A stretch of 64,000 bases of DNA, from contig NZ_JACMIA010000001.1 of the NCBI RefSeq assembly GCF_014252955.1, positions 1,302,001-1,366,000 of the forward strand, in the 5' to 3' direction. The notes beneath the pieces were generated by a model. It did no database searches and was not told where the DNA came from. It saw only the letters and a program-made list of their open reading frames with translations. The first letter of the stretch is position 1. Every line of letters starts with the position of its first letter. Shown here piece by piece: positions 1 to 64,000 of the stretch. The position numbers and the translations under genes are program-made. Source of the DNA: Stappia sp. 28M-7. Its GTDB lineage: Bacteria; Pseudomonadota; Alphaproteobacteria; Rhizobiales; Stappiaceae.

Positions 1-1
1 C

Positions 2-316
2 TACAATGCCGCCAAGGTGGACGGGGCCAACGTCTTCCAGCGCTTCCGATGGATCACGCTGCCGCTCCTGATGCCGGTGCTCGGCGTCACCCTGGTGCTG
101 GTCATCCTGTGGGTGTTCCGCGACTTCTCGATCATCAAGGTGCTGACCGAGGGCGGGCCGCTGAAGTCGACCCAGACCCTGTCGATCATGACTTACGACC
201 AGGCCTTCGGCTTCTTCAACTTCGGCTATGCCTCGGCGGTGGGCGTCGTCACGCTGGTCATCTGCGTCGTCGCGAGCCTGTTGATGCTCGGTCGCCAGAC
301 CCGCGCCATGTATTGA
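2..316 (+). CDS. Sugar ABC transporter permease, MalF type (C-terminal part)
   Basis: The reading frame is already open at the first base, so this is the 3' end of a gene that starts before the window. The visible peptide begins with an EAA-loop-like stretch (YNAAKVDGANVFQRFRWITL), the cytoplasmic loop by which a permease contacts its ATPase. Two hydrophobic segments follow, typical of the end of a binding-protein-dependent sugar permease. The next gene starts 13 bp downstream and encodes the partner MalG-type permease, followed by the ATPase. The substrate cannot be read from the sequence; the operon context suggests a sugar or sugar acid. Confidence 0.88.
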   Translation, partial: YNAAKVDGANVFQRFRWITLPLLMPVLGVTLVLVILWVFRDFSIIKVLTEGGPLKSTQTLSIMTYDQAFGFFNFGYASAVGVVTLVICVVASLLMLGRQTRAMY

Positions 317-329
317 GAAAGGGGATCCC

Positions 330-1160
330 ATGAACCGCACACCCCTGCAAAGCCTGGCGCTCTACGGCACCGTCATCCTGCTCGCCGCGCTGATCCTGTT
401 CCCCGTCTACTGGCTGCTGGTGACGGCAGTCTCCACCTCGGCGGACCTGTCGCAACTGCCGCCCAGCTTCTGGCCGGACGATGCCCAATGGGGCACCTTC
501 GCCAAGGTCTGGGAGGAGCGGCCGATCCCGCTCTGGCTGACGAACTCGATGCTGGCGGCCATAGGCTCGGTCACCCTGTCGATGGTGGTCTCGGTGCTGG
601 CAGGCTATGCCCTGTCGCGCTTCACGATCCGCGGCGGCCATTCGCTCGGCCTGTTCATCCTTACGGCGAAGATGCTGCCGGCGACGCTGCTGGTGATCCC
701 GCTCTTCTCGATCTTCCGCAACTTCGGGATGATCGGCAGCCTGTGGACGCTGGTGCTGGCGCATTCGACGCTGATCATTCCCTTCACCACCTGGATGCTG
801 AAGGGCTATTTCGACACGATCCCGCGCGAGCTGGAACAGGCGGCGATGGTCGACGGCTGCTCGCCGATGGGCGCGATGGTGCGGGTCGTGTTGCCCGTGG
901 CAACGCCCGGACTGGCGGCGACCTCGCTCTATGCCTTCGTGCTGAGCTGGGCCGACTACGCCTATGCGCGGACCTTCCTCGTCAATGCACCGGACAGCTG
1001 GACCGCCAATCTCGGCATCACGACGATGCGCGGCGAATACAGCACCGACTGGAACGAGATCTCGGCCGCGGCCGTCTTCGTCGCCGTTCCGATCATCGTC
1101 ATCTACCTGTTCCTTGAGCGCTACCTGGTCGGCGGACTGACCGCGGGCGCGGAGAAGTAA
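330..1160 (+). CDS. Sugar ABC transporter permease, MalG type
   Basis: A 276-residue inner membrane protein with about six hydrophobic segments. Near residue 170 it has the EAA loop (IPRELEQAAMVDGCSPMGAM), the ATPase-docking motif of CUT1-type sugar permeases. The length is normal for a MalG-type subunit. It lies 13 bp after the MalF-type gene and 3 bp before the ATPase gene, so the three form one operon. GGGGA lies just upstream of the ATG. It would form the second half of the membrane channel; the substrate is unknown. Confidence 0.92.
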   Translation: MNRTPLQSLALYGTVILLAALILFPVYWLLVTAVSTSADLSQLPPSFWPDDAQWGTFAKVWEERPIPLWLTNSMLAAIGSVTLSMVVSVLAGYALSRFTIRGGHSLGLFILTAKMLPATLLVIPLFSIFRNFGMIGSLWTLVLAHSTLIIPFTTWMLKGYFDTIPRELEQAAMVDGCSPMGAMVRVVLPVATPGLAATSLYAFVLSWADYAYARTFLVNAPDSWTANLGITTMRGEYSTDWNEISAAAVFVAVPIIVIYLFLERYLVGGLTAGAEK

Positions 1161-1163
1161 TCC

Positions 1164-2270
1164 ATGGCAAATATCTCCATTCGAAACGTCCACAAGAGCT
1201 ACGGCGCGCACGAGGTGCTGAAGCCGTTCTCCCTCGAGATCGCGGACGGGGAGTTCATCGTGCTGGTCGGCCCGTCGGGCTGCGGCAAGTCGACGATGCT
1301 CAAGATCCTGGCGGGCCTCGAGCCGGCGACCGGCGGCGACATTTACCTCGGCGAGCGGGAGGTCACCGACCTTGCTCCCGGCGACCGCGACATCGCGATG
1401 GTGTTCCAGAACTACGCGCTCTATCCGCACCTGACCGTGCGCGAGAATATCGGCTTCGGGCTGAAGATGCGCGGCACGCCAAAGGCGGAGATCGAGCGCC
1501 GGGTGCTGGAGGCCGCGAGCACCCTGGAGGTGGAGAAATATCTCGAACGCCGCCCGAAGGACCTGTCCGGTGGCCAGCGCCAGCGCGTTGCGCTGGGCCG
1601 GGCCATCGTGCGCCAGCCCCAGGCCTTCCTGATGGACGAGCCGCTCTCCAATCTCGACGCCAAGCTGCGCGTCCACATGCGGGCCGAGATCGGTGCCCTG
1701 CACCAGCGCCTCGGCGTCACCACCGTCTATGTCACGCATGACCAGATCGAGGCGATGACCATGGCCGACCGGGTTGTGATCATGCGCGACGGCGAGATCC
1801 AGCAGATCGCCGATCCCGACACGCTGTTCCAGCGGCCCGACAATCTGTTCGTCGCCGGCTTCATCGGCTCGCCCGGCATGAACTTCCTTTCCGCCGATGT
1901 GGAGCGGTCGGCCGGCGGGGCGACCATCACCCTGTTCGGCAACCGGATCGCCGTCGACGAGGCGCGGCTTGCCGGCGCCTCGACCGTTATCGCCGGTATC
2001 CGGCCGGAGCATTTCCACCTCGGCGAGGGCCCCGCGACCTTCACCGTGCGCCCGAGCCTGGTCGAAAGCCTCGGCTCCGAGAAATACGTCTATTTCGACG
2101 GCGGGGCGCACATGGTCTCGGCCGGCGAGAGCGAGGACGACAAGTCCAAGGGCCTGATCGCCCGGCTCGCCCATTCCGGCCCGATGGCGGAAGATCAGGA
2201 TCTCGTCCTGTCCTTCGATCCGGCCGAACTCCATCTCTTCGATGCAATGAGCGAAAAGGCGCTGCGCTGA
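1164..2270 (+). CDS. Sugar ABC transporter ATP-binding protein (MalK/UgpC type)
   Basis: A 368-residue ATPase with all expected motifs: Walker A (GPSGCGKST, about residue 37), signature (LSGGQRQRVALGRAI, about 135), Walker B (AFLMDEP, about 155) and the H-loop (THD). The C-terminal 120 residues correspond to the TOBE/OB region of MalK-like proteins. It powers import through the two preceding permeases. Its stop codon shares one base with the start of the following dehydrogenase gene, which links transport and catabolism in one transcript. Confidence 0.95.
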   Translation: MANISIRNVHKSYGAHEVLKPFSLEIADGEFIVLVGPSGCGKSTMLKILAGLEPATGGDIYLGEREVTDLAPGDRDIAMVFQNYALYPHLTVRENIGFGLKMRGTPKAEIERRVLEAASTLEVEKYLERRPKDLSGGQRQRVALGRAIVRQPQAFLMDEPLSNLDAKLRVHMRAEIGALHQRLGVTTVYVTHDQIEAMTMADRVVIMRDGEIQQIADPDTLFQRPDNLFVAGFIGSPGMNFLSADVERSAGGATITLFGNRIAVDEARLAGASTVIAGIRPEHFHLGEGPATFTVRPSLVESLGSEKYVYFDGGAHMVSAGESEDDKSKGLIARLAHSGPMAEDQDLVLSFDPAELHLFDAMSEKALR

Positions 2271-3244
2271 TGCTGATTCTTGTCACGGGAAGCTCCGGCC
2301 GCGTCGGCCGGGCGGCGGTTGCGGCGCTGCGCGCCGCCGGCTACCGGGTGCGCGGGTTCGACCTGCGCGCGTCAGGCGCCGATCTCGACGAGGTGGTCGG
2401 CAGTTTCGATGATGCCGAGGCCTGTGCCCGCGCGGTCGCCGGCACCGAGGCGGTGCTGCACCTGGGGGCCTTCATGTCCTGGGTGGCGGCCGAGCGCACG
2501 GCGATGTTCCGCGCCAATGTGGAGGGAACGCGGGTGCTGCTCGACGCGGCGGCGCAAGCCGGCGTACGCCGCTTCGTCTTCGCCAGCTCCGGCGAAGTCT
2601 ATCCGGAGAACGCGCCGCTCTTCCTGCCCGTCACCGAGGAGCATCCGCTGCGGGCGAACAGTCCCTACGGCCTGACCAAGCTGCTCGGCGAGGATTTGGT
2701 CTCCTTCCACCAGCGCATCGGCAGTTTCGAGACGGTGATCCTGCGCTTTTCCCATACGCAGGATGCCAGCGAGCTGCTCGACCCCGACAGCTTCTTCTCC
2801 GGCCCGCGCTTCTTCCTGCAACCGCGCATCCGCCAGCAGGAGCGCATGGGCAACACCGCCGTCGCCGAACTGCTACGTGCCGCAGATCCCGGACGGCCCG
2901 CCCATGTGCTGGCCCGCAATGCCGCCGGCAAACCGTTCCGGATGCACATCACCGACACCAGGGATATGGTGAAGGGCTTGCTCTTGGCGCTGGAATCGGA
3001 CCGGGCGGCCGGCGGGATCTTCAATCTGGGTGCGACGGACCCCGTCGATTTCGCGCAGGCGCTGCCGGCGATGTCCGAAATCACGGGATTGCCCGTCGTG
3101 ACCGTTGACCTGCCCGGCGCCGGCGTCGATTACCAGACCTCGAACGCAAGGATACGCGAGACGCTGGGGTTCGAGCCGGAATGGACGATCGATCGGATGT
3201 TGCAGGAGGCGGCGCGGACATGGCGGACGCGAGCACAGGCCTGA
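2270..3244 (+). CDS. NAD-dependent epimerase/dehydratase family protein (extended SDR)
   Basis: A 324-residue extended-SDR enzyme. The N-terminus has the nucleotide-binding glycine motif (VTGSSGRVG) and the catalytic YxxxK is in SPYGLTKLLGE near residue 133. Members of this family epimerise or oxidise sugars, and uronate dehydrogenases belong to it. The next gene carries a lactonase domain, so oxidation of a sugar or uronate to a lactone is a reasonable inference, not shown directly. It is translationally coupled to the ABC ATPase gene. Its 3' end overlaps the next gene by 25 bp if that gene starts at 3220. Confidence 0.88.
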   Translation: MLILVTGSSGRVGRAAVAALRAAGYRVRGFDLRASGADLDEVVGSFDDAEACARAVAGTEAVLHLGAFMSWVAAERTAMFRANVEGTRVLLDAAAQAGVRRFVFASSGEVYPENAPLFLPVTEEHPLRANSPYGLTKLLGEDLVSFHQRIGSFETVILRFSHTQDASELLDPDSFFSGPRFFLQPRIRQQERMGNTAVAELLRAADPGRPAHVLARNAAGKPFRMHITDTRDMVKGLLLALESDRAAGGIFNLGATDPVDFAQALPAMSEITGLPVVTVDLPGAGVDYQTSNARIRETLGFEPEWTIDRMLQEAARTWRTRAQA

Positions 3245-4950
3245 GCCAGTCCCGCAAGGACGTCCCCTCCGGCACGGCGGCACTCGCCAAGGGCCTGACG
3301 CTGCTGGACATGGTGGCCGACGCGGAGACGCCGCTGCGCTTCGCCGACCTGCTGCGCCAGTCCGGCCTGCCCAAGCCCACCTTCGCGCGCATCCTGCGCA
3401 CGCTGATCGCCTTCGGCCTCGTGCGCCAGAACGAGGAGCGCGGCACCTATGTCATCGGGCCGCGCTTCCTGGAACTGTCGCACCGGGTGTGGGACACGTT
3501 CGACCTGCCGACCGCAGCCGCGCCCGAACTGGAGCGCCTGTCGGCCGAGCTCGGCGAGACGGTGGCGTTGTGCCGTCTCGATGGCGATCAGGTGCAGTAT
3601 CTCGACGAGCGCTCGGGCGACGGGCTCGGCGTCAGGGTCGATACCGGACGGCGCGTGCCGCTGCATTGCACCGCCGCCGGCAAGGTGCTGGTCGCCTTCC
3701 AGGAGCCGGGTTTCGCCCGCGCTCTGCTGGAGCGCCTTAGCCTCGACCGCTTCACGCCGCGCACCATCACCACGCTGGAGGCCTTGCAGGCCGATCTGAC
3801 GCTGACCCGCGCGCGCGGCTATTCCGTGTCGTATGAGGAGCACCTCAACGGCGTGAACTCCGTCGCGGTCGCCATTGCCGGCAAGGACGGCACGCCCATC
3901 GGCGCGCTGGTCGCGCTGGGCCCGTCGTCGCGGCTGGATGCCTCCCAGATCCACCCGGTCGGACGCGAGCTGATCGCCGCCGCCCGCAGGATCACGGGCG
4001 CGGCCGGCGCCATCGCCATCAGTTCCCGTCCGCGCCCGCGCACCAGCCAGTCGCAGACGCCGGACGATCTCGCCTGCGTGTTGCCCTGGGGCGCGCAGCT
4101 CGGCGAGGCGCCGGTCTGGGATCCGGCGGCCCGCAGCCTTTACTGGGTCGATATCCTGCACCCGGCGGTCTACCGCTTCGATCCGGCGACCGGCCTCAAC
4201 GAGACCTGCGAGACCGGCAAGCTGGTCAGCTCGGTCATGCCCTGCGGCGACGGCTCGCTGGCGGTGGCGACGCAGGACGGCATCGAGTTCCTGGACTTCG
4301 CCTCCGGCACCCTGCAGCCGCTGGTCGACCCGGAAGCGGGCATTCCCGAGAACCGTCTCAACGACGCCAAGGTCGGCCCCGGTGGGGCGATCTGGGTCGG
4401 CTCCATGCGGCTCGATGCCAGCAAGCCGAGCGGCGCGCTCTACCGGGTCGCCGCCGACGGCACGGTGACGCGCAAGGAAAGCGGCATCTCGGTCAGCAAC
4501 GGCATGGCCTGGAGCCCGGACAACCGGGTCTTCTACTTCGTCGATACGGTGCCGGGCCTGATCTACGCCTACGATTTCGAGCCCGGAAAGGGCGTCCTCG
4601 GCAACCGCCGGGTGCTTGCGCGCATCCCGGAAGGCGAGGGGCGCCCGGACGGCATCGCCGTCGACAGGGAAGGCGGCGTGTGGTGCGCGATCTGGGACGG
4701 CTGGCGGGTCAACCGCTACCTGCCCGACGGCCGGCACGAGCGCAGCATCGAACTGCCCGTACCCCGGCCGACCAGCGTCGCCTTCGGCGGCGAGGATCTG
4801 ACGACGCTCTACATCACCAGTGCCCGCACGCGCCTGCCGGCCTCGACCCTGTCCGAGGCGCCGCTGTCCGGGGGCCTCTTCGCCTGCACGCCGGGCCTCA
4901 GCGGCGTGCCGATCACCCTGTTCGACCGCAAGGGGCAAGGCGCTGCATGA
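3220..4950 (+). CDS. IclR-family regulator fused to SMP-30/gluconolactonase domain
   Basis: A two-part protein of 576 residues. Residues about 15-75 are an IclR winged helix-turn-helix (ALAKGLTLLDMV...LPKPTFARILRTL) and about 80-265 the IclR ligand-binding domain. From about 284 an SMP-30/gluconolactonase beta-propeller follows with all its usual metal-site positions: Glu in LGEAPVWD, Asn/Asp in ENRLNDAK, Asn in SNGMAWS and Asp in PDGIAVD. The start at 3220 is chosen because AGGAGG lies 10 bp upstream; a longer start at 3181 is open. The C-terminal half could hydrolyse a sugar lactone while the N-terminal half controls the operon. The stop overlaps the next gene (ATGA). Confidence 0.88.
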   Translation: MADASTGLSQSRKDVPSGTAALAKGLTLLDMVADAETPLRFADLLRQSGLPKPTFARILRTLIAFGLVRQNEERGTYVIGPRFLELSHRVWDTFDLPTAAAPELERLSAELGETVALCRLDGDQVQYLDERSGDGLGVRVDTGRRVPLHCTAAGKVLVAFQEPGFARALLERLSLDRFTPRTITTLEALQADLTLTRARGYSVSYEEHLNGVNSVAVAIAGKDGTPIGALVALGPSSRLDASQIHPVGRELIAAARRITGAAGAIAISSRPRPRTSQSQTPDDLACVLPWGAQLGEAPVWDPAARSLYWVDILHPAVYRFDPATGLNETCETGKLVSSVMPCGDGSLAVATQDGIEFLDFASGTLQPLVDPEAGIPENRLNDAKVGPGGAIWVGSMRLDASKPSGALYRVAADGTVTRKESGISVSNGMAWSPDNRVFYFVDTVPGLIYAYDFEPGKGVLGNRRVLARIPEGEGRPDGIAVDREGGVWCAIWDGWRVNRYLPDGRHERSIELPVPRPTSVAFGGEDLTTLYITSARTRLPASTLSEAPLSGGLFACTPGLSGVPITLFDRKGQGAA

Positions 4951-5714
4951 GCACGCTCGAGACGATTTTCGGACTTCATGGCCGCGTAGCGCTGGTTACC
5001 GGCTCGAGCCGGGGCATTGGCGCTGCTATCGCCGTCGGCCTTGCCGGAGCGGGGGCCACGGTGGTCGTGCACGGCCAGAGCCTGGAAGCGACGGCCGCGA
5101 CCGTTGCCGCCATCGAGGCGAGCGGCGGCACGGCGGTTGCCTTTGCCGCGGACCTTGCCGAGCGCGGCGCGGGCCGCCGACTGGTGGAGGAGGTGGAGGC
5201 CCGGCTCGGGCATCTCGACATCCTCGTCGTCAATGCCTCGGCCCAGGTCAATGCCGAACTCGCCGATCTCACCGAGGCGGATTTCGATCTGCAGGTGGCC
5301 GTCAATCTGCGCTCCACGGTGGAGATGCTGCAGGCTTGCCTGCCGCGCATGGCCGTGCGCGGCTGGGGCCGGGTCGTCAGCATCGGCTCGATCAACCAGC
5401 TGCGGCCCAAGGCCATCGTCACCGCCTATGCCGCCACCAAGGCCGCCCAGCACAACCTGATCCAGAGCCAGGCGCGCGACTATGCCCGCCACGGGGTGCT
5501 GCTCAACACGCTGGCGCCCGGCCTCGTCGACACCGACCGCAATGCGGGGCGCAAGGCGGCGGATCCGCAGGGCTGGGACGACTATGTGCGCACGCTCAAC
5601 TGGATGGGGCGGGCCGGGCAGGCCGATGAGATGGTCGGCGCGGCGATCTTCCTCGCCTCCGATGCCTGCAGCTTCATGACCGGCGAGAGCATCGTCCTGT
5701 CTGGCGGCTATTGA
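4947..5714 (+). CDS. SDR family oxidoreductase
   Basis: A classical short-chain dehydrogenase of 255 residues. It has the TGxxxGIG cofactor motif (VTGSSRGIGAAIAVGL), the variant NASAQ at the usual NNAG position, the catalytic Ser in SIGSINQ and YAATK for YxxxK, and it ends with the family-typical TGESIVLSGGY. The start overlaps the stop of the fusion gene by four bases (ATGA), so it is coupled to it. In this operon it probably oxidises a sugar or polyol to the lactone or ketone handled by its neighbours; the substrate is not known. Confidence 0.9.
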   Translation: MSTLETIFGLHGRVALVTGSSRGIGAAIAVGLAGAGATVVVHGQSLEATAATVAAIEASGGTAVAFAADLAERGAGRRLVEEVEARLGHLDILVVNASAQVNAELADLTEADFDLQVAVNLRSTVEMLQACLPRMAVRGWGRVVSIGSINQLRPKAIVTAYAATKAAQHNLIQSQARDYARHGVLLNTLAPGLVDTDRNAGRKAADPQGWDDYVRTLNWMGRAGQADEMVGAAIFLASDACSFMTGESIVLSGGY

Positions 5715-5718
5715 GCTC

Positions 5719-6078
5719 TCACGGCTTGTAGAAGATCAGCCCGGCACCGGCGACGATCAGCGTGAAGCCGGCCAGATGCGTCCAGCGCAGCGGCTCGCCC
5801 AGAAACCAGATCGAGAACACGGCGAAGACGCTGAGCGTGATGACCTCCTGGATGGTCTTCAGCTCTGCGGCGCTGAAATAGCCGTGGCCGATGCGGTTGG
5901 CCGGGACCTGCAGCACATATTCGAAGAAGGCGATGCCCCAGCTCGCCAGGATGACGATGAGGAGCGGCGAGCTCTTGAACTTCAGGTGCCCGTACCAGGC
6001 GAAGGTCATGAAGATGTTGGAGGCGAGCAGCAGGCCGATCGTGGCGAAGGGCACGTAGGAGAGATTGGCAAACGGCAT
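5719..6078 (-). CDS. DMT family protein, DUF486
   Basis: A small membrane protein of 119 residues with four hydrophobic segments, matching the DUF486 family in length and pattern (TFAWYGHLKF near the start, FLGEPLRWTHLAGFTLIVAG near the end). The frame stays open upstream to 6513, but the family homology begins at the ATG at 6078, so the short start is used. It converges on the SDR gene with only 4 bp between the stops. Its function is unknown; it resembles half of a drug/metabolite transporter. Confidence 0.8.
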   Translation of the reverse strand: MPFANLSYVPFATIGLLLASNIFMTFAWYGHLKFKSSPLLIVILASWGIAFFEYVLQVPANRIGHGYFSAAELKTIQEVITLSVFAVFSIWFLGEPLRWTHLAGFTLIVAGAGLIFYKP

Positions 6079-6376
6079 CGGGGGATCCACCGCCAGCGCA
6101 AGGACACGCCTGCCGGACGGCGCGGGCGCCCGGTACGGCATCGACCGGGTGTCCGGCGTCTGTCGCGCGCACGGCGTCTGCGACAGGGAGCGGACCGATT
6201 CGACGGCAGGAAGATAGCGCCGTTTGCCGGACGCGGAAGAGGCAAGAGGCGCCTTGCCAAGGGAAATCCTGTGAGCGTGCGTGCAGCAGGCGATATTCTC
6301 GACCGACGAGAGAATTGCCGCTAAGAGTGTTGCGGTCTGTTGATCCGTTTCTGCAAGGCAGTTGAAGGAGTTGCGC

Positions 6377-7180
6377 TTGGGCGCCGACGCAACGTCAAAG
6401 CCGCGAACGCCTCGCGGCGTCCAGTCCGTCGAAACCGGCGGCGCCATCCTGATGGCGCTGGCGCAGGCCGGTGGGCCGCTGAAGCTGAAGGACCTTGCCG
6501 AGACGCTCGGCATGGCCGCTGCGCAGCTGCATCCCTATCTCGTCAGCTTCCGCAACATCAACATGGTCGAGCAGACCGAGACCGGTCAGTATCAGCTCGG
6601 GCCGTTCGCGCTGTGGCTCGGCCTTACGCGGCTGCGCAACCAGAACGCCTATCGCGAGACGCTGCGGCGGGTTCCGGCGCTGGCCGAGGAACTGGGTCTG
6701 ATGGTGGCGATCAGCGTCTGGGGCCTGCACGGCCCGACCATCGTCTATATCGAGGAGACGGCGGCGCGCATCCACTCCAACGTGGCGGTCGGCGGCACGT
6801 TCATGCTGACCATGACGGCGACGGGCAAGATCTTCGCCGCCTTCCTGCCGAGGTCGACGACGGAACCGCTCGCCCGCGCCGAGCTGCAGGGCGTCGAGCC
6901 TTCGCTCTATGGCATCCCGATGGTCGACGAGGCGACGTTCCGCAAGGAGGTCGCCTCCGCCTGCACCAAGGGCTACTCGATCACCCGCGACGCGCCGATC
7001 CCCGGCGTCAGCGCCATTGCGGCACCGGTCTTCGACCATACCGGGACCATCCAGCTTTCGGTCACGGTGATCGGCCCGACCAACTTCATCGACCTGGCCG
7101 AGGACGGGCCCTGCCTGAAACGGCTGATCGAATTCACGAAGGACCTGTCCCGCGACCTCGGGCATATCCCGCCCGCCTGA
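6377..7180 (+). CDS. IclR-family transcriptional regulator
   Basis: An IclR-type repressor or activator of about 267 residues. The N-terminal winged helix lies at about residues 15-75 (GGPLKLKDLAETLGM...LHPYL) and the C-terminal effector-binding domain carries the usual ARIHSNVAVGG region. A TTG start at 6377 is preferred because AAGGAG ends 6 bp before it; TTG codons at 6362 and 6371 are alternatives. Its 3' end overlaps the converging DMT transporter gene by 47 bp. It is probably the local regulator of the divergent catabolic and TRAP genes at 7134-13797, an inference from position. Confidence 0.88.
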   Translation: MGADATSKPRTPRGVQSVETGGAILMALAQAGGPLKLKDLAETLGMAAAQLHPYLVSFRNINMVEQTETGQYQLGPFALWLGLTRLRNQNAYRETLRRVPALAEELGLMVAISVWGLHGPTIVYIEETAARIHSNVAVGGTFMLTMTATGKIFAAFLPRSTTEPLARAELQGVEPSLYGIPMVDEATFRKEVASACTKGYSITRDAPIPGVSAIAAPVFDHTGTIQLSVTVIGPTNFIDLAEDGPCLKRLIEFTKDLSRDLGHIPPA

Positions 7181-8096
7181 GCAGCGCGCCGGCAATGTCG
7201 AGAGACAGGACAAGGCCGCTCGCGGCTATGACGACGCCGGCCAGTTGCAGGGCGGTGGGCCATTGCCCGGCGATCGGAATGGCGAGCAGCACGGCCAGCG
7301 GCGGGATCATCGCCGGGAAGAGGCCGGCAAGCCCCGATCCCAGCCGGCCGATGGCGACCGCATAGAGAATGATCGCAAGGCTGCCGCCGAGCACCCCCTG
7401 ATAAAAGCCCTGTTCCAGCCACTTGGCAGCCGGCAGCGCCGCCGGTTCGAAGAACAGCAGATAGGCGGGCAGCAGCACGACGGTTGTCGTTGCCGAGGCC
7501 GCCCCGATGGCCTCGACCGCCGGAAGGCGCCAGCGGCCGATGAGATAGGTGAACAGCCCCCACAGCGTGCCCGAGCCGACGAAGCACAGGTCGCCGATCA
7601 GGGTCGAGGTGTCGGCCGTCTTGGACGGTGCATTGTCGGCGGCGATGGCCACCAGCCCGCCGATCAGCACGGCCATGCCGATCTTGCGGTTGGACGTCAT
7701 CTTCTGGCCGTCGAGAACGACCGGCAGCAGGTTGGCGACGATGATGGTCATGCCCGGCGAGATCACGACCGCATGCGCCAGCGGTGCGATGCCGAAACCG
7801 GTGTTGAACAGGAAGGCGAAGGGCGGGCCGATGGCGATGGTGAGCAGCGCCAGCCGGGGCAGGGTGAGGGCGCGCACGCGGGACGGGCGCATGAACATCA
7901 ATGGCACCAGCAGCAGCGCTGCCACGCCGTAGCGCAGGATGGCGAGGTCGGCGCTGGTGAAGCCGTCCGACCGGCCGATATCGACGCCGATATTGTAGAA
8001 GGCCCAGGCGATGGAGGCCGACAGGCCGAACAGGATGCCCGGCAGCAGACGACCCGGTTGTCCCGGGCCGTCCGTGTCCCTTGAGGTGGGAGGCAT
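7134..8096 (-). CDS. DMT family transporter, two EamA domains
   Basis: A 320-residue inner membrane protein with about ten hydrophobic segments arranged as two EamA repeats. The second ends in GLVLSLDIAGALL, followed by a basic tail. The start ATG at 8096 lies 2 bp downstream of the stop of the flavoprotein gene, so it is the last gene of a three-gene operon (SDR, flavoprotein, transporter). It probably exports or imports a metabolite linked to those enzymes; the substrate cannot be predicted. Its 3' end overlaps the convergent IclR gene. Confidence 0.88.
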   Translation of the reverse strand: MPPTSRDTDGPGQPGRLLPGILFGLSASIAWAFYNIGVDIGRSDGFTSADLAILRYGVAALLLVPLMFMRPSRVRALTLPRLALLTIAIGPPFAFLFNTGFGIAPLAHAVVISPGMTIIVANLLPVVLDGQKMTSNRKIGMAVLIGGLVAIAADNAPSKTADTSTLIGDLCFVGSGTLWGLFTYLIGRWRLPAVEAIGAASATTTVVLLPAYLLFFEPAALPAAKWLEQGFYQGVLGGSLAIILYAVAIGRLGSGLAGLFPAMIPPLAVLLAIPIAGQWPTALQLAGVVIAASGLVLSLDIAGALLRRAGYARGRGTGPS

Positions 8097-8098
8097 GG

Positions 8099-9799
8099 TC
8101 AGGTGTTGGCCCCGGCCATGTGACGCGCGGCGATATAGCCGAAGGTGATTGCCGGGCCGAGGGTGATGCCGCCGCCCGGATAGTTGCCGCCCATGATGCT
8201 GAGCGCATCGTTGCCGGCGGCATAAAGGCCGGTAATCGGCCGGCCGGCCTCGTCCAGAACGCGGGCATTCTCGTCGGTCTTGAGACCGGCAAAGGTGCCC
8301 AGATCCCCGATCACCAGCTTGACCGCGTAGAACGGACCGTTCTCGACCGGCGCGACGCAGGGGTTGGGCTGGTGCTCCGGATCGCCGAGCGAGCGGTTGT
8401 AGGAGGTCGAACCCTTGTGGAACTCCGGGTCCTCGCCCTTGCGCGCATGCTCGTTGAAGGTGGCGACGGTCCGCTCGAGCTGCGCCCCGTCCGCGCCGAT
8501 CTTCTCGGCGAGCTCGCGCAGGCTCTTGCCCTCGAACAGGTAGCCGGAGCGGATCAGGCCGCGATAGGGCACCGGCGCTGGCTTGACGAAGCCGAGGCCG
8601 TATTTGCGCAGCGTCTTGTGGTCGGCGATGAAGTAGGCGCAGATCTCGCCGCCCTCGGCCTCGCAGGCCTTGCGCATCGCCTGGCAGAAGTCGTGGTAGG
8701 AATCCGCCTCGTTGACGAAGCGCTTGCCCGACCGGGTCACCGCGATGACGCCGGGCTTGGACCGGTCGACGAAATGCGGGAAGACGCCCAGTGTGCCGTC
8801 GCGGCGCGGGGGACGCGAGACCGGCACCCAGGCCGCGTTGTTGGGCAGGTCGTCCTTGATGGCGGCACCCACTGCCGAGCCGAGGCGCAGACCGTCGCCG
8901 GTGTTGCCGGGAGGCGCCGGCGAGACGTGCTCGTGGCCGGACGGGGAATGCGGAAACAGCTCCTTGCGGCGTACCGCGTCCTGCGGGAAGCCGCCGGCCG
9001 CCAGCACCACGCCCTTGCGCGCGGTGACTTCCACCGGACCTTCCGCCGTGTCGACGATGGCACCGGTGACGGTGCCGTTCTCGTTGCGCAGCAGTTCGCG
9101 CACGCCGGCACGGGTCCAGATCGGCACGTTCATGTCGAAGCAGGACTTGGCGAGCCGCGCGACCAGCGCATTGCCGTTGACCAGGCGCATCGGCCGGCCG
9201 TGGAAGGCCATGTCCTTGAGGAACTTGATGAACAGCTTGGCGACATAGAAGGCCGAGATCGGCGACTTGGTGACGCGGAAGAAGTGCAGAAGCTCCTTGC
9301 CCGAGCCGATCATCATGCCGAGGAAGGTGATCTCGGCGAGCGGCGGGCGAAGGCGGCGGATCTCCTTGCCGAGCTCCCGCCCGTCGAAGGGGCGGGCGAC
9401 GATGGAGCGCCCGCCCGGCATGCCGCCCGGCGCGTCGGGATGATAGTCGGCGAAGGTCGGGCCGAGGTCGAACTGCAGCGAGGTCTTCTCCTCGAAGAAC
9501 TCGACCGCCTTCGGACCGGCCTCCAGGAAGGCGTCGACACGGGCCGGATCGAAGAAGTCGCCCGCTTCGTGCTCGAGATAGGTGCGGGCCTTCTCGGGCG
9601 AATCCTCGACGCCGGCGCGCTTGGCCGGGGCATTGCAGGGTACCCACATCCACCCGCCGGAGCGGGCGGTGGTGCCGCCGAAGACCGGCTCCTTCTCCAC
9701 CACCAGGACATCGAGCCGGCGGTGGGCGGCCGATACGGCGCTGGCGAGGCCGCCGGCGCCCGATCCGACGACGAGAACGTCGCAGCTGTGCTTTTTCAT
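8099..9799 (-). CDS. FAD-dependent oxidoreductase, 3-ketosteroid dehydrogenase/fumarate reductase-like
   Basis: A 566-residue flavoprotein. The N-terminus has the FAD dinucleotide motif (DVLVVGSGAGGLASAVSAA) and the family hallmark FGGTTARSGGWMWVP. The C-terminus has GLYAAGNDALSIMGGNYPG and GITLGPAITFGYIAARH, which close the FAD site. Length and motifs match the KSTD/FrdA-like family, whose members dehydrogenate steroids or reduce enoates. The start at 9799 has AAGGAA upstream. The gene lies between an SDR gene and a transporter gene in one operon, suggesting a small catabolic pathway for a cyclic or dicarboxylic compound. The true substrate is unknown. Confidence 0.88.
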   Translation of the reverse strand: MKKHSCDVLVVGSGAGGLASAVSAAHRRLDVLVVEKEPVFGGTTARSGGWMWVPCNAPAKRAGVEDSPEKARTYLEHEAGDFFDPARVDAFLEAGPKAVEFFEEKTSLQFDLGPTFADYHPDAPGGMPGGRSIVARPFDGRELGKEIRRLRPPLAEITFLGMMIGSGKELLHFFRVTKSPISAFYVAKLFIKFLKDMAFHGRPMRLVNGNALVARLAKSCFDMNVPIWTRAGVRELLRNENGTVTGAIVDTAEGPVEVTARKGVVLAAGGFPQDAVRRKELFPHSPSGHEHVSPAPPGNTGDGLRLGSAVGAAIKDDLPNNAAWVPVSRPPRRDGTLGVFPHFVDRSKPGVIAVTRSGKRFVNEADSYHDFCQAMRKACEAEGGEICAYFIADHKTLRKYGLGFVKPAPVPYRGLIRSGYLFEGKSLRELAEKIGADGAQLERTVATFNEHARKGEDPEFHKGSTSYNRSLGDPEHQPNPCVAPVENGPFYAVKLVIGDLGTFAGLKTDENARVLDEAGRPITGLYAAGNDALSIMGGNYPGGGITLGPAITFGYIAARHMAGANT

Positions 9800-9828
9800 T
9801 GATGCAATTCCTTGAAAGACGGGGCGGG

Positions 9829-10581
9829 TCAGGCCGCCAGATAGCCGCCGTCGACGGGCAGGATGGTGCCGGTCACGTAGCTGGACATGTCTGAGACGAG
9901 GAACAGGACAGGGCCGACGAGCTCGTCCGGCTGGCCGGTCCGCCCGAGCGGGGTGTGGGCCATGAACTTGCCGATGGCGGCATCGTTTCCGCGCGTGTGC
10001 TCGGTCATCGGAGTGTCGATGACGCCGGGGGCGATGGCATTCACCCTGACGCCGCGCGGGGCGAACTCGTGGGCCAGTGCCTTGGTGAGCTGGCCGACCG
10101 CGCCCTTGCTGGCGATATAGGCGGAGATGCCGAAGCCGGCGGACAGCGACATGATCGAGGCAAGGTTGACGATTCGCCCGCCCGTCGCCTCCAGCTGCGC
10201 CGCATAGGCCAGCACCATGTTGCGCGGCCCGTCGACATTGACGCGGAACGTCTGGTCCCACTCGCTTTCGAAGCCGGGATCGCCGAAGCGGTGCCGCTTC
10301 AGGATGCCGGCATTGTTCACCAGGATGCGGGCATCGCCCAGCTCCGCGCGGGTCTTCTCGGCAAAGGCGCGGGCGGACTGAAGGTCCGACACGTCGCACT
10401 GCGCGCTCAGAGATTTCACGCCCGCCTCGGCGGCAAGAGCGGCCGTTTCCGCGGCGGCGTCGGCGTTGATGTCGCAGACCGCGACATGTGCGCCGGCCCT
10501 TGCGAGACCCAGCGCAATCGCCCGGCCGTTGCCCTGTCCCGCGCCCGTCACGATGGCGACGGAGCCCTCAACTCCAATCAT
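9829..10581 (-). CDS. SDR family oxidoreductase
   Basis: A classical 250-residue short-chain dehydrogenase: TGAGQGNGRAIA for cofactor binding, NNAG in ILVNNAGIL, the catalytic Ser in NLASIMSLS, YIASK for YxxxK and the terminal TGTILPVDGGYLA. It is the first gene of the minus-strand operon with the flavoprotein and DMT transporter, 29 bp upstream of the flavoprotein start. It is divergent from the TRAP operon; the shared 169-bp region has an AT-rich palindrome that may be the operator. Confidence 0.92.
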   Translation of the reverse strand: MIGVEGSVAIVTGAGQGNGRAIALGLARAGAHVAVCDINADAAAETAALAAEAGVKSLSAQCDVSDLQSARAFAEKTRAELGDARILVNNAGILKRHRFGDPGFESEWDQTFRVNVDGPRNMVLAYAAQLEATGGRIVNLASIMSLSAGFGISAYIASKGAVGQLTKALAHEFAPRGVRVNAIAPGVIDTPMTEHTRGNDAAIGKFMAHTPLGRTGQPDELVGPVLFLVSDMSSYVTGTILPVDGGYLAA

Positions 10582-10595
10582 GGGCCTCTCCCTAA

Positions 10596-10612
10596 ATTAG
10601 TATATTGCTAAT
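10596..10612. promoter_or_regulatory. Candidate operator palindrome in the divergent SDR/TRAP promoter region
   Basis: An AT-rich 17-bp imperfect palindrome, ATTAG-TATATTG-CTAAT, sits about 15 bp upstream of the SDR start and 138 bp upstream of the TRAP binding-protein start, in an otherwise GC-rich region. It is placed where a regulator could control both divergent units, and the IclR protein encoded at 6377 is one candidate. The palindrome is seen directly; the role is inferred. Confidence 0.4.
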
Positions 10613-10750
10613 CCGTTTGATTATAGATAACACTTGAGTTAGGCAAGCGGGAGGTTGAAAAAAGCCCACCGCTCGGCCGGGAGGCCGCCGGACGGTGCGG
10701 CAGAAAAATCAAGAGACGCCCTGGATCGGGGCGCGTTTAGGGAGGTCCTG

Positions 10751-11782
10751 ATGAAAGCACGGCTCGCATCCGCTGCTCTGGCAGCCACCATGCTCACTGC
10801 TGCTCCGGCGCTCGCCGACAGCTACGACCTGCAGAGCGTTTTCGGCCTGCAGGTGCCCTCGATCGGTCAGAGCCCGGTCAAGTGGGCCGAGCGTGTCAAG
10901 CTGATGACCGACGGTGCCATCGACATTAAGGTGCATGGCGCGGGCGATTTCGTGCCGCCGTTCGAAGTGTTCGAGGCGGTCAGCACCGGCGCGATCCCGA
11001 TGGGCTTCGACTGGATCGGCTACTGGGCAAGCTCCATTCCCGTCGCCAACCTCGTGGGCTCCATGCCTTTCGGCCCGACCCCGGACGTGGCGCTCGGCTG
11101 GATGTTCGAGGGCGGCGGTCTGGAGATCATCCAGAAGGCCTATGACCCGCATGGCGTGAAGATTATCCCGTGCCATCTCGTCGTGCCGGAGGCCGGCGGC
11201 TGGTTCAACAAGCAGATCAACACGCCCGAGGACTTCAAGGGCCTCAATATGCGCATCGCCGGCCTCGGCGGTCAGGCGCTGGCTCGTCTGGGCGCCAACA
11301 CCCAGCTCGTGCCGGCCGGCGAGATCTTCGTGTCGCTCGAGACCGGCCGCATCGACGCGACCGAGTTCTCCGCGCCGCAGCTCGACATCGGCTTCGGCTT
11401 CGAGAAGGTCGCCAAGACCTACTACTTCCCGGGCTGGCACCAGCCGTCGAGCTGGGACTCCATCATCGTCAACATGGATGTGTGGAACGGCTTCACCGAA
11501 GGCCAGCAGCAGATCATGATCGAGGCCTGCAAGGCCAACATCGCCGCCAATCTCGGTGACCAGATCCACCAGCAGGCCGTGGCGATCGGCAAGATCCGCG
11601 ACGCCGGCGTCGAGATCAAGCGCTTCCCCGACGAGGTTCTGGTGGCGCTGCGTGCCGCCTCCCAGGAAGTGATGGCCGAGGAAGCCGCCAAGGATCCGAT
11701 CTTCAAGGAGGCTCTCGACTCGCTCAACGCCTATATCGAGCGCGTCGGCGAGTGGGGCGAGCTGCAGGCTCTGCCGCGCTGA
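10751..11782 (+). CDS. TRAP transporter substrate-binding protein, TakP/DctP family
   Basis: A 343-residue periplasmic binding protein. The first 22 residues are a signal peptide ending in APALA. The body has the TakP-like pattern: a GGWFNKQI segment, LNMRIAGLGGQALARLG carrying the conserved ligand-binding Arg, and VAKTYYFPGWHQPSSWD. Proteins of this branch bind 2-oxo acids or related carboxylates. The ATG at 10751 follows GGAGG by five bases. The small and large membrane subunits follow directly, so the three genes make a complete tripartite transporter. Confidence 0.92.
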   Translation: MKARLASAALAATMLTAAPALADSYDLQSVFGLQVPSIGQSPVKWAERVKLMTDGAIDIKVHGAGDFVPPFEVFEAVSTGAIPMGFDWIGYWASSIPVANLVGSMPFGPTPDVALGWMFEGGGLEIIQKAYDPHGVKIIPCHLVVPEAGGWFNKQINTPEDFKGLNMRIAGLGGQALARLGANTQLVPAGEIFVSLETGRIDATEFSAPQLDIGFGFEKVAKTYYFPGWHQPSSWDSIIVNMDVWNGFTEGQQQIMIEACKANIAANLGDQIHQQAVAIGKIRDAGVEIKRFPDEVLVALRAASQEVMAEEAAKDPIFKEALDSLNAYIERVGEWGELQALPR

Positions 11783-11881
11783 TCTCCCTGATTTCTCGGA
11801 AAAAGAACGGAGCGGACGGCATCCTCATGAAGGGTGCCGTCCTTTCGCAATGATACGCCGCGCAAGCCTACGGAGGTCGCC

Positions 11882-12456
11882 GTGTCCGAACTGAGCCGCA
11901 AGGCGGGGGAGGTTCTCGCTTTCCCCGGCAAGATCGTCGGATGGCTGGTGCTGCCGCTGATCCTGTCCGTCTGCGCAGGGGTGCTCGCCGCCAAGCTCGG
12001 CGTCAATCGCCTCGCCGACTGGGGCGCCAGCATCCCGCTGTTCGACGCCGGCATCACCGTCAACACGCTGCTCGACCTGCAATGGCATGTCTTCGCGCTG
12101 GTGGTGCTGTTCGGCGGGGTCTACGCCTATCGCGATCGCAGCCATGTGAGCGTCGACTTCCTCGCCGCGAACTTCTCGCCCCGCACCCGGGCCATCGTCG
12201 ATCTGGTCTGCGACCTCATCTTCCTGTTGCCCTTCTGCGCCATCGTGGTCTGGTTCGGCACGCGCTTTGCCCACCGCGCCTATGTGACGGGCGAGGGCTC
12301 GACCTATGGCGGCATGATCGACCGCTGGATGATCAAGGCCTGCATCCCGATCGCCTTCTCGCTGCTGGGGCTTGCGGCGGTGAACCGCATCATCGGCACC
12401 CTGATCGGACTGGTGCGCGGCGACTTTTCTTCTGCCAAGAACAGGACCGGCTCGTG

Positions 12457-12457
<1 letters not shown>
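11882..12457 (+). CDS. TRAP transporter small permease subunit (DctQ type)
   Basis: A 191-residue protein with four hydrophobic segments, as expected for the small TRAP membrane subunit that couples the binding protein to the large channel. A GTG start at 11882 is preferred because GGAGG lies about 5 bp upstream; an ATG at 11834 in the same frame is possible. The stop overlaps the first base of the large subunit's ATG (TGATG). The sequence YRDRSHVSVDFLA matches the conserved cytoplasmic segment of DctQ proteins. Confidence 0.88.
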
Positions 12458-13797
<1,340 letters not shown>

Positions 13798-13804
13798 CCG
13801 TCAA

Positions 13805-13827
13805 GCCGCCGCCCGCAGGGCGGTGGC
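13805..13827 (+). terminator. Hairpin after TRAP operon, possible terminator
   Basis: A 10-bp stem (GCCGCCGCCC / GGGCGGTGGC, one G-T pair) with a GCA loop starts 8 bp after the TRAP large-subunit stop. No T-run follows, so if it terminates transcription it is not a classical intrinsic terminator. Confidence 0.4.
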
Positions 13828-14290
13828 CGGACCATTCCTCCCAAGCCGCCGGACCGGCGCTTCCGTCCTTGCACGGAAGCCGCTCGTCCGGCGTGGTCCG
13901 TTCTGGGGGAGGAACTGCGTCAGTGGTGGGGTGATCCTGCGTATCCGGCATGCCTGGCCGTGTGCCGGGGCTTCCTTCGGCACAATAAGTCCGGCGCGTG
14001 CGCCCGGCAGCGAGATCTTGTTCCGAATAGATCCGTATATATTGCGCGGATGGGGCTTATTTATTCTGATTTGGCGCAGGTTCCGCAGTTGGATATCCTT
14101 GTAAATTGTTGCAGATATGTGTGTTGCCTCCCGGTTTTCTGAGCTGATACGGGGTAATTTTCATAAAATTTTATATGGTATTATTTAAAAATCCAGCCAT
14201 GATGAGCCTGCTTGCACCTCATTCATGGATTGTTGATAAGTTGTCGGTCTATATTTTGAAACGTTTACTTATTGCAGGCATACTCGGCGC
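13828..14290. other. Gene-free, partly AT-rich intergenic region before the diguanylate cyclase
   Basis: About 460 bp without a convincing gene. The first half is GC-rich like the genome. From about 14020 to 14290 the sequence becomes strikingly AT-rich, with runs such as TTTTCATAAAATTTTATATGG around 14158. It probably holds the promoter and a long leader of the diguanylate cyclase gene. The short open frames here (93 and 60 codons) have no recognisable features. Confidence 0.5.
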
Positions 14291-17200
14291 ATGAGCTCGA
14301 TGATCCTCGACGTGCTGCCCGACAATGAAGAGAGCCGGCTACAGGCGCTGCACCGCCTTGGCATTCTGCATTCCGGGCGCTCGGTGGAGTTTGACGCGTT
14401 GGTCGAGACCGCCGCGTCGGTGTTCGGCTGCCCTGTCGCGCTTGTGAGTTTCGTCGACGAGCGCGAGCAGTGGTTCAAGGCCCGGCACGGCCTGGAGCTG
14501 GAGCGGACGCCGAGAAGCGCGGCCATGTGCCGTCACACCATTCTGCAGTCCGATCTGCTGGTCGTTCCCGATCTTGCAGACGATCCGCGGTTCCATCGCG
14601 ATCTGCTGGTAACCGAGGCGCCGCACTTTCGCTTCTACGCCGGTTACCCGCTGTCGATCGACGGCGTCCATCGTCTCGGTTCGCTGTGCGTGTTCGATAC
14701 CCGGCCGCGCGATCCCACGCCCGAGCAGCTGCAAGTGCTGCGTCACCTCGGCGCTGCCGCAGACGGGCTGATCCGCGCCTATGCGGCACAGGCGGAAGCT
14801 GCGAGCCTGCGCGAGACCGCGGAGCGCCAGCAGGCGCTGGTGCAGACCCAGTCGCAACTGATCGCCCAGACCACCAGCATTTCCGGCGTCGGGGGCTGGG
14901 AACTCGATCTGGACCAGGACCGCCTGTTGTGGACCGATCAGGTCCGCCGCTTGCTCGAGGTTGATGACGACTACGTTCCGGACATGAAGAAGGCGCTCTG
15001 CTTCTTCCTGCCCGAGGCACGGGGCGATCTGCGCCGCGCGGTCGACGATGCACGGCTCAAGGGTTTCCCGTTCAGCCTGGAGTTGCCGGCGCGCACCGCG
15101 ACGGGGCGGGAGCGCTGGGTGCGCCTTGCCGGCAGGCCGCTTGCGCGCGACGACAGGGTCGTGCGTATCGTCGGGGCCATCCGCGACGTTACCGACCGCA
15201 AGATGGCCGAGATCCGGCTGCAGCATTCCGAGGCGCTCTACCGCACGACACTCCTGTCCCTGTCCGAAGGCGTGGTCGTCGTCGATCCGGAAGGGCGGGT
15301 CCTGTCGCACAATCCGGCCGCCCTTGCCATGCTCGGTCTGAAAGGGCGCAAGATCACCGGCGTCTCTCTTGCCGCGCTCGATCTCGATTTCATCGACAAG
15401 GGGCATGACGGCGCCCGGCTCGGCAACCTGCTTGCCAGGGGCGCGGAAGATCCGGCGAGCCTGTCCAGCACCATCGCGGGCCTCACCTTGGCCGATGGCG
15501 GCCTGCGCTGGCTGAACCTCAATGCGGTAGCCTTCACGAGTCCTGTCGAGGGCGCGGGCGGCGGCGTGGTGATCTCCCTCACCGACGTCACCAAGACAGT
15601 GCGCCAGGCCATGACCATCGAGGGCGTGTTCCAGAACTATCCCGGCGCGGTCGTCTACTTCGACCAGGATCTCGTCGTTGCCGGCTGGAACAAGACATTC
15701 GAGAAACTGCTGGATGTGTCGGCCGACTATCTCGCGGGCCGCCCGTCTCTCGCCGATTATGTGCTGATGAATGCGGAGCGCGGCGAATATGGCGAAGGCG
15801 ATCCGCAGGAGCTTGCCCGTGACCGGCTGAAGGCCATCCTCGGCGGCCGCGAGCACGGCTACGAGCGCAGCCGCCCCAATGGCGACATGCTGGAGATCCG
15901 CGGCACCTTCCTGCCCGGCGGCGGACTGCTGTCCACCTTCACCGACATTTCCGACCGCAAGCGGATCGAGCGGCAGCTGATCGAGAAGGAGCGGCTGGCC
16001 CGCGAGCGCTCGGACGAACTGGGCGCCGTGCTTGCCAACATGAACCAGGGCGTCAGCGTCTTCGACCGGAAGGGGCGCCTCACCCTGTGGAACGAGCAAT
16101 ATGCCGTCCTGTTCGGGCTGGAAGACGGCGGCCATAGCCATGCCGGCCGGAAGCTGCCCGAGCTGATATCGGCGACCAATGTCGACATCCCCTCGCAGGA
16201 TGCCGTGGATGCCCGCGTGGCGCAGATCATGCGGCAGCTGTCTGCCGGCGAGACGGTACGCTCGATGTTCCGCGTGCGCTCCGGTCGGATCATCTCGACC
16301 GTCCACGCCCCGCTGCCCGATGGCGGCTGGGTCGGCACCCATGAGGATGTCACGGAGCGGGAGCGGGCGGCGAACAAGGTGCTACACGCGGCCCGCCACG
16401 ACACGCTGACCGGCCTTGCCAACCGCACCTATCTCAACGAGCAGCTGCAGAAGCTGGTCGCCAGCGGGACGTCGGACCAGCCCTGTCTCGGCATCCTGAT
16501 GCTGATCGATCTCGACCGGTTCAAGCCGGTCAACGATGCGCTCGGCCACAATGCCGGTGATCAGCTGCTGTGCGAGGTGGCCAGCCGGCTGCGGCGCTGC
16601 GCGCGGGAAAACGACTTCGTCGCCCGTGTCGGCGGCGACGAGTTCGCGATCCTTCTGTCCTGCGAGCCGGACCGCACCAGTCCGTCCGACCTTGCCGAGG
16701 CGGTGGCCGAGCGGATCCTGACCGCGATTTCCGGACGGTTTTCCATCGATGGCAGCAGCGTCCAGATCGGCGCCAGCATCGGCATTGCGCCGGTCCTGCC
16801 GGGCGCCGACCTGTCGGAGCTGATGCGCCAGGCGGACGCCGCGCTCTACGAGGTGAAGAACCAGGGGCGGAACGGCTTCCGCGCCTATCTGCCTGCGGGC
16901 AGCGCGCCGAAGGCGGTCGCGGATCAGGACAATGCCACCGTGGTCTGGCCGGCCTTTGCCTCGGCGGGCGTGGAAGCGCGCGCCAATGCGATGCACGGGG
17001 GCGCCCGCGTCCAGTATCAGCCCATCTTCTGCCTGCGCAGCCGCAGGCTTTGCGGCTATCAGGTTCTGCAGCCCGGGTCCGGCCAGGGCGGGACGCCCGG
17101 CGATGGCCCGCAGGAAACGGCTGCACTGGAAAGCGCAACCGCCGCCTTGCTGCGCGAGGTCTTCAAGGCTGCCGCACGCAGCCCCGACGATCAGAAGATC

Positions 17201-17680
17201 GCGCTGTCCTTGAGCGTGCGCCAGTTCGGTCTCGAGACGCTCGCCTCTATCGTCGAGAACGAGATCGACATTGCCGGTATCGCGCCGGAGCGCATCCACC
17301 TGCAGGTGGCCGACAGCTATTTCCTGGTCAATTCCTTCGCGGCAATGCGTCAGTTCGAGGCGCTGCGCGCCGTCGGCGTTCGGATGGTTCTCGACCGTTT
17401 CGGCTCCGACTCGGCCTCGCTCCAGCTCCTCGGCCGCTTCCGCTTCGATTCCCTGCGCATCGATCGCAGCGCCCTGCACGACATCCTGGCGGGCGAGCGC
17501 GGCGAGACGGTGATCCGCGCGCTTGTCGCCGTTGCCGAGACGTTCGATGTCGCTGTCGATGTCGACGGCGTCGACAGCGAGGAGGTGGCGCAACTGCTGC
17601 TGGCCTCCGGCTGCATCCAGGGGCAGGGCGGGCTTTTCGGGTCGCCCGGTCCCATCGAGGCCTTCCTCTCCGTCGCCTGA
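14291..17680 (+). CDS. GAF/PAS sensor diguanylate cyclase with degenerate EAL domain
   Basis: A 1129-residue signalling protein. An N-terminal GAF domain (about 17-165) is followed by four PAS-like segments (about 195-690), a GGDEF domain (about 700-860) and an EAL-like domain (about 900-1125). The cyclase domain looks active: RVGGDEF near residue 780 is intact and is preceded by RxxD (REND) five residues upstream, the product-inhibition I-site. The EAL part lacks the catalytic signature: the EAL motif reads YQV and the second Asp of the DDFG motif is Arg (LDRFG). It therefore probably makes c-di-GMP and uses the EAL part for binding or regulation. No hydrophobic segments are seen, so it is cytoplasmic. 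Confidence 0.92.
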   Translation: MSSMILDVLPDNEESRLQALHRLGILHSGRSVEFDALVETAASVFGCPVALVSFVDEREQWFKARHGLELERTPRSAAMCRHTILQSDLLVVPDLADDPRFHRDLLVTEAPHFRFYAGYPLSIDGVHRLGSLCVFDTRPRDPTPEQLQVLRHLGAAADGLIRAYAAQAEAASLRETAERQQALVQTQSQLIAQTTSISGVGGWELDLDQDRLLWTDQVRRLLEVDDDYVPDMKKALCFFLPEARGDLRRAVDDARLKGFPFSLELPARTATGRERWVRLAGRPLARDDRVVRIVGAIRDVTDRKMAEIRLQHSEALYRTTLLSLSEGVVVVDPEGRVLSHNPAALAMLGLKGRKITGVSLAALDLDFIDKGHDGARLGNLLARGAEDPASLSSTIAGLTLADGGLRWLNLNAVAFTSPVEGAGGGVVISLTDVTKTVRQAMTIEGVFQNYPGAVVYFDQDLVVAGWNKTFEKLLDVSADYLAGRPSLADYVLMNAERGEYGEGDPQELARDRLKAILGGREHGYERSRPNGDMLEIRGTFLPGGGLLSTFTDISDRKRIERQLIEKERLARERSDELGAVLANMNQGVSVFDRKGRLTLWNEQYAVLFGLEDGGHSHAGRKLPELISATNVDIPSQDAVDARVAQIMRQLSAGETVRSMFRVRSGRIISTVHAPLPDGGWVGTHEDVTERERAANKVLHAARHDTLTGLANRTYLNEQLQKLVASGTSDQPCLGILMLIDLDRFKPVNDALGHNAGDQLLCEVASRLRRCARENDFVARVGGDEFAILLSCEPDRTSPSDLAEAVAERILTAISGRFSIDGSSVQIGASIGIAPVLPGADLSELMRQADAALYEVKNQGRNGFRAYLPAGSAPKAVADQDNATVVWPAFASAGVEARANAMHGGARVQYQPIFCLRSRRLCGYQVLQPGSGQGGTPGDGPQETAALESATAALLREVFKAAARSPDDQKIALSLSVRQFGLETLASIVENEIDIAGIAPERIHLQVADSYFLVNSFAAMRQFEALRAVGVRMVLDRFGSDSASLQLLGRFRFDSLRIDRSALHDILAGERGETVIRALVAVAETFDVAVDVDGVDSEEVAQLLLASGCIQGQGGLFGSPGPIEAFLSVA

Positions 17681-17844
17681 CCTCTTCGCCGAACCAACTG
17701 CCGTTCTCCCCTTGTCGGGGACTGCCTGCGCGCCGCGCGCCAACTCGGCGGTTGCTTTGGCGCGTGAATTCATTAGGTAAGGGCCGAAGGCCGGTCGCCT
17801 GTTGTCGCGCCGGCCGCGGGCACAACCCAAGAGGTGGCTGATCC

Positions 17845-18282
17845 ATGCAGCAATTGAAGCTGGCGGCACTGGACGCGGAAGACCTGGCGGTGATCTCCGC
17901 GCAGGTCCAGGACGCGGTCCTGAAGGTCGGCGACATCCGCTACTATCCATCGGATCGTCATCTGGTGCTGGTCATGAACCGCTTCGCCTGGGACGGTGAG
18001 GGCGCAGGTGCCCGCGCCTCCAACGAGCGCCGCCGCGCCGCCCTGTCCTTCGCCCGGGCCGAGCGCCCGCGCGCGCAGAACATCCGCCAGGACGCCAAGG
18101 ATACGGTCCTGTCGCTGCTCGCGGTCAATTTCGTGGCCGCCGAGGAGCCGGCCGGGCGCATCGACCTGGTGTTCGCAGGCGGGGCCACGCTCTCCTTCGA
18201 CGTGGAGTGCATCGAGGCGCAGCTTGCCGATCTCGGTGCCGCCTGGGCGACCGAGCACCGTCCCAGCCACCAGATCGACTGA
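17845..18282 (+). CDS. DUF2948 family protein
   Basis: A 145-residue protein matching the alphaproteobacterial DUF2948 family (starts MQQLKLAALDAEDLAVISAQ and contains SLLAVNFV). It is typically encoded just before hisD, as here, 53 bp upstream. No catalytic motif or membrane segment is visible and the function is unknown. The short gap and common orientation suggest co-transcription with hisD. Confidence 0.88.
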   Translation: MQQLKLAALDAEDLAVISAQVQDAVLKVGDIRYYPSDRHLVLVMNRFAWDGEGAGARASNERRRAALSFARAERPRAQNIRQDAKDTVLSLLAVNFVAAEEPAGRIDLVFAGGATLSFDVECIEAQLADLGAAWATEHRPSHQID

Positions 18283-18335
18283 TCCTTATTCCGGACCTTC
18301 CGGGCGCCGCCCGGCAAACTGTGGAGCTTCCGCCC

Positions 18336-19631
18336 GTGGCGATCCGCCTGTCCACCAGCGCAACCGGCTTCAAGGCCGACTTCGACGCCCTCCTGTCCAG
18401 CAAGCGCGAGGCATCCGCCGATGTCGACGCGGCGGTGCGCGACATCATTGAGGCCGTGAAGCAGCACGGCGATGCGGCGCTTCTCGACTACACGCGCCGC
18501 TTCGACCGGCTGGAGGCGGAAAGCCTGGCGGACCTGACCGTCACCGCCGAGGAGATCGAGGAGGCGGTGAAGAAGGTCGACCCGCGCACGCTCGACGCGC
18601 TGAAGCTGGCCCGCGACCGGATCGCCTCCCATCACGCCCGCCAGATGCCGGCGGACGACCGCTACACCGATCCGCTCGGCGTCGAGCTCGGCTCGCGCTG
18701 GACGGCCATCGAGGCGGTCGGCCTTTACGTGCCCGGCGGCACGGCCAGCTATCCGTCCTCGGTGCTGATGAACGCGGTCCCCGCCGGCGTTGCCGGCGTG
18801 TCGCGCATGGTCATGTGCGTGCCGAGCCCGGACGGCGCGCTCAACCCGCTCGTGCTCGCCGCCGCCCACCTTGCCGGGGTCACCGAGATCTACCGCATCG
18901 GCGGGGCGCAGGCCGTCGCGGCCCTGGCCTTCGGGACTGAGACCATCCGTCCGGTCTCCAAGATCGTCGGTCCGGGCAATGCCTATGTCGCCGCCGCCAA
19001 GCGCCGGGTGTTCGGCACGGTCGGCATCGACATGATCGCCGGTCCCTCCGAGATCCTGGTCGTTGCGGACGGGGCCAACGATCCGGACTGGATCGCTGCC
19101 GATCTCCTGTCCCAGGCCGAGCATGACACCAGCGCCCAGTCGATCCTGATCACCGACGACGCGGGCTTTGCCGAGGCCGTCGAGAAGGCGGTCGAGCGCC
19201 AGTTGAAGACCCTGCCGCGCGCCGATGTCGCCGGCTCCAGCTGGGCCGATTTCGGCGCGGTCATCACCGTCTCGTCGATGGACGAGGCGCCCGCGCTCGT
19301 CGATGCCATCGCCCCGGAGCATCTGGAGCTGGCGGTGGAGGATCCCGAGGCCCTGTTCGCGCGCATCCGCAATGTCGGTGCCGTCTTCCTCGGCCGCCAC
19401 ACGCCCGAGGCCATCGGCGATTATGTCGGCGGTTCCAACCACGTACTGCCGACGGCACGTTCGGCCCGCTTTTCCTCCGGCCTGTCGGTGCTCGACTTCG
19501 TCAAGCGCACCTCGATCCTGCGCTGCAATGCGGAGAACCTGCGCGCCCTCGGCCCGGCGGCGATTGCGCTTGCCGAGGCGGAGGGCCTTGCCGCCCACGG
19601 CCGCTCGGTCGCCATCCGCCTCAATCTTTGA
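18336..19631 (+). CDS. hisD: Histidinol dehydrogenase
   Basis: The enzyme oxidises L-histidinol to L-histidine in two NAD-dependent steps, the last reactions of histidine synthesis. The 431-residue length is normal. The signature VGPGNAYVAAAKRRVFG leading into GIDMIAGPSEILV is present near residue 210, followed by AEHDTSAQ and the conserved PEHLEL. A GTG start at 18336 is chosen because GGAG lies 9 bp before it and the family N-terminus fits; the frame is open further upstream inside the preceding gene. Confidence 0.97.
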   Translation: MAIRLSTSATGFKADFDALLSSKREASADVDAAVRDIIEAVKQHGDAALLDYTRRFDRLEAESLADLTVTAEEIEEAVKKVDPRTLDALKLARDRIASHHARQMPADDRYTDPLGVELGSRWTAIEAVGLYVPGGTASYPSSVLMNAVPAGVAGVSRMVMCVPSPDGALNPLVLAAAHLAGVTEIYRIGGAQAVAALAFGTETIRPVSKIVGPGNAYVAAAKRRVFGTVGIDMIAGPSEILVVADGANDPDWIAADLLSQAEHDTSAQSILITDDAGFAEAVEKAVERQLKTLPRADVAGSSWADFGAVITVSSMDEAPALVDAIAPEHLELAVEDPEALFARIRNVGAVFLGRHTPEAIGDYVGGSNHVLPTARSARFSSGLSVLDFVKRTSILRCNAENLRALGPAAIALAEAEGLAAHGRSVAIRLNL

Positions 19632-19761
19632 GCCGGGCCAGGCGCCGCGCCGCGGCGCGGACCGCTTGTCGGACCGGCCATGGACGCGCTAGGTGTTGGA
19701 GCAGTCGCTGACGGGCGCGCCGGAACCACGGTGCAGGCAATGGAGGGCGCAAGCGCAGGTC

Positions 19762-20241
19762 ATGGGACAGAACAACAGCGCCCGGCTGGTTGCGGTGGAG
19801 CTCGATGAAGCCTCCATCCTTCGCTCCACGCCCGACGTGGAGCATGAGCGCGCGGTCGCGATCTACGACCTCATCGAGGAAAACGAGTTTGAGCCGCTCG
19901 GCGATGACGGCGGTCCCTACCGGCTGAAACTGTCGCTCGTCGAAAAGCGTCTGGTCTTTCTGGTCGAGCGCGAGGAGGGCGAGCCGGTCGTCACCCACAT
20001 CCTCTCCCTGACCCCGCTGCGCAAGGTGGTGAAGGACTACTTCCTGATCTGCGAGAGCTATTTCGAGGCGATCAAGACGGCGACCCCCAGCCAGATCGAG
20101 GCCATCGACATGGGTCGCCGCGGTGTCCACAACGAGGGTTCGCGCATCCTGATGGAGCGTCTGGAGGGCAAGATCCGAGTGGACATGCAGACAGCCCGCC
20201 GTCTCTTCACTCTCGTCTGCGCCCTGCACTGGAAGGGTTAG
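19762..20241 (+). CDS. UPF0262 family protein
   Basis: A 159-residue protein of the UPF0262 family, conserved next to hisD in alphaproteobacteria. Typical segments are [14 protein letters not shown] near residue 28 and [14 protein letters not shown] near 93. The function is unknown. The length equals the family norm when the ATG at 19762 is used. Its TAG stop lies at the outer edge of the MITE-like inverted repeat that follows, so the insertion abuts or supplies the stop codon. Confidence 0.88.
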
Positions 20242-20511
20242 AGCCCTTCCGACCAATTCGAAGCCATTCTGACGGAGCGATTTTGTGACAAGGTCAAGCA
20301 AAGGCACGCAGGTCGTATCTGGATACGGACAAGGGGCTTTGCGCTGGAATTGGCGCAAAATCGCCCGTCCCGCAGGGCTTCCGATTGGCGGGCGCCCGAC
20401 GTCGACCCGATCTTGCCCGATGCTACGGCATCGCGCGGCGACCGTTTCGACGCCGGATCGCCGCCCCAATCGAGAAGCAGAATTGACTTCGAATTGGTCG
20501 AAAGGGCTCTA
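20239..20511. mobile_element. MITE-like element with about 33-bp inverted terminal repeats
   Basis: A 273-bp segment bounded by imperfect inverted repeats at 20239-20271 and 20479-20511 (outer ends TAGAGCCCTTCCGACCAATT and, on the other strand, TAGAGCCCTTTCGACCAATT). TA occurs at each edge, consistent with a TA target duplication as made by IS630/Tc1-mariner or some IS5-group transposases. No transposase is encoded inside. It sits exactly between the UPF0262 and phosphatase genes, which normally adjoin in this conserved block. Non-autonomous mobility is inferred. Confidence 0.65.
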
Positions 20512-20514
20512 GGC

Positions 20515-21015
20515 ATGTCAGGGCCGGGGGACGTACCCGGTAAGATCCCCGACATGGTACCCGGCACCGTCTCCTCGGCGGCGCCGGGAGCGGTGCTTTT
20601 CGCCTGCGGCATGAATGCGGTGCGCTCGCCGATGGCGGCGGCGATCCTCGCCAAGCTGTTTCCCGGCCGCGTCTACGTGAAGTCCTGCGGCGTGCGCGCC
20701 GGCGAGCCCGATCCCTTCGTCGAGGCGGTGATGAGCGAGATCGGCTGCGATCTTGCCGCGCACCGGCCGAAAACCTTCGAGGATCTCGACGAGTCTGGCT
20801 TCGACCTGGTTGTGACGCTGGCGCCGGAGGCTCATCACAAGGCGCTGGAAATGACGCGCACGGACGCGGTCGAGGTCGAGTACTGGCCGACGCCCGATCC
20901 CACGCTCGCCACCGGATCGCGCGACCAGATCCTCGACAGCTACCGCGCCGTCCGCGACCTGCTCATGACCCGCATCAAGAAGCGTTTCGGCTGGACCGCG
21001 ACCCCGGGCGGATAG
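20515..21015 (+). CDS. Low-molecular-weight phosphotyrosine phosphatase/arsenate reductase-like protein
   Basis: A 166-residue protein. After a Pro/Gly-rich leader of about 25 residues the CX5RS phosphate loop appears (CGMNAVRS), and the catalytic Asp is in WPTPDPT near residue 125. It fits the LMW-PTP fold and probably removes phosphate from Tyr or another small phosphorylated substrate; an arsenate reductase role is less likely. It is part of the conserved hisD-UPF0262-phosphatase-infA order. The ATG at 20515 begins 4 bp after the MITE-like element, so its natural upstream region has been replaced. Confidence 0.85.
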   Translation: MSGPGDVPGKIPDMVPGTVSSAAPGAVLFACGMNAVRSPMAAAILAKLFPGRVYVKSCGVRAGEPDPFVEAVMSEIGCDLAAHRPKTFEDLDESGFDLVVTLAPEAHHKALEMTRTDAVEVEYWPTPDPTLATGSRDQILDSYRAVRDLLMTRIKKRFGWTATPGG

Positions 21016-21127
21016 GGCCCGCGCCCGGCCTCTGCACAGCCGCGGATTTTCGCGAATCCTTCTGTTCCCTTTCTCGGCCCGATCCGTTAGGTTCCCGCCA
21101 CATCTGGCTCGATAATCAGGAATCCAT

Positions 21128-21346
21128 ATGGCCAAGGAAGAAGTACTTGAATTTCCGGGGGTGGTCACCGAACTGCTTCCGAACGCGACGTTCCGCGTGA
21201 AGCTCGAAAACGACCACGAAATCATTGCCCACACGGCAGGGCGCATGCGCAAGAACCGTATTCGCGTTCTGGCCGGCGACCGCGTGCTTGTCGAAATGAC
21301 GCCCTACGACCTGACCAAGGGGCGCATCACCTACCGTTTCAAGTGA
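21128..21346 (+). CDS. infA: Translation initiation factor IF-1
   Basis: A 72-residue S1/OB-fold protein that binds the ribosomal A site during initiation. The sequence is nearly textbook ([20 protein letters not shown] at the start, [16 protein letters not shown] in the middle, [10 protein letters not shown] at the end). AGGAA precedes the ATG. It is followed by maf at a 55-bp distance, the standard order in alphaproteobacteria. A short GGGCC/GGCCC hairpin lies at 21354-21367 between the two. Confidence 0.98.
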
Positions 21347-21401
21347 TGCAGCAGGGCCAAACGGCCCGGTCCGTCACCCGCGACAGAGAGACAGCGGTCC
21401 G

Positions 21402-22085
21402 ATGATCGCCGCAGCTTCCGACGAGAGCAATACCGACGGGATCCGTGCCAAGGGCGCGCGCCCGACGCTTGTGCTTGCCTCCGGCTCGCCGCGTCGTCTG
21501 GCACTGCTCCAGCAGATCGGCATCGATCCCGACACGCTCCTGCCTGCCGATATCGACGAGACGCCGCGCCGGGGCGAGACCCCGCGTGCGCTGGCGCAGC
21601 GCCTGGCGCGCACCAAGGCCGAGGTGGCGCGGCGCGCCGCCGACCGCAATGCCGCCAATGTCGACGGGCTGGTGCTTGCCGCGGATACCGTTGTCGCGGT
21701 CGGTCGCCGCATCCTGCCCAAGGCGGAAACCCACGAGCAGGCTCGCGCCTGCCTGGAGCTGCTGTCGGGGCGCGGTCACCGGGTCTATACCGCGCTGTGC
21801 ATCAGCGCGCCGAAGGACGTGGTGCGTCAGCGCCTTGTCGAAACGCGCGTGCGCTTCAAGCGCCTCTCGCGCGCAGAGATCAATGCCTATCTCGACAGCG
21901 GCGAGTGGCGCGGCAAGGCCGGCGGCTACGCGATCCAGGGGCTTGCGGGCGCCTTCGTCGCCAAGCTGGTCGGCTCCTATTCCAACGTGGTCGGCCTGCC
22001 GCTGCACGAGACGGCCAACATGCTGGCCGGCCTCAAGTATCCGGTTCTCGCCGGCTGGGCCGACCCGGCCGCGATCCGGCCCTGA
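21402..22085 (+). CDS. maf: Maf family nucleoside triphosphate pyrophosphatase
   Basis: A 227-residue Maf protein that hydrolyses non-canonical or excess nucleoside triphosphates to monophosphates and has been linked to septum formation. The N-terminal signature [16 protein letters not shown] is at about residue 25, [15 protein letters not shown] near 90 and [14 protein letters not shown] near 175. There is a longer N-terminal leader than usual (about 20 residues); an internal start is possible but no better RBS is visible. It follows infA. Confidence 0.95.
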
Positions 22086-22242
22086 TCCCGCTTCCCGTCT
22101 CCCGGCGCGCCCTATGCTGCGGCAGGGGCAATTCCCGCTTGGCCTTGCCGGCGGTTCCTTGCCATAACGGGGCGGGTCACGGCGGATGGGGTGCGCCCTG
22201 CGCCCTTTGCCGCAGGATGATCATGCGAAGCGGGGAATATCG

Positions 22243-23754
22243 ATGAATCTCGCAGCCTGGCTGGCGCGGGCCGGAAGGTCGCGCGCGGATGCGGTCGCCC
22301 TGGCGCGCGGCGGCTCGCCGGTCGCCAGCTACCGCGACTTTGCCGGCCGCTCGGCCCGGCTTGCCGGCAGCCTCCTCTCCCATTACGGCCTGTCGCGCGG
22401 GGACCGGGTCGCCATCGTGGCGAAGAACGGTCCGCATTATCTCGAGGCGCTCTACGCCGTGTGGTGGGCGGGCCTAGTCGCGGTTCCGGTCAACGTCAAG
22501 CTGCACAGCGCCGAGATCGGCTGGATCCTGGAGAATTGCGGCGCGCGTCTTGCCCTCGTCAGCTCGGGCATGGAGGCGGATGTCGCCGCCTATGCGCCGG
22601 AGGATCTGCGCGATGTGGTGACGCTCGGCGGGCCGCAGTTCTGGTCGCTGGTCGCCGGCGAACCGGCTCCGCTCGCCGAGGCCGCACCCGACGATCTCGC
22701 CTGGCTGTTCTACACCTCCGGCACCACCGGCCGGCCCAAGGGGGCGATGCTCAGCCACCGCAACCTGGCGGCCATGAGCCTTGCCTATCTCACCGATGTC
22801 GATCCGGTGGCGGAGGGCGACACGTTGCTCCATGCCGCGCCGATGAGCCACGGCTCGGGCCTTTATGCCATGGCCCATGTCATGCGCTTCGGCATCAATG
22901 CGGTCGCCGAGTCGGGCGGCTTCGAGGCGGACGAGGTGCTGGAGATCGTCTCGCGCAGCCGCGGCGTGTCGATGTTTGCAGCCCCCACCATGATCCGCCG
23001 GCTGACCGAGTGCCCGATGGAGGCGATGACGGAGAACATCCGCACCATCGTCTGGGGCGGCGCGCCGATGCATGTTGCGGACACCCGCCGGGCGATCGAC
23101 CGCTTCGGCCCGCGCTTTGCCCAGATCTACGGCCAGGGCGAGACGCCGATGACCGGCACCGTCCTGTCGAAGGCGGATATCGCCAACCGCGACCATCCGC
23201 GCTGGGAGGCGCGCCTTGCCAGCGCCGGCCTCGTCAGCTCCGTTGTCGAGATGCGGATCGACGGGGCGAGCGCCGATCACGGCGAGACCGGCGAGATCCT
23301 GGTGCGCGGCGACACGGTGATGCTCGGCTACTGGGACAATCCGGAAGCGAGTGCCGAGGCGCTGCGCGGCGGCTGGCTCCATACCGGCGATGTCGGCAGT
23401 TTCGATGCGGACGGCTATCTGACGCTGCTCGACCGCTCGAAGGACGTGATCATCTCCGGCGGCACCAACATCTACCCGCGCGAGGTGGAGGAGGTGCTGC
23501 TGACCCATCCGGGCGTGCGCGAGGTCTCCGTCATCGGCCGGCCGGATGCCGAATGGGGAGAAAGCGTCGTTGCCTGCTATGCGGGCGATGCGGAGCCGGG
23601 CGAGCTCGATGCGCTGTGCCTGGAGCACATTGCCCGCTTCAAGCGGCCCAAGGACTATCTGCACCTGCCCGAGCTGCCGAAGAACAACTACGGCAAGATC
23701 CTCAAGACCGAGCTGAGAGCAATGGACCAGCGCCGGGTGCGGCGCGGCGGCTGA
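22243..23754 (+). CDS. AMP-binding acyl-CoA synthetase
   Basis: A 503-residue adenylate-forming enzyme that activates a carboxylic acid to its CoA thioester through an acyl-AMP. The P-loop-like motif FYTSGTTGRPKGAMLSH is near residue 162, YGQGE near 300, LHTGDVGSFDADGYL near 380 and the catalytic C-terminal Lys in PKNNYGKILK near 487. The chain length of the substrate is not evident. It lies between maf and yacG on the same strand, an unusual place for this family. The ATG at 22243 matches the family N-terminus. Confidence 0.92.
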   Translation: MNLAAWLARAGRSRADAVALARGGSPVASYRDFAGRSARLAGSLLSHYGLSRGDRVAIVAKNGPHYLEALYAVWWAGLVAVPVNVKLHSAEIGWILENCGARLALVSSGMEADVAAYAPEDLRDVVTLGGPQFWSLVAGEPAPLAEAAPDDLAWLFYTSGTTGRPKGAMLSHRNLAAMSLAYLTDVDPVAEGDTLLHAAPMSHGSGLYAMAHVMRFGINAVAESGGFEADEVLEIVSRSRGVSMFAAPTMIRRLTECPMEAMTENIRTIVWGGAPMHVADTRRAIDRFGPRFAQIYGQGETPMTGTVLSKADIANRDHPRWEARLASAGLVSSVVEMRIDGASADHGETGEILVRGDTVMLGYWDNPEASAEALRGGWLHTGDVGSFDADGYLTLLDRSKDVIISGGTNIYPREVEEVLLTHPGVREVSVIGRPDAEWGESVVACYAGDAEPGELDALCLEHIARFKRPKDYLHLPELPKNNYGKILKTELRAMDQRRVRRGG

Positions 23755-23869
23755 GCATCGTCCGTAGCACCGCGCGCCTGCCCGCTGACGTTGCGGTCGA
23801 CGTCGGCGGAGCGCTCCAGTATAGCTGGGGCAGGATGAACCGGCCCTGCTTCGGGCCGAGGGAGAAAAT

Positions 23870-24097
23870 ATGACGAGCGCACAGGACGAAGGCAAACAGC
23901 AGAGGCGGGCGCGGCCCTGTCCTGGCTGCGGCAAGCTGTCGGTGGAGCGCTACCATCCCTTCTGTTCGGCGCGCTGCGCCGATGTCGATCTCAATCGCTG
24001 GCTGTCCGGCAGCTACAGCGTGCCGGTGGTGGAGCTTGAGCCGGAAGACCTTGCCGCGCTGGAGGCAGCGCAGGAGAAGCTCGAGAACCGGGAGTGA
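23870..24097 (+). CDS. yacG: DNA gyrase inhibitor YacG, zinc-binding
   Basis: A 75-residue protein with four Cys that bind zinc: CPGC near residue 18 and CSARC near residue 36, followed by the family motif [13 protein letters not shown]. YacG proteins inhibit DNA gyrase by binding GyrB. The gene is the usual end of the infA-maf block and in related genomes is commonly next to tRNA-Phe. Here tRNA-Phe lies 7.5 kb downstream, after an envelope gene cluster. Confidence 0.94.
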
Positions 24098-24212
24098 CGC
24101 AGGGGATTGCGCTGGTTTGTGACCCGCATCACCCCGCCATCGCGTCAAGACGATAGGGTAGCAACGAGACGAGCGGCAGATCCGCTTGCGATCCGCCGAC
24201 AGGAGACTGGAT

Positions 24213-25046
24213 ATGGCCATGACCTTCCGCCCCCTTGCCGTTGCCGTTGCGACCCTCATCGCCGTGGCGGGCCAGCCGGCTTTCGCCAGCGAGCCCGTCG
24301 GCGTTGCCAGCGCCGTCAACCAGAGCGCCCAGAGCCAGCGAGGCGGCGCGCGCATGCGCACCATCCGTATCGGCACCGACTTCGTGAATCGTGAAAAGAT
24401 CGAGACCGGCGCCTCGGGCCTCGTGCAGGTCCTGCTGGCCGACGGGTCCAACTTCGTGGTGGGTCCCAATTCCAGTCTCGTCATCGACGAGTTCGTCTAT
24501 TCGCCGTCCGCCGGCACGGGGCGCATCGTCGCCACCTTCGGCCGGGGCGTCGCCCGCTATGTCGGCGGGCGCATCTCCAAGCAGCGCGGCGGCGTCACCA
24601 TCAACACCCGCCAGGGCACCATCGGCGTGCGCGGCGGTATGGCCAATCTCGTCGACCGCGGCGGCCAGACGGTGTTCTCCTTCCTCTATGGCAAGGACCT
24701 GACCTTCACCGGCCGCAACGGTAAGACGACCCGTGTCTACCGGCCGGGCTTCTCGATCTTCGCCAATGGCGGGCAGGGCGCCACCCAGCGCACGCCCGGC
24801 TCGGTGGTCGCCGATGTCAACCGCATCCTGCAGGGCAACCGTCCCTCTGGCAGCCGCCCGACCGCCAGCCAGCTTGCCCGCTTCTCCGCGGTCAACTCGG
24901 CGCTGCCGCCTGCGTCCGAGGCGCAGTATCCCGCGCCGGTGCTGAGAAGCGTGCCGACCGGGACGGATCCGCGCGATGTCAATCACGCCAACTCCGTCTA
25001 CATCAAGTCGAATACCCCCACCTATTGCGTCGGCTACTCCTGCTAG
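24213..25046 (+). CDS. Secreted FecR-domain protein
   Basis: A 277-residue exported protein with a signal peptide (cut about residue 26, after AFAS). Residues about 35-165 form a FecR domain with LVQVLLADGSNFVVGPNSSL, FVYSPSAGTG and GTIGVRGGMANL. The C-terminal third is low-complexity and ends with two Cys (YCVGYSC). It lacks the membrane anchor of sigma-regulator FecR proteins, so it is probably periplasmic or surface-exposed. It is paralogous to the N-terminal part of the large protein at 28579. The start at 24213 has AGGAG 7 bp upstream. Function unknown. Confidence 0.8.
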   Translation: MAMTFRPLAVAVATLIAVAGQPAFASEPVGVASAVNQSAQSQRGGARMRTIRIGTDFVNREKIETGASGLVQVLLADGSNFVVGPNSSLVIDEFVYSPSAGTGRIVATFGRGVARYVGGRISKQRGGVTINTRQGTIGVRGGMANLVDRGGQTVFSFLYGKDLTFTGRNGKTTRVYRPGFSIFANGGQGATQRTPGSVVADVNRILQGNRPSGSRPTASQLARFSAVNSALPPASEAQYPAPVLRSVPTGTDPRDVNHANSVYIKSNTPTYCVGYSC

Positions 25047-25243
25047 CGGATTGCGCGCATCTTGCGGGGATGAGCGGGATACTTGTGCCCTGACGCGGCT
25101 GGAATGGTTGATCTGCCCCCGGCAAGCTGGCAGTCTCGCGATTGCGAATGCGGGGATCCGGGGCGCGGTGCCTTCCCCTTGTCGGTAGCCTGGGCAGTCG
25201 CCGCATCGACGGTGCGCGGCCTCATCTTGCGGGAGTGGACGGT

Positions 25244-26881
25244 ATGCGGGTTGCTTCTTTCGGCGCGGCCGTGCTGGCTGCTGCGGGCGGCGTGGTGCTG
25301 TCGGCGTCCCTTGCTGTCGCGCCGGCACAGGCCGATTACGCCCTGACGATCCTTCACATCAACGACCTGCACTCGCGCCTGGAGCCGATCAACAAGTACG
25401 ATTCCACCTGCGGCGCCGAGGATGACGCGGCGGGCAAGTGCTTCGGCGGCATCGCCCGCGTCAAGAGCAAGATCGACGAGCGCCGCTCGGCCCTTTCCGC
25501 TGCCGGCCGCAACGTGCTGACGCTCGATGCCGGCGACCAGTTCCAGGGCTCGCTGTTCTACACGACCTACAAGGGCGCCGCGGCGGCCGAGTTCATGAAC
25601 ATGATCGGCTTCGACGCGATGGCCGTCGGCAATCACGAGTTCGACGACGGCCCGGCCGGTCTCGCCGCCTTCCTGGACAAGGTCGATACCAAGGTCCTGT
25701 CCGGCAATATCGAGGTGGAGAACGAGCCGACGCTGAAGGGCAGGGTGCCCGGAACGCTGGTGCTCGAGATCGGCGGCCAGAAGGTCGGCATCGTCTCGGT
25801 GCTGGCCGAGGATACGGTCGAAACCTCCTCGCCCGGCCCCAACGTCTTCTTCCAGCGCGCCGAGACCTATCTGAAGGGCGCGGTCGAGGGTCTGCAGGCT
25901 GCCGGTGTCGACAAGATTGTCGCGCTGACCCATATGGGCCTGCCGCGCGACATGGAGATCGCCGCCCGCGTGCCGGGCATCGACGTCATCGTCGGCGGCC
26001 ACTCGCACACGCTGCTGTCCAACACCCATGAGGGCGCCGCCGGTCCCTATCCGGTGCTGGTGCAGAACCCGGCGGGCCGCCAGGTGCCCATCGTCCAGGC
26101 CTACGCCTATGGCAAGTTCCTGGGCGAGATCGAGATCGTCTTCGACGATGCCGGCAACGTCACCTCGGCGACCGGCAATCCGATCCTGCTCGACGCCTCG
26201 GTGCCGGCCGACAAGGCGGTCGGCGCGCGTCTTGGCGAACTCGCCGCTCCGCTCGAGGAGCTGCGCGCCAAGGTGATCGGCAGCACCGCCGAGACCATCG
26301 ACGGCTCGCGCGACACCTGCCGCGCCGGCGAGTGCACCATGGGTACCCTCATCGCCGATGCCATGCTGGAGCGCTCGCGCGGGCAGGGCGTGCAGATCGC
26401 CATCCAGAACGGCGGCGGCATCCGCGCCTCCATCGATGCCGGCGAGGTCACCATGGGCGAGGTGCTGACGGTGCTGCCCTTCCAGAACACGCTCGCCACC
26501 TTCCAGCTCAAGGGCCGCGATATCGTCGCCGCGCTGGAAAACGGCGTTTCGCAGGTGGAGGAGGGCGCCGGTCGCTTCCCGCAGGTCGCCGGCATCCGCT
26601 TTACCTGGACGCGCGCGCGCAAGCCGGGCGACGGCCGCATCATCCAGGTCGAGGTCGCGGAAGAGGGCGGCTGGCAGCCGCTCGACATGGACAAGACCTA
26701 TGTGGTGGCCACCAACAACTACATGCGCGGCGGCGGCGACGGCTACAAGATCTTCGCCGAGGCCGGCACCAATGCCTACGACTACGGGCCGGGGCTGGAG
26801 ACGGTGGTGGCGGACTACATCAGCGCGCTGCCCGAAGGCTACAAGCCCTATACCGACGGCCGGGTCCGCGAGGTCCAGTAA
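25244..26881 (+). CDS. Periplasmic 5'-nucleotidase/2',3'-cyclic phosphodiesterase family protein (UshA-like)
   Basis: A 545-residue exported metallophosphatase. A signal peptide of about 27 residues ends in PAQA. The metallophos domain shows LHINDLHSR, TLDAGDQFQGS, GNHEFDDG and VGGHSHT, the dinuclear-metal ligands of the 5'-nucleotidase family. The C-terminal domain has NGGGIRASI and NNYMRGGGDGY for nucleotide binding. It should release phosphate and nucleoside from nucleotides in the periplasm. The ATG at 25244 follows GGGAG; the frame is open further upstream. Two Cys near residue 45 and 60 may form a disulfide. Confidence 0.92.
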   Translation: MRVASFGAAVLAAAGGVVLSASLAVAPAQADYALTILHINDLHSRLEPINKYDSTCGAEDDAAGKCFGGIARVKSKIDERRSALSAAGRNVLTLDAGDQFQGSLFYTTYKGAAAAEFMNMIGFDAMAVGNHEFDDGPAGLAAFLDKVDTKVLSGNIEVENEPTLKGRVPGTLVLEIGGQKVGIVSVLAEDTVETSSPGPNVFFQRAETYLKGAVEGLQAAGVDKIVALTHMGLPRDMEIAARVPGIDVIVGGHSHTLLSNTHEGAAGPYPVLVQNPAGRQVPIVQAYAYGKFLGEIEIVFDDAGNVTSATGNPILLDASVPADKAVGARLGELAAPLEELRAKVIGSTAETIDGSRDTCRAGECTMGTLIADAMLERSRGQGVQIAIQNGGGIRASIDAGEVTMGEVLTVLPFQNTLATFQLKGRDIVAALENGVSQVEEGAGRFPQVAGIRFTWTRARKPGDGRIIQVEVAEEGGWQPLDMDKTYVVATNNYMRGGGDGYKIFAEAGTNAYDYGPGLETVVADYISALPEGYKPYTDGRVREVQ

Positions 26882-26890
26882 GCCATGCCC

Positions 26891-26920
26891 GCAGCCGGCG
26901 CCTGCATTGGTGCCGGCTGC
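26891..26920 (+). terminator. Hairpin after the 5'-nucleotidase gene
   Basis: A 12-bp stem (GCAGCCGGCGCC / GGTGCCGGCTGC, one G-T pair) with a TGCATT loop begins 10 bp after the stop. It is strong but not followed by a T-run, so a terminator role is uncertain. Confidence 0.45.
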
Positions 26921-27114
26921 GCCGGTGCCGTCCGCCTGATCGAACCAGCCCGGGCCGCCTCGCGACAAGCGCGGGAGCGGGCCTGAAAGGCTGGATGTGC
27001 CCGGAATGCAACATGACCCTCATTATTTGACAGGGCCTATCCTTTGGGCGGGACTCTCGCCGGGCACGTAACGTAATCTCCCCCCGTTCAAGACATGACT
27101 TTTGGAGGGGGCTC

Positions 27115-28524
27115 GTGGACGTGGCGGTGGTTGCCCGGCGTGGAGTACTGCGTATTGCTGGTGTTGCTGCAGCCGGTCTGATTGCGGTCGCCGGCGCGGC
27201 AAAGGCGCAGGACGTCGCCGCTCAGGGTCAGGCCCAGGAGCCGGCCTTGGTCGCCGGGGCTCCCATGACGCAGGAGCAGCTGCGCGCCCGCCAGACCGAG
27301 CTTCTGGCGGCGATGATGCGCGATCCCGCCAATCTCGACCTTGCCTTCGAATATGCCACCCTGTCGGCCCGCATGGGCGACTACGAGGCTGCCATCGGCA
27401 CCTTCGAGCGCATGCTGATCTACGCGCCGGGCCTGCCGCGCATCCAGCTGGAGCTCGGCGTCCTCTACTTCCGCCTCGGTTCCTTCGATGCCGCACGCTC
27501 CTATTTCGAGCAGGCCCTGCAGGCGCCGAACGTGCCGCCGGAAGTGACGGAGCGCGTCCAGACCTTCATGACCGCCATCGACACTGCCGAGGATCCGACC
27601 AAGTTCTCGGCAACGATCATGACGGGCCTGCGCTGGCAGTCCAACGCCAATGCCGGCCCCGGCGGCCGGCAGGTCACGCTGAACGGCGTCACCTTCCTGC
27701 TCGACGACACCGCCATCGGCCGGGCCGACTGGAACGCCTTCGTCGCCGGCAACGTGCATGCGGCCTATGACCTGGGCACCCAGGGCGATCTGCTGGAGGC
27801 GGACCTGCTGTTCTACGGCGGGCGCTATTTCGACAGCACGCGCCTCAACACCGAGCTTGCGGAGCTGACCTTCGGCCCCTCGTTCAACCTGGCCCGCTTC
27901 GACATCGACAACGCACGCCTCGGCCTTTACGGCATCCTGACCGGCGTGCGGCTCGACAATTCCAACTATTCCGGCGCGACCGGTTTCGGCGCCCGCTTCG
28001 GCATGCAGCCGAGCCCGCTGTCGAGCGTCAACGCCAAGGTCGAATACCGCTATCGCTGGTACCGTGACAGCCGCACCTATCCGACCGTCAGCGATCGCAA
28101 CGGCTACCAGATCCTGGCGCAGCTGACCAACAGCTACCAGTTTTCCGCCGCATGGTCGGGCCGCGTCGCCCTGCTTGGCGACTACGAGCATGCGTCCGTG
28201 CGCTACGAGCAGAGCTGGGAGGCGGGCGCGTCCGCCGGCGTCACCTATCGGTTCGCCTCGCCGGTGGAGATGCTGCGCACCGTCTGGTCGGTCGATGCCG
28301 ATGCCGGCTACACCCGCCGCGAGTTCGCCTCGCCGGATCCGGCCATCAGCGCGACGAAGAGCCAGACCGACAACGAATTGTGGGTGCGCGGCGCGCTGAA
28401 CGTGCCGTTCCGCCAGGATATCGCCATGTCGCTGGCGGCCGAGTTCCGCCGGATGCAATCGAATTACCAGACGCGCGACTATTCCAACACGTCGCTGACG
28501 CTGAGCCTGATCAAGACGTTCTGA
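27115..28524 (+). CDS. TPR plus outer-membrane beta-barrel protein, candidate SLAM/DUF560-like (type XI) secretor
   Basis: A 469-residue exported protein. A signal peptide (about 32 residues, ending AKA) is followed by TPR-like helices (about 55-165: FEYATLSARMGDYEAAIGTF, VLYFRLGSFDAARSYFEQAL). A beta-barrel of alternating strands (about 180-469) ends in Phe (LSLIKTF), as outer membrane proteins do. TPR plus barrel at this size is the layout of SLAM/DUF560 proteins, which carry TbpB-like barrel proteins across the outer membrane. The next gene encodes a protein with a TbpB-like C-terminus, which supports this. GTG start with GGAGGGG just upstream. A plain porin-like OMP with TPRs is the alternative. 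Confidence 0.75.
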   Translation: MDVAVVARRGVLRIAGVAAAGLIAVAGAAKAQDVAAQGQAQEPALVAGAPMTQEQLRARQTELLAAMMRDPANLDLAFEYATLSARMGDYEAAIGTFERMLIYAPGLPRIQLELGVLYFRLGSFDAARSYFEQALQAPNVPPEVTERVQTFMTAIDTAEDPTKFSATIMTGLRWQSNANAGPGGRQVTLNGVTFLLDDTAIGRADWNAFVAGNVHAAYDLGTQGDLLEADLLFYGGRYFDSTRLNTELAELTFGPSFNLARFDIDNARLGLYGILTGVRLDNSNYSGATGFGARFGMQPSPLSSVNAKVEYRYRWYRDSRTYPTVSDRNGYQILAQLTNSYQFSAAWSGRVALLGDYEHASVRYEQSWEAGASAGVTYRFASPVEMLRTVWSVDADAGYTRREFASPDPAISATKSQTDNELWVRGALNVPFRQDIAMSLAAEFRRMQSNYQTRDYSNTSLTLSLIKTF

Positions 28525-28578
28525 CATCGACATCGCCTGACACGTGGCATGACACGCGCCGTTCTGAAGGGGGCTGAA

Positions 28579-31401
28579 ATGCGCAGGCAATATATGATGG
28601 CGGCCCTGGGAGCCGCCCTTGTCGTGGTGCCCGGGGCCGCTGCAGCCCGCAACGACGTCGGCGTTGCCGCCGCCGTCAACCAGGACGCCCTGCGCACGCC
28701 GCCGGGCGCCGGCACCCGCACCATCGTCCTCGGCGACAATCTGATCTACCGCGAGCGGATCGAGACAGCCGGCGAGGGGCTGGTGCAGATCCTGCTGGTC
28801 GACGGTTCCACCTTCACCGTGGGCGCCAATTCCGACCTCGTCATCGACGAGTTCGTCTACGACCCCAATGCCGGCACTGGCAAGCTCGTCGCCACGTTCG
28901 GCAAGGGCGTGGCCCGCTTTGTCGGCGGCCGCCTCAGCAAGAATGCCGGCGGTGTCACCGTCAAGACGCCGGTCGGCACCATCGGCATCCGCGGCGGCAT
29001 CGCCAATCTCAATCTTCTGGGCGGGGGCGCACGCTTCTCGTTGCTGTTCGGCGACGAACTGAGCTTCACCGGTCTCAACGGCGAGAGCCGGCGCATCTAC
29101 GAGCGCGGCTATACGCTGGCCATCGCCTCGGCGGCGTCTGGCAATTACAGGCCGGAGATCCGCCGCACCAACCAGGCCGACATTGCCGGCGTGCAGCAGG
29201 GCCTCGCCGGCCGCGGCGGGCAGACCGGCGGCATCTCAAGCCCGCCGACCGACAGCCAGGTCCGCAATTCCGGTGTCGGGCAGGCCAATTCCGGTCGGCC
29301 GGTCGTTGCCGTCCTGCCGCGGCCGCGTCCGCAAGTGGTGGAATCGACCCAGATCAACGAAGGCGGCCAGGTCGTCAACGAGATCAACCATGGCGCCACC
29401 AACGAAATCATCCGCGACGTGGTGGTCGGCGGCACGCCGCCGCCGGTGGAAGGCGCCGAGGTCGTGATGCGCGTGCTCACGGCGGCCTCGTCCTACAGCC
29501 CGGCCTCGGAGACCTTCACGGTGACCGATCCCGGCCGCCAGGGGCTGATCGGCGGCACGCCGGGCAGCGACATCACCGCCACGTTCACAGTGACCGCCGA
29601 GGGCACCCAGCTGACCGGCACCATCGGCGGCGAGACCCTCACCATTCCCCTGCCGACGGGCGGGCAGGCGGCGTTCCGCGTCGTCACCTCGGGCGGGCGC
29701 ACGGTTGCAGGCACCGTCCATCGCAACGGCGACCATTTCCTCGCCTTCACCTATTTCGAGGAGATCTCCGCGCCGCTCCTCGTTCCTTCCGAGGTGCCGG
29801 GAACCGTCGGCGGGCCGCTTGTCGTCAATGCTCCGGTCTTCGGCTTTTGGGGTGTGCGCACCGATCCCGCGACGCTCCGCGAGACCGGCACCAACCAGAT
29901 CCGCCGCTATCACCTGTCGGCCGATCCGGTGCAGGTGGCGCGCACCGGCGTTGCCCACGATCTCTATTTCCTCAACCCGCTGGCGGGCGAGCTGCTAGGC
30001 CCCTCGTTCCTGCAGAACGTGCGCACCAGCGATTTTCTGGTCGTGTCGGGCTCGGACCTCACCGACGACGATCCGCGCTTCCTCGTCTCCTCCATGCTGA
30101 TCCAGGGGCAGGGCGCCTCGCAGTCCTCGGCGATCTCCGTCTCGGCTGGCCAGATCTACGAGGACGAAGTGGACGGCTTCGTCATCGGTGGCCCCCGGCG
30201 CGGCGGCTTCCGCGTGTCGGGCTACGATCCGTCCGTGCTCTATGCCGGGCCCGTCTCCTCTCTTCCCGGCAGCGATGGTGGCCATGTCTTCGGCCCGAAC
30301 GGCGATAATTTCGTCCTCGGTTTCGGCCCCGGCGATCTCGATGCCGGAAACGACAGCTCCGCGCGTCTTCCGCTCCCTTACGAGACGGTCACCGACACGG
30401 TTTCCGGCTACACGCATGTGGGGCAGGTCGCCTCGATCTCGCCGTCGGGCGAGTTCGTCCGCACCACACGGCTGCTCAACGGCTATGCCTCCGGCATGGT
30501 CGAGGTCGGGACGAATGGCGGCGCTGCGGTGCCGTTCTGGTCGATGTCGCCGAACATGTTGACCATGGGCTTCGACGCGGTGAGCAATTCCGTCGGCGCG
30601 AGCATGACCGTGCTCGACGCTTTCGATGGCGACGAGCACCTTGCAGGGCTTGTGCTGGGTTTCGGCGACAGCCTGTTCACCACCGGACCGAACGGCCAGT
30701 CGGCGCTGATCGACGATAACCGCTATGCGCTCACCTACAATTTCGGCGAGACCTTCGCGATCACCGACGATGAGGAGGTGATCGCCCCCGACAGCAACCC
30801 GCGCAGCTACATGGTGCCCTCGACCTTGGTCGCCGGGGCGGACAATGCGCTGTTCACCGATGTGGCGCGCTGCACCTGCTCCTTCCTCGAGTGGGGCTAT
30901 TGGGGCACGCGCTTCCGCGGCGAGGACGTGTCCGAAACCGCCCCGTCCGATCCGCGCCGGCGCGATTTCGTGCATCTGGGCACCTGGGCGGCCGGCGATG
31001 TCTCGACCTATGGCGAACTGCCGACCGTCGGCACCGCTTCCTATGCCGGCCATGCGGTGGGCAACGTGGCGCGGACCACGTCCGACGGGCCGGTGCAGTA
31101 TCTGGCCGCCGGCAACTTCAACATGACCTACGATTTCGGTTCGCGCAGCGGCAGCGCCAGCATTACCAATTTCGACGGATACAATTTCGGCGGATCGTTG
31201 ACCTCGCCCACCGGGAGTGCCGAAGGACTGAACAGCTTTGTCGGCGGGCTGTCCAATCCCGGCGAGACCCTGTCGGGCGTTCTGACCGGCTCCTTCGTGC
31301 GCGGCCCGACCGGGCCGGCGCAGGGCGTCGTCGGCAGCTTCGGCGTGTCCGATCCCTCCGGCGCCTACACCGCGACCGGCGTCGTCGTCGGTCAGCAGTA
31401 G
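28579..31401 (+). CDS. Large FecR-domain exported protein with C-terminal TbpB-like barrel, candidate secreted cargo
   Basis: A 940-residue exported protein with a signal peptide (about 25 residues, ending AAA, no lipobox Cys). A FecR domain at about 35-160 (VQILLVDGSTFTVGANSDLV, GTIGIRGGIANL) is paralogous to the protein at 24213. Long beta-rich segments follow. The last 120 residues (TASYAGHAVGNV, AGNFNMTYDFGSRSGSASI, GVVGSFGVSDP) follow the strand pattern of the TbpB-type 8-stranded barrel. It starts 54 bp after the TPR/barrel gene, with AAGGGGG before the ATG at 28579. It may be released or displayed by that partner. The ligand is unknown; a CxC pair lies near residue 766. Confidence 0.72.
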   Translation: MRRQYMMAALGAALVVVPGAAAARNDVGVAAAVNQDALRTPPGAGTRTIVLGDNLIYRERIETAGEGLVQILLVDGSTFTVGANSDLVIDEFVYDPNAGTGKLVATFGKGVARFVGGRLSKNAGGVTVKTPVGTIGIRGGIANLNLLGGGARFSLLFGDELSFTGLNGESRRIYERGYTLAIASAASGNYRPEIRRTNQADIAGVQQGLAGRGGQTGGISSPPTDSQVRNSGVGQANSGRPVVAVLPRPRPQVVESTQINEGGQVVNEINHGATNEIIRDVVVGGTPPPVEGAEVVMRVLTAASSYSPASETFTVTDPGRQGLIGGTPGSDITATFTVTAEGTQLTGTIGGETLTIPLPTGGQAAFRVVTSGGRTVAGTVHRNGDHFLAFTYFEEISAPLLVPSEVPGTVGGPLVVNAPVFGFWGVRTDPATLRETGTNQIRRYHLSADPVQVARTGVAHDLYFLNPLAGELLGPSFLQNVRTSDFLVVSGSDLTDDDPRFLVSSMLIQGQGASQSSAISVSAGQIYEDEVDGFVIGGPRRGGFRVSGYDPSVLYAGPVSSLPGSDGGHVFGPNGDNFVLGFGPGDLDAGNDSSARLPLPYETVTDTVSGYTHVGQVASISPSGEFVRTTRLLNGYASGMVEVGTNGGAAVPFWSMSPNMLTMGFDAVSNSVGASMTVLDAFDGDEHLAGLVLGFGDSLFTTGPNGQSALIDDNRYALTYNFGETFAITDDEEVIAPDSNPRSYMVPSTLVAGADNALFTDVARCTCSFLEWGYWGTRFRGEDVSETAPSDPRRRDFVHLGTWAAGDVSTYGELPTVGTASYAGHAVGNVARTTSDGPVQYLAAGNFNMTYDFGSRSGSASITNFDGYNFGGSLTSPTGSAEGLNSFVGGLSNPGETLSGVLTGSFVRGPTGPAQGVVGSFGVSDPSGAYTATGVVVGQQ

Positions 31402-31508
31402 GCAAGTTTCGTCAAGGGTTTGCCGGGCGCTGGCCCGGCGCCCGCTCCCTCTCGCGGCACTGTTTGCAAGGCCGCTTTCGCGCTTGTGCAAAACTTTGGC
31501 GAGGGAAC

Positions 31509-31537
31509 TGGACAGGCTCTGTTCGAGCCTCTATAAG
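31509..31537 (+). promoter_or_regulatory. Probable sigma-70-type promoter of tRNA-Phe
   Basis: A TGGACA -35 box (31509-31514) and a TATAAG -10 box (31532-31537) are separated by 17 bp, about 46 bp upstream of the mature tRNA. Spacing and match are good for a housekeeping promoter. This is a sequence match only. Confidence 0.5.
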
Positions 31538-31583
31538 ACCGGCACTTCGATGCGACGCGGGCTTGCCGCGACACGCTTCGCGG

Positions 31584-31659
31584 GCCCAGGTAGCTCAGTT
31601 GGTAGAGCAGCGGATTGAAAATCCGCGTGTCGCTGGTTCGATTCCGGCCCTGGGCACCA
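31584..31659 (+). tRNA. tRNA-Phe (GAA)
   Basis: A 76-base cloverleaf including an encoded CCA end. The acceptor stem is GCCCAGG/CCTGGGC, the anticodon stem GCGGA/TCCGC with loop TTGAAAA (anticodon GAA), and the T-loop is GGTTCGATTCC. The 3' part of the gene is the attachment site of the island to its right, and the repeat restores an intact tRNA after integration. Partial copies of the 3' half at 45330-45379 (inverted) and 48853-48902 lack the 5' half and are not functional tRNAs. Confidence 0.97.
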
Positions 31660-31660
31660 C
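31610..31660 (+). other. Attachment site attL (3' part of tRNA-Phe)
   Basis: The 51 bases from the anticodon stem to just past the CCA end are repeated exactly at 48853-48903, beyond the integrase gene. Such a repeat is the product of tyrosine-recombinase integration into a tRNA gene. The island lies between the two copies. Confidence 0.9.
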
Positions 31661-31956
31661 TTTCCCTTAGATAAATCCCTACAGATCAAGCCCTTAACGG
31701 CTTTATGGTGAGTCTTGGCGAGTCCGTCGTCAAGCCCTTCGTCACACTTCCGGTCCCGCCGGTGTGACGCCAGTGTGACCACCCTCATTTCTTGGATGGA
31801 AGCCGAGGGGGGTACCGGGGGATCTGCTGCCACTTCTTCCCTACGTAGGCGCTTCAGATTTTTCCGCCGTTTCTGGGTCCCCACTCTCGGTTTTGCGCCC
31901 CTGTCTGCGTTTGTCAGGCTTCGTCAGCAAAACAGGCGCTCAACCGGTCCCCACTT
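31661..31956. other. Non-coding left end of the island with probable integrase arm sites
   Basis: No gene is convincing here. TGTGACGCCAGTGTGAC at 31763-31779 is matched by TGTGACACCAGTGTGAC at 48776-48792 near the integrase end, in the same orientation, suggesting arm-type binding sites for the integrase or an excisionase. The open frame across this stretch and the tRNA is a translation of antisense tRNA sequence and is not accepted. Confidence 0.5.
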
Positions 31957-32553
31957 CTATAGCTCGACCTTGGAGCACCACCTTGCCGCCGACACTGACA
32001 GAAGTGCATTCAGCCGCGCCTGGAGATACTCCGCGTAGCGCGAGGACGGCTTGTTCCGGTGAGTGTCGGTGATCAGAAGACGAACGACTGAAGTCCAGAA
32101 GTGGTGCCGGTCCCGGTGCAGGAAGACGTCATTCAGTTCGACAAACTGGACCGCCAGGAACGCCCACCAGAACCGCTCTGCCAATTGCCCGTTGCTCTCC
32201 CCAGGGTGACACTGCCGGATCCTCTCGACCTGCCCCACGGCGGCTTCATAGGCCGCCCTACGGATGCGCCCCCTTGTGTCCTGGAAGTGGATGGGGCGGG
32301 GTCCGAAGGCCATCTCGGCGATCTTGCCGATCAGTCCCTGTGCCTCGTCATCAGCCGCTACGTGTGGCCCCAGAACCTTCCTCAGGTAGCGCTCATGGAC
32401 GGCTAGGAGCTGCTTGCCTGGACCTGCGACGGGTGCGCCATAGTGGCGGACCAAGGAGCGATGATAGGCACAATAGCGGCCCTTGCCGATCCGGACGCAG
32501 TGCGGAGCGTTGCAGGGCTGTTCCTTGATGAAAGACAATCGGTTAGAAGGCAT
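31957..32553 (-). CDS. Hypothetical island protein with N-terminal zinc-finger-like Cys/His motif (copy 1)
   Basis: A 198-residue protein, not assigned to a known family. Residues 14-32 have the pattern C-x4-C-x8-C-x2-H (CNAPHCVRIGKGRYCAYH), similar to the small zinc knuckle at the start of some phage HNH-type proteins, but no HNH catalytic motif is visible. The rest is predicted mostly helical and rich in Arg and His. An almost identical copy lies at 44436-45032. It is divergent from the helicase-like gene, and a perfect 9-bp-arm palindrome lies between them. A DNA-binding or element-control role is a guess from position. Confidence 0.6.
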   Translation of the reverse strand: MPSNRLSFIKEQPCNAPHCVRIGKGRYCAYHRSLVRHYGAPVAGPGKQLLAVHERYLRKVLGPHVAADDEAQGLIGKIAEMAFGPRPIHFQDTRGRIRRAAYEAAVGQVERIRQCHPGESNGQLAERFWWAFLAVQFVELNDVFLHRDRHHFWTSVVRLLITDTHRNKPSSRYAEYLQARLNALLSVSAARWCSKVEL

Positions 32554-32580
32554 GGGAAACGATGATTAATGCGGGCAGAC

Positions 32581-32601
32581 CTCTATAAGACCCTTATAGA
32601 G
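32581..32601. promoter_or_regulatory. Palindrome CTCTATAAG-ACC-CTTATAGAG
   Basis: A perfect inverted repeat with 9-bp arms and a 3-bp spacer, between the divergent 198-residue gene and the helicase-like gene. An inverted copy with the same arms lies at 44388-44408 in front of the second 198-residue gene. It includes a TATAAG that could serve as a -10 box on either strand. It is a likely operator/promoter of the element. Confidence 0.5.
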
Positions 32602-33386
32602 ACTTGCCTGCGTTTCGGTGGAACCAAATCGCAAATCACGACACTCAATGACAGTATTGCCATCCGATTTCGCCGCTGCAATGGAGCGGCTGTGGACTGT
32701 GAAGTTAGGCAACGTCGCCGGTCCTGCCTTCCGTGAGCTTTGGACCAGGATGGGAGAGACGTTCCACCTGGCAATCCGACAGAATATGAAGGCAAGCGCC
32801 CTATCAATTGCCCCAGCGTGGCAGGTTCTAGCGCCCGAGATGGGCGTCGGGAAGACACAGGGCGCTCTGCTGTATCTGGCCATGATGGCAAAGGCTTCGA
32901 GAAAATTTTCACCGCCTCTAAGAATCGGCGGTCTCTTTGTCGCTCGAACGATTCAGCAATGCGAGGACGCTGCACGCACGATCAATGAGCTTGCCGGCTT
33001 CGAGGCGGCCATTACGCGACACTCGTCCAACGCGGTCACCCTGCGAGAATGCGGACGTTTCCCAGTGGTAGTGATTACACATGCTGCTGTCACGCAGTCC
33101 TGGGCACAATCATATTCTGGAATAGTCGACATCTACGAGAGTTGGGAAGGCGGGCGTCGGTGCCTCGTCATCATTGATGAGGCCTTGGCCAATGCAGTTG
33201 AATTCCATTCAGTTGACGAAGGTTCATTGCACCGAGTGTTGGGGCTTCGCGTCTCTGCGGAGTTTAAGGCAAAGCATCGGCAGGCTTTCGCCGCAGTCTC
33301 GTCAATGCTGGATTTCTTCAAGGCTGTCTCAAGCCGCGTTGAAGAGATTTCACCCATATGGAGCGAGCAAGATCCGCTTTCCAGCG

Positions 33387-34764
33387 GTTAGCGTCCGAGG
33401 AGCTGGTGTAATTTCATCGCCGTCGGCGGTGTGATCCCAGGTGGCCATCGAGGTGTATGTTCGAGGTGGAGTTTGGCGACTTCAACCACGGCCCCTACGG
33501 AGACCCCGATGACCAAGACGAACATGGACCTGTCCGAGCTTCTGGCCAAGCACGATCAGGGCGACTTCTTGCGCGGCATTGCCGAAGCCGTGCTGCAACT
33601 GATCATGGAGACCGATGTGGAAGGCATCATCGGCGCCGGCCGGCATGAACGCAGCGGTGAACGCACGACCTGGCGCAACGGGTATCGAGAGCGCGCTCTC
33701 GATACCCGTTTGGGCACGCTGAACCTGCGGGTGCCGAAGCTGCGGCAGGGCAGCTATTTCCCGGGCTTCCTCGAGGCCCGCAAGACCTCCGAGCAGGCGC
33801 TGGTGGCGGTGATCCAGGAGGCTTGGATCGGCGGCGTCTCCACCCGCCGCGTCGACGAGCTGGTGCAGGCCATGGGGCTCAGCGGGATATCGAAGAGCAC
33901 GGTCTCGAAGCTCTGCAAGGATATCGATGACAGGGTCGGGGAGTTCCTGAACCGGCCGCTCACCGGCGACTGGCCCTATGTCTGGCTCGACGCCACCTAT
34001 CTCAAGGTCCGCCAAGGCGGGCGCATCGTGCCGGTCGCGGCCATAATTGCGGTGGCGGCCAACACCGAGGGCCGAAGGGAAATCATCGGCTTGGGCATTG
34101 GGCCCTCAGAGGCCGAGACCTTCTGGACCGAGTTTCTGCGTTCCCTCCGCGCCCGGGGGCTGAGTGGGGTCAAGCTGGTGATCAGCGATGCCCACACCGG
34201 CCTCAAGGCAGCCATTGCCCGGGTGTTCGAAGCGACCTGGCAGCGATGCCGCGTTCACTGGATCAGGAATGCTCTCGCCCACGTCTCGCGCGGCCAACAC
34301 ACCGTTGTCGCCGCCGCGATCCGCCAGGCTTTCGACCAGCCCGACCGCGCCCATGCGGGCGAAACCTGGCGCAAGGTTGCCGAACAACTGCGCCCGCGCT
34401 GGCCCAAGCTGGCCGATCTCATGGACGCCAGCGAGCATGACGTGCTGGCCTACATGTCCTTCCCGCGCCAGCACAGGACCAAGCTGCACAGCACCAACCC
34501 GATCGAGCGCCTGAACAAGGAGGTAAAGCGGCGCTCCGATGTCGTCGGGATCTTCCCCAACGAGGCCTCAATCATGCGCCTGATCGGCGCCGTGCTCTTC
34601 GAAGCCAACGACGAATGGCAGACCTCGAGCCGCTACATGATGGTCGAGGCCTTCGCCGAGATCGACAAGGAGGAGATCGACCCCATTCTCAGCATAACCA
34701 CGAAAGCCGCCTGATCATGCCCTCAGGCCATCCAGGAATTTACACCAGCTTGACGGACGTGACC
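33387..34764 (+). mobile_element. IS256-family insertion sequence, copy 1
   Basis: A 1378-bp element with imperfect terminal inverted repeats of about 28 bp (GTTAGCGTCCGAGGAGCTGG at the left; the reverse of the right end reads GGTCACGTCCGTCAAGCTGG). It is flanked by the 8-bp target duplication TTCCAGCG (33379-33386 and 34765-34772). It appears identical to the copy at 47074-48451, with the same orientation. It interrupts the helicase-like gene. Confidence 0.93.
33509..34714 (+). CDS. IS256-family (mutator-type) transposase, copy 1
   Basis: A 401-residue DDE transposase. The acidic residues lie in WLDATYLKVR, VISDAHTGLKAAI and NPIERLNKEVKRR, and the family motif CRVHWIRNAL is present. The ATG at 33509 with GGAG upstream gives the usual N-terminus (MTKTNMDLSELLAKHDQ); the frame is open to 33431 upstream. 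The protein looks intact, so the element is probably still active. It is identical to the product of the second copy. Confidence 0.95.
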   Translation: MTKTNMDLSELLAKHDQGDFLRGIAEAVLQLIMETDVEGIIGAGRHERSGERTTWRNGYRERALDTRLGTLNLRVPKLRQGSYFPGFLEARKTSEQALVAVIQEAWIGGVSTRRVDELVQAMGLSGISKSTVSKLCKDIDDRVGEFLNRPLTGDWPYVWLDATYLKVRQGGRIVPVAAIIAVAANTEGRREIIGLGIGPSEAETFWTEFLRSLRARGLSGVKLVISDAHTGLKAAIARVFEATWQRCRVHWIRNALAHVSRGQHTVVAAAIRQAFDQPDRAHAGETWRKVAEQLRPRWPKLADLMDASEHDVLAYMSFPRQHRTKLHSTNPIERLNKEVKRRSDVVGIFPNEASIMRLIGAVLFEANDEWQTSSRYMMVEAFAEIDKEEIDPILSITTKAA

Positions 34765-35576
34765 TTCCAGCGGGCAGATAGACGAGCTGGAGACACTCTT
34801 TCGCCAACTGGTGTCGGACTTGAAATCCGTATCGTCATACGACCCTATTTGGAATGATCCCGATAGCAAGAATGCGGAACTGCAGCATGTATGGGAGACC
34901 CTCTCTGCGATCATCCAGCTATATCGGCATTGGGCACTCTTCTCGATTCAAGGTTCGCGTAAGGCTCTAACCACCGGAAAAGAGAAGGTGCCGCATTTCT
35001 TTGCACCCGTAGTGCTGAATGCAACCGCGAACCAAGATCCCGTGTTGGACTATCGGCGCGCTAAACTCGTTCCGCTTCCCAAGGTGCGAAGCTATCGGAA
35101 TTTGACGATTCACATCCTCCGCTCCAACGGGATTGGCAAGACGGCAATGCGCGAAGCTGGTGAAGCGCGGCTTCGACACTTGGCGCAATTTGTCTCCGAG
35201 CACACCAAGCCAGGAGACAAGTGGATGGTGGTAACGCATCTGGCGACCGAGGCACTGGCAAGAAAGCATCTCCCGGAGGAGATTGCCTTGACTGGACATT
35301 GGGGCAGCCTCGACGGTCTCAACGACTTTCGCGACTGCAACAAGGCAGTGCTGTTTGGCCTGAGTTTCCGGGACCGAGCATGGCCCGTGAGCATGTATTT
35401 TGCGCTGAGAGGTGCTCAAACAAAAGAGTGGCTTCGATCCAAGGAAGCAAAGGCCATTCGTCACAGACTTGAGGTGATGTCGATTGCGGCACAGGTGATC
35501 CAGGCCTTTGAACTGGCCCCCCTTTCGACCGGACACTCAGGCATAACCATGGAGGCTTAGGGATATCCCTAAGCAC

Positions 35577-35960
35577 GTGCTTATGTCTGAGATTGAGATT
35601 ATCACCGATGGCGGACGTCGACGCCGCTGGTCAGCCGCCGAGAAGCTGCGGATTGTCGAGGAGACACTGGAGGAAGGCGCCAGCATTTCGGTCGTTGCCC
35701 GCCGGAATGGTGTTGCCCCGAACCTGTTGTATCGTTGGCGGCGTCTGATGCTGGAAGGGGGAGCCGTGGCCGTGTCCGAAGATGACGACGTGACCAGCAA
35801 TCGAGCTGTCCGTCAGATGGAGGAGCGCATCCGCGAGTTGGAACGGCAACTCGGCCGCAAGACGCTCGAGGTCGAGATCCTCAAGGAGGCGCTGGACAAG
35901 ACGCGCCCAAAAAAACGGATGTGGCTCGCGCAGTCGCAGCCGAAGGGCGGTTCCCGATGA
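35577..35960 (+). CDS. IS3-family transposase OrfA
   Basis: A 127-residue protein with a helix-turn-helix of the IS3/IS2 type (RRWSAAEKLRIVEETLEEGA, VARRNGVAPNLLYRWRRLML) followed by a leucine-zipper-like coiled coil (about 75-110). It binds the element ends. Its 3' end overlaps OrfB by 40 bp. The run of seven A at 35909-35915 is the likely -1 frameshift site that makes the OrfAB transposase. Confidence 0.9.
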   Translation: MLMSEIEIITDGGRRRRWSAAEKLRIVEETLEEGASISVVARRNGVAPNLLYRWRRLMLEGGAVAVSEDDDVTSNRAVRQMEERIRELERQLGRKTLEVEILKEALDKTRPKKRMWLAQSQPKGGSR

Positions 35961-36790
35961 AGGTCGTAGCCGAGACGCTGGGTGTCTCCCGCTCCAACCT
36001 TCATGCGCGGCTGGTCGGGAGCGCGAAGCCGCGTCGGCGCTACCATAAAGCGCAAGACGCGGCGGTCCTGCCGCTGATCACTGCGCTGGTGGCGGCGCGC
36101 CCGACTTATGGCTATCGACGGATCACCGCGATCCTGAACCGCCAGCTTCGGGCCGAGGGCGCTGCGCCTATCAACCACAAGCGCGTTTACCGCATCATGC
36201 AGGCGCATAACCTCCTGCTGGCCCGCAGGTACAGCGAGCGGCCGGAACTGACCCACGAGGGCAAGGTGGTCACAATGCGTTCGAACCTGCGCTGGTGCTC
36301 GGACAGCTTCGAGTTCACCTGCTGGAACGGCGACATCGTCAGGGGCGCCTTCATCATCGACGCCCATGATCGAGAGATCATCGCCTGGCGGGCCGTCGCG
36401 AACGCAGGCATCACTGGATCGGACATCCGCGACATGATGTTGGAGGCGGTCGAGGGCCGGTTCGGGGGCTATAGAGCACCTCATCCGGTCGAGATGTTGA
36501 GCGACAACGGCTCGCCTTACATCGCCAGAGAGACGCGCATCTTCGCGCGCCAGGTCGGCCTGAAGTCCTGCTACACGCCGGTGAAGAGCCCGCAAAGCAA
36601 TGGTATATCGGAAGCCTTCGTAAAGACGCTGAAGCGCGACTACGTCCATGTGACGCCATTGCCGGATGCCACTACGGTCCTCGGATTGATCGCCGGGTGG
36701 ATTGAAGACTACAACGACAACCACCCTCACTCAGGGCTGAAGATGCGCTCGCCCCGCGAGTTCATCGCAGCCCGAACCGCAACCGCCTGA
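35921..36790 (+). CDS. IS3-family transposase OrfB (integrase core)
   Basis: A 289-residue rve-type DDE catalytic subunit. It has an HTH_21-like region (RPTYGYRRITAIL), a first Asp in WCSDSFEF, a second in LSDNGSPY and a Glu in GISEAFVKTLKRDYV. The reading frame is complete. It is normally translated as a fusion with OrfA by programmed frameshifting. The ATG shown opens within OrfA and is an annotation start only. Confidence 0.92.
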   Translation: MARAVAAEGRFPMKVVAETLGVSRSNLHARLVGSAKPRRRYHKAQDAAVLPLITALVAARPTYGYRRITAILNRQLRAEGAAPINHKRVYRIMQAHNLLLARRYSERPELTHEGKVVTMRSNLRWCSDSFEFTCWNGDIVRGAFIIDAHDREIIAWRAVANAGITGSDIRDMMLEAVEGRFGGYRAPHPVEMLSDNGSPYIARETRIFARQVGLKSCYTPVKSPQSNGISEAFVKTLKRDYVHVTPLPDATTVLGLIAGWIEDYNDNHPHSGLKMRSPREFIAARTATA

Positions 36791-37240
36791 GTGTCCGGCG
36801 AAACGGGGGCAAGACCAGCCTTGGGCCGCCCGCGCAGTCGCAAAGTGATCGATGAAGAGGGTAACTGTTTGCCGACCGACGTGTTTGTGACGCTGCCGAA
36901 TACCTCTGTTGGAAGAGATGTCGAGAGCGCAATTCGCGAGGCCTTTACCGGCGCGGTCATACGCGACTGGGTGTATGATCTGGATGGTCCCGGATGCCAA
37001 ACCAAGCAAAGAACCTCGCCGAGAGCCGCTGTAGTGACCGCGATGAGAAACAAATCACCAGGTCGGTATCTAATCTCTGCCATCGCAAAGGAGATAGGCC
37101 TTACATCGACCGAAACCACCAATCTAAAGGACGCTCTGCGAAAGAAGCGAGCGATTGTCGATGATTTGAAAAGGCTTGGAGTTAGCTATTCCGTGGAAGG
37201 AAGCGGGCGTGACGCCAAAAGCTACCTCGTTAAACGCTAG

Positions 37241-37438
37241 CCGTCGTATCTGGCGCTACCTTAGAAGCGATAGAAAACAGTGATTATCCGGTACGCCGGC
37301 TCGTAGCAGGCCAAAACCTGCTCGTCGGGGTCTGCTGATGTGAGGGATATTCACGATCAGGACCGAGGGTCGGACGCGCGGAATGGCAACCATGCCGGTT
37401 AGCTTTTCATTTCTGAAAAACCGACTTCGATATCCGCG
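37241..37438. other. Junction between helicase-like remnant and restriction operon
   Basis: About 200 bp with no gene. The two converging halves of the island meet here, and in the model of an inverted second element this is the left inversion breakpoint. No repeat or IS end is recognised. Confidence 0.4.
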
Positions 37439-38179
37439 TTACTCGATGGTCAGCGGTATGCGCTTGTAGCCGAGTAGATGTTCATTCCGCGCTAACCAGT
37501 CATGCTCACGTTCATAGTCGCCGAACGCGGCTCTGACGGTCTTCCAGAAGGCGTCGCCATGGTTGCGCTCAATGCGATGCGCCAGTTCATGGGCAACGAC
37601 ATATTCGACAACCCGCTTTGGCGCAAAGACGAGGTGCCAGTCCAGCGAGACGATGCCGTTCGCGCCGCAACTTCCCCACCGAGTGCTCAACGGCACGATC
37701 CGAAGTCCCGAGCAGTCGGTCGAAAGGCGTTTCGCATATTGCTGGCAGAACCGACGCGCTTCCTGACCCAACCGGTCGCGCATCCAGTGCTGTAGCGCAG
37801 CCTCCACAATATCATCATGTTCGGAAGGCGATGGCTGATCTGGCAGCGTCACCACGAACCCGGAGCGATACGCAACAGAAACCGCATCGCCGGTCTTTGT
37901 CGTCAGCCTGACCAGCCGACCCCAGAACGGTATCTTCGCGCCAGTGCGAAACCGGGCGATCTTGTGCGTCTGGGCGAGTTTGTCGTCCAGATCGGCTCTG
38001 TTCTCGATGATCCAGCGCCGTTTCTTGTAGAGCGCCGCGTTGATGGCATCGTCATTCGCATCGGCTGGGACTGTGACGCGCATCTCATCCATCGTCATTT
38101 CAATGCGCATCCGGGTCGCGGCAGTGCTGCGATGTAGCGTGTATGGAACCCGAACCTTGCCGAGCTGGAACTCGTTCAT
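37439..38179 (-). CDS. YgjP-like/SprT-type zinc metallopeptidase domain protein
   Basis: A 246-residue protein of the YgjP-like (M48-related, formerly DUF45) family. The zinc site is HELAH near residue 198 with a downstream HGDAFW. The family-typical STRWGSCGANGIVSLDW precedes it. Such genes often travel with type I restriction systems, as here behind hsdR, but the substrate is unknown. The ATG at 38179 has GGAG upstream and gives the family N-terminus (MNEFQLGKVRVPY); an ATG at 38236 would overlap hsdR by 29 bp. Confidence 0.88.
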   Translation of the reverse strand: MNEFQLGKVRVPYTLHRSTAATRMRIEMTMDEMRVTVPADANDDAINAALYKKRRWIIENRADLDDKLAQTHKIARFRTGAKIPFWGRLVRLTTKTGDAVSVAYRSGFVVTLPDQPSPSEHDDIVEAALQHWMRDRLGQEARRFCQQYAKRLSTDCSGLRIVPLSTRWGSCGANGIVSLDWHLVFAPKRVVEYVVAHELAHRIERNHGDAFWKTVRAAFGDYEREHDWLARNEHLLGYKRIPLTIE

Positions 38180-38207
38180 GTTCTCGGTCTCCACGACAGA
38201 CAAACGA

Positions 38208-41200
38208 TCATTCGGTTTCGAAGTTGCTGCGGGCATAATACTTGATCGCCACGTCTTCTATCTCGACCGGCAGCGTTTTGAGCTCCTTGAACCCGAGCGC
38301 ATGGGCGGCTTTGCGAACCCGCTGACGCAGGTCTTTCCGCAGCCCGTCCTTCGTGTGCCAGAGTTTCGGGGCAAGCGTATCGTCGGTGTAAAGCGCCTCA
38401 ACCTCCTGAGCGAGCGACTTACATGTGGCTTCGCCTTGGTCACCACCTGACACCGATTGGATGACGCGCAACACCGCATGGGCGGCAGGCGATAGACCAG
38501 TGCCCTTGTATGCGTCGTCTTCTGCGTCGAGGTCGCGGGCAAAGTCCTCGGCAGCGCGCAGCTTGTCACCCCAACTCAGTTGGGTGTCGTCCATCTTTTC
38601 GATCAACTCGCGAAGGCGTTCGCTGAACTTGCCATATTGGTGCTGGTTCTCTGCGATCTTCGCTTCCGTGATCCGGCGCAGTTCCGTGGTCTTACGCAAC
38701 GCGGCGGTTTTCAGATCTTCTTCGGTCTTATCCTCAGTCTCGAAGTCTTTCCAGAACTCGGCGTCGACCACGCTGCGCAACTTGATGACTGTGCTCAGCC
38801 CCGTAACCCGCAGGTGCTCTTCCAGCATCTCGCGGATCTTCGCGCTGTAATCGCCCTGATCCAGCGCCTCTTTCTTCTCAAAGACCTGCTTTCCGTACCG
38901 CAGGAAGTTCGCGAACCATTTCAGATCGTCAGACACAGCCAAGACGCTCGGATCGGGTGCCAGGGCTTCGTAGAGGGTCACGAAGTCGCGCACCTTCCGC
39001 TGGAACAAGATCCACTCGTCTTCGGTGCCTATGGCTGCGACCAGCGCATCATATTTCACTTTCAGGTCTTTGCCGGTGCGCTTGATGCCCTTCACGTACT
39101 CCAGAAGCGCCCGATGCGCCGACGCCAGTTCCGCGCGCAGACCATCCAGATCGCGCATCGCGTTCTTCACATCTTCCGCGCGATAGCTTTCCAGTGCCTC
39201 GTCGAGTTTCTGGCTGACGCCGATGTAATCAACGATCAACCCGTTCTTCTTCTTGGCATCCGCGACCCGGTTCGTCCGCGCGATGGCTTGAAGCAGCGTG
39301 TGTTCCTTCAGCGGTTTGTCCAGATACATGACCGCCTCGGCAGGCGCGTCAAAGCCGGTCAGCAGCTTGTCGCAGACGATCAGGATTTGCGGGTTCTCGC
39401 CGCGCTTGTTGAAGTTACGCTTCAGATCGCGCTCCGCGTCACGATCCACGTACCACCGCATCAAATCGGATCGCACCGCGTTCTTGTATGGGTCTTCGCT
39501 GGGCTTGTCGTCTTCCTGCGACTTGGAATAGACGCAGGCGCTCACCGCCATCGCTGCCTCTGCCGCCTCGTCGGGCGACATGCCCTGCTTCACGAAATCC
39601 TCGGTGATCAGCTTGTCCAGCGCGCGTTTGTAGAGAACCACCGCCTCGCGGTCATACGCGACAAGCTGCGCCTTGAACCCGTCCGGCTTCGCATATGCCT
39701 TGAAGTGGTTCCAGATATCGAAGGCGATCAACTCGATCCGCTTGGGGTGCTTCACCAGATCGGCGAAGTTCACGCCGCGCGACTTCAACTCCGCGATCCG
39801 GTCTTCGCTCAGATCGGCGAACCATGTGTCGAACAAGCTGTCGATCTTGGCTTCGTCGATCTGCCAGTCCGCCTTGCGGCTGGTGTAGTAGATCGGCACC
39901 GTCGCGTTGTCGCGCACAGCGTCGTCGATCCCGTACTTGTCCAGATACCCCTCTCCGACGACGCCGAAGTTCTGATAGGTGTCCTTGTCGTTCTTCTTGA
40001 TCGGTGTGCCGGTGAAGCCAAAGAACGTCGCATCGGGCAATGTCGCCCGCAATGCCGCGCCAAGATCCTTTTCTTGCGTCCGGTGGCATTCGTCCACCAT
40101 GACGGTCCAGCGGTCGCTGTTCGGCACGGCGGTCGTCGATCCTTCAAACTTGAAGATCGTGCTCAACAGCGTCTGACCGTCCACACCGCTGCCGACCCTT
40201 TCGCGCAACTCGGCAATCTTGCCCACGCTGACCGGGTTCGGCAGCCCTGTCGCGACGAAGGTGCTGGAAATCTGATCGTCAAGATCGATCCGATCAGTCA
40301 GCACCAATAGGTTGAGATAGTCCAACGCATCGGAGGCGACGGTGTGGTGGTGCTTCAGCTTCAGCGCAGCAAAGACCATCGTCAGGGATTTGCCGCTGCC
40401 CTGCGTGTGCCAGACCAGTCCCCGCTTGTGTTTGCCCTCGACCACCCGGTCGACCATCTTGTTCACGGCGCGGAACTGTTGGTAGCGGCAGATTTTCTTG
40501 ATGACCTCGCCCGTGTCCGGGTTGCGTTCGAACACGATGAAATGCGCCAGCAGGTCGAGCAGGCGCGACGGTTCCAACAGGCTCCACAGACCCTTTTCCA
40601 ACTCGTTCGCGAAATCACCCGTGTCACGCGGATAAGGATCGCGCCAGTAGCCATAGAACTTTGACGGTGCACTCGTCGCGCCATAGAGCACCGTCGTGCC
40701 ATCGGTCACGATGTTGAAGGCGTTGGTATAGAACAGGCGCGGAATGTCGCGTTCGTATTGCTTGATCTGGTCGAAGGCTTCGCCGTTCTTGTCCTTACCG
40801 CTCAGCGGTGACTTGGCTTCGATCACCACCAGCGGCAGACCGTTCACATAGACGACAATATCGGGAATGCGGCTCTTCTCTGCCTGAACATACAGCTGAT
40901 GCGTGACGGCAAAGGTGTTGTTTTCCGGGTTGCGGAAATCGATCACGCGCAGAGTTTTCTGCGTCGATTGCCCCTCGACGACGCGGGCGAAATCGCCGCG
41001 CTGGATCTTCAGCCAGTCTTCGTTGTTTTCTTTGCGCAAAAGCTCCGCCGCCGCCGCCTCGGCGTCAGTTGTCGAGATGCCGTTCAGCCGTTGAAGCGCG
41101 TCCACCAGATGCGGGCGAAAGATCACCTGATTGTCGCTGCCGCGCAGGCGGGCGTGCTCGCTTGGGTCGACGAAGGCGTAGCCGAGCGTTTCGAGATACT

Positions 41201-41249
41201 GAAGCGTCGGCTTTTCCGCCAAGCGCCATTCGCCGCCGCGCTCCTTCAT
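38208..41249 (-). CDS. hsdR: Type I restriction endonuclease subunit R
   Basis: A 1013-residue motor and nuclease subunit. The N-terminal PD-(D/E)xK nuclease core ends in LVVIEAKSPL near residue 145. The helicase motor follows with Walker A HTQGSGKSLTM (about 285), DECH (MVDECHRTQ, about 385) and motif III-like FGFTGTPI. It translocates DNA and cuts unmethylated DNA at a distance when bound to HsdM and HsdS. The length is normal and no frameshift is seen. Its ATG overlaps the hsdS stop (ATGA), so the operon is hsdM-hsdS-hsdR-metallopeptidase. Confidence 0.96.
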   Translation of the reverse strand: MKERGGEWRLAEKPTLQYLETLGYAFVDPSEHARLRGSDNQVIFRPHLVDALQRLNGISTTDAEAAAAELLRKENNEDWLKIQRGDFARVVEGQSTQKTLRVIDFRNPENNTFAVTHQLYVQAEKSRIPDIVVYVNGLPLVVIEAKSPLSGKDKNGEAFDQIKQYERDIPRLFYTNAFNIVTDGTTVLYGATSAPSKFYGYWRDPYPRDTGDFANELEKGLWSLLEPSRLLDLLAHFIVFERNPDTGEVIKKICRYQQFRAVNKMVDRVVEGKHKRGLVWHTQGSGKSLTMVFAALKLKHHHTVASDALDYLNLLVLTDRIDLDDQISSTFVATGLPNPVSVGKIAELRERVGSGVDGQTLLSTIFKFEGSTTAVPNSDRWTVMVDECHRTQEKDLGAALRATLPDATFFGFTGTPIKKNDKDTYQNFGVVGEGYLDKYGIDDAVRDNATVPIYYTSRKADWQIDEAKIDSLFDTWFADLSEDRIAELKSRGVNFADLVKHPKRIELIAFDIWNHFKAYAKPDGFKAQLVAYDREAVVLYKRALDKLITEDFVKQGMSPDEAAEAAMAVSACVYSKSQEDDKPSEDPYKNAVRSDLMRWYVDRDAERDLKRNFNKRGENPQILIVCDKLLTGFDAPAEAVMYLDKPLKEHTLLQAIARTNRVADAKKKNGLIVDYIGVSQKLDEALESYRAEDVKNAMRDLDGLRAELASAHRALLEYVKGIKRTGKDLKVKYDALVAAIGTEDEWILFQRKVRDFVTLYEALAPDPSVLAVSDDLKWFANFLRYGKQVFEKKEALDQGDYSAKIREMLEEHLRVTGLSTVIKLRSVVDAEFWKDFETEDKTEEDLKTAALRKTTELRRITEAKIAENQHQYGKFSERLRELIEKMDDTQLSWGDKLRAAEDFARDLDAEDDAYKGTGLSPAAHAVLRVIQSVSGGDQGEATCKSLAQEVEALYTDDTLAPKLWHTKDGLRKDLRQRVRKAAHALGFKELKTLPVEIEDVAIKYYARSNFETE

Positions 41250-42466
41250 GCGACGGTCCTCACGCGACCGGTCAGAAGATCGTCCATCAAGCCGCGCTTG
41301 AGGCGTTGGAGTTGATCGACGGTTTCGCGGTTCTTTGAAATCTGAAGCTCAGACGTGTTCAGCAACGACACAATACGGCGCTGTTCATCCATGCTTGGCA
41401 ACGGGACATTCAGTTTCCGAAGGTCGCCAAGATTGATGACTTTCTGCGCTCCTCCGCGACCGGTTTGCGCCACCCAAGACAAAACGAAGTCGCTCGTGAG
41501 AAAATGATACACGAAGTCTGTGAGCACCCTGTCGTTCGGTCCAATGACAGCGAAAGCCCGCGAAACGTTTGAACCCGCAAGTTCGTCATCGATCTTCTTA
41601 CACTCGCCAAGGGTGCCAACGACTGAGAACACAAGATCATCGACGTTCACGCGTGTTCGTCGGTATTCTTCGTCGAGTTCAGGTGAAATACGCCAGAGGT
41701 CTTCGTATTTCCAACCATTCTTGGCGTCTTGAATGCGAAGCATCGGTACACCATCAGCCGTATAATCTCCGGGCTTCAGCACGCCGTAGGAGATGGGGCG
41801 GTATGTCAGTTCGTCCAAGGTTGCGCCTTCCCACCCCTCCGGAACCTCGCTGCGGGCGATGGCTTCGCTGCCCAAACCGCCGGTCAGCAGGTCTTCCATC
41901 AAGCCACGCTTCACGCGCTCCGCCTGCGCGATCACCGCTTCCGTCGCGCGGATGCTGTCGTCAACGCTGGTGAGAACCTCCGCGATGCGCTGTTGTTCAG
42001 GGAGTGGAGGCACCGATATCGGGAACTTTTTGAGCAACCCAAGATTCAAACCGTTCCTGGCATTGTCCCCCGTGAGGGCGCGAAGCTCTTTGTATTGGCT
42101 TTCAATGAAATAAAGCATGAACAATGGCTCATGCGCGGGGCTTGGCAAAATGGCAGCTAGAGATTGATTACAGGTCATCTCTTCTGTCAATATCGCAGCA
42201 GAACCGCGGGTCTTTCCTTGTCCATTGAGAGCGACCATGACGCTTCCACGGGGCAATATTTTCGCAGCCGAAGCCCCCATGCCAGCTTCTGTGATCCTTT
42301 CCGCGGTATCACTCACGTATCTTTGCCATACCTCACCGGAAGCCATCCATTTAATCGAACCACCCCAGTAGTCGTCCCGCTTACGGCTTGGCGTCCCGCC
42401 CGTCTTTATTTCAGCCAAATCCCCAATCGTAAGGCGTTGCCATCCGTCTGGAAGACTATCCAACAT
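41246..42466 (-). CDS. hsdS: Type I restriction-modification specificity subunit S
   Basis: A 406-residue specificity subunit with two target recognition domains (about 5-150 and 205-355). Each is followed by a helical conserved region with the same pattern: LPEQQRIAEVL...VKRGLMEDLLTGG and MDEQRRIVSLL...LKRGLMDDLLTGR. Each TRD reads half of a bipartite DNA site. The target cannot be predicted. The start overlaps the hsdM stop by 11 bp. Confidence 0.95.
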   Translation of the reverse strand: MLDSLPDGWQRLTIGDLAEIKTGGTPSRKRDDYWGGSIKWMASGEVWQRYVSDTAERITEAGMGASAAKILPRGSVMVALNGQGKTRGSAAILTEEMTCNQSLAAILPSPAHEPLFMLYFIESQYKELRALTGDNARNGLNLGLLKKFPISVPPLPEQQRIAEVLTSVDDSIRATEAVIAQAERVKRGLMEDLLTGGLGSEAIARSEVPEGWEGATLDELTYRPISYGVLKPGDYTADGVPMLRIQDAKNGWKYEDLWRISPELDEEYRRTRVNVDDLVFSVVGTLGECKKIDDELAGSNVSRAFAVIGPNDRVLTDFVYHFLTSDFVLSWVAQTGRGGAQKVINLGDLRKLNVPLPSMDEQRRIVSLLNTSELQISKNRETVDQLQRLKRGLMDDLLTGRVRTVA

Positions 42467-43943
42467 AGCCCAACTCCCGCAGAAACGCGTTCATCTTCGC
42501 TTCCGCAGCGTTCCGCTCCTCGATCAGATCAAAGAGTTTCTGCGTCTCTTCCGCAACCTCGATGGCTTCGGCTTCTTCGCCCAGATTGACGTAGCGGGTG
42601 ATGTTCAGGTTGAAATCGTGTTCTGCAATCTCGTCACTCGTCACCAGTTTCGCCAGCCGCGCCACGTCTTCGCCACCCAGAAAGGCGGCGCTCAGCGCGT
42701 CGATATGGGCATCGCGCAGGTAGTTCTGCGCCCGCCCTTCCTCATACTGTTCCGCGCCGTTCACGATCATCACCCGCCCTTTCATGTGGTCGGGCTTCTT
42801 CTTGCGCAGGAACAGGATCGCGGCGGGAATGCCCGCGCCGTAGAACAGGTTCGGCGCCAGACCGATCACGCCCTCGACCAGATCGTGTTCGATGAACGCC
42901 TTGCGGATTGCGCCCTCTGCGCCTGCGCGGAACAGCACCCCATGCGGCACGACGACCGCGAGTTTCCCGGTCTCGTTCAGACTTGCCAGCATGTGCTGGA
43001 CGAATGCCAGATCGCCGTATGCCTTTGGCGGTGTGCCGTAGGTATCGCGACCATAGGGGTCGCCATTGCTCCAGACGCTGTGCCCCCATTCCTTGAGCGA
43101 GAAGGGCGGATTGGCGATCACCCGGTCAAAGCTGCGGATCGCGCCGCGTCCTTCGCCCACGGTATGTTTCGGTTCGCGCAGCGTGTCGCCCCGTCGCACA
43201 TCCGCGTCGTCGATATCGTGAAGGAACAGGTTCATCTGGCAGATCGCCCAGGTGTTCAGGTTCCGCTCTTGCCCATAAAGGCTGAGCGAGCGGGCGTTCT
43301 TGCCCGACTGTTCCACCGCGCGATACGCCTCAAGCAACATGCCGCCGCTGCCGCAGGTTGGGTCATAGACGCTCATGCCCTCGTCAATCTCAAGGCAGCG
43401 CACCATGAGCCGGACGACCTCCTTGGGCGTGTAGAACTCGCCGCCCTTCTTGCCGCCATCGTCCGCGAACTGCTTGATCAGGTATTCGTAGGCGTTACCC
43501 AGCATGTCCGCATCAACGTTGCTGTTGCGCAGATCATAGCGTTCGAAGTGCTGAAGCAGCCGTTCCAGCATGGCGTCGCTGAACCGGTCCTTGTTATTGA
43601 AATCGACGCTCTGGAAGATGCCGCGCAGCTTCATGTTGGCGTCTTCAATCGCTTGGAAGGCGGCGTTCAGGTATTCGCCGATGTTGGTGGCGTGCTTGCG
43701 CACCGCCGACCAGCTGTGTTCCTGCGGCACGTCGAACCGGTGTTCTTCGGCGTCGGCTGCCAGTTCTTCGTCGTCGTATTCCGCCAGCTTCTGCTCGTAC
43801 TCTTCCTGCCACACGTCGCTGAGGCGTTTGAAGAAGAGCAGACCGAAGATGTAGCTCTTGTACTCGCCGCTATCGATGCTGCCGCGCAGGATGTTCGCCG
43901 CGCCCCACAGATGCTGTTCGAGTTCTGATAGAGTGACCGGCAA
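42456..43943 (-). CDS. hsdM: Type I restriction-modification methyltransferase subunit M
   Basis: An N6-adenine methyltransferase of about 495 residues. The N-terminal helical domain starts LSELEQHLWGAANILRGSID. The AdoMet motif I is DPTCGSGGML near residue 193 and the catalytic NPPF is near 276 (VIANPPFSLKEWG). A TTG start at 43943 agrees with the family N-terminus; the same frame is open to ATG codons at 44012 and 44036, which would add an unusual basic leader. First gene of the restriction operon. Confidence 0.93.
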   Translation of the reverse strand: MPVTLSELEQHLWGAANILRGSIDSGEYKSYIFGLLFFKRLSDVWQEEYEQKLAEYDDEELAADAEEHRFDVPQEHSWSAVRKHATNIGEYLNAAFQAIEDANMKLRGIFQSVDFNNKDRFSDAMLERLLQHFERYDLRNSNVDADMLGNAYEYLIKQFADDGGKKGGEFYTPKEVVRLMVRCLEIDEGMSVYDPTCGSGGMLLEAYRAVEQSGKNARSLSLYGQERNLNTWAICQMNLFLHDIDDADVRRGDTLREPKHTVGEGRGAIRSFDRVIANPPFSLKEWGHSVWSNGDPYGRDTYGTPPKAYGDLAFVQHMLASLNETGKLAVVVPHGVLFRAGAEGAIRKAFIEHDLVEGVIGLAPNLFYGAGIPAAILFLRKKKPDHMKGRVMIVNGAEQYEEGRAQNYLRDAHIDALSAAFLGGEDVARLAKLVTSDEIAEHDFNLNITRYVNLGEEAEAIEVAEETQKLFDLIEERNAAEAKMNAFLRELGYVG

Positions 43944-44036
43944 GCTGCTTACCCCGTTCGTTTTTTTACGTTTTTCTCGCCCAACTTGGCACAGTGGCGA
44001 TTTGAATGCCATCCTTAGAAGGATTGCGTCAGACAC

Positions 44037-44366
44037 TCCGCAGGCGCCGCTGCGTCAACGCGGTCAGCCAGCCGAACCGGGTTGCGGGCTATGCCGAGTG
44101 GCGGCATATTTCGCGAGATCATCGTGCCGTTTGCTTGGCGCAAGGAAGGTGACGTTGCCCCCAAGTTTTATCCAGCGTGAAGCAGACTCCGGGTGGGGTA
44201 TTCGTCCTGTTGAGCATGGAGGAAGGCAGGAGCTGGCGTGGAGATGGCCATCGAGCGCAGCGCCAGGTACCATCGTGGGGGTGAAGGTTGTGGCGTACTC
44301 GGCTGGAGTGACGCTCGGTGAAACGGCGAGTCGCAAGCGATGGCACGATTTACCCCCACAAGGCAA
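44037..44366. other. Intergenic region upstream of hsdM
   Basis: About 330 bp without a credible gene, between hsdM and the inverted repeat. It should contain the promoter of the restriction operon. Several overlapping short frames on both strands have no recognisable features. Confidence 0.4.
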
Positions 44367-44387
44367 TCCACCGAAACGCAGGCAAGT

Positions 44388-44408
44388 CTCTATAAGGGTC
44401 TTATAGAG
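44388..44408. promoter_or_regulatory. Second copy of palindrome CTCTATAAG-N3-CTTATAGAG
   Basis: The same perfect 9-bp-arm palindrome as at 32581-32601, here about 28 bp upstream of the second 198-residue gene. Conservation in both copies simply follows from the duplicated arm. Confidence 0.45.
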
Positions 44409-44435
44409 GTATGCCCGCATTAATCATCGTTCCCC

Positions 44436-45032
44436 ATGTCTTCTAACCGATTGTCTTTCATCAAGGAACAGCCCTGCAGCGCGCCTCATTGCGTCCGGAT
44501 CGGCAAGGGCCGCTATTGTGCCTATCACCGCTCCCTGGTCCGCCATTATGGAGCACCTGTTGCGGGACCAGGCAAGCAGCTCCTAGCCGTCCATGAGCGC
44601 TACCTGAGGAAGGTTCTGGGGCCACACGTAGCGGCTGATGACGAGGCACAGGGACTGATCGGCAAGATCGCCGAGATGGCCTTCGGACCCCGCCCCATCC
44701 ACTTCCAGGACACAAGGGGGCGCATCCGTAGGGCGGCCTATGAAGCCGCCGTGGGGCAGGTCGAGAGGATCCGGCAGTGTCACCCTGGGGAGAGCAACGG
44801 GCAATTGGCAGAGCGGTTCTGGTGGGCGTTCCTGGCGGTCCAGTTTGTCGAACTGAATGACGTCTTCCTGCACCGGGACCGGCACCACTTCTGGACTTCA
44901 GTCGTTCGTCTTCTGATCACCGACACTCACCGGAACAAGCCGTCCTCGCGCTACGCGGAGTATCTCCAGGCGCGGCTGAATGCACTTCTGTCAGTGTCGG
45001 CGGCAAGGTGGTGCTCCAAGGTCGAGCTATAG
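44436..45032 (+). CDS. Hypothetical island protein with N-terminal zinc-finger-like Cys/His motif (copy 2)
   Basis: A 198-residue protein differing from copy 1 only at residues 2 (Ser for Pro) and 15 (Ser for Asn). The Cys/His cluster CSAPHCVRIGKGRYCAYH is kept. Both copies are intact, which suggests recent duplication or continuing use. The family is not recognised. Position at the left end of two different elements suggests a backbone rather than a cargo gene. Confidence 0.6.
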   Translation: MSSNRLSFIKEQPCSAPHCVRIGKGRYCAYHRSLVRHYGAPVAGPGKQLLAVHERYLRKVLGPHVAADDEAQGLIGKIAEMAFGPRPIHFQDTRGRIRRAAYEAAVGQVERIRQCHPGESNGQLAERFWWAFLAVQFVELNDVFLHRDRHHFWTSVVRLLITDTHRNKPSSRYAEYLQARLNALLSVSAARWCSKVEL

Positions 45033-45329
45033 AAGTGGGGACCGGTTGAGCGCCTGTTTTGCTGACGAAGCCTGACAAACGCAGACAGGGGCGCAAAACC
45101 GAGAGTGGGGACCCAGAAACGGCGGAAAAATCTGAAGCGCCTACGTAGGGAAGAAGTGGCAGCAGATCCCCCGGTACCCCCCTCGGCTTCCATCCAAGAA
45201 ATGAGGGTGGTCACACTGGCGTCACACCGGCGGGACCGGAAGTGTGACGAAGGGCTTGACGACGGACTCGCCAAGACTCACCATAAAGCCGTTAAGGGCT
45301 TGATCTGTAGGGATTTATCTAAGGGAAAG

Positions 45330-45492
45330 TGGTGCCCAGGGCCGGAATCGAACCAGCGACACGCGGATTTTCAATCCGCCCCTGAGAACACCGATAGTGC
45401 AACAGCGACAACACCTTAGGTAACCCAGCGATCAACCCTGTCACACTGGTGTCACAGGAGATGATCGAATGGCGACCATTCGGAAGCGCGGG
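45330..45492 (-). other. Inverted attP-like junction: tRNA core joined to the integrase end, with an 8-codon integrase stub
   Basis: Read on the minus strand, this is the integrase 5' end and promoter (45492-45380, identical to 48740-48852), then the attachment core (45379-45330), then the element left end (45329-44367). That order is what exists in a circular element or between two tandem copies. The integrase reading frame breaks off after about eight codons at 45492, where similarity ends. It is not a tRNA and not a functional integrase. Confidence 0.85.
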
Positions 45493-45545
45493 GATAAGGG
45501 TCATCACGGTCGCGGATAGCTTCTCTTTATAGATCGAATGATGGC

Positions 45546-46349
45546 TTATTTGTTTCGCTTCCCTCGGTTGCGAAGGACCATTACGATAGCCGCCTCATAT
45601 GCAGTTTTCTTAATTATTTCAGTGGCTCGTAATACGGTTAGCTTCTGTTGACTTGCTGAAATTTTTGCGAACTTCTTCAGATAATCTGAGCATGTAGTAA
45701 CCGCTGCCGTGGCGATGTCACTTGCGGGAGATAGGCCGTCATCTAGCTCGCGAACAGCGGCTAACATGCAGTTTCTAGAGGGTTGCAGAGTTGCAGACGT
45801 GTTCTGATTTTTGTTTGAGGGATATTCATACTGTTCCTGACTATCATTTCCAAAATCAGCGTTAGTTTCTATCGTTTTAAGGTGTGCAAAATTCCCAGAT
45901 CTAAAGTCGTAAAAATGCGCTCCCATTGGGCCTTGCTCGTTCCGCAGGCCAGCGAAAACGACCAGTGTGCTATTCTTCCTAAACTCAATGGGGTGAAATC
46001 CATCGTCTACATTGCCCCAGCAGCAAACAAAAAACGGGAAAAAGAAAACGTCACCATTCCGGGCGTCGATGACTGCACCAGTTGCACACGATGTCCCGCA
46101 TCCCCAAGACGCAAGGATGTAGTGCCCCGCGAAATTGACCCCGCCTTTGGCTGCGTCGCGAAGTCGTGTTCGATAGGTTTTAGCTTGGCTGTTTGACGAA
46201 AGGTTGGGGGCTGCAACCGGACCTTTGTAGATATCTACGGTGAAGTCACGGAATTTCGGAATATCAGCTGCCGCAGATGTTGGGGTGATTGATGCCAGAA
46301 GCCAGAGAATAGCGCAGGCGACACTCGGTTTTTTTGTTTTTAGAAGCAT
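45546..46349 (-). CDS. Hypothetical secreted protein
   Basis: A protein of about 267 residues with a signal peptide (LWLLASITPTSAAA). A conserved-looking block NFAGHYILASWGCGTSC near residue 75 contains two Cys, and further Cys pairs occur downstream (FFVCCWG). I recognise the block as belonging to a family of unknown function but cannot name it. Codon use is AT-richer than in the flanking chromosome, fitting horizontal transfer. Start at ATG 46349; an upstream ATG at 46379 gives a longer leader. It ends next to the integrase remnant as island cargo. Confidence 0.65.
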   Translation of the reverse strand: MLLKTKKPSVACAILWLLASITPTSAAADIPKFRDFTVDIYKGPVAAPNLSSNSQAKTYRTRLRDAAKGGVNFAGHYILASWGCGTSCATGAVIDARNGDVFFFPFFVCCWGNVDDGFHPIEFRKNSTLVVFAGLRNEQGPMGAHFYDFRSGNFAHLKTIETNADFGNDSQEQYEYPSNKNQNTSATLQPSRNCMLAAVRELDDGLSPASDIATAAVTTCSDYLKKFAKISASQQKLTVLRATEIIKKTAYEAAIVMVLRNRGKRNK

Positions 46350-47073
46350 AGGAATCACGGCGTTTATCTCCTGATCCAAATATTTTAGGCGGCTGCGTGT
46401 AGTGCGGACAATTTCGCGGCCACATCTTGAGACTTCAGATGGGTGTATCGAAACAGCATTCTTGGATCTCTGTGTCCGCTGATCAAGGCCACTTCGGCAA
46501 TGTTGAGTCCTCTCTCGAAGAAGCGGCTGACGGCTTCATGCCGAAGGTCGTGGAATCGCAAGTTGGTGATTTCGGCTCTGTCTACCAGCCTATCCCATGC
46601 CTGCCTGAGTGCCGTGTCGGTTATCGGCAAAACCCGTTCACTGCAGCGTGGGAGGCGTGACAGTGTGGCCTGAGCAGCCGGCGTCAGGGGGACTTGCCTT
46701 GGATGGCCATTCTTGGTGTCGGGCAGGAGCGCCAGCCCTTTGTCCAGGTCGACATCAATCCAACGGAGCTTGAGCAACTCCCCTCGGCGCATCGCCGTTT
46801 CAATCGCCAGCTCGATTGCAGGCCAGAGAAAAGGAGAGCGGCCCCGTCTCGCAGCCTCGCGGAGTGCCTCATATTCTCCGTGCTCAAGGCGACGGTTTCT
46901 CGACTTGATCCCCATCGGGATCCGGATTTGATCAACGGGATTTGCGGGGAGGACCAAGCCCCATTCCTTCCTCGCGATTTCGATAGCGTGCCTGATTAAG
47001 ACCAGATCGTATTGCGCTGCTCTAAGCCCATCCTTAACGCGGCGATCTCGAAACTTGCACAGGGTAGGGGCGT

Positions 47074-48451
47074 GTTAGCGTCCGAGGAGCTGGTGTAATT
47101 TCATCGCCGTCGGCGGTGTGATCCCAGGTGGCCATCGAGGTGTATGTTCGAGGTGGAGTTTGGCGACTTCAACCACGGCCCCTACGGAGACCCCGATGAC
47201 CAAGACGAACATGGACCTGTCCGAGCTTCTGGCCAAGCACGATCAGGGCGACTTCTTGCGCGGCATTGCCGAAGCCGTGCTGCAACTGATCATGGAGACC
47301 GATGTGGAAGGCATCATCGGCGCCGGCCGGCATGAACGCAGCGGTGAACGCACGACCTGGCGCAACGGGTATCGAGAGCGCGCTCTCGATACCCGTTTGG
47401 GCACGCTGAACCTGCGGGTGCCGAAGCTGCGGCAGGGCAGCTATTTCCCGGGCTTCCTCGAGGCCCGCAAGACCTCCGAGCAGGCGCTGGTGGCGGTGAT
47501 CCAGGAGGCTTGGATCGGCGGCGTCTCCACCCGCCGCGTCGACGAGCTGGTGCAGGCCATGGGGCTCAGCGGGATATCGAAGAGCACGGTCTCGAAGCTC
47601 TGCAAGGATATCGATGACAGGGTCGGGGAGTTCCTGAACCGGCCGCTCACCGGCGACTGGCCCTATGTCTGGCTCGACGCCACCTATCTCAAGGTCCGCC
47701 AAGGCGGGCGCATCGTGCCGGTCGCGGCCATAATTGCGGTGGCGGCCAACACCGAGGGCCGAAGGGAAATCATCGGCTTGGGCATTGGGCCCTCAGAGGC
47801 CGAGACCTTCTGGACCGAGTTTCTGCGTTCCCTCCGCGCCCGGGGGCTGAGTGGGGTCAAGCTGGTGATCAGCGATGCCCACACCGGCCTCAAGGCAGCC
47901 ATTGCCCGGGTGTTCGAAGCGACCTGGCAGCGATGCCGCGTTCACTGGATCAGGAATGCTCTCGCCCACGTCTCGCGCGGCCAACACACCGTTGTCGCCG
48001 CCGCGATCCGCCAGGCTTTCGACCAGCCCGACCGCGCCCATGCGGGCGAAACCTGGCGCAAGGTTGCCGAACAACTGCGCCCGCGCTGGCCCAAGCTGGC
48101 CGATCTCATGGACGCCAGCGAGCATGACGTGCTGGCCTACATGTCCTTCCCGCGCCAGCACAGGACCAAGCTGCACAGCACCAACCCGATCGAGCGCCTG
48201 AACAAGGAGGTAAAGCGGCGCTCCGATGTCGTCGGGATCTTCCCCAACGAGGCCTCAATCATGCGCCTGATCGGCGCCGTGCTCTTCGAAGCCAACGACG
48301 AATGGCAGACCTCGAGCCGCTACATGATGGTCGAGGCCTTCGCCGAGATCGACAAGGAGGAGATCGACCCCATTCTCAGCATAACCACGAAAGCCGCCTG
48401 ATCATGCCCTCAGGCCATCCAGGAATTTACACCAGCTTGACGGACGTGACC
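47074..48451 (+). mobile_element. IS256-family insertion sequence, copy 2
   Basis: A 1378-bp element apparently identical to 33387-34764 and in the same orientation. It is flanked by the 8-bp duplication AGGGGCGT (47066-47073 and 48452-48459), so it arrived by its own transposition into the integrase gene. Recombination between the two copies would delete about 13.7 kb. Confidence 0.94.
47196..48401 (+). CDS. IS256-family (mutator-type) transposase, copy 2
   Basis: A 401-residue DDE transposase with the same sequence as the protein encoded at 33509-34714, including all three acidic residues. Intact copies at two sites with clean target duplications point to recent activity. Start chosen at ATG 47196 with GGAG upstream. 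Confidence 0.95.
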   Translation: MTKTNMDLSELLAKHDQGDFLRGIAEAVLQLIMETDVEGIIGAGRHERSGERTTWRNGYRERALDTRLGTLNLRVPKLRQGSYFPGFLEARKTSEQALVAVIQEAWIGGVSTRRVDELVQAMGLSGISKSTVSKLCKDIDDRVGEFLNRPLTGDWPYVWLDATYLKVRQGGRIVPVAAIIAVAANTEGRREIIGLGIGPSEAETFWTEFLRSLRARGLSGVKLVISDAHTGLKAAIARVFEATWQRCRVHWIRNALAHVSRGQHTVVAAAIRQAFDQPDRAHAGETWRKVAEQLRPRWPKLADLMDASEHDVLAYMSFPRQHRTKLHSTNPIERLNKEVKRRSDVVGIFPNEASIMRLIGAVLFEANDEWQTSSRYMMVEAFAEIDKEEIDPILSITTKAA

Positions 48452-48763
48452 AGGGGCGTCGAGACATGCGATAGGCGTGGGCGCAACTCGGTCCTTTCGC
48501 AGGCGTGATAGCCGACGTTCTTCCGTCGCGCGTCCTTTCTTCGAGGCGGTGATTTCGCGCTCATACCTCTCAAGGAGGGCACCGAGGGTAAGGTCTGTGG
48601 GGGGCGTCGGCTCTACAGGCTTGCCTAGGTCGATGTTGCTTTCGATCTGTCGTGCCCAGATCTCCGCGTCTTTGCGGGTGGCAAAGCTCTTGTTTTGCGG
48701 GCGGGCACCTTTGCGGCGAACCTGCACCTGCCATTTGTTCCCGCGCTTCCGAATGGTCGCCAT

Positions 48764-48852
48764 TCGATCATCTCCTGTGACACCAGTGTGACAGGGTTGA
48801 TCGCTGGGTTACCTAAGGTGTTGTCGCTGTTGCACTATCGGTGTTCTCAGGG
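48764..48852 (-). promoter_or_regulatory. Integrase promoter and arm-site region
   Basis: The 89 bp between the integrase start and the attachment core. It contains TGTGACACCAGTGTGAC (48776-48792), matched by a near-identical sequence at the other end of the island (31763-31779). The region recurs unchanged at the internal inverted junction. Confidence 0.45.
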
Positions 48853-48903
48853 GCGGATTGAAAATCCGCGTGTCGCTGGTTCGATTCCGGCCCTGGGCAC
48901 CAC
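48853..48903 (+). other. Attachment site attR (repeat of tRNA-Phe 3' end)
   Basis: An exact 51-bp copy of 31610-31660. It marks the right boundary of the island. The following 163 bp before the LysR gene stop hold no gene and appear to be chromosomal. Confidence 0.9.
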
Positions 48904-49066
48904 CACCTCCCCACGACATTGAAACCAAATCACTTTTTGCCCGGTTTGGAATAACCGTGGCTTGGGTTTGGAATAATCAATCCGTCCCGTCGCTTCTCGC
49001 GCCGATACCAGCTGACACGCTGCGCGCGACATGCCGCGTGCCGACAGGCGGCGCGACTGCAAAATC

Positions 49067-49966
49067 TCAGGTGCACTCCGCCAAAGCTTGCGGGAAGTGC
49101 CGGAGAAAGGCGTCATCGACATCGCTTTGCACATGTCGCGAGGACGTGATCAGCGCGATCTCCAGATCGATCTGGGGGACGAAGGGGCGGATGATCGTCC
49201 TGTGCTGGTCCGCGGAGCGGGCCGAGACGGAATCCAGCAGCGCGACGCCCAGCCCCTGCGACACGAAGGCGGCGCAGGACGGCGCATGCTGCATCTCGCC
49301 GACGATCCGCGGGGCAATCTGCCTTTGCGCGAAAACCTCGTTGATCTGCGGGCGGATGGCGCCGCTGCGCCCGAGCACGTAAAGGCTTACCCCGTCGAGA
49401 TCCTCGGGCGTGATCTCAGGCAGCTCGGCCAGCGGGTGATCGACCGGCAGCAGGCAGACCGTTCCCACCTCGTAGCGGGACAGCACGTTCAACTCCCGCT
49501 CCCGCCTGCTGGGCATGCAGATGCCCAGGTCGTGTTCGCCGCGGGACACCTGCTCGGCGATGGCGCGCGAGGTATCGGAATGCAGGCTGATGGCAAGGTC
49601 CGGAATGTCGATGGAAACGCGCGCCACCAGTTTCGCGGCAAAGCTGTAGGACAGGAACGGCGGCATCGCCAGCCGATAGGGCTCCAGCGAAAACCGCCGG
49701 ATCCGCCGCGCCGCTTCCTCTACGAAGTCGAGGCCCAGAAAGACGCGGTCAACCTCTCCGATGAGCCGTCGCGCGGCCGATGTCGGCAACAGCCGCGGCC
49801 CGACCCGGTTGAACAGCTTGAGATCCAGCGTTTCTTCCAGGTCGGAGATCAGCCTGCTGACGGCAGGTTGGGAAATCGACATCTGCTCCGCAGCGATGGT
49901 CATCGTGCGGTTGGTCATGATCAGGCGGAACGCCTGGACCTGTCTCAGGGTGATGCGGGCCGCCAT
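49067..49966 (-). CDS. LysR-family transcriptional regulator
   Basis: A 299-residue LysR regulator. The N-terminal winged helix-turn-helix (about 5-65) includes MTIAAEQMSISQPAVSRLISDLEE, and the effector-binding domain follows from about 90. It is divergent from the TRAP operon at 50104, with a 137-bp gap that holds an ATAA-N7-TTAT site. By the usual LysR arrangement it probably senses the TRAP substrate or a breakdown product and controls that operon. Confidence 0.93.
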   Translation of the reverse strand: MAARITLRQVQAFRLIMTNRTMTIAAEQMSISQPAVSRLISDLEETLDLKLFNRVGPRLLPTSAARRLIGEVDRVFLGLDFVEEAARRIRRFSLEPYRLAMPPFLSYSFAAKLVARVSIDIPDLAISLHSDTSRAIAEQVSRGEHDLGICMPSRRERELNVLSRYEVGTVCLLPVDHPLAELPEITPEDLDGVSLYVLGRSGAIRPQINEVFAQRQIAPRIVGEMQHAPSCAAFVSQGLGVALLDSVSARSADQHRTIIRPFVPQIDLEIALITSSRHVQSDVDDAFLRHFPQALAECT

Positions 49967-49982
49967 GACTGTCCTGGCTAGG

Positions 49983-49997
49983 ATAATACCAGGTTAT
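49983..49997. promoter_or_regulatory. Candidate LysR operator (ATAA-TACCAGG-TTAT)
   Basis: A 15-bp imperfect palindrome in the intergenic region of the divergent lysR/TRAP pair, close to the lysR start. It has the size and dyad form of a LysR recognition site. Inference from position. Confidence 0.4.
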
Positions 49998-50103
49998 GAT
50001 AGCATCGAATATTGAGATTAGAAATTATTATTGAACCTCGTCAAATTGGGCAGATCAGAGCCCGGCGGGATGAGCCGGCGCAGTTTCTGGCAGGGAGATT
50101 GAG

Positions 50104-51090
50104 ATGAAACGTTACGCCATGTCCGCGCTTGCGGGCGCCATGCTCGCCGTCCTCTCGGGAGGGGCCGACGCCCAGACATTTCGCCTTTCCACCCAGGGAA
50201 ATGCTCCGCATCCGTGGCTCGATGCCGCCGAGGTCCTGAAGGCCGAGGTCGAGCAGGCGACGGAAGGACGCGTCAAGATCGACATCCATCCCGGCGGCGT
50301 GCTCGGCAATGACGCGACCGCGCTGGACGAGATGCGGATGGGCACCATCGACCTTCTGATCGGCGGCACCCAGGAGGCGACCCCCTTCTTCCCGCAGTTC
50401 CAGCTGTTCAGCATCAGCTACCTGTTCCCGGACGAGGCGACCTTCCGCACCGCGCTGGATCCGCAAGGTCCGGTCACGGACTACTACCGCCAGGTCTATC
50501 GCGATGCCGACAACGGCCTGACCCTGCTGGCGCTGACGGGCGGCGGCATCCGCAATCTCAGCAATAACGTCAAGCCTGTCGCCACCCTGGAAGACCTCAG
50601 CGGCATGAAGCTGCGCGTGCCGGGCTCGCGCATGGATGCGGAGATGTGGGAAACCTCTGGCGCGCAGCCCATCTCGCTGCCCTTCACCGAGCTCTACACC
50701 GCCCTGCAGACCGGCGTGGCGAACGCGTTCGAGAGCTCGATCAGTGCCTATGTCGGCGCCAAGCTCTTCGAGGTCGCGCCCTATCACTCCAAGACCCAGC
50801 ACCAGTTCATGGTCAGCCACATCACCATGAGCCGGTTCGCCTTCGATCGCCTGTCCGCCGAGGACCAGGAGATCTTTCTCAAGGCCGCGGCGAAAGCCTC
50901 GGTGACCGGCATCGACCGGGGCGTGGAATACGATGCCTCGCTGCTGGAGCCGCTGGTCGCCTCGGGCAAGGTGACGGTGACCGAGGTCGACAAGACGCCG
51001 TTCATCGAGATCATCCGCCCCCTGCACGACAAGGTCGCGGCCGAAATCGGCGCGTCCGAGGTCCTGCAGATGATCCGCGACATCAAGTGA
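50104..51090 (+). CDS. TRAP transporter substrate-binding protein (DctP type)
   Basis: A 328-residue periplasmic binding protein with a signal peptide (MKRYAMSALAGAMLAVLSGG, cut after ADA). The conserved Arg that binds the substrate carboxylate is in MKLRVPGSRMDAE near residue 165, followed by LPFTELYTALQTGVANAFE. It captures a carboxylate-containing substrate for the membrane subunits encoded next. GGGAGATTGAG precedes the ATG. The neighbouring opine-dehydrogenase-like gene suggests an amino- or keto-acid derivative. Confidence 0.93.
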   Translation: MKRYAMSALAGAMLAVLSGGADAQTFRLSTQGNAPHPWLDAAEVLKAEVEQATEGRVKIDIHPGGVLGNDATALDEMRMGTIDLLIGGTQEATPFFPQFQLFSISYLFPDEATFRTALDPQGPVTDYYRQVYRDADNGLTLLALTGGGIRNLSNNVKPVATLEDLSGMKLRVPGSRMDAEMWETSGAQPISLPFTELYTALQTGVANAFESSISAYVGAKLFEVAPYHSKTQHQFMVSHITMSRFAFDRLSAEDQEIFLKAAAKASVTGIDRGVEYDASLLEPLVASGKVTVTEVDKTPFIEIIRPLHDKVAAEIGASEVLQMIRDIK

Positions 51091-51144
51091 CTTTCCGTGG
51101 CCGGCCCCGGTGATCCCGGGGCCGGCCCGCAAGGGGGGCACCTC

Positions 51145-51639
51145 ATGCTGACAAGATTCAATGCCGGGCTGGAGCGATTTTTCTACCTGGTCGGCGGCGC
51201 CTTCTTCCTGGCGTTCATCCTGTGCGTTCTGTTCCAGATCGTTGCGCGCAACTCGTCGCTCGGAACCTTCGTGTGGACCGACGAGGTGGCGATGTTCTGC
51301 TTCGTCTGGACCGTCTTCCTGGGCTCGGCGGTCGGCTACCGGCGCGGCGTCCACTACGTGGTCGAGGTGCTGCCCGCCAGCTTCGCCCGCACCAACACGG
51401 CGCTGACCCTGCTGGCGCTGTTCCTGTGCCTTCCCGTGATCTGGGTGCTCGCCGTCAACGGCTGGACCTATGCGGAGATGAGCTGGCGCCGCTTCTCGTT
51501 CTCGCTCGGCTTTCCGATGTTCTACCAGAACGCGGCCGTCGCCGTGTCGGGAGCGGCCATGGCGATCTTCTCGCTCGAACTGATCGTCACCACCGCAGGC
51601 CGCCTTTTCACCAACCGGCAAGTCGAGGACCGGGAATGA
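51145..51639 (+). CDS. TRAP transporter small permease subunit (DctQ type)
   Basis: A 164-residue protein with four hydrophobic segments and the conserved WTDEVAMFCFVWTVFLGSAV and YRRGVHYVVEVLP of DctQ subunits. The ATG at 51145 follows AAGGGGGG; an ATG at 51097 in the same frame is less likely. The last codons overlap the next start (ATGA). Confidence 0.92.
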   Translation: MLTRFNAGLERFFYLVGGAFFLAFILCVLFQIVARNSSLGTFVWTDEVAMFCFVWTVFLGSAVGYRRGVHYVVEVLPASFARTNTALTLLALFLCLPVIWVLAVNGWTYAEMSWRRFSFSLGFPMFYQNAAVAVSGAAMAIFSLELIVTTAGRLFTNRQVEDRE

Positions 51640-52934
51640 CGCCTATCGTCACGCTGATCGCAGGATTTCTGTTTCTGATCCTCCTGCGCGTTCCGATCGC
51701 TTTCGCCATCGCGCTGGCATCGCTGGTCACGGTCGTCCAGCTGGGTCTTCCCGCGACGTCGGTGGTCAATCAGATGGTCTCCAACATCAACTCCTTCGCG
51801 CTGCTTGCGGTGCCGTTCTTCCTGCTGCTCGGCCGGCTGATGAACGACAGCGGCATCACCGACCGGCTGATGACCTTCGCGCAGTCGATGGTGGGCCACA
51901 TCAAGGGCGGGCTCGGCCATATCAACGTGCTGGTCAGCATGATGTTCGCCAGCATGTCCGGATCCGCGGCGGCGGATACCGCGAGCGTCGGCGCGATCAT
52001 GATCCCGGCGATGAAGAAGGCCGGCTATCCCGCGCCCTTCGCCGTGGCCCTGACGGCGACCTCCTCGACGCTGGGCGTGATCATCCCGCCCTCGATCCTG
52101 TTCGTGATCTACGGCGCCTTCGGCAATGTCTCCATCGCCGGGCTGTTTCTGGCCGGCGTGCTGCCTGGCCTGCTGATCGGCTTCGGGCAGATGGCCTACA
52201 CCTATTACGTCGCCCGGCGTTACGGCGTCGCCAACACGCCCTACATGCCCTGGACCGCGCGCAAGGAAAGCGCCAGGCGCGCCGCGCCCGCGCTGCTCAT
52301 TCCCCTGATCATCCTGGGCGGCATCATCTCGGGCTTCTTCACCGCGACCGAAGCCTCCGCCATCGCCGCGCTGGTCGGCCTGGTGCTGGCGGTCGTCGTC
52401 TATCGCACGGTGCGGCCCGCGGCCCTGTTCGACATCCTGGCATCGACCGTCGTCGCCTATGCCCTGCCGATGTTCGCGGTCGCCGCCGCAGGCATCATGG
52501 GCTGGCTGATCGCCTATCTCGGCGTGGCACGCGAGGTCGCGACCTTCATCATCTCGATCTCGGACACGCAGACGGGCGTCATGCTGCTGCTGATGGCGTT
52601 CTGCCTGATCGTCGGCACCGTGCTCAGCCCGATGACGGCGGTCATCATCTTCCTGCCGATCATCAAGGAACTGGGCGTCCTCGCACACATCCCGGACATC
52701 CATCTGGCGCTGGTCGTCTGCCTGTCGCTGGCGATCGGACTGACGACGCCGCCCTACGGGATCTGCCTGCTGATCGCCGCGCAGATCGGCGAGGTCGACA
52801 TGCCGCGCGCCTTCCTGGCGGTGCTGCCGATCATCGCGATTACGGTCGGGATCATCCTGATGGTCATCCTGCTGCCGGGGGTCTTCCTCTATCTGCCCGC
52901 GACCTTCTTCCCCGAGGCTTTTCCGGCCTCCTGA
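51636..52934 (+). CDS. TRAP transporter large permease subunit (DctM type)
   Basis: A 432-residue channel subunit with about twelve hydrophobic segments. It has FASMSGSAAADTASVGAIMI and TSSTLGVIIPPSILF near residues 110-155, and FFTATEASAIAALVGL near 240. It completes the transporter begun at 50104 and is coupled by overlap to the small subunit. The opine-dehydrogenase-like gene follows after 31 bp, probably in the same operon. Confidence 0.94.
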   Translation: MTPIVTLIAGFLFLILLRVPIAFAIALASLVTVVQLGLPATSVVNQMVSNINSFALLAVPFFLLLGRLMNDSGITDRLMTFAQSMVGHIKGGLGHINVLVSMMFASMSGSAAADTASVGAIMIPAMKKAGYPAPFAVALTATSSTLGVIIPPSILFVIYGAFGNVSIAGLFLAGVLPGLLIGFGQMAYTYYVARRYGVANTPYMPWTARKESARRAAPALLIPLIILGGIISGFFTATEASAIAALVGLVLAVVVYRTVRPAALFDILASTVVAYALPMFAVAAAGIMGWLIAYLGVAREVATFIISISDTQTGVMLLLMAFCLIVGTVLSPMTAVIIFLPIIKELGVLAHIPDIHLALVVCLSLAIGLTTPPYGICLLIAAQIGEVDMPRAFLAVLPIIAITVGIILMVILLPGVFLYLPATFFPEAFPAS

Positions 52935-52965
52935 CGGGCGCGCTTGCTCAACTCAAGGAAAAACA

Positions 52966-54000
52966 ATGAAGATAACCGTGATCGGCGGCGGTCCCGTCGG
53001 ATTGACCTATTGCGCGCTTCTGCAGCAAGGGGGGCACTCGGTCAGGCTGTGGTCGCAAACCCATCCCGACGGGCTGAACCAGCGGTTCGACGGCACCTTT
53101 TCCGGGGACCACGTGATCCCCGGCGCCGGCAGCCTCGAGGACGCGGTCAAGGATGCGGACGTCGTGCTGCTGGCGCGCTGCGCGCAGGGCATGCAGGACG
53201 TGCTGGACCGTCTTGCCCCGATCCTCGATGGCCAGACCGTCATCTTCAGCGCCGAGCTCTCCTTCGGGTCGATCTATCTGGCGCACGCCTTGATGCGGTC
53301 GCAGGCCCGCGCCGGGATCGTGTCATGGTCGACCACCGTGGCGACCGCACAGCGCCGGGACGGGGTCGTCCGCGTCGGCACGGTGCGCGATGTGATCGAC
53401 ATGGCCGTGTCCGGAGGGATGGACGCGCAGGACGGTCTGCGCCTGTGTCAGGCGTTGTTCGGCGAGCGTTTCCGCCTCAAGTCGAGCCCCGCGCTCATCG
53501 GCATGAGCAATCTCAACCCGCCGATCCACCTTGCCAACTCGCTCGCCAACCTGACCCGGATCGAGCGGGCCGAGGACTGGGAAAACTACCAGTGCATCAC
53601 GCCTGTCGTCGGTCGCATGATCGAGGCGCTGGACACCGAACGCCTGGCGCTGGCCGGCCGCTTCGGGTTCGAGGTGAGGGATGTCTTCGACCACTACATG
53701 ATGACCTTCCCGGGCATCCGCCGCGGCAGCGTCTCCGAGATGGCCCAGCAGGTCTACGAGCGCGCGCCCGGCACGATGGGCCCCCGCAGCCTCGAGACGC
53801 GCTACATCACCGAAGACGTGCCGTTCGGCCTGATCCCGCTCTGCGAGCTGGGCCGGCGCTGCGGCGTGCCGATGCCCCTGCACGAGGCGGCGATCGGCAC
53901 GCTCTCCACCTATCTGGGGCGCGATTTCCGTGCGCAGAACGGGATGCTGGAGACGGTCGTCGCCGAACTGCAGGGCCGGCTCGGCGCGGCTACTTCGTGA
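52966..54000 (+). CDS. NAD/NADP octopine/nopaline dehydrogenase family protein
   Basis: A 344-residue enzyme. The N-terminal Rossmann fold starts ITVIGGGPVGLTYCALL, and the C-terminal helical domain from about 185 contains MSNLNPPIHLANSLANLTRI, the region that carries the catalytic His in opine dehydrogenases. Such enzymes reversibly condense an amino acid with a 2-oxo acid. In a catabolic operon with a TRAP importer, oxidative cleavage of an imported N-carboxyalkyl amino acid is a reasonable but unproven role. The 3' end overlaps the convergent LysR gene by 11 bp. Confidence 0.82.
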   Translation: MKITVIGGGPVGLTYCALLQQGGHSVRLWSQTHPDGLNQRFDGTFSGDHVIPGAGSLEDAVKDADVVLLARCAQGMQDVLDRLAPILDGQTVIFSAELSFGSIYLAHALMRSQARAGIVSWSTTVATAQRRDGVVRVGTVRDVIDMAVSGGMDAQDGLRLCQALFGERFRLKSSPALIGMSNLNPPIHLANSLANLTRIERAEDWENYQCITPVVGRMIEALDTERLALAGRFGFEVRDVFDHYMMTFPGIRRGSVSEMAQQVYERAPGTMGPRSLETRYITEDVPFGLIPLCELGRRCGVPMPLHEAAIGTLSTYLGRDFRAQNGMLETVVAELQGRLGAATS

Positions 54001-54910
54001 AGAGCCGGTTGATGTTCTCGACCTGATCGCGAACGACGTCGTGGAACACCTTTGAGAAGAACTCGCCCCCGCGGCTGCGTCCGATCGCCGGAAAGATCGC
54101 CGAGAAGCGGAACTCGATCGCGGGGGTGAACGGCCTGATCGCAATCCTGTCCAGGTCGACGCCGATGACGGAAAAGATGTCGGCGATGGAGATGCCGAGC
54201 CCGGCCGACACATAGCTGGGCACCGTGTTGGAATACAGCGTCTGCGCGGTCCTGCCCGGCTGGACGCCCGCCGCCGTCATCTCCGCCTCGATCTGCATCC
54301 GCAACAGGCTGCTGACCCCCAGCGAGATGAACGGCTGCCCGTCCAGGTCGTGGACCGAGATCACATCCTGCTTCGCCAGCGGATGCGCCTTGGGCAGCAG
54401 GCAGATCGCGGTGGAAACGGGCATCTCGACATGGTCGATATCGGTGCGCTCCGGCGGCACGCGGCCAAGGCCGATGGAGAACTCGCTGCGCTGCAAGGCG
54501 TCGAGGATGTGCACCGAATTGTCGGAATGGATGAAGAAATCCATGTCCGGCTCTTTCTGGCGATAGCGGCGGATCGTTTCGGGCAGGGCGCCCGACGACA
54601 GGGTCGACATGGCGGCGATGCGCAGCCGCCCCTCGGACTTCTCGCGCATCTCGCGGGCATTCTCGCGCACCCGCTCCATCGCCTCGAAATACTTCTCGAC
54701 CTCCCGGAACAGGGCGACGGCCTCGGCCGTCGGGCGCACGCTGGACCACTTGCGGATGAACAGGGTCAGCCCGAGATCCGCCTCCAGGTCGCGCACCAGG
54801 CGCGTCACGGCCGGCTGGGTGATGTTCAGGATGCGGCCGGCGGCCGTCATGCTGCCGCTGATCATCACGGCGCGAAACGCCAGCATCTGTCGATGGTTGA
54901 GCGAGCGCAA
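53990..54910 (-). CDS. LysR-family transcriptional regulator
   Basis: A LysR protein of about 306 residues: the DNA-binding domain at about 5-65 includes SMTAAGRILNITQPAVTRLV and an effector domain follows. A TTG start at 54910 is preferred because GGAGGG lies about 8 bp upstream and the N-terminus (LRSLNHRQMLAF) fits the family; the frame is open to 54985. It is divergent from the DUF4392/TRAP operon at 55078 and probably regulates it. Confidence 0.9.
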   Translation of the reverse strand: MRSLNHRQMLAFRAVMISGSMTAAGRILNITQPAVTRLVRDLEADLGLTLFIRKWSSVRPTAEAVALFREVEKYFEAMERVRENAREMREKSEGRLRIAAMSTLSSGALPETIRRYRQKEPDMDFFIHSDNSVHILDALQRSEFSIGLGRVPPERTDIDHVEMPVSTAICLLPKAHPLAKQDVISVHDLDGQPFISLGVSSLLRMQIEAEMTAAGVQPGRTAQTLYSNTVPSYVSAGLGISIADIFSVIGVDLDRIAIRPFTPAIEFRFSAIFPAIGRSRGGEFFSKVFHDVVRDQVENINRLFTK

Positions 54911-55077
54911 CGTCTCTTCCCTCCGCCGCGAATCCTCTGGGGTTAGCCAAACATGACAGGTCCAGAGCCCGGAGGGGCATAACATTATCTGATGACGTAT
55001 TCCGTAATTCGATTCGCCAATGCGAGCCGCGGCTTCCTACGATCACGGTCATTCCGATACCTGAGAAGGAGCCAAGC

Positions 55078-56124
55078 GTGCCGGACATCATTGGTGAATA
55101 TGTCGACCGTCTGATCACAGTCGAGATGCGCAACCGCGGCATGAACCACAATATCATCGCTCCGATCTACAACGAGGCGCGGCGCGAGGGCGGCGGCCGT
55201 CCGATCACCGCCCGCGCGGCCGAAGCGCTGGTGGATCGGGTCGGCGAGGGCGACGTGGTCCTCATCGTCACGGGCGCGGGCTACTGGCCCGAAGTGCCGC
55301 ACGGCGAGAGCGACGGACCTCCGGGCGCCGTGTCGCTTGCGCGGGCGCTCTATTGGGGGCTGAAGGCCGTTCCGGTCTACGTCTCCGAAGTCTGCCATGC
55401 CCCGCCGATCAAGGCGTCGTCCGAGGCCGCCGGCATCATGATCCGCGACTACGAACTGGCGACCGGCCGCCGCATGGGCGCGGCCCAGGTGACCGCTCCC
55501 GAGGAGCAGGGCGACATCGACCAGTGGGCGAAGGACCTGCTCGAGCGGACGCAGCCCAAGGCGATCATCGCCATCGAGCGGCTCGGCCCGAACGAGAACG
55601 GCATCGTCCACTATTCGACCGGCGTTGCGCCGAAGAACTGTGTGAACCTTGGTCCCCTGTTCGACCAGGCGGCCGAGCGCGGCGTGCTCAGCATCGGCAT
55701 CGGCGACAATGGAAACGAGATCGGCTTCGGCCGCATCCATTCCTTCATGCAGGACTTCCACCCCTATGGCCGCGAGACGCAGACCGACAAGCCCGGCGGC
55801 GCCATCACGGTGACGGCCACGGACATCTTCCTGCCGGCCTCCATCTCCAACTGGGGCGCCTACGGCATCTCCGCGATGCTTGGCTTCCTGCTGAAGGACA
55901 AGGAGCTGGTCCAGGATCCGGAGACGGAAAAGCGCATCATCCGCGCCTGTCTGGATGCCGGCGGCTGGGAGATGCGCTACTGCACCTCGCGCTTCATCGT
56001 CGATGGGGCGGAAGGGGAGAGCTCCATGGCCATCGTGCAGCTGCTGCGCGACATGGTCCGACTGAACATTGCGCCGCCCGACCGCGGGCTGTCGCACGGC
56101 AAGATGAAAGAGGCGGCACAGTAA
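55078..56124 (+). CDS. DUF4392 (glutamate cyclase-like) protein
   Basis: A 348-residue protein of the family that includes the D-glutamate cyclase C-terminal domain. Hallmarks are IAIERLGPNENGIVHYSTG near residue 165 and SIGIGDNGNEIGFGRI near 205, which resemble acidic metal- or substrate-binding loops. D-glutamate cyclase converts D-glutamate to 5-oxo-D-proline; whether this protein acts on glutamate is not known. GTG start with AGAAGGAG upstream. It is followed after 86 bp by a TRAP transporter in the same direction, suggesting that the enzyme works on the imported compound. Confidence 0.82.
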   Translation: MPDIIGEYVDRLITVEMRNRGMNHNIIAPIYNEARREGGGRPITARAAEALVDRVGEGDVVLIVTGAGYWPEVPHGESDGPPGAVSLARALYWGLKAVPVYVSEVCHAPPIKASSEAAGIMIRDYELATGRRMGAAQVTAPEEQGDIDQWAKDLLERTQPKAIIAIERLGPNENGIVHYSTGVAPKNCVNLGPLFDQAAERGVLSIGIGDNGNEIGFGRIHSFMQDFHPYGRETQTDKPGGAITVTATDIFLPASISNWGAYGISAMLGFLLKDKELVQDPETEKRIIRACLDAGGWEMRYCTSRFIVDGAEGESSMAIVQLLRDMVRLNIAPPDRGLSHGKMKEAAQ

Positions 56125-56210
56125 AGCCGCCCGACCACGGGCCTTGCCGGCCCGCACGGCCCTGCCGGACCATCGGCAGGGCCAGCCCCACCCGACAGAG
56201 AGGATTTCCC

Positions 56211-57293
56211 ATGAACACTCTTGCAAGACTGCTCGGCGCCACGGCTCTGGCCTGCATTCTCCCCCTGGTCGCAGCGGCTCAGGACCTGCCGCAGACCAAG
56301 CTCTCGGTGATCGGCTCGCCGGTGAACTCGCCGAACTGGACCAACGTGCTGCAGCCGTTCTGGAACGAGACGGTCCCGGCCGACAGCAACGGCCGCGTCA
56401 CGGCAAACGCGGTCAGCATGACCGACCTCGGGGCGAAGGGCCCCGAGCTGATGCGCCTTGCCGCCTCGGGCGTTGCGGACATCGTTGCGGGCAGCACGAC
56501 CCTGATTTCCGGCGAGCTGCCGGAGAACGACTCCATCGATCTTGCCGGCCTCGCGCAGGACATCGACACGCTGCAGAAGATCATCGACGCCTATCGCCCG
56601 ACGCTGGAAGAGCGCTACCGCGAGCGCCTCGGCGTCGTCCCGCTCGGCTTCTGGCCGACCGGCGCGCAGGTCCTGTGGTGCGCGACCCCGGTCGAAGGCC
56701 TCGACGATCTGGCGGGCAAGAAGGTGCGCGTGTTCTCCACCACCACCTCCTCGCTGACGGCGGCGCTGGGCGCCACGCCCGTCACCATGGCCTTCAACGA
56801 GGTGGTTCCGGCCATGCAGCGCGGCGTCATCGACTGCGCGTTCACCGGATCGAACTCGGGCAACAACGCGAAATGGACGGATGTCGCAACGCATCTGGTC
56901 GACCTGACCGTCGGCTGGGGCGTCAACTTCATCGTCGCCAATTCTAAGACCTGGGACGCGCTGGACCCGGCCGTTCAGACCTTCCTGCGCGACGAGGTGC
57001 GCACCAAGCTGGAGCCCGCGGGCTGGGAGATGGCCCGTGTCGCCACGCAGCAGGGCATCTGGTGCTCGGTCGGCGACGACCGCTGCGAGCCCGAGTCCAC
57101 CGCCCCGCGCAACCTGACGAAAGCCGGCCTGAAGCTGGTCGAGCTGACCGAGGCAGAGAGCGCGCGCCTTCGCGAGATCGTCGCCGAGCATGTCATGCCC
57201 GAATTCACGCAGGCCTGCGGCTCCGACTGCGTTGCCCGCTGGAACGAGACCGTCGGCACTGTCCTGGACATCCAGCTGAACGCGGCGAGGTAA
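56211..57293 (+). CDS. TRAP transporter substrate-binding protein (DctP type)
   Basis: A 360-residue periplasmic binding protein with a signal peptide (cut near residue 22, LVAAAQ). GKKVRVFSTTTSSLTAALG near residue 175 holds the conserved Arg and VVPAMQRGVIDCAFTG follows. Four Cys in the C-terminal part (WCSVGDDRCEP and ACGSDC) may form two disulfides, unusual for the family. The family N-terminus with signal peptide starts at ATG 56211, with AGAGAGGA upstream. Confidence 0.92.
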   Translation: MNTLARLLGATALACILPLVAAAQDLPQTKLSVIGSPVNSPNWTNVLQPFWNETVPADSNGRVTANAVSMTDLGAKGPELMRLAASGVADIVAGSTTLISGELPENDSIDLAGLAQDIDTLQKIIDAYRPTLEERYRERLGVVPLGFWPTGAQVLWCATPVEGLDDLAGKKVRVFSTTTSSLTAALGATPVTMAFNEVVPAMQRGVIDCAFTGSNSGNNAKWTDVATHLVDLTVGWGVNFIVANSKTWDALDPAVQTFLRDEVRTKLEPAGWEMARVATQQGIWCSVGDDRCEPESTAPRNLTKAGLKLVELTEAESARLREIVAEHVMPEFTQACGSDCVARWNETVGTVLDIQLNAAR

Positions 57294-57298
57294 CGGGG

Positions 57299-57850
57299 TT
57301 GGGCAACCTTCTGGTCTCTCGCAAGCTGGCGCGACTGGCCCGGTTTTCCGCCATCGGCAGCGGGCTGCTGCTCCTGGGCGCGGCCGGCCTGATGACGGTG
57401 GAAATCCTGTCGCGCCGCCTCTTTCACTTCGGCCTCATCGGCGTCGACGAACTGGCCGGCTATGCCTTCGCCATCGCCATGGCCTGGGGCTTTGCCCAGG
57501 CCCTGTTCATGCGGGCGCATATCCGCGTGGACCTCGTCTATCTGCAGTTGCCGGCCGGGGTGCAGCGGTTTCTGGACGTCGTGGCGCTCGGGGCGTTCAC
57601 CGGGATCATCGGCATCCTGGTCACTCATGCCTTCGGCACGCTGGCGGAATCCCTGCGCCTTGGGGCACGCGCCAGCACGCCGCTGGCAACGCCCCTGTGG
57701 ATCCCGCAGGCGCTCTGGCTGGCCGGGCTGATCTTCTTCCTGATCTGCCTTGCGGCCCTGCTGTTCGATCTGATGCGCGCGCTCGTCCGGGGCGACCAGG
57801 CCCTGGCGGCCGAGCTGGGCGCCTCGGAATCGGCATTGCGGAGGCGGTGA
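57299..57850 (+). CDS. TRAP transporter small permease subunit (DctQ type)
   Basis: A 183-residue protein with four hydrophobic segments and the conserved GVDELAGYAFAIAMAWGFAQ and RAHIRVDLVYLQLP. TTG at 57299 is the best start: it lies 5 bp after the binding-protein stop and GAGG is about 8 bp upstream. It is one base before the large subunit gene. Confidence 0.9.
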   Translation: MGNLLVSRKLARLARFSAIGSGLLLLGAAGLMTVEILSRRLFHFGLIGVDELAGYAFAIAMAWGFAQALFMRAHIRVDLVYLQLPAGVQRFLDVVALGAFTGIIGILVTHAFGTLAESLRLGARASTPLATPLWIPQALWLAGLIFFLICLAALLFDLMRALVRGDQALAAELGASESALRRR

Positions 57851-57851
57851 G

Positions 57852-59132
57852 ATGGGCATTGCGCTGATCCTTCTGTTCGTCCTGATCGCGCTGGGTCTGC
57901 CGATCGCCGCGGTGCTTGGTTGGCTCGCCGTGCTGCTGGACTGGCTGCTGTCGCCCTTTCCCCTGCAGCGGGCCTTCGGCGAGATCGCCTGGTCGCACAG
58001 CATCGAGTTCACGCTGATCGCGATCCCCATGTTCATCATGATGGGCGAGATCCTGCTGCGCTCGGGCATCGCGGACCGCATGTACAACGGGGTCGCGGCC
58101 TGGCTCGGCTGGCTGCCCGGCGGGTTGATGCACGCCAATATCGGGGCCAGCGCCCTGTTCGCGGCAACGTCCGGCTCCAGCGTCGCCACGGCCGCGACCA
58201 TCGGCACCACCGCCATGCCGCAGGTCGACCGCCACGGCTACAGCGAGCGCTTGTTCCTCGGCTCTCTGGCGGCCGGCGGCACGCTCGGCATCCTGATCCC
58301 GCCGTCGATCAACATGATCATCTACGGGTTCCTGACCGACACATCCGTCCCGCGCCTGTTCATGGCGGGGCTGATCCCCGGCATCGTGCTGGCGGCGATC
58401 TTCTCGCTGGTCATCGTCGTGCTGTGCATCGTCAAGCCCTCGCTGGACGGCGACCGCAGCGCGCCGACCGCGCGGGCCCTGCTGGCCAGCCTGCCGGCAT
58501 TGGCGCCGCCTCTGGGGCTGTTCGCGGTGGTGATCGGGTCGATCTATGCCGGCTGGGCCACCCCGACGGAGTCCGCGTCCATCGGCGTCATCGTCTCCTT
58601 GATGCTCGCCGCGCTCTACCGGCGGCTCAGCTGGGAGATGCTGGTCGAGGTGTTCATCGGCACCATCCGCACCTCCTCGATGATGATCCTGATCACGTTG
58701 CTGGCCTTCCTGCTCAACTTCGTCATCGGCGCGACGGGAATGGCCAATGTGGTCAACGACTTCGTGAGCGGCCTCAACTGGAGCCCGCTGTCGACGATGT
58801 TGATGATCCTGCTCGTCTATCTGGTGCTGGGCATGTTCATGGACACGCTGGCGATGATCGTGCTGACGATCCCCATCGTCACGCCCATCGTCGTCGGCCT
58901 CGGCTACGACCCGATCTGGTTCGGCGTCATGATGGTGCTGGTGGCCGAAACCTCGGTGCTGACGCCGCCCATCGGCATGCTCTGCTACGTCGTGCACGGC
59001 GTGCGGGGCAGGGGCGATCTGACGGACGTGTTCATCGGCGTCACGCCGTTCATCGCCGCGCTGATGGGCATGATCGCCCTGATGCTGGCATGGCCGGAAC
59101 TCGCCCTGTGGCTGCCGGGGCGCCTCTACTAG
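57852..59132 (+). CDS. TRAP transporter large permease subunit (DctM type)
   Basis: A 426-residue channel subunit with about twelve hydrophobic segments. Signatures: FAATSGSSVATAATIGTTAM near residue 105, GGTLGILIPPSINMIIYGF near 145 and GWATPTESASIGVIVSLM near 235. It is the last gene of the operon that begins with the DUF4392 gene and is followed by a strong intrinsic terminator at 59162. Confidence 0.94.
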   Translation: MGIALILLFVLIALGLPIAAVLGWLAVLLDWLLSPFPLQRAFGEIAWSHSIEFTLIAIPMFIMMGEILLRSGIADRMYNGVAAWLGWLPGGLMHANIGASALFAATSGSSVATAATIGTTAMPQVDRHGYSERLFLGSLAAGGTLGILIPPSINMIIYGFLTDTSVPRLFMAGLIPGIVLAAIFSLVIVVLCIVKPSLDGDRSAPTARALLASLPALAPPLGLFAVVIGSIYAGWATPTESASIGVIVSLMLAALYRRLSWEMLVEVFIGTIRTSSMMILITLLAFLLNFVIGATGMANVVNDFVSGLNWSPLSTMLMILLVYLVLGMFMDTLAMIVLTIPIVTPIVVGLGYDPIWFGVMMVLVAETSVLTPPIGMLCYVVHGVRGRGDLTDVFIGVTPFIAALMGMIALMLAWPELALWLPGRLY

Positions 59133-59161
59133 GCGCGGCCCGCTTCGGCCCAAAACGATCG

Positions 59162-59208
59162 AGGCCCGGCCAGCCGTCATGCGGCTGGCCGGGCCTTTGT
59201 CTTTTTTT
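59162..59208 (+). terminator. Intrinsic terminator of the DUF4392-TRAP operon
   Basis: A perfect 15-bp stem (AGGCCCGGCCAGCCG / CGGCTGGCCGGGCCT) with a TCATG loop, followed by TTTGTCTTTTTTT. It begins 30 bp after the TRAP large-subunit stop. It is the clearest intrinsic terminator in the window. Confidence 0.95.
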
Positions 59209-59416
59209 GGTGCCCGCCTTGCGCCCTCGACAGGATCGCAAGCCCCTCCGCGCGGCAACGGGAGAATTGACTCCGCACAACCTGCAATTTTTATCGGAAA
59301 AACCAATAATTATATCCAAAAAAGGCAGGTTATCCGATCAAGCCTTCTGACGCAGGGTTGGGTGTCCGGCGGGTTTTCGCGCTGGCACATTTCGCGATAC
59401 CCGTCAGGAGCCAGAG

Positions 59417-60307
59417 TTGAGCGCCGTCTATCTGAATTACTCGCAAGCCGAACTGGACCGGGCGTACGACCAATCGTGCTGGGCTCCCGAAATGGCGGCT
59501 ACGCTCGCCGCCTATGCCGCGCTAAGTCTTGCCCAGCGACATGAAACGCCGGCGGAAACCTTCCGCTATGCGGACGACGACATGGGCGGGATCGATGTTT
59601 TCAACGCTTCCGCCGACGGGCCGCTGATCTATTTTCTCCATGGCGGCGCCTGGCGGTCGGGCGACCGTTCCATGTACAGCTTTCTTGCGCGCAACCTGGA
59701 CCTGACCGGGTGTCCGCTGGCGGTGCCCGATTATCCCAAGATCCAGTCGGTCGGCTTGCCGGCGATGGTCGACTGGGTCGCCGCGGCCCTGCGCGCCCTG
59801 CTGGCGCAGCGGCCCGACTATGCCCGGCGCGGCCTGGTCCTGGCGGGCCACAGTTCCGGCGCGCATCTGGCCGCATGTCTGGCGACCGGGGCAGGAGGCC
59901 CCGACATCGCGCAGCGCGTGTCCGCCTGTCTGCTCGTCTCGGGCATCTACGACATGGAGCCGGTGCTGCTGTCGAGCCGGCGCAGCTATGTGAATCTGAC
60001 GGAGGCGGAGGCCCTTCGGCTGAGCCCGCTCGAGCATATCGAGGTGCTTGAGCCCGGCCGCATCGTCCTCGCCTACGGCTCGCGCGAGAGCCCGGAATTC
60101 GTCCGGCAGGCGGAGGCCTTCGGCCGGGCGCTGGTCTCGATGCGGCACGATGTCCGGATGCTGCGGATCGAGGACCGCGATCATTTCTCCATCCTTCTGG
60201 AATGCAACGATCCCGCCAGCGCGCTCTGGCAGGCCCTGACGTCGCTGACGGCGTCGACGCCGCGCTGTGAAGCGCCGCGGACCAAGGAGATGCAAGGACC
60301 GGACTAG
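59417..60307 (+). CDS. Alpha/beta hydrolase, kynurenine formamidase/esterase-like
   Basis: A 296-residue hydrolase. HGGAW near residue 76 forms the oxyanion hole and GHSSG near 143 holds the nucleophilic Ser. RIEDRDHFSILLE near 255 holds the probable His. The pattern fits the HSL/kynurenine formamidase-like group acting on esters or formamides. TTG start at 59417 with AGGAG 6 bp upstream. It lies 25 bp before the TAXI binding-protein gene, so it probably processes the substrate of that transporter. Confidence 0.88.
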   Translation: MSAVYLNYSQAELDRAYDQSCWAPEMAATLAAYAALSLAQRHETPAETFRYADDDMGGIDVFNASADGPLIYFLHGGAWRSGDRSMYSFLARNLDLTGCPLAVPDYPKIQSVGLPAMVDWVAAALRALLAQRPDYARRGLVLAGHSSGAHLAACLATGAGGPDIAQRVSACLLVSGIYDMEPVLLSSRRSYVNLTEAEALRLSPLEHIEVLEPGRIVLAYGSRESPEFVRQAEAFGRALVSMRHDVRMLRIEDRDHFSILLECNDPASALWQALTSLTASTPRCEAPRTKEMQGPD

Positions 60308-60332
60308 ACCAACCAAACACCGGAGAGGGAAA

Positions 60333-61301
60333 ATGGGAGTGAGTTCAATGAGAATGACGTCGATTATCTGCGCCGCCGCGTTGATGTGCGGAGCAGCGCC
60401 AGCCCTGGCCGAGCAATATTCCATCGGAACCCTGCCCCAGGGCAGCAGCGGCTATGTCATCGCCGCGGCCATCGCCTCGACGGCCAGCGACCACACGAGC
60501 AACGACTTCATCGCCGTTGCGACGGGCGGCGCGAACCTCGTGTTACCGCAGGTGAATTCCGGCGAGATGGACTTCGCCACCTCCAACATGATCGAGGCGT
60601 CCTACGCCGTCACCGGCACGGGCAATTTCGAGGGCATGCCCTTGCCCGAGCTGCGGATCGCCGCGGTGCTGCCGCGCTATCAGGTCGGCCTGCTCGTGCG
60701 CCGCGACAGCGAGTTCAAGACGGCGGCCGATCTGGCCGGCCGCCCGGTGCCGACCCAGTACAGCGCGATGAAGATGATCGAGCTGATGCAGGACGCCACG
60801 CTCGCGGCGGAAGGGCTGGACTCGTCCCGCTTCGAGGCGACCGCGGTGCCCAACTTCGCCAAGGCCGTCGAGCTGCTCGCCGCCGGCCGTGTCGATGCGG
60901 CCTATGCGGCGGCGACCAGCGCCCAGGTGCGCGAGGCGGATGCCTCCGTCGGCGTCCGCTTCCTCGGCGTCAATGCCGTGCCGGGCGGCGAGGAGAAGAT
61001 GCAGGAGATCGCGCCCGGCTCCTATCTCGACACGATGGAGCCGGGGCCGGGTCTGGTTGGCGTCGACAAGCCGCTCACCATGTTCAGCTATGAATATGCC
61101 CTGCTCGTCGGCGCGCATGTGCCGGATCAGGTGGTCCATGACCTGGTGAAGGCGCTCTACGAAAACCAGAAGGAACTGGCCGAGACCTCGCCGCACTTCA
61201 AGGGATGGGAGCCGGCCAAGATCTATCGCCCGTCGAAGAAGGCGAAGTATCACCCGGGCGCGGAAGCCTTCTTCCGTGAAGCCGGTCTCCTGAAGGACTG
61301 A
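60333..61301 (+). CDS. TAXI family TRAP transporter substrate-binding protein
   Basis: A 322-residue periplasmic binding protein with a signal peptide (about 27 residues, PALA cut). SIGTLPQGSSGYVIAAAIAS and VATGGANLVLPQVNSGEMDF are the N-terminal features of TAXI proteins, which bind carboxylates such as glutamate, 2-oxoglutarate or aromatic acids. The ATG at 60333 follows GGAGAGGG. The matching fused permease is the next gene, now separated by a MITE-like insertion of about 270 bp. Confidence 0.9.
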   Translation: MGVSSMRMTSIICAAALMCGAAPALAEQYSIGTLPQGSSGYVIAAAIASTASDHTSNDFIAVATGGANLVLPQVNSGEMDFATSNMIEASYAVTGTGNFEGMPLPELRIAAVLPRYQVGLLVRRDSEFKTAADLAGRPVPTQYSAMKMIELMQDATLAAEGLDSSRFEATAVPNFAKAVELLAAGRVDAAYAAATSAQVREADASVGVRFLGVNAVPGGEEKMQEIAPGSYLDTMEPGPGLVGVDKPLTMFSYEYALLVGAHVPDQVVHDLVKALYENQKELAETSPHFKGWEPAKIYRPSKKAKYHPGAEAFFREAGLLKD

Positions 61302-61342
61302 TCGAGGATGCCGGGCAGCGGCGAGGTGCCGTTGCCCGGCCC

Positions 61343-61610
61343 TAGGTCGTGAACTCATAATTCTGACGAGAAACGGTATGCCCGAACCTGATCGGATACA
61401 AGGAGCAAGGCCGCAGGAAACCATCAGGTTTTCAAGGGTTTGCGGCGCTGTTGCCGGCGGGTTCCGGCATACCCGAAGGGCGCCGTTCGAGCTGCGATCT
61501 GCGGCGTCGGATCGCTCGGCCGGGGGACCTGCCCCGGCCATCGCGCTCCTCCTGGCATGTCATTGCCCGAACCGGCGCCGTTTCCGGCAAAATTATGAGT
61601 TCACGACCTA
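61343..61610. mobile_element. MITE-like element with about 34-bp inverted terminal repeats
   Basis: A segment of about 264 bp flanked by TA (or CTAG) duplications and imperfect inverted repeats: the left end reads GGTCGTGAACTCATAATTCT and the right end, reversed, GGTCGTGAACTCATAATTTT. No transposase gene is inside. It occupies nearly all of the gap between the TAXI binding-protein and fused-permease genes. Its termini differ from those of the element at 20239, so it is a second family. Confidence 0.7.
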
Positions 61611-61640
61611 GTGCAAGGGTCTTGTGGAAGGGTCTTGAAG

Positions 61641-63590
61641 ATGAGGCAATCTCTGGACGGATCGGACGCGCGGACGGGCGTCGATCGGCTTTTTGCCGGC
61701 CTTCGCACGGCATTTGCCGTGTCGATACCTCTGCTCGCCGTCGGCTTCTGTCTGGATGCGCCGCGCCGGCTCGGTTACGTCATCTACGACGAGCAGTTCC
61801 TGGCGTTTCTGGTCGGCCTGTGCCTGGCGCTGGTCTTCCTGTCGACCGGACCGCGCGGCAAGGCGCGGGACCGTGCCGCGCCTTGGTACGACATCCTCGC
61901 CGCGGCAGTCGGCCTCGGCGTCTGTCTGTTCATCGCCTCGGACTACGAGGGGATTTCCATGGCGTCCGCCATGAACCCGATGGCACATCTGTTTCCCGCC
62001 CTCGCCGTGATCCTGCTGTTGCTGGAGGGTGTGCGCCGCGTTGCCGGCTTCGCCCTGATGGCCATCATCCTTGTCTTTCTAATCTACGGGCTGTGGGGCT
62101 ACATGATGCCCGCGCCGCTGACCGGCCAGCAGGTCTCTCCCCAGCGGCTGGCGGTCCAGATCGCCTTCGACCCGAGCGCTATCCTCGGTACGGCGCTGTT
62201 CATCTGCGCGACCGCCGTGGTCACATTCATCCTGTTCGGCTCGATCCTGGAAAAGGCGGGCGGCACGGAATTCTTCAACGATATCTCGCTTGCCCTGTTC
62301 GGCGGCTATCGCGGCGGAGCTGCCAAGATCGCCGTGGCCTCGTCGGCGCTGATGGGCTCTATCTCGGGCAGTGCGGTCGCCAATGTCGTCTCGTCCGGCG
62401 TCATCACCATCCCCTTGATGAAGCGCAGCGGCTATCGCGCGCAGACCGCCGCGGCGGTCGAGACCGTCGCCTCCACCGGCGGCCAGTTGGCCCCGCCCGT
62501 GATGGGCGCCGCGGCCTTCCTGATGGCCGACTTCCTGCAGGTGGATTATTCGGAAGTCGTGCTGGCCGCGTTGATCCCGGCCTTGCTCTACTTCCTCTCC
62601 ATCTTCTTCCAGGTCGACCTTGCTGCCGCGCGCCGGGGCCTGCGCGCGCTTTCGAAGTCCGAGCTGCCGGCGGCGCGCGCGGTCATGGCGCGGGGCTGGA
62701 TCTATCCGCTGCCCTTCGTCGTCCTGATCGTCGCGATGTTCTGGCTGCATCTGCGGGTCGAGGAAGCGGCCCTGTGGGCCTGCGTCTCCCTGCTGCCGAT
62801 CCTCCTCTGGAAGAAGGGGGGCCGGCGCAGCCCGGTCGACCTGTTCGCCGCCTTCGTGGCGGCCGGCCGGTCGTCGGTGTCCGTCATCCTGATTGCGGCG
62901 GCGGCAGGCATCATCATCGGCATCCTCAACCTGACCGGGCTCAGCTTCTCGCTCACGCGCATCCTGATCACGCTCGGCGAGAACAACCTGTTCCTGCTGC
63001 TCCTGCTGTCGGCGGCCCTGTCCATCGTTCTGGGAATGGGCATGCCGACCGTCGGCGTCTATGTGCTGCTGGCCACCCTGGTCACCCCCTCGATGATCAA
63101 GCTGGGGGTGGAGCCCATCGCCGCGCACATGTTCGTTCTCTACTTCGGCATGATGTCGATGATCACCCCGCCGGTCGCGGTGGCGGCGTTTTCGGCCGCG
63201 ACCCTTGCGTCCAGCCCGCCGATGCGCACGGCGATCGAGGCGACGATCATGGCCTGGCCGGCCTTCGTCGTGCCGTTCCTCTTCGTGTTCTCGCCCACCT
63301 TGCTGGGCGTCGGGCCGAGCCTTGCGGTGGTTGCCTCGACGGTGACGGCGCTTGCCGGCGTGTGGTGCATCACGGCGGGCGGCATCGGCTACATCCGCGA
63401 CGCCGCCGGCCCGCTGTCGCGGCTGCTCATCTTCGCGGCCGGCGCCGCATTGCTGATGCCCACCGACCTGTTCCAGGGCGCGCTTCTGCTCAATATCGCG
63501 GGCCTTGCGGTCATGATCGCGATGCTGGTGTTGTCCAGGAGAGCCAGGTCCGTCTCGGTATCCGCCCCGCAGGAAACGCGGGCCGGATAG
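61641..63590 (+). CDS. TRAP transporter fused permease (4TM/12TM), TAXI partner
   Basis: A 649-residue membrane protein joining the small and large TRAP subunits, as is usual for TAXI systems. Roughly the first 180 residues hold the DctQ-like segments and the rest the DctM-like channel, with SALMGSISGSAVANVVSSGV near 240 and VETVASTGGQLAPPVMGAAA near 280. The ATG at 61641 has GGAAGGG upstream. The MITE-like insertion in front may affect its transcription. Confidence 0.93.
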   Translation: MRQSLDGSDARTGVDRLFAGLRTAFAVSIPLLAVGFCLDAPRRLGYVIYDEQFLAFLVGLCLALVFLSTGPRGKARDRAAPWYDILAAAVGLGVCLFIASDYEGISMASAMNPMAHLFPALAVILLLLEGVRRVAGFALMAIILVFLIYGLWGYMMPAPLTGQQVSPQRLAVQIAFDPSAILGTALFICATAVVTFILFGSILEKAGGTEFFNDISLALFGGYRGGAAKIAVASSALMGSISGSAVANVVSSGVITIPLMKRSGYRAQTAAAVETVASTGGQLAPPVMGAAAFLMADFLQVDYSEVVLAALIPALLYFLSIFFQVDLAAARRGLRALSKSELPAARAVMARGWIYPLPFVVLIVAMFWLHLRVEEAALWACVSLLPILLWKKGGRRSPVDLFAAFVAAGRSSVSVILIAAAAGIIIGILNLTGLSFSLTRILITLGENNLFLLLLLSAALSIVLGMGMPTVGVYVLLATLVTPSMIKLGVEPIAAHMFVLYFGMMSMITPPVAVAAFSAATLASSPPMRTAIEATIMAWPAFVVPFLFVFSPTLLGVGPSLAVVASTVTALAGVWCITAGGIGYIRDAAGPLSRLLIFAAGAALLMPTDLFQGALLLNIAGLAVMIAMLVLSRRARSVSVSAPQETRAG

Positions 63591-63592
63591 GT

Positions 63593-64000
63593 TCAGCCGG
63601 ACTGTTCGGCGTCGAGGTCCGGGTCGGGCGGCACCCCCGCCCGCAGGAGGACGGCGCGCAGCTGTTTGATGAACGTGTACCCCGCCGGGCTCAGCGAGCG
63701 GCTTGCCGGATAGACGCAGGAGATCTTGCGCACGATGTGCGGCTCACCGAGAGGCAGGGCAACGACATGGGTGTTGTGAACGCCGAGGATCGTGTAGCGC
63801 GGCAGGATCGCGATGCCGAGATTCTCGGCCAGCATGCCGAAGATGGTGGTGATCTGCTCCACCTCCCATTGCGGCTGGAAGTCGACGCCCGCCCGGGCGA
63901 AGCCCTGCTCCACCAGTTCGCGCAGGCCGCTGCCGCGTACCAGCGTGATGCAGGGAAACCGGACCGCCTCGCGCCAGTCGGTGGCATCGCCCGCCGCCAG
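63593..64000 (-). CDS. LysR-family transcriptional regulator, C-terminal part
   Basis: The frame runs off the right edge, so only the last 135 residues are seen. They match the second half of a LysR effector-binding domain (IFGMLAENLGIAILPRYTIL, VYPASRSLSPAGYTFIKQL). It converges on the TRAP fused permease gene with 2 bp between stops. The start and DNA-binding domain lie outside the window. Confidence 0.87.
   Translation of the reverse strand: MAAGDATDWREAVRFPCITLVRGSGLRELVEQGFARAGVDFQPQWEVEQITTIFGMLAENLGIAILPRYTILGVHNTHVVALPLGEPHIVRKISCVYPASRSLSPAGYTFIKQLRAVLLRAGVPPDPDLDAEQSG

Follow-up and report, generated by a model that had tools for sequence, protein, structure and literature searches.

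A FecR-headed protein encoded beside a Slam-like exporter in Stappia sp. 28M-7, and its possible link to CHASE2 cyclases

The window analysed here, a stretch of 64,000 nucleotides from contig 1 of the marine bacterium Stappia sp. 28M-7 (positions 1302001-1366000), encodes an outer-membrane protein made up of tetratricopeptide repeats (TPRs) and a β-barrel and, directly after it, an exported protein that begins with a conserved FecR domain and ends in a barrel of the fHbp/NHBA/TbpB type. We propose that these two proteins constitute an outer membrane-spanning sensor that has a Slam-like (type XI) translocon as its base and reports to a CHASE2 cyclase, an explanation that we hold tentatively and judge to fall just short of an even chance. 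Its basis lies in observed homologies, gene order and co-occurrence, and from these we infer export, topology, the contact between FecR and CHASE2, and the direction of signalling. The link to CHASE2, which extends through the class, is an addition to a preliminary description of this DNA, in which the gene pair had been put forward as a type XI secretor and its cargo.

The gene pair and its surroundings

The exporter gene (27115..28524, forward strand) opens with a GTG codon and encodes 469 residues. Residues 53-157 (27271..27585) make up the TPR region, for which helices are predicted with block pLDDT values of 66-83, and residues 158-469 (27586..28521), with a terminal Phe, make up the outer-membrane barrel, recognised by hhalign alignment to 12 PF04575-positive barrels. 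After 54 bp comes the gene for the FecR-headed partner, or cargo (28579..31401, same strand, ATG start), a protein of 940 residues with a Sec signal; a G-rich, ribosome-binding-like stretch lies 5' of each gene. The cargo can be divided into the FecR head (28648..29220), a linker and variable middle region (29221..30780) delimited from alignments, and a C-terminal module (30781..31398) in which a CxC...WGYWG signature is followed by an eight-stranded fHbp/NHBA/TbpB-like barrel (strands 819-939). The pair as first described is real, and its coordinates hold.

Upstream, in the same orientation, are genes for a small FecR-domain protein of 277 residues, counted from its ATG (24213..25046; PF04773, 32.1 bits), and for a 5'-nucleotidase of the UshA/CpdB type (25142..26881, start approximate; PF02872 8.7e-46, PF00149 1e-14). 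The small protein has a Sec signal peptide and is 51% identical to residues 8-256 of the cargo, making it a head-only paralogue of the cargo N-terminus; it is retained by relatives that do not have the large cargo, and is probably a second, head-only partner. The nucleotidase is syntenic, a conserved neighbour at most Stappiaceae loci. Next after the cargo is a tRNA-Phe (31584-31659), with a Mutator/IS256-type transposase (33431-34714; PF00872 3e-125) 3' of it. The region 31584-35560 also contains an ORF with a sub-threshold helicase match, and looks like a tRNA-borne mobile island.

With the FecI-FecR-FecA systems this locus has in common the name of the FecR domain and the PF04773 match. The FecR of the Stappia locus differs in being an exported head, the domain order is different, and no sigma factor or TonB receptor was recognised by eye among the upstream ORFs at 18.5-24 kb, which read as acyl-CoA synthetase-, Maf- and HisD-like; the downstream features are the tRNA and the transposase. 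Iron signalling of the FecIRA type was rejected on these grounds.

Relation of the exporter to the SlipAM/DUF560 family

Pfam models recognise the TPRs of the exporter (PF14559, 6e-09; PF07719, 3e-08). Its barrel gives sub-threshold Pfam matches only; PF04575, the SlipAM model, does not match the protein at E 10 and has no match in Stappia's own genome at E 0.001. Comparison of profiles is more informative. The barrels of 24 Stappiaceae members of the family, aligned by hhalign with the 12 PF04575-positive barrels of alphaproteobacterial SlipAM proteins, score 119.7 (P 6.7e-17, 279 columns), compared with 20.2 for a reversed control, 25.9 for BBP2_2 porins and at most 21.2 for 20 column shuffles. 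The SlipAM barrels themselves score 56.6 against the BBP2_2 control porins, and some generic similarity among barrels must therefore be allowed for. Relatives from the same branch do score above the 22-bit cut-off of PF04575 (L048, 25.6; L049, 22.3; G140, 24.8; G209, 28.4; G198, 24.6), and L048, G140 and G209 adjoin FecR-barrel genes. Given the hhalign match with its controls and the FecR-partnered relatives that pass PF04575, the window exporter is assigned, by sequence, to a distant sister branch of the SlipAM/DUF560 family (Slam, type XI), outside PF04575 membership. The Slam/DUF560 identity first suggested thus stands as regards barrel homology, TPRs, gene order and co-occurrence, and the barrel is much closer to SlipAM than to an unrelated porin family; the expected match to the DUF560 model itself was not found.

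In common with Slam and SlipAM proteins, the exporter has TPRs and a C-terminal outer-membrane barrel, homologous along its length, and an adjacent partner gene, and the cargos of both types end in an eight-stranded barrel (TbpB, fHbp, NHBA, HpuA and hemophilin are known examples). It differs in lying below Pfam detection, on a branch apart from classical SlipAM that is linked to CHASE2, and in having a partner that lacks a lipobox and begins with a FecR head, which is conserved. A tree of 85 rows, unrooted and made by a quick method with the near-identical L023 and L024 dropped, separates 12 classical SlipAM rows from a mostly FecR-partnered branch of 73 rows, with an SH-aLRT value of 100 at the split. 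Eleven of the 12 classical rows have no FecR neighbour and one is undecided, the label 'no FecR' being given to eight PF04575 rows because their genomes have no FecR-head match among the matches listed. The state of the neighbour changes four times on the tree.

The outer-membrane barrel of SlipAM proteins is 14-stranded. AF2 models of the exporter and the cargo were each built from five-row alignments, and that of the exporter is poor (mean pLDDT 46.7), with most of the barrel below 50 and its strand number not readable. Foldseek matched the exporter to BcsC (E 2e-4) and PelB (1.6e-3), in a list made up mainly of TPR chains. A polysaccharide exporter, with a TPR barrel like those of BcsC and PelB, was considered and rejected, the barrel profile favouring SlipAM.

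The FecR-headed cargo and its pairing with the exporter

In the preliminary description the cargo was credited with an N-terminal FecR domain and a C-terminal barrel of the TbpB type. The first is confirmed by PF04773, which matches residues 60-158 with 29.5 bits (cut-off 24). For the C-terminal module (residues ~735-940), the profile matches fHbp chains with a best E value of 8e-4, and NHBA at 0.12. The NCBIfam model slam_lipo ('Slam-dependent surface lipoprotein') and the Pfam model FHBP_C each match 14 of 16 cargo homologues at E ≤1, and match the window cargo at 1.4e-4 and 0.0026, respectively, both below the curated cut-offs. The model TbpB_B_D finds six of the 16 homologues at E ≤1 and does not find the window cargo at that value.

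The AF2 model of the cargo is likewise poor overall (mean pLDDT 34.9), the last 125 residues being those that form eight strands, between residues 819 and 939 (block pLDDT ~51-83). The best structural match of this barrel is NHBA (Z 13.9, 2.3 Å over 110 residues), and chains of NHBA, fHbp and TbpB occupy the first 29 VIA rows of the comparison, with more TbpB and haemophores below. Ail, an unrelated eight-stranded outer-membrane barrel, reaches Z scores of 12.6 and 11.7 at 7-8% identity; the fold alone is therefore not decisive, and the sequence profiles help. Profile matches to fHbp and slam_lipo together with the NHBA-like fold bear out a TbpB-type barrel, the predicted C-terminus being eight-stranded as supposed. 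A two-lobed, TbpB-like cargo was rejected, since hhalign gives a probability of 0.9% for an alignment of the middle profile with that of the C-terminus. One relative has a cargo frame of 1648 residues with two C-terminal barrel modules (L088, 7874-12817). Across 28 class-wide cargos, a CxC followed by WGxW (residues 765-775, window 30871-30903) and His825 are conserved at 79-96%, and may form a site that binds a metal or a ligand.

No other part of the cargo is as conserved as the head, which has a mean pairwise identity of 48% compared with 22% for the middle and 32% for the C-terminus (14 rows, the window cargo and 13 class-wide ones). This is the reverse of known type XI cargo, in which the N-termini are variable effector domains, according to passages of PMC9100927, and it bears on the orthodox type XI reading of the pair. 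The whole cargo would on that reading be exported and then released or peripherally bound like hemophilin, with FecR as an N-terminal effector and only an indirect link to CHASE2. Gene pair, C-terminal barrel and an SPI-type signal such as soluble type XI cargo possesses (passages of PMC8406197) would all be accounted for; the conserved head would not, nor would the FecR proteins without a detectable barrel that also adjoin exporters, nor the frequency of CHASE2 in FecR-head genomes given below, and we consider such an explanation unlikely.

Inspection of its N-terminus confirms that the window cargo has no lipobox, and none is convincing among 74 FecR-headed frames (four of them second copies of the same locus). 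Six of the 74 were flagged by a loose lipobox pattern and all six were rejected, because the flagged site precedes either the probable start or the hydrophobic segment, or falls within that segment. A FecR head without a lipobox, at first thought uncommon, is rather the rule in the whole exporter branch, and release of the cargo, at first thought possible, is less likely than the retention of the FecR head in the periplasm that we infer.

Exporter and barrel go together. Of 61 related genomes, 29 encode the exporter; the barrel domain was found in 17, every one of which is among those 29. In a survey of 289 alphaproteobacterial genomes the exporter occurs in 18 of 18 with a strong barrel match and in 31 of the remaining 271 (12 families; Fisher 6e-16), figures that treat genomes as independent and ignore phylogeny and genome size. 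A strong barrel was taken as ≥75 bits and an exporter as ≥130 bits with profile A1, giving 53 exporters in 49 genomes. Any barrel-domain match is found in 26 genomes, of which 18 were counted; three with weaker matches of 42-49 bits (G125, G216 and G223) all have the exporter, and the five weakest, at 20-24 bits (G087, G200, G270, G272 and G306), were left uncounted. Every strong barrel frame uncut by a contig or locus end has a FecR head.

A FecR-head gene lies within 3.5 kb of at least 39 of the 53 exporters, and directly downstream on the same strand in at least 35. Within the 39, the head of G312 is encoded on the opposite strand, 3.2 kb off, and the counting of G254 (third copy), G073 and G253 rests on match coordinates only. 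For the other 14 exporters no FecR head is found within 3.5 kb among the matches listed, seven of them sitting no more than 3.5 kb from where the fetched stretch ends; G106, one of the 53, groups with classical SlipAM on the tree. Throughout the class the FecR gene is repeatedly found after that of the exporter, and the co-occurrence in other Alphaproteobacteria, of which a survey had been suggested, is borne out.

The exporter does not in every case have the barrel as its substrate, as can be concluded from eight of the 29 exporter genomes, all Stappiaceae, in which exporter, nucleotidase and small FecR protein are kept and the genome has no barrel-domain match. Many class-wide FecR partners are, moreover, proteins of 288-675 residues without a detectable barrel, and some long ones may hold divergent barrels (L191, for example, matches TbpB_B_D at 2e-4). 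Genome G296 has six barrel matches (L097, L099, L102, L103, L109 and L110), its FecR-barrel genes lying away from the exporter, and those of G194 (L092 and L098) are placed likewise; each genome has one strong exporter gene, on another contig. This separation of FecR-barrel genes from the sole strong exporter gene suggests that one exporter serves several cargos in trans. At the locus L044, of relative G027, exporter and cargo are both interrupted, and other relatives have intact copies.

CHASE2 cyclases and a possible role in signalling

CHASE2 is encoded in all 49 exporter genomes compared with 98 of 240 others, and in 105 of 107 FecR-head genomes compared with 42 of 182 others, kinship and genome size being ignored in both comparisons. 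Among classical SlipAM genomes it is present in four of 21, this set being 21 of the 22 genomes that have a PF04575 match above the cut-off and do not belong to the exporter set; G306 was left out because its exporter (127 bits) falls in the FecR branch. A CHASE2 gene, mostly a cyclase, lies within 5 kb of at least 24 of the 53 exporters (23 by tblastn with a whole CHASE2 cyclase, G073 by a CHASE2 match), a lower bound because not all 53 loci were fetched. When the tblastn results are divided by partner, with the Stappiaceae left out, a CHASE2 cyclase is within 5 kb of 8 of 14 barrel-partnered exporters, of 15 among the 28 whose FecR partner is of another kind, of 3 among the 6 undecided cases and of none of the 9 FecR-less ones. 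On Paracoccus aminophilus pAMI5 and Shinella H4-D48 p1, the exporter, a FecR-barrel protein and a CHASE2 adenylate/guanylate cyclase are encoded in a row.

At 21 Stappiaceae loci tblastn found no CHASE2-type cyclase. The Stappia genome encodes two CHASE2 cyclases, and the one of the exporter-linked type, with 43-46% identity to its four best matches, is in trans at ~4.13 Mb on contig 1. The second adjoins a caspase-domain (PF00656) gene (L271, 67-4507). In one Stappiaceae relative a class III cyclase with TPRs and without CHASE2 lies downstream of the exporter (L039, 4819-6588). FecR and CHASE2-cyclase genes also form pairs without an annotated exporter in Ruegeria, and with only a short TPR gene in Ensifer. 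NHLP-type bacteriocin export genes adjoin the FecR/cyclase cluster in Shinella and Ensifer (L260, 9662-12439; L268, 1-2764).

The head weakly resembles known retention modules. Its profile matches PDB chain 5ix9_A ('Antifreeze protein'), which we take to be an N-terminal portion of MpAFP, an RTX adhesin, at E 3.7e-4, and NF033682 (retention_LapA) weakly matches 9 of 16 members, with a best value of 0.0015 and 14.4 bits for the window cargo (cut-off 50). FecR heads are also found on RTX proteins: 12 loci were fetched, eight of them gave nine long FecR-headed frames, and seven of the nine have three or more RTX nonapeptides. Type 1 and type 5b secretion are known to make use of retention modules (passages of PMC13090378), and the head could be a folded plug of the LapA type that keeps the cargo lodged in the exporter, where it would serve as an adhesin at the surface with no part in signalling. 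We think this rather improbable; the similarities stay below curated cut-offs, the LapG-type cleavage motif [T/A/P]AAG follows the head in one of 16 members, and the CHASE2 link would be left unexplained. Two of the genomes with RTX-type FecR heads, G282 and G201, have a CHASE2 match at a distance of 3.0-3.5 kb from that head. The cargo has in common with LapA and CdrA-type adhesins an N-terminal head on a surface protein, weakly similar in sequence, and differs in its exporter and in the missing LapG motif. Regulated release of the Lap type was rejected, given the absence of that motif in 15 of 16; a PF06035 peptidase is encoded in the Stappia genome.

In the sensor that we propose, exporter and cargo would both reach the periplasm by Sec, to judge from their signal peptides. 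The TPR-barrel protein would insert into the outer membrane and may recognise the C-terminal fHbp/TbpB-like barrel of its neighbour, which would be threaded C-terminus first, as in TbpB, where the C-terminal barrel is reported to emerge first (passages of PMC9100927). Barrel and variable middle would be displayed outside. The FecR head would stay in the periplasm, anchoring the cargo in place of a lipid, and would contact the CHASE2 sensor belonging to an adenylate/guanylate cyclase in the inner membrane, through which surface events could alter cAMP or cGMP. This last step is suggested by the gene neighbourhoods, the co-occurrence and the precedent of NsrA and CyaK; in Stappia the partner would be the cyclase encoded in trans.

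On S. meliloti pSymB, cyaK carries CHASE2, and the gene directly upstream, which by its position we take to be nsrA, encodes 1197 residues with a signal peptide, a FecR domain (57.8 bits) and TPRs. Pfam FecR alone matches this protein; our FecR-head and cargo-barrel profiles do not, its best Pfam barrel match is 0.075, and the exporter profile matches its TPR part only (15 bits). NsrA of Sinorhizobium is described as an outer-membrane β-barrel receptor that is needed for signalling via CHASE2 cyclases (passages of PMC7529298 and PMC13001267). What the plant-signal pathway of NsrA and CyaK (CyaD1/D2) shares with our system is the combination of FecR and TPR modules with a neighbouring CHASE2 cyclase. 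They differ in that NsrA is a single chain and that its cyclase adjoins the receptor gene, no CHASE2 cyclase having been found at the 21 Stappiaceae loci.

A single chain with both FecR and TPRs, and the barrel reported for NsrA, would also suit a receptor complex in which nothing is secreted; the exporter would then be a receptor or porin, the FecR protein a wholly periplasmic relay of its state to the cyclase, and the C-terminal barrel a lipocalin-like periplasmic domain. The existence of barrel-free FecR partners, and of exporters kept where the barrel cargo is absent, is in keeping with this. Both barrels, however, are homologous to Slam and to Slam cargo, over the porin control, and we regard such a complex as very unlikely.

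Other systems bear on the sensor proposal. Campylobacterota have clustered genes for a CHASE2 adenylate cyclase, FecR, TPR and phosphodiesterase proteins, for which one pathway has been proposed, a similar combination of modules by description rather than by sequence, with no Slam-like exporter described in the passages concerned (PMC9239204). Burkholderia has genes for a FecR-LysM protein and a CHASE2 histidine kinase together (passages of PMC5192318). A different FecR protein of S. meliloti, SMc02177, is dispensable for perception of the plant signal, and its authors name effector secretion as another possibility (passages of PMC5498481). FecR heads might even be a general periplasmic adaptor, by which Slam-like, RTX and NsrA proteins, despite their different routes of secretion, would remain lodged across the outer membrane and signal to CHASE2 cyclases, an idea that we find possible and on the whole doubtful. 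Both it and the sensor are weakened because the FecR-head profile misses the gene upstream of cyaK and a barrel there is unsupported.

Against the sensor also stand the missing CHASE2 cyclase at the Stappiaceae loci and the FecR-cyclase pairs that occur without an annotated exporter or with only a short TPR gene. The failure of PF04575 to match the exporter, the score between SlipAM barrels and porins, the SMc02177 result and the barrel-free FecR partners likewise argue against it, as do the poor models of the exporter barrel and most of the cargo, and a co-occurrence that takes no account of phylogeny or genome size.

Lipoproteins, adhesins and haemophores are the substrates for which type XI secretion has been described. 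FecR is not mentioned in the main text of the type XI literature searched, and the search found no paper that treats type XI secretion and FecR together; one clinical genome paper contains both 'FecR domain' and 'transferrin-binding protein-like' (PMC12300311). In the literature that joins CHASE2 with FecR, the passages concerned describe no Slam-like exporter. If the sensor proposal is right, one branch of type XI translocons serves signalling, and many alphaproteobacterial genes annotated as 'FecR domain-containing' and 'tetratricopeptide repeat' would gain a joint function. The precedent of NsrA and CyaK would be extended to the way in which CHASE2 cyclases may perceive conditions outside the cell, and the question of what CHASE2 senses would become testable with a three-gene module in strains that are harmless. 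Were the general adaptor also true, the type XI system would double as a surface sensor that controls cAMP or cGMP.
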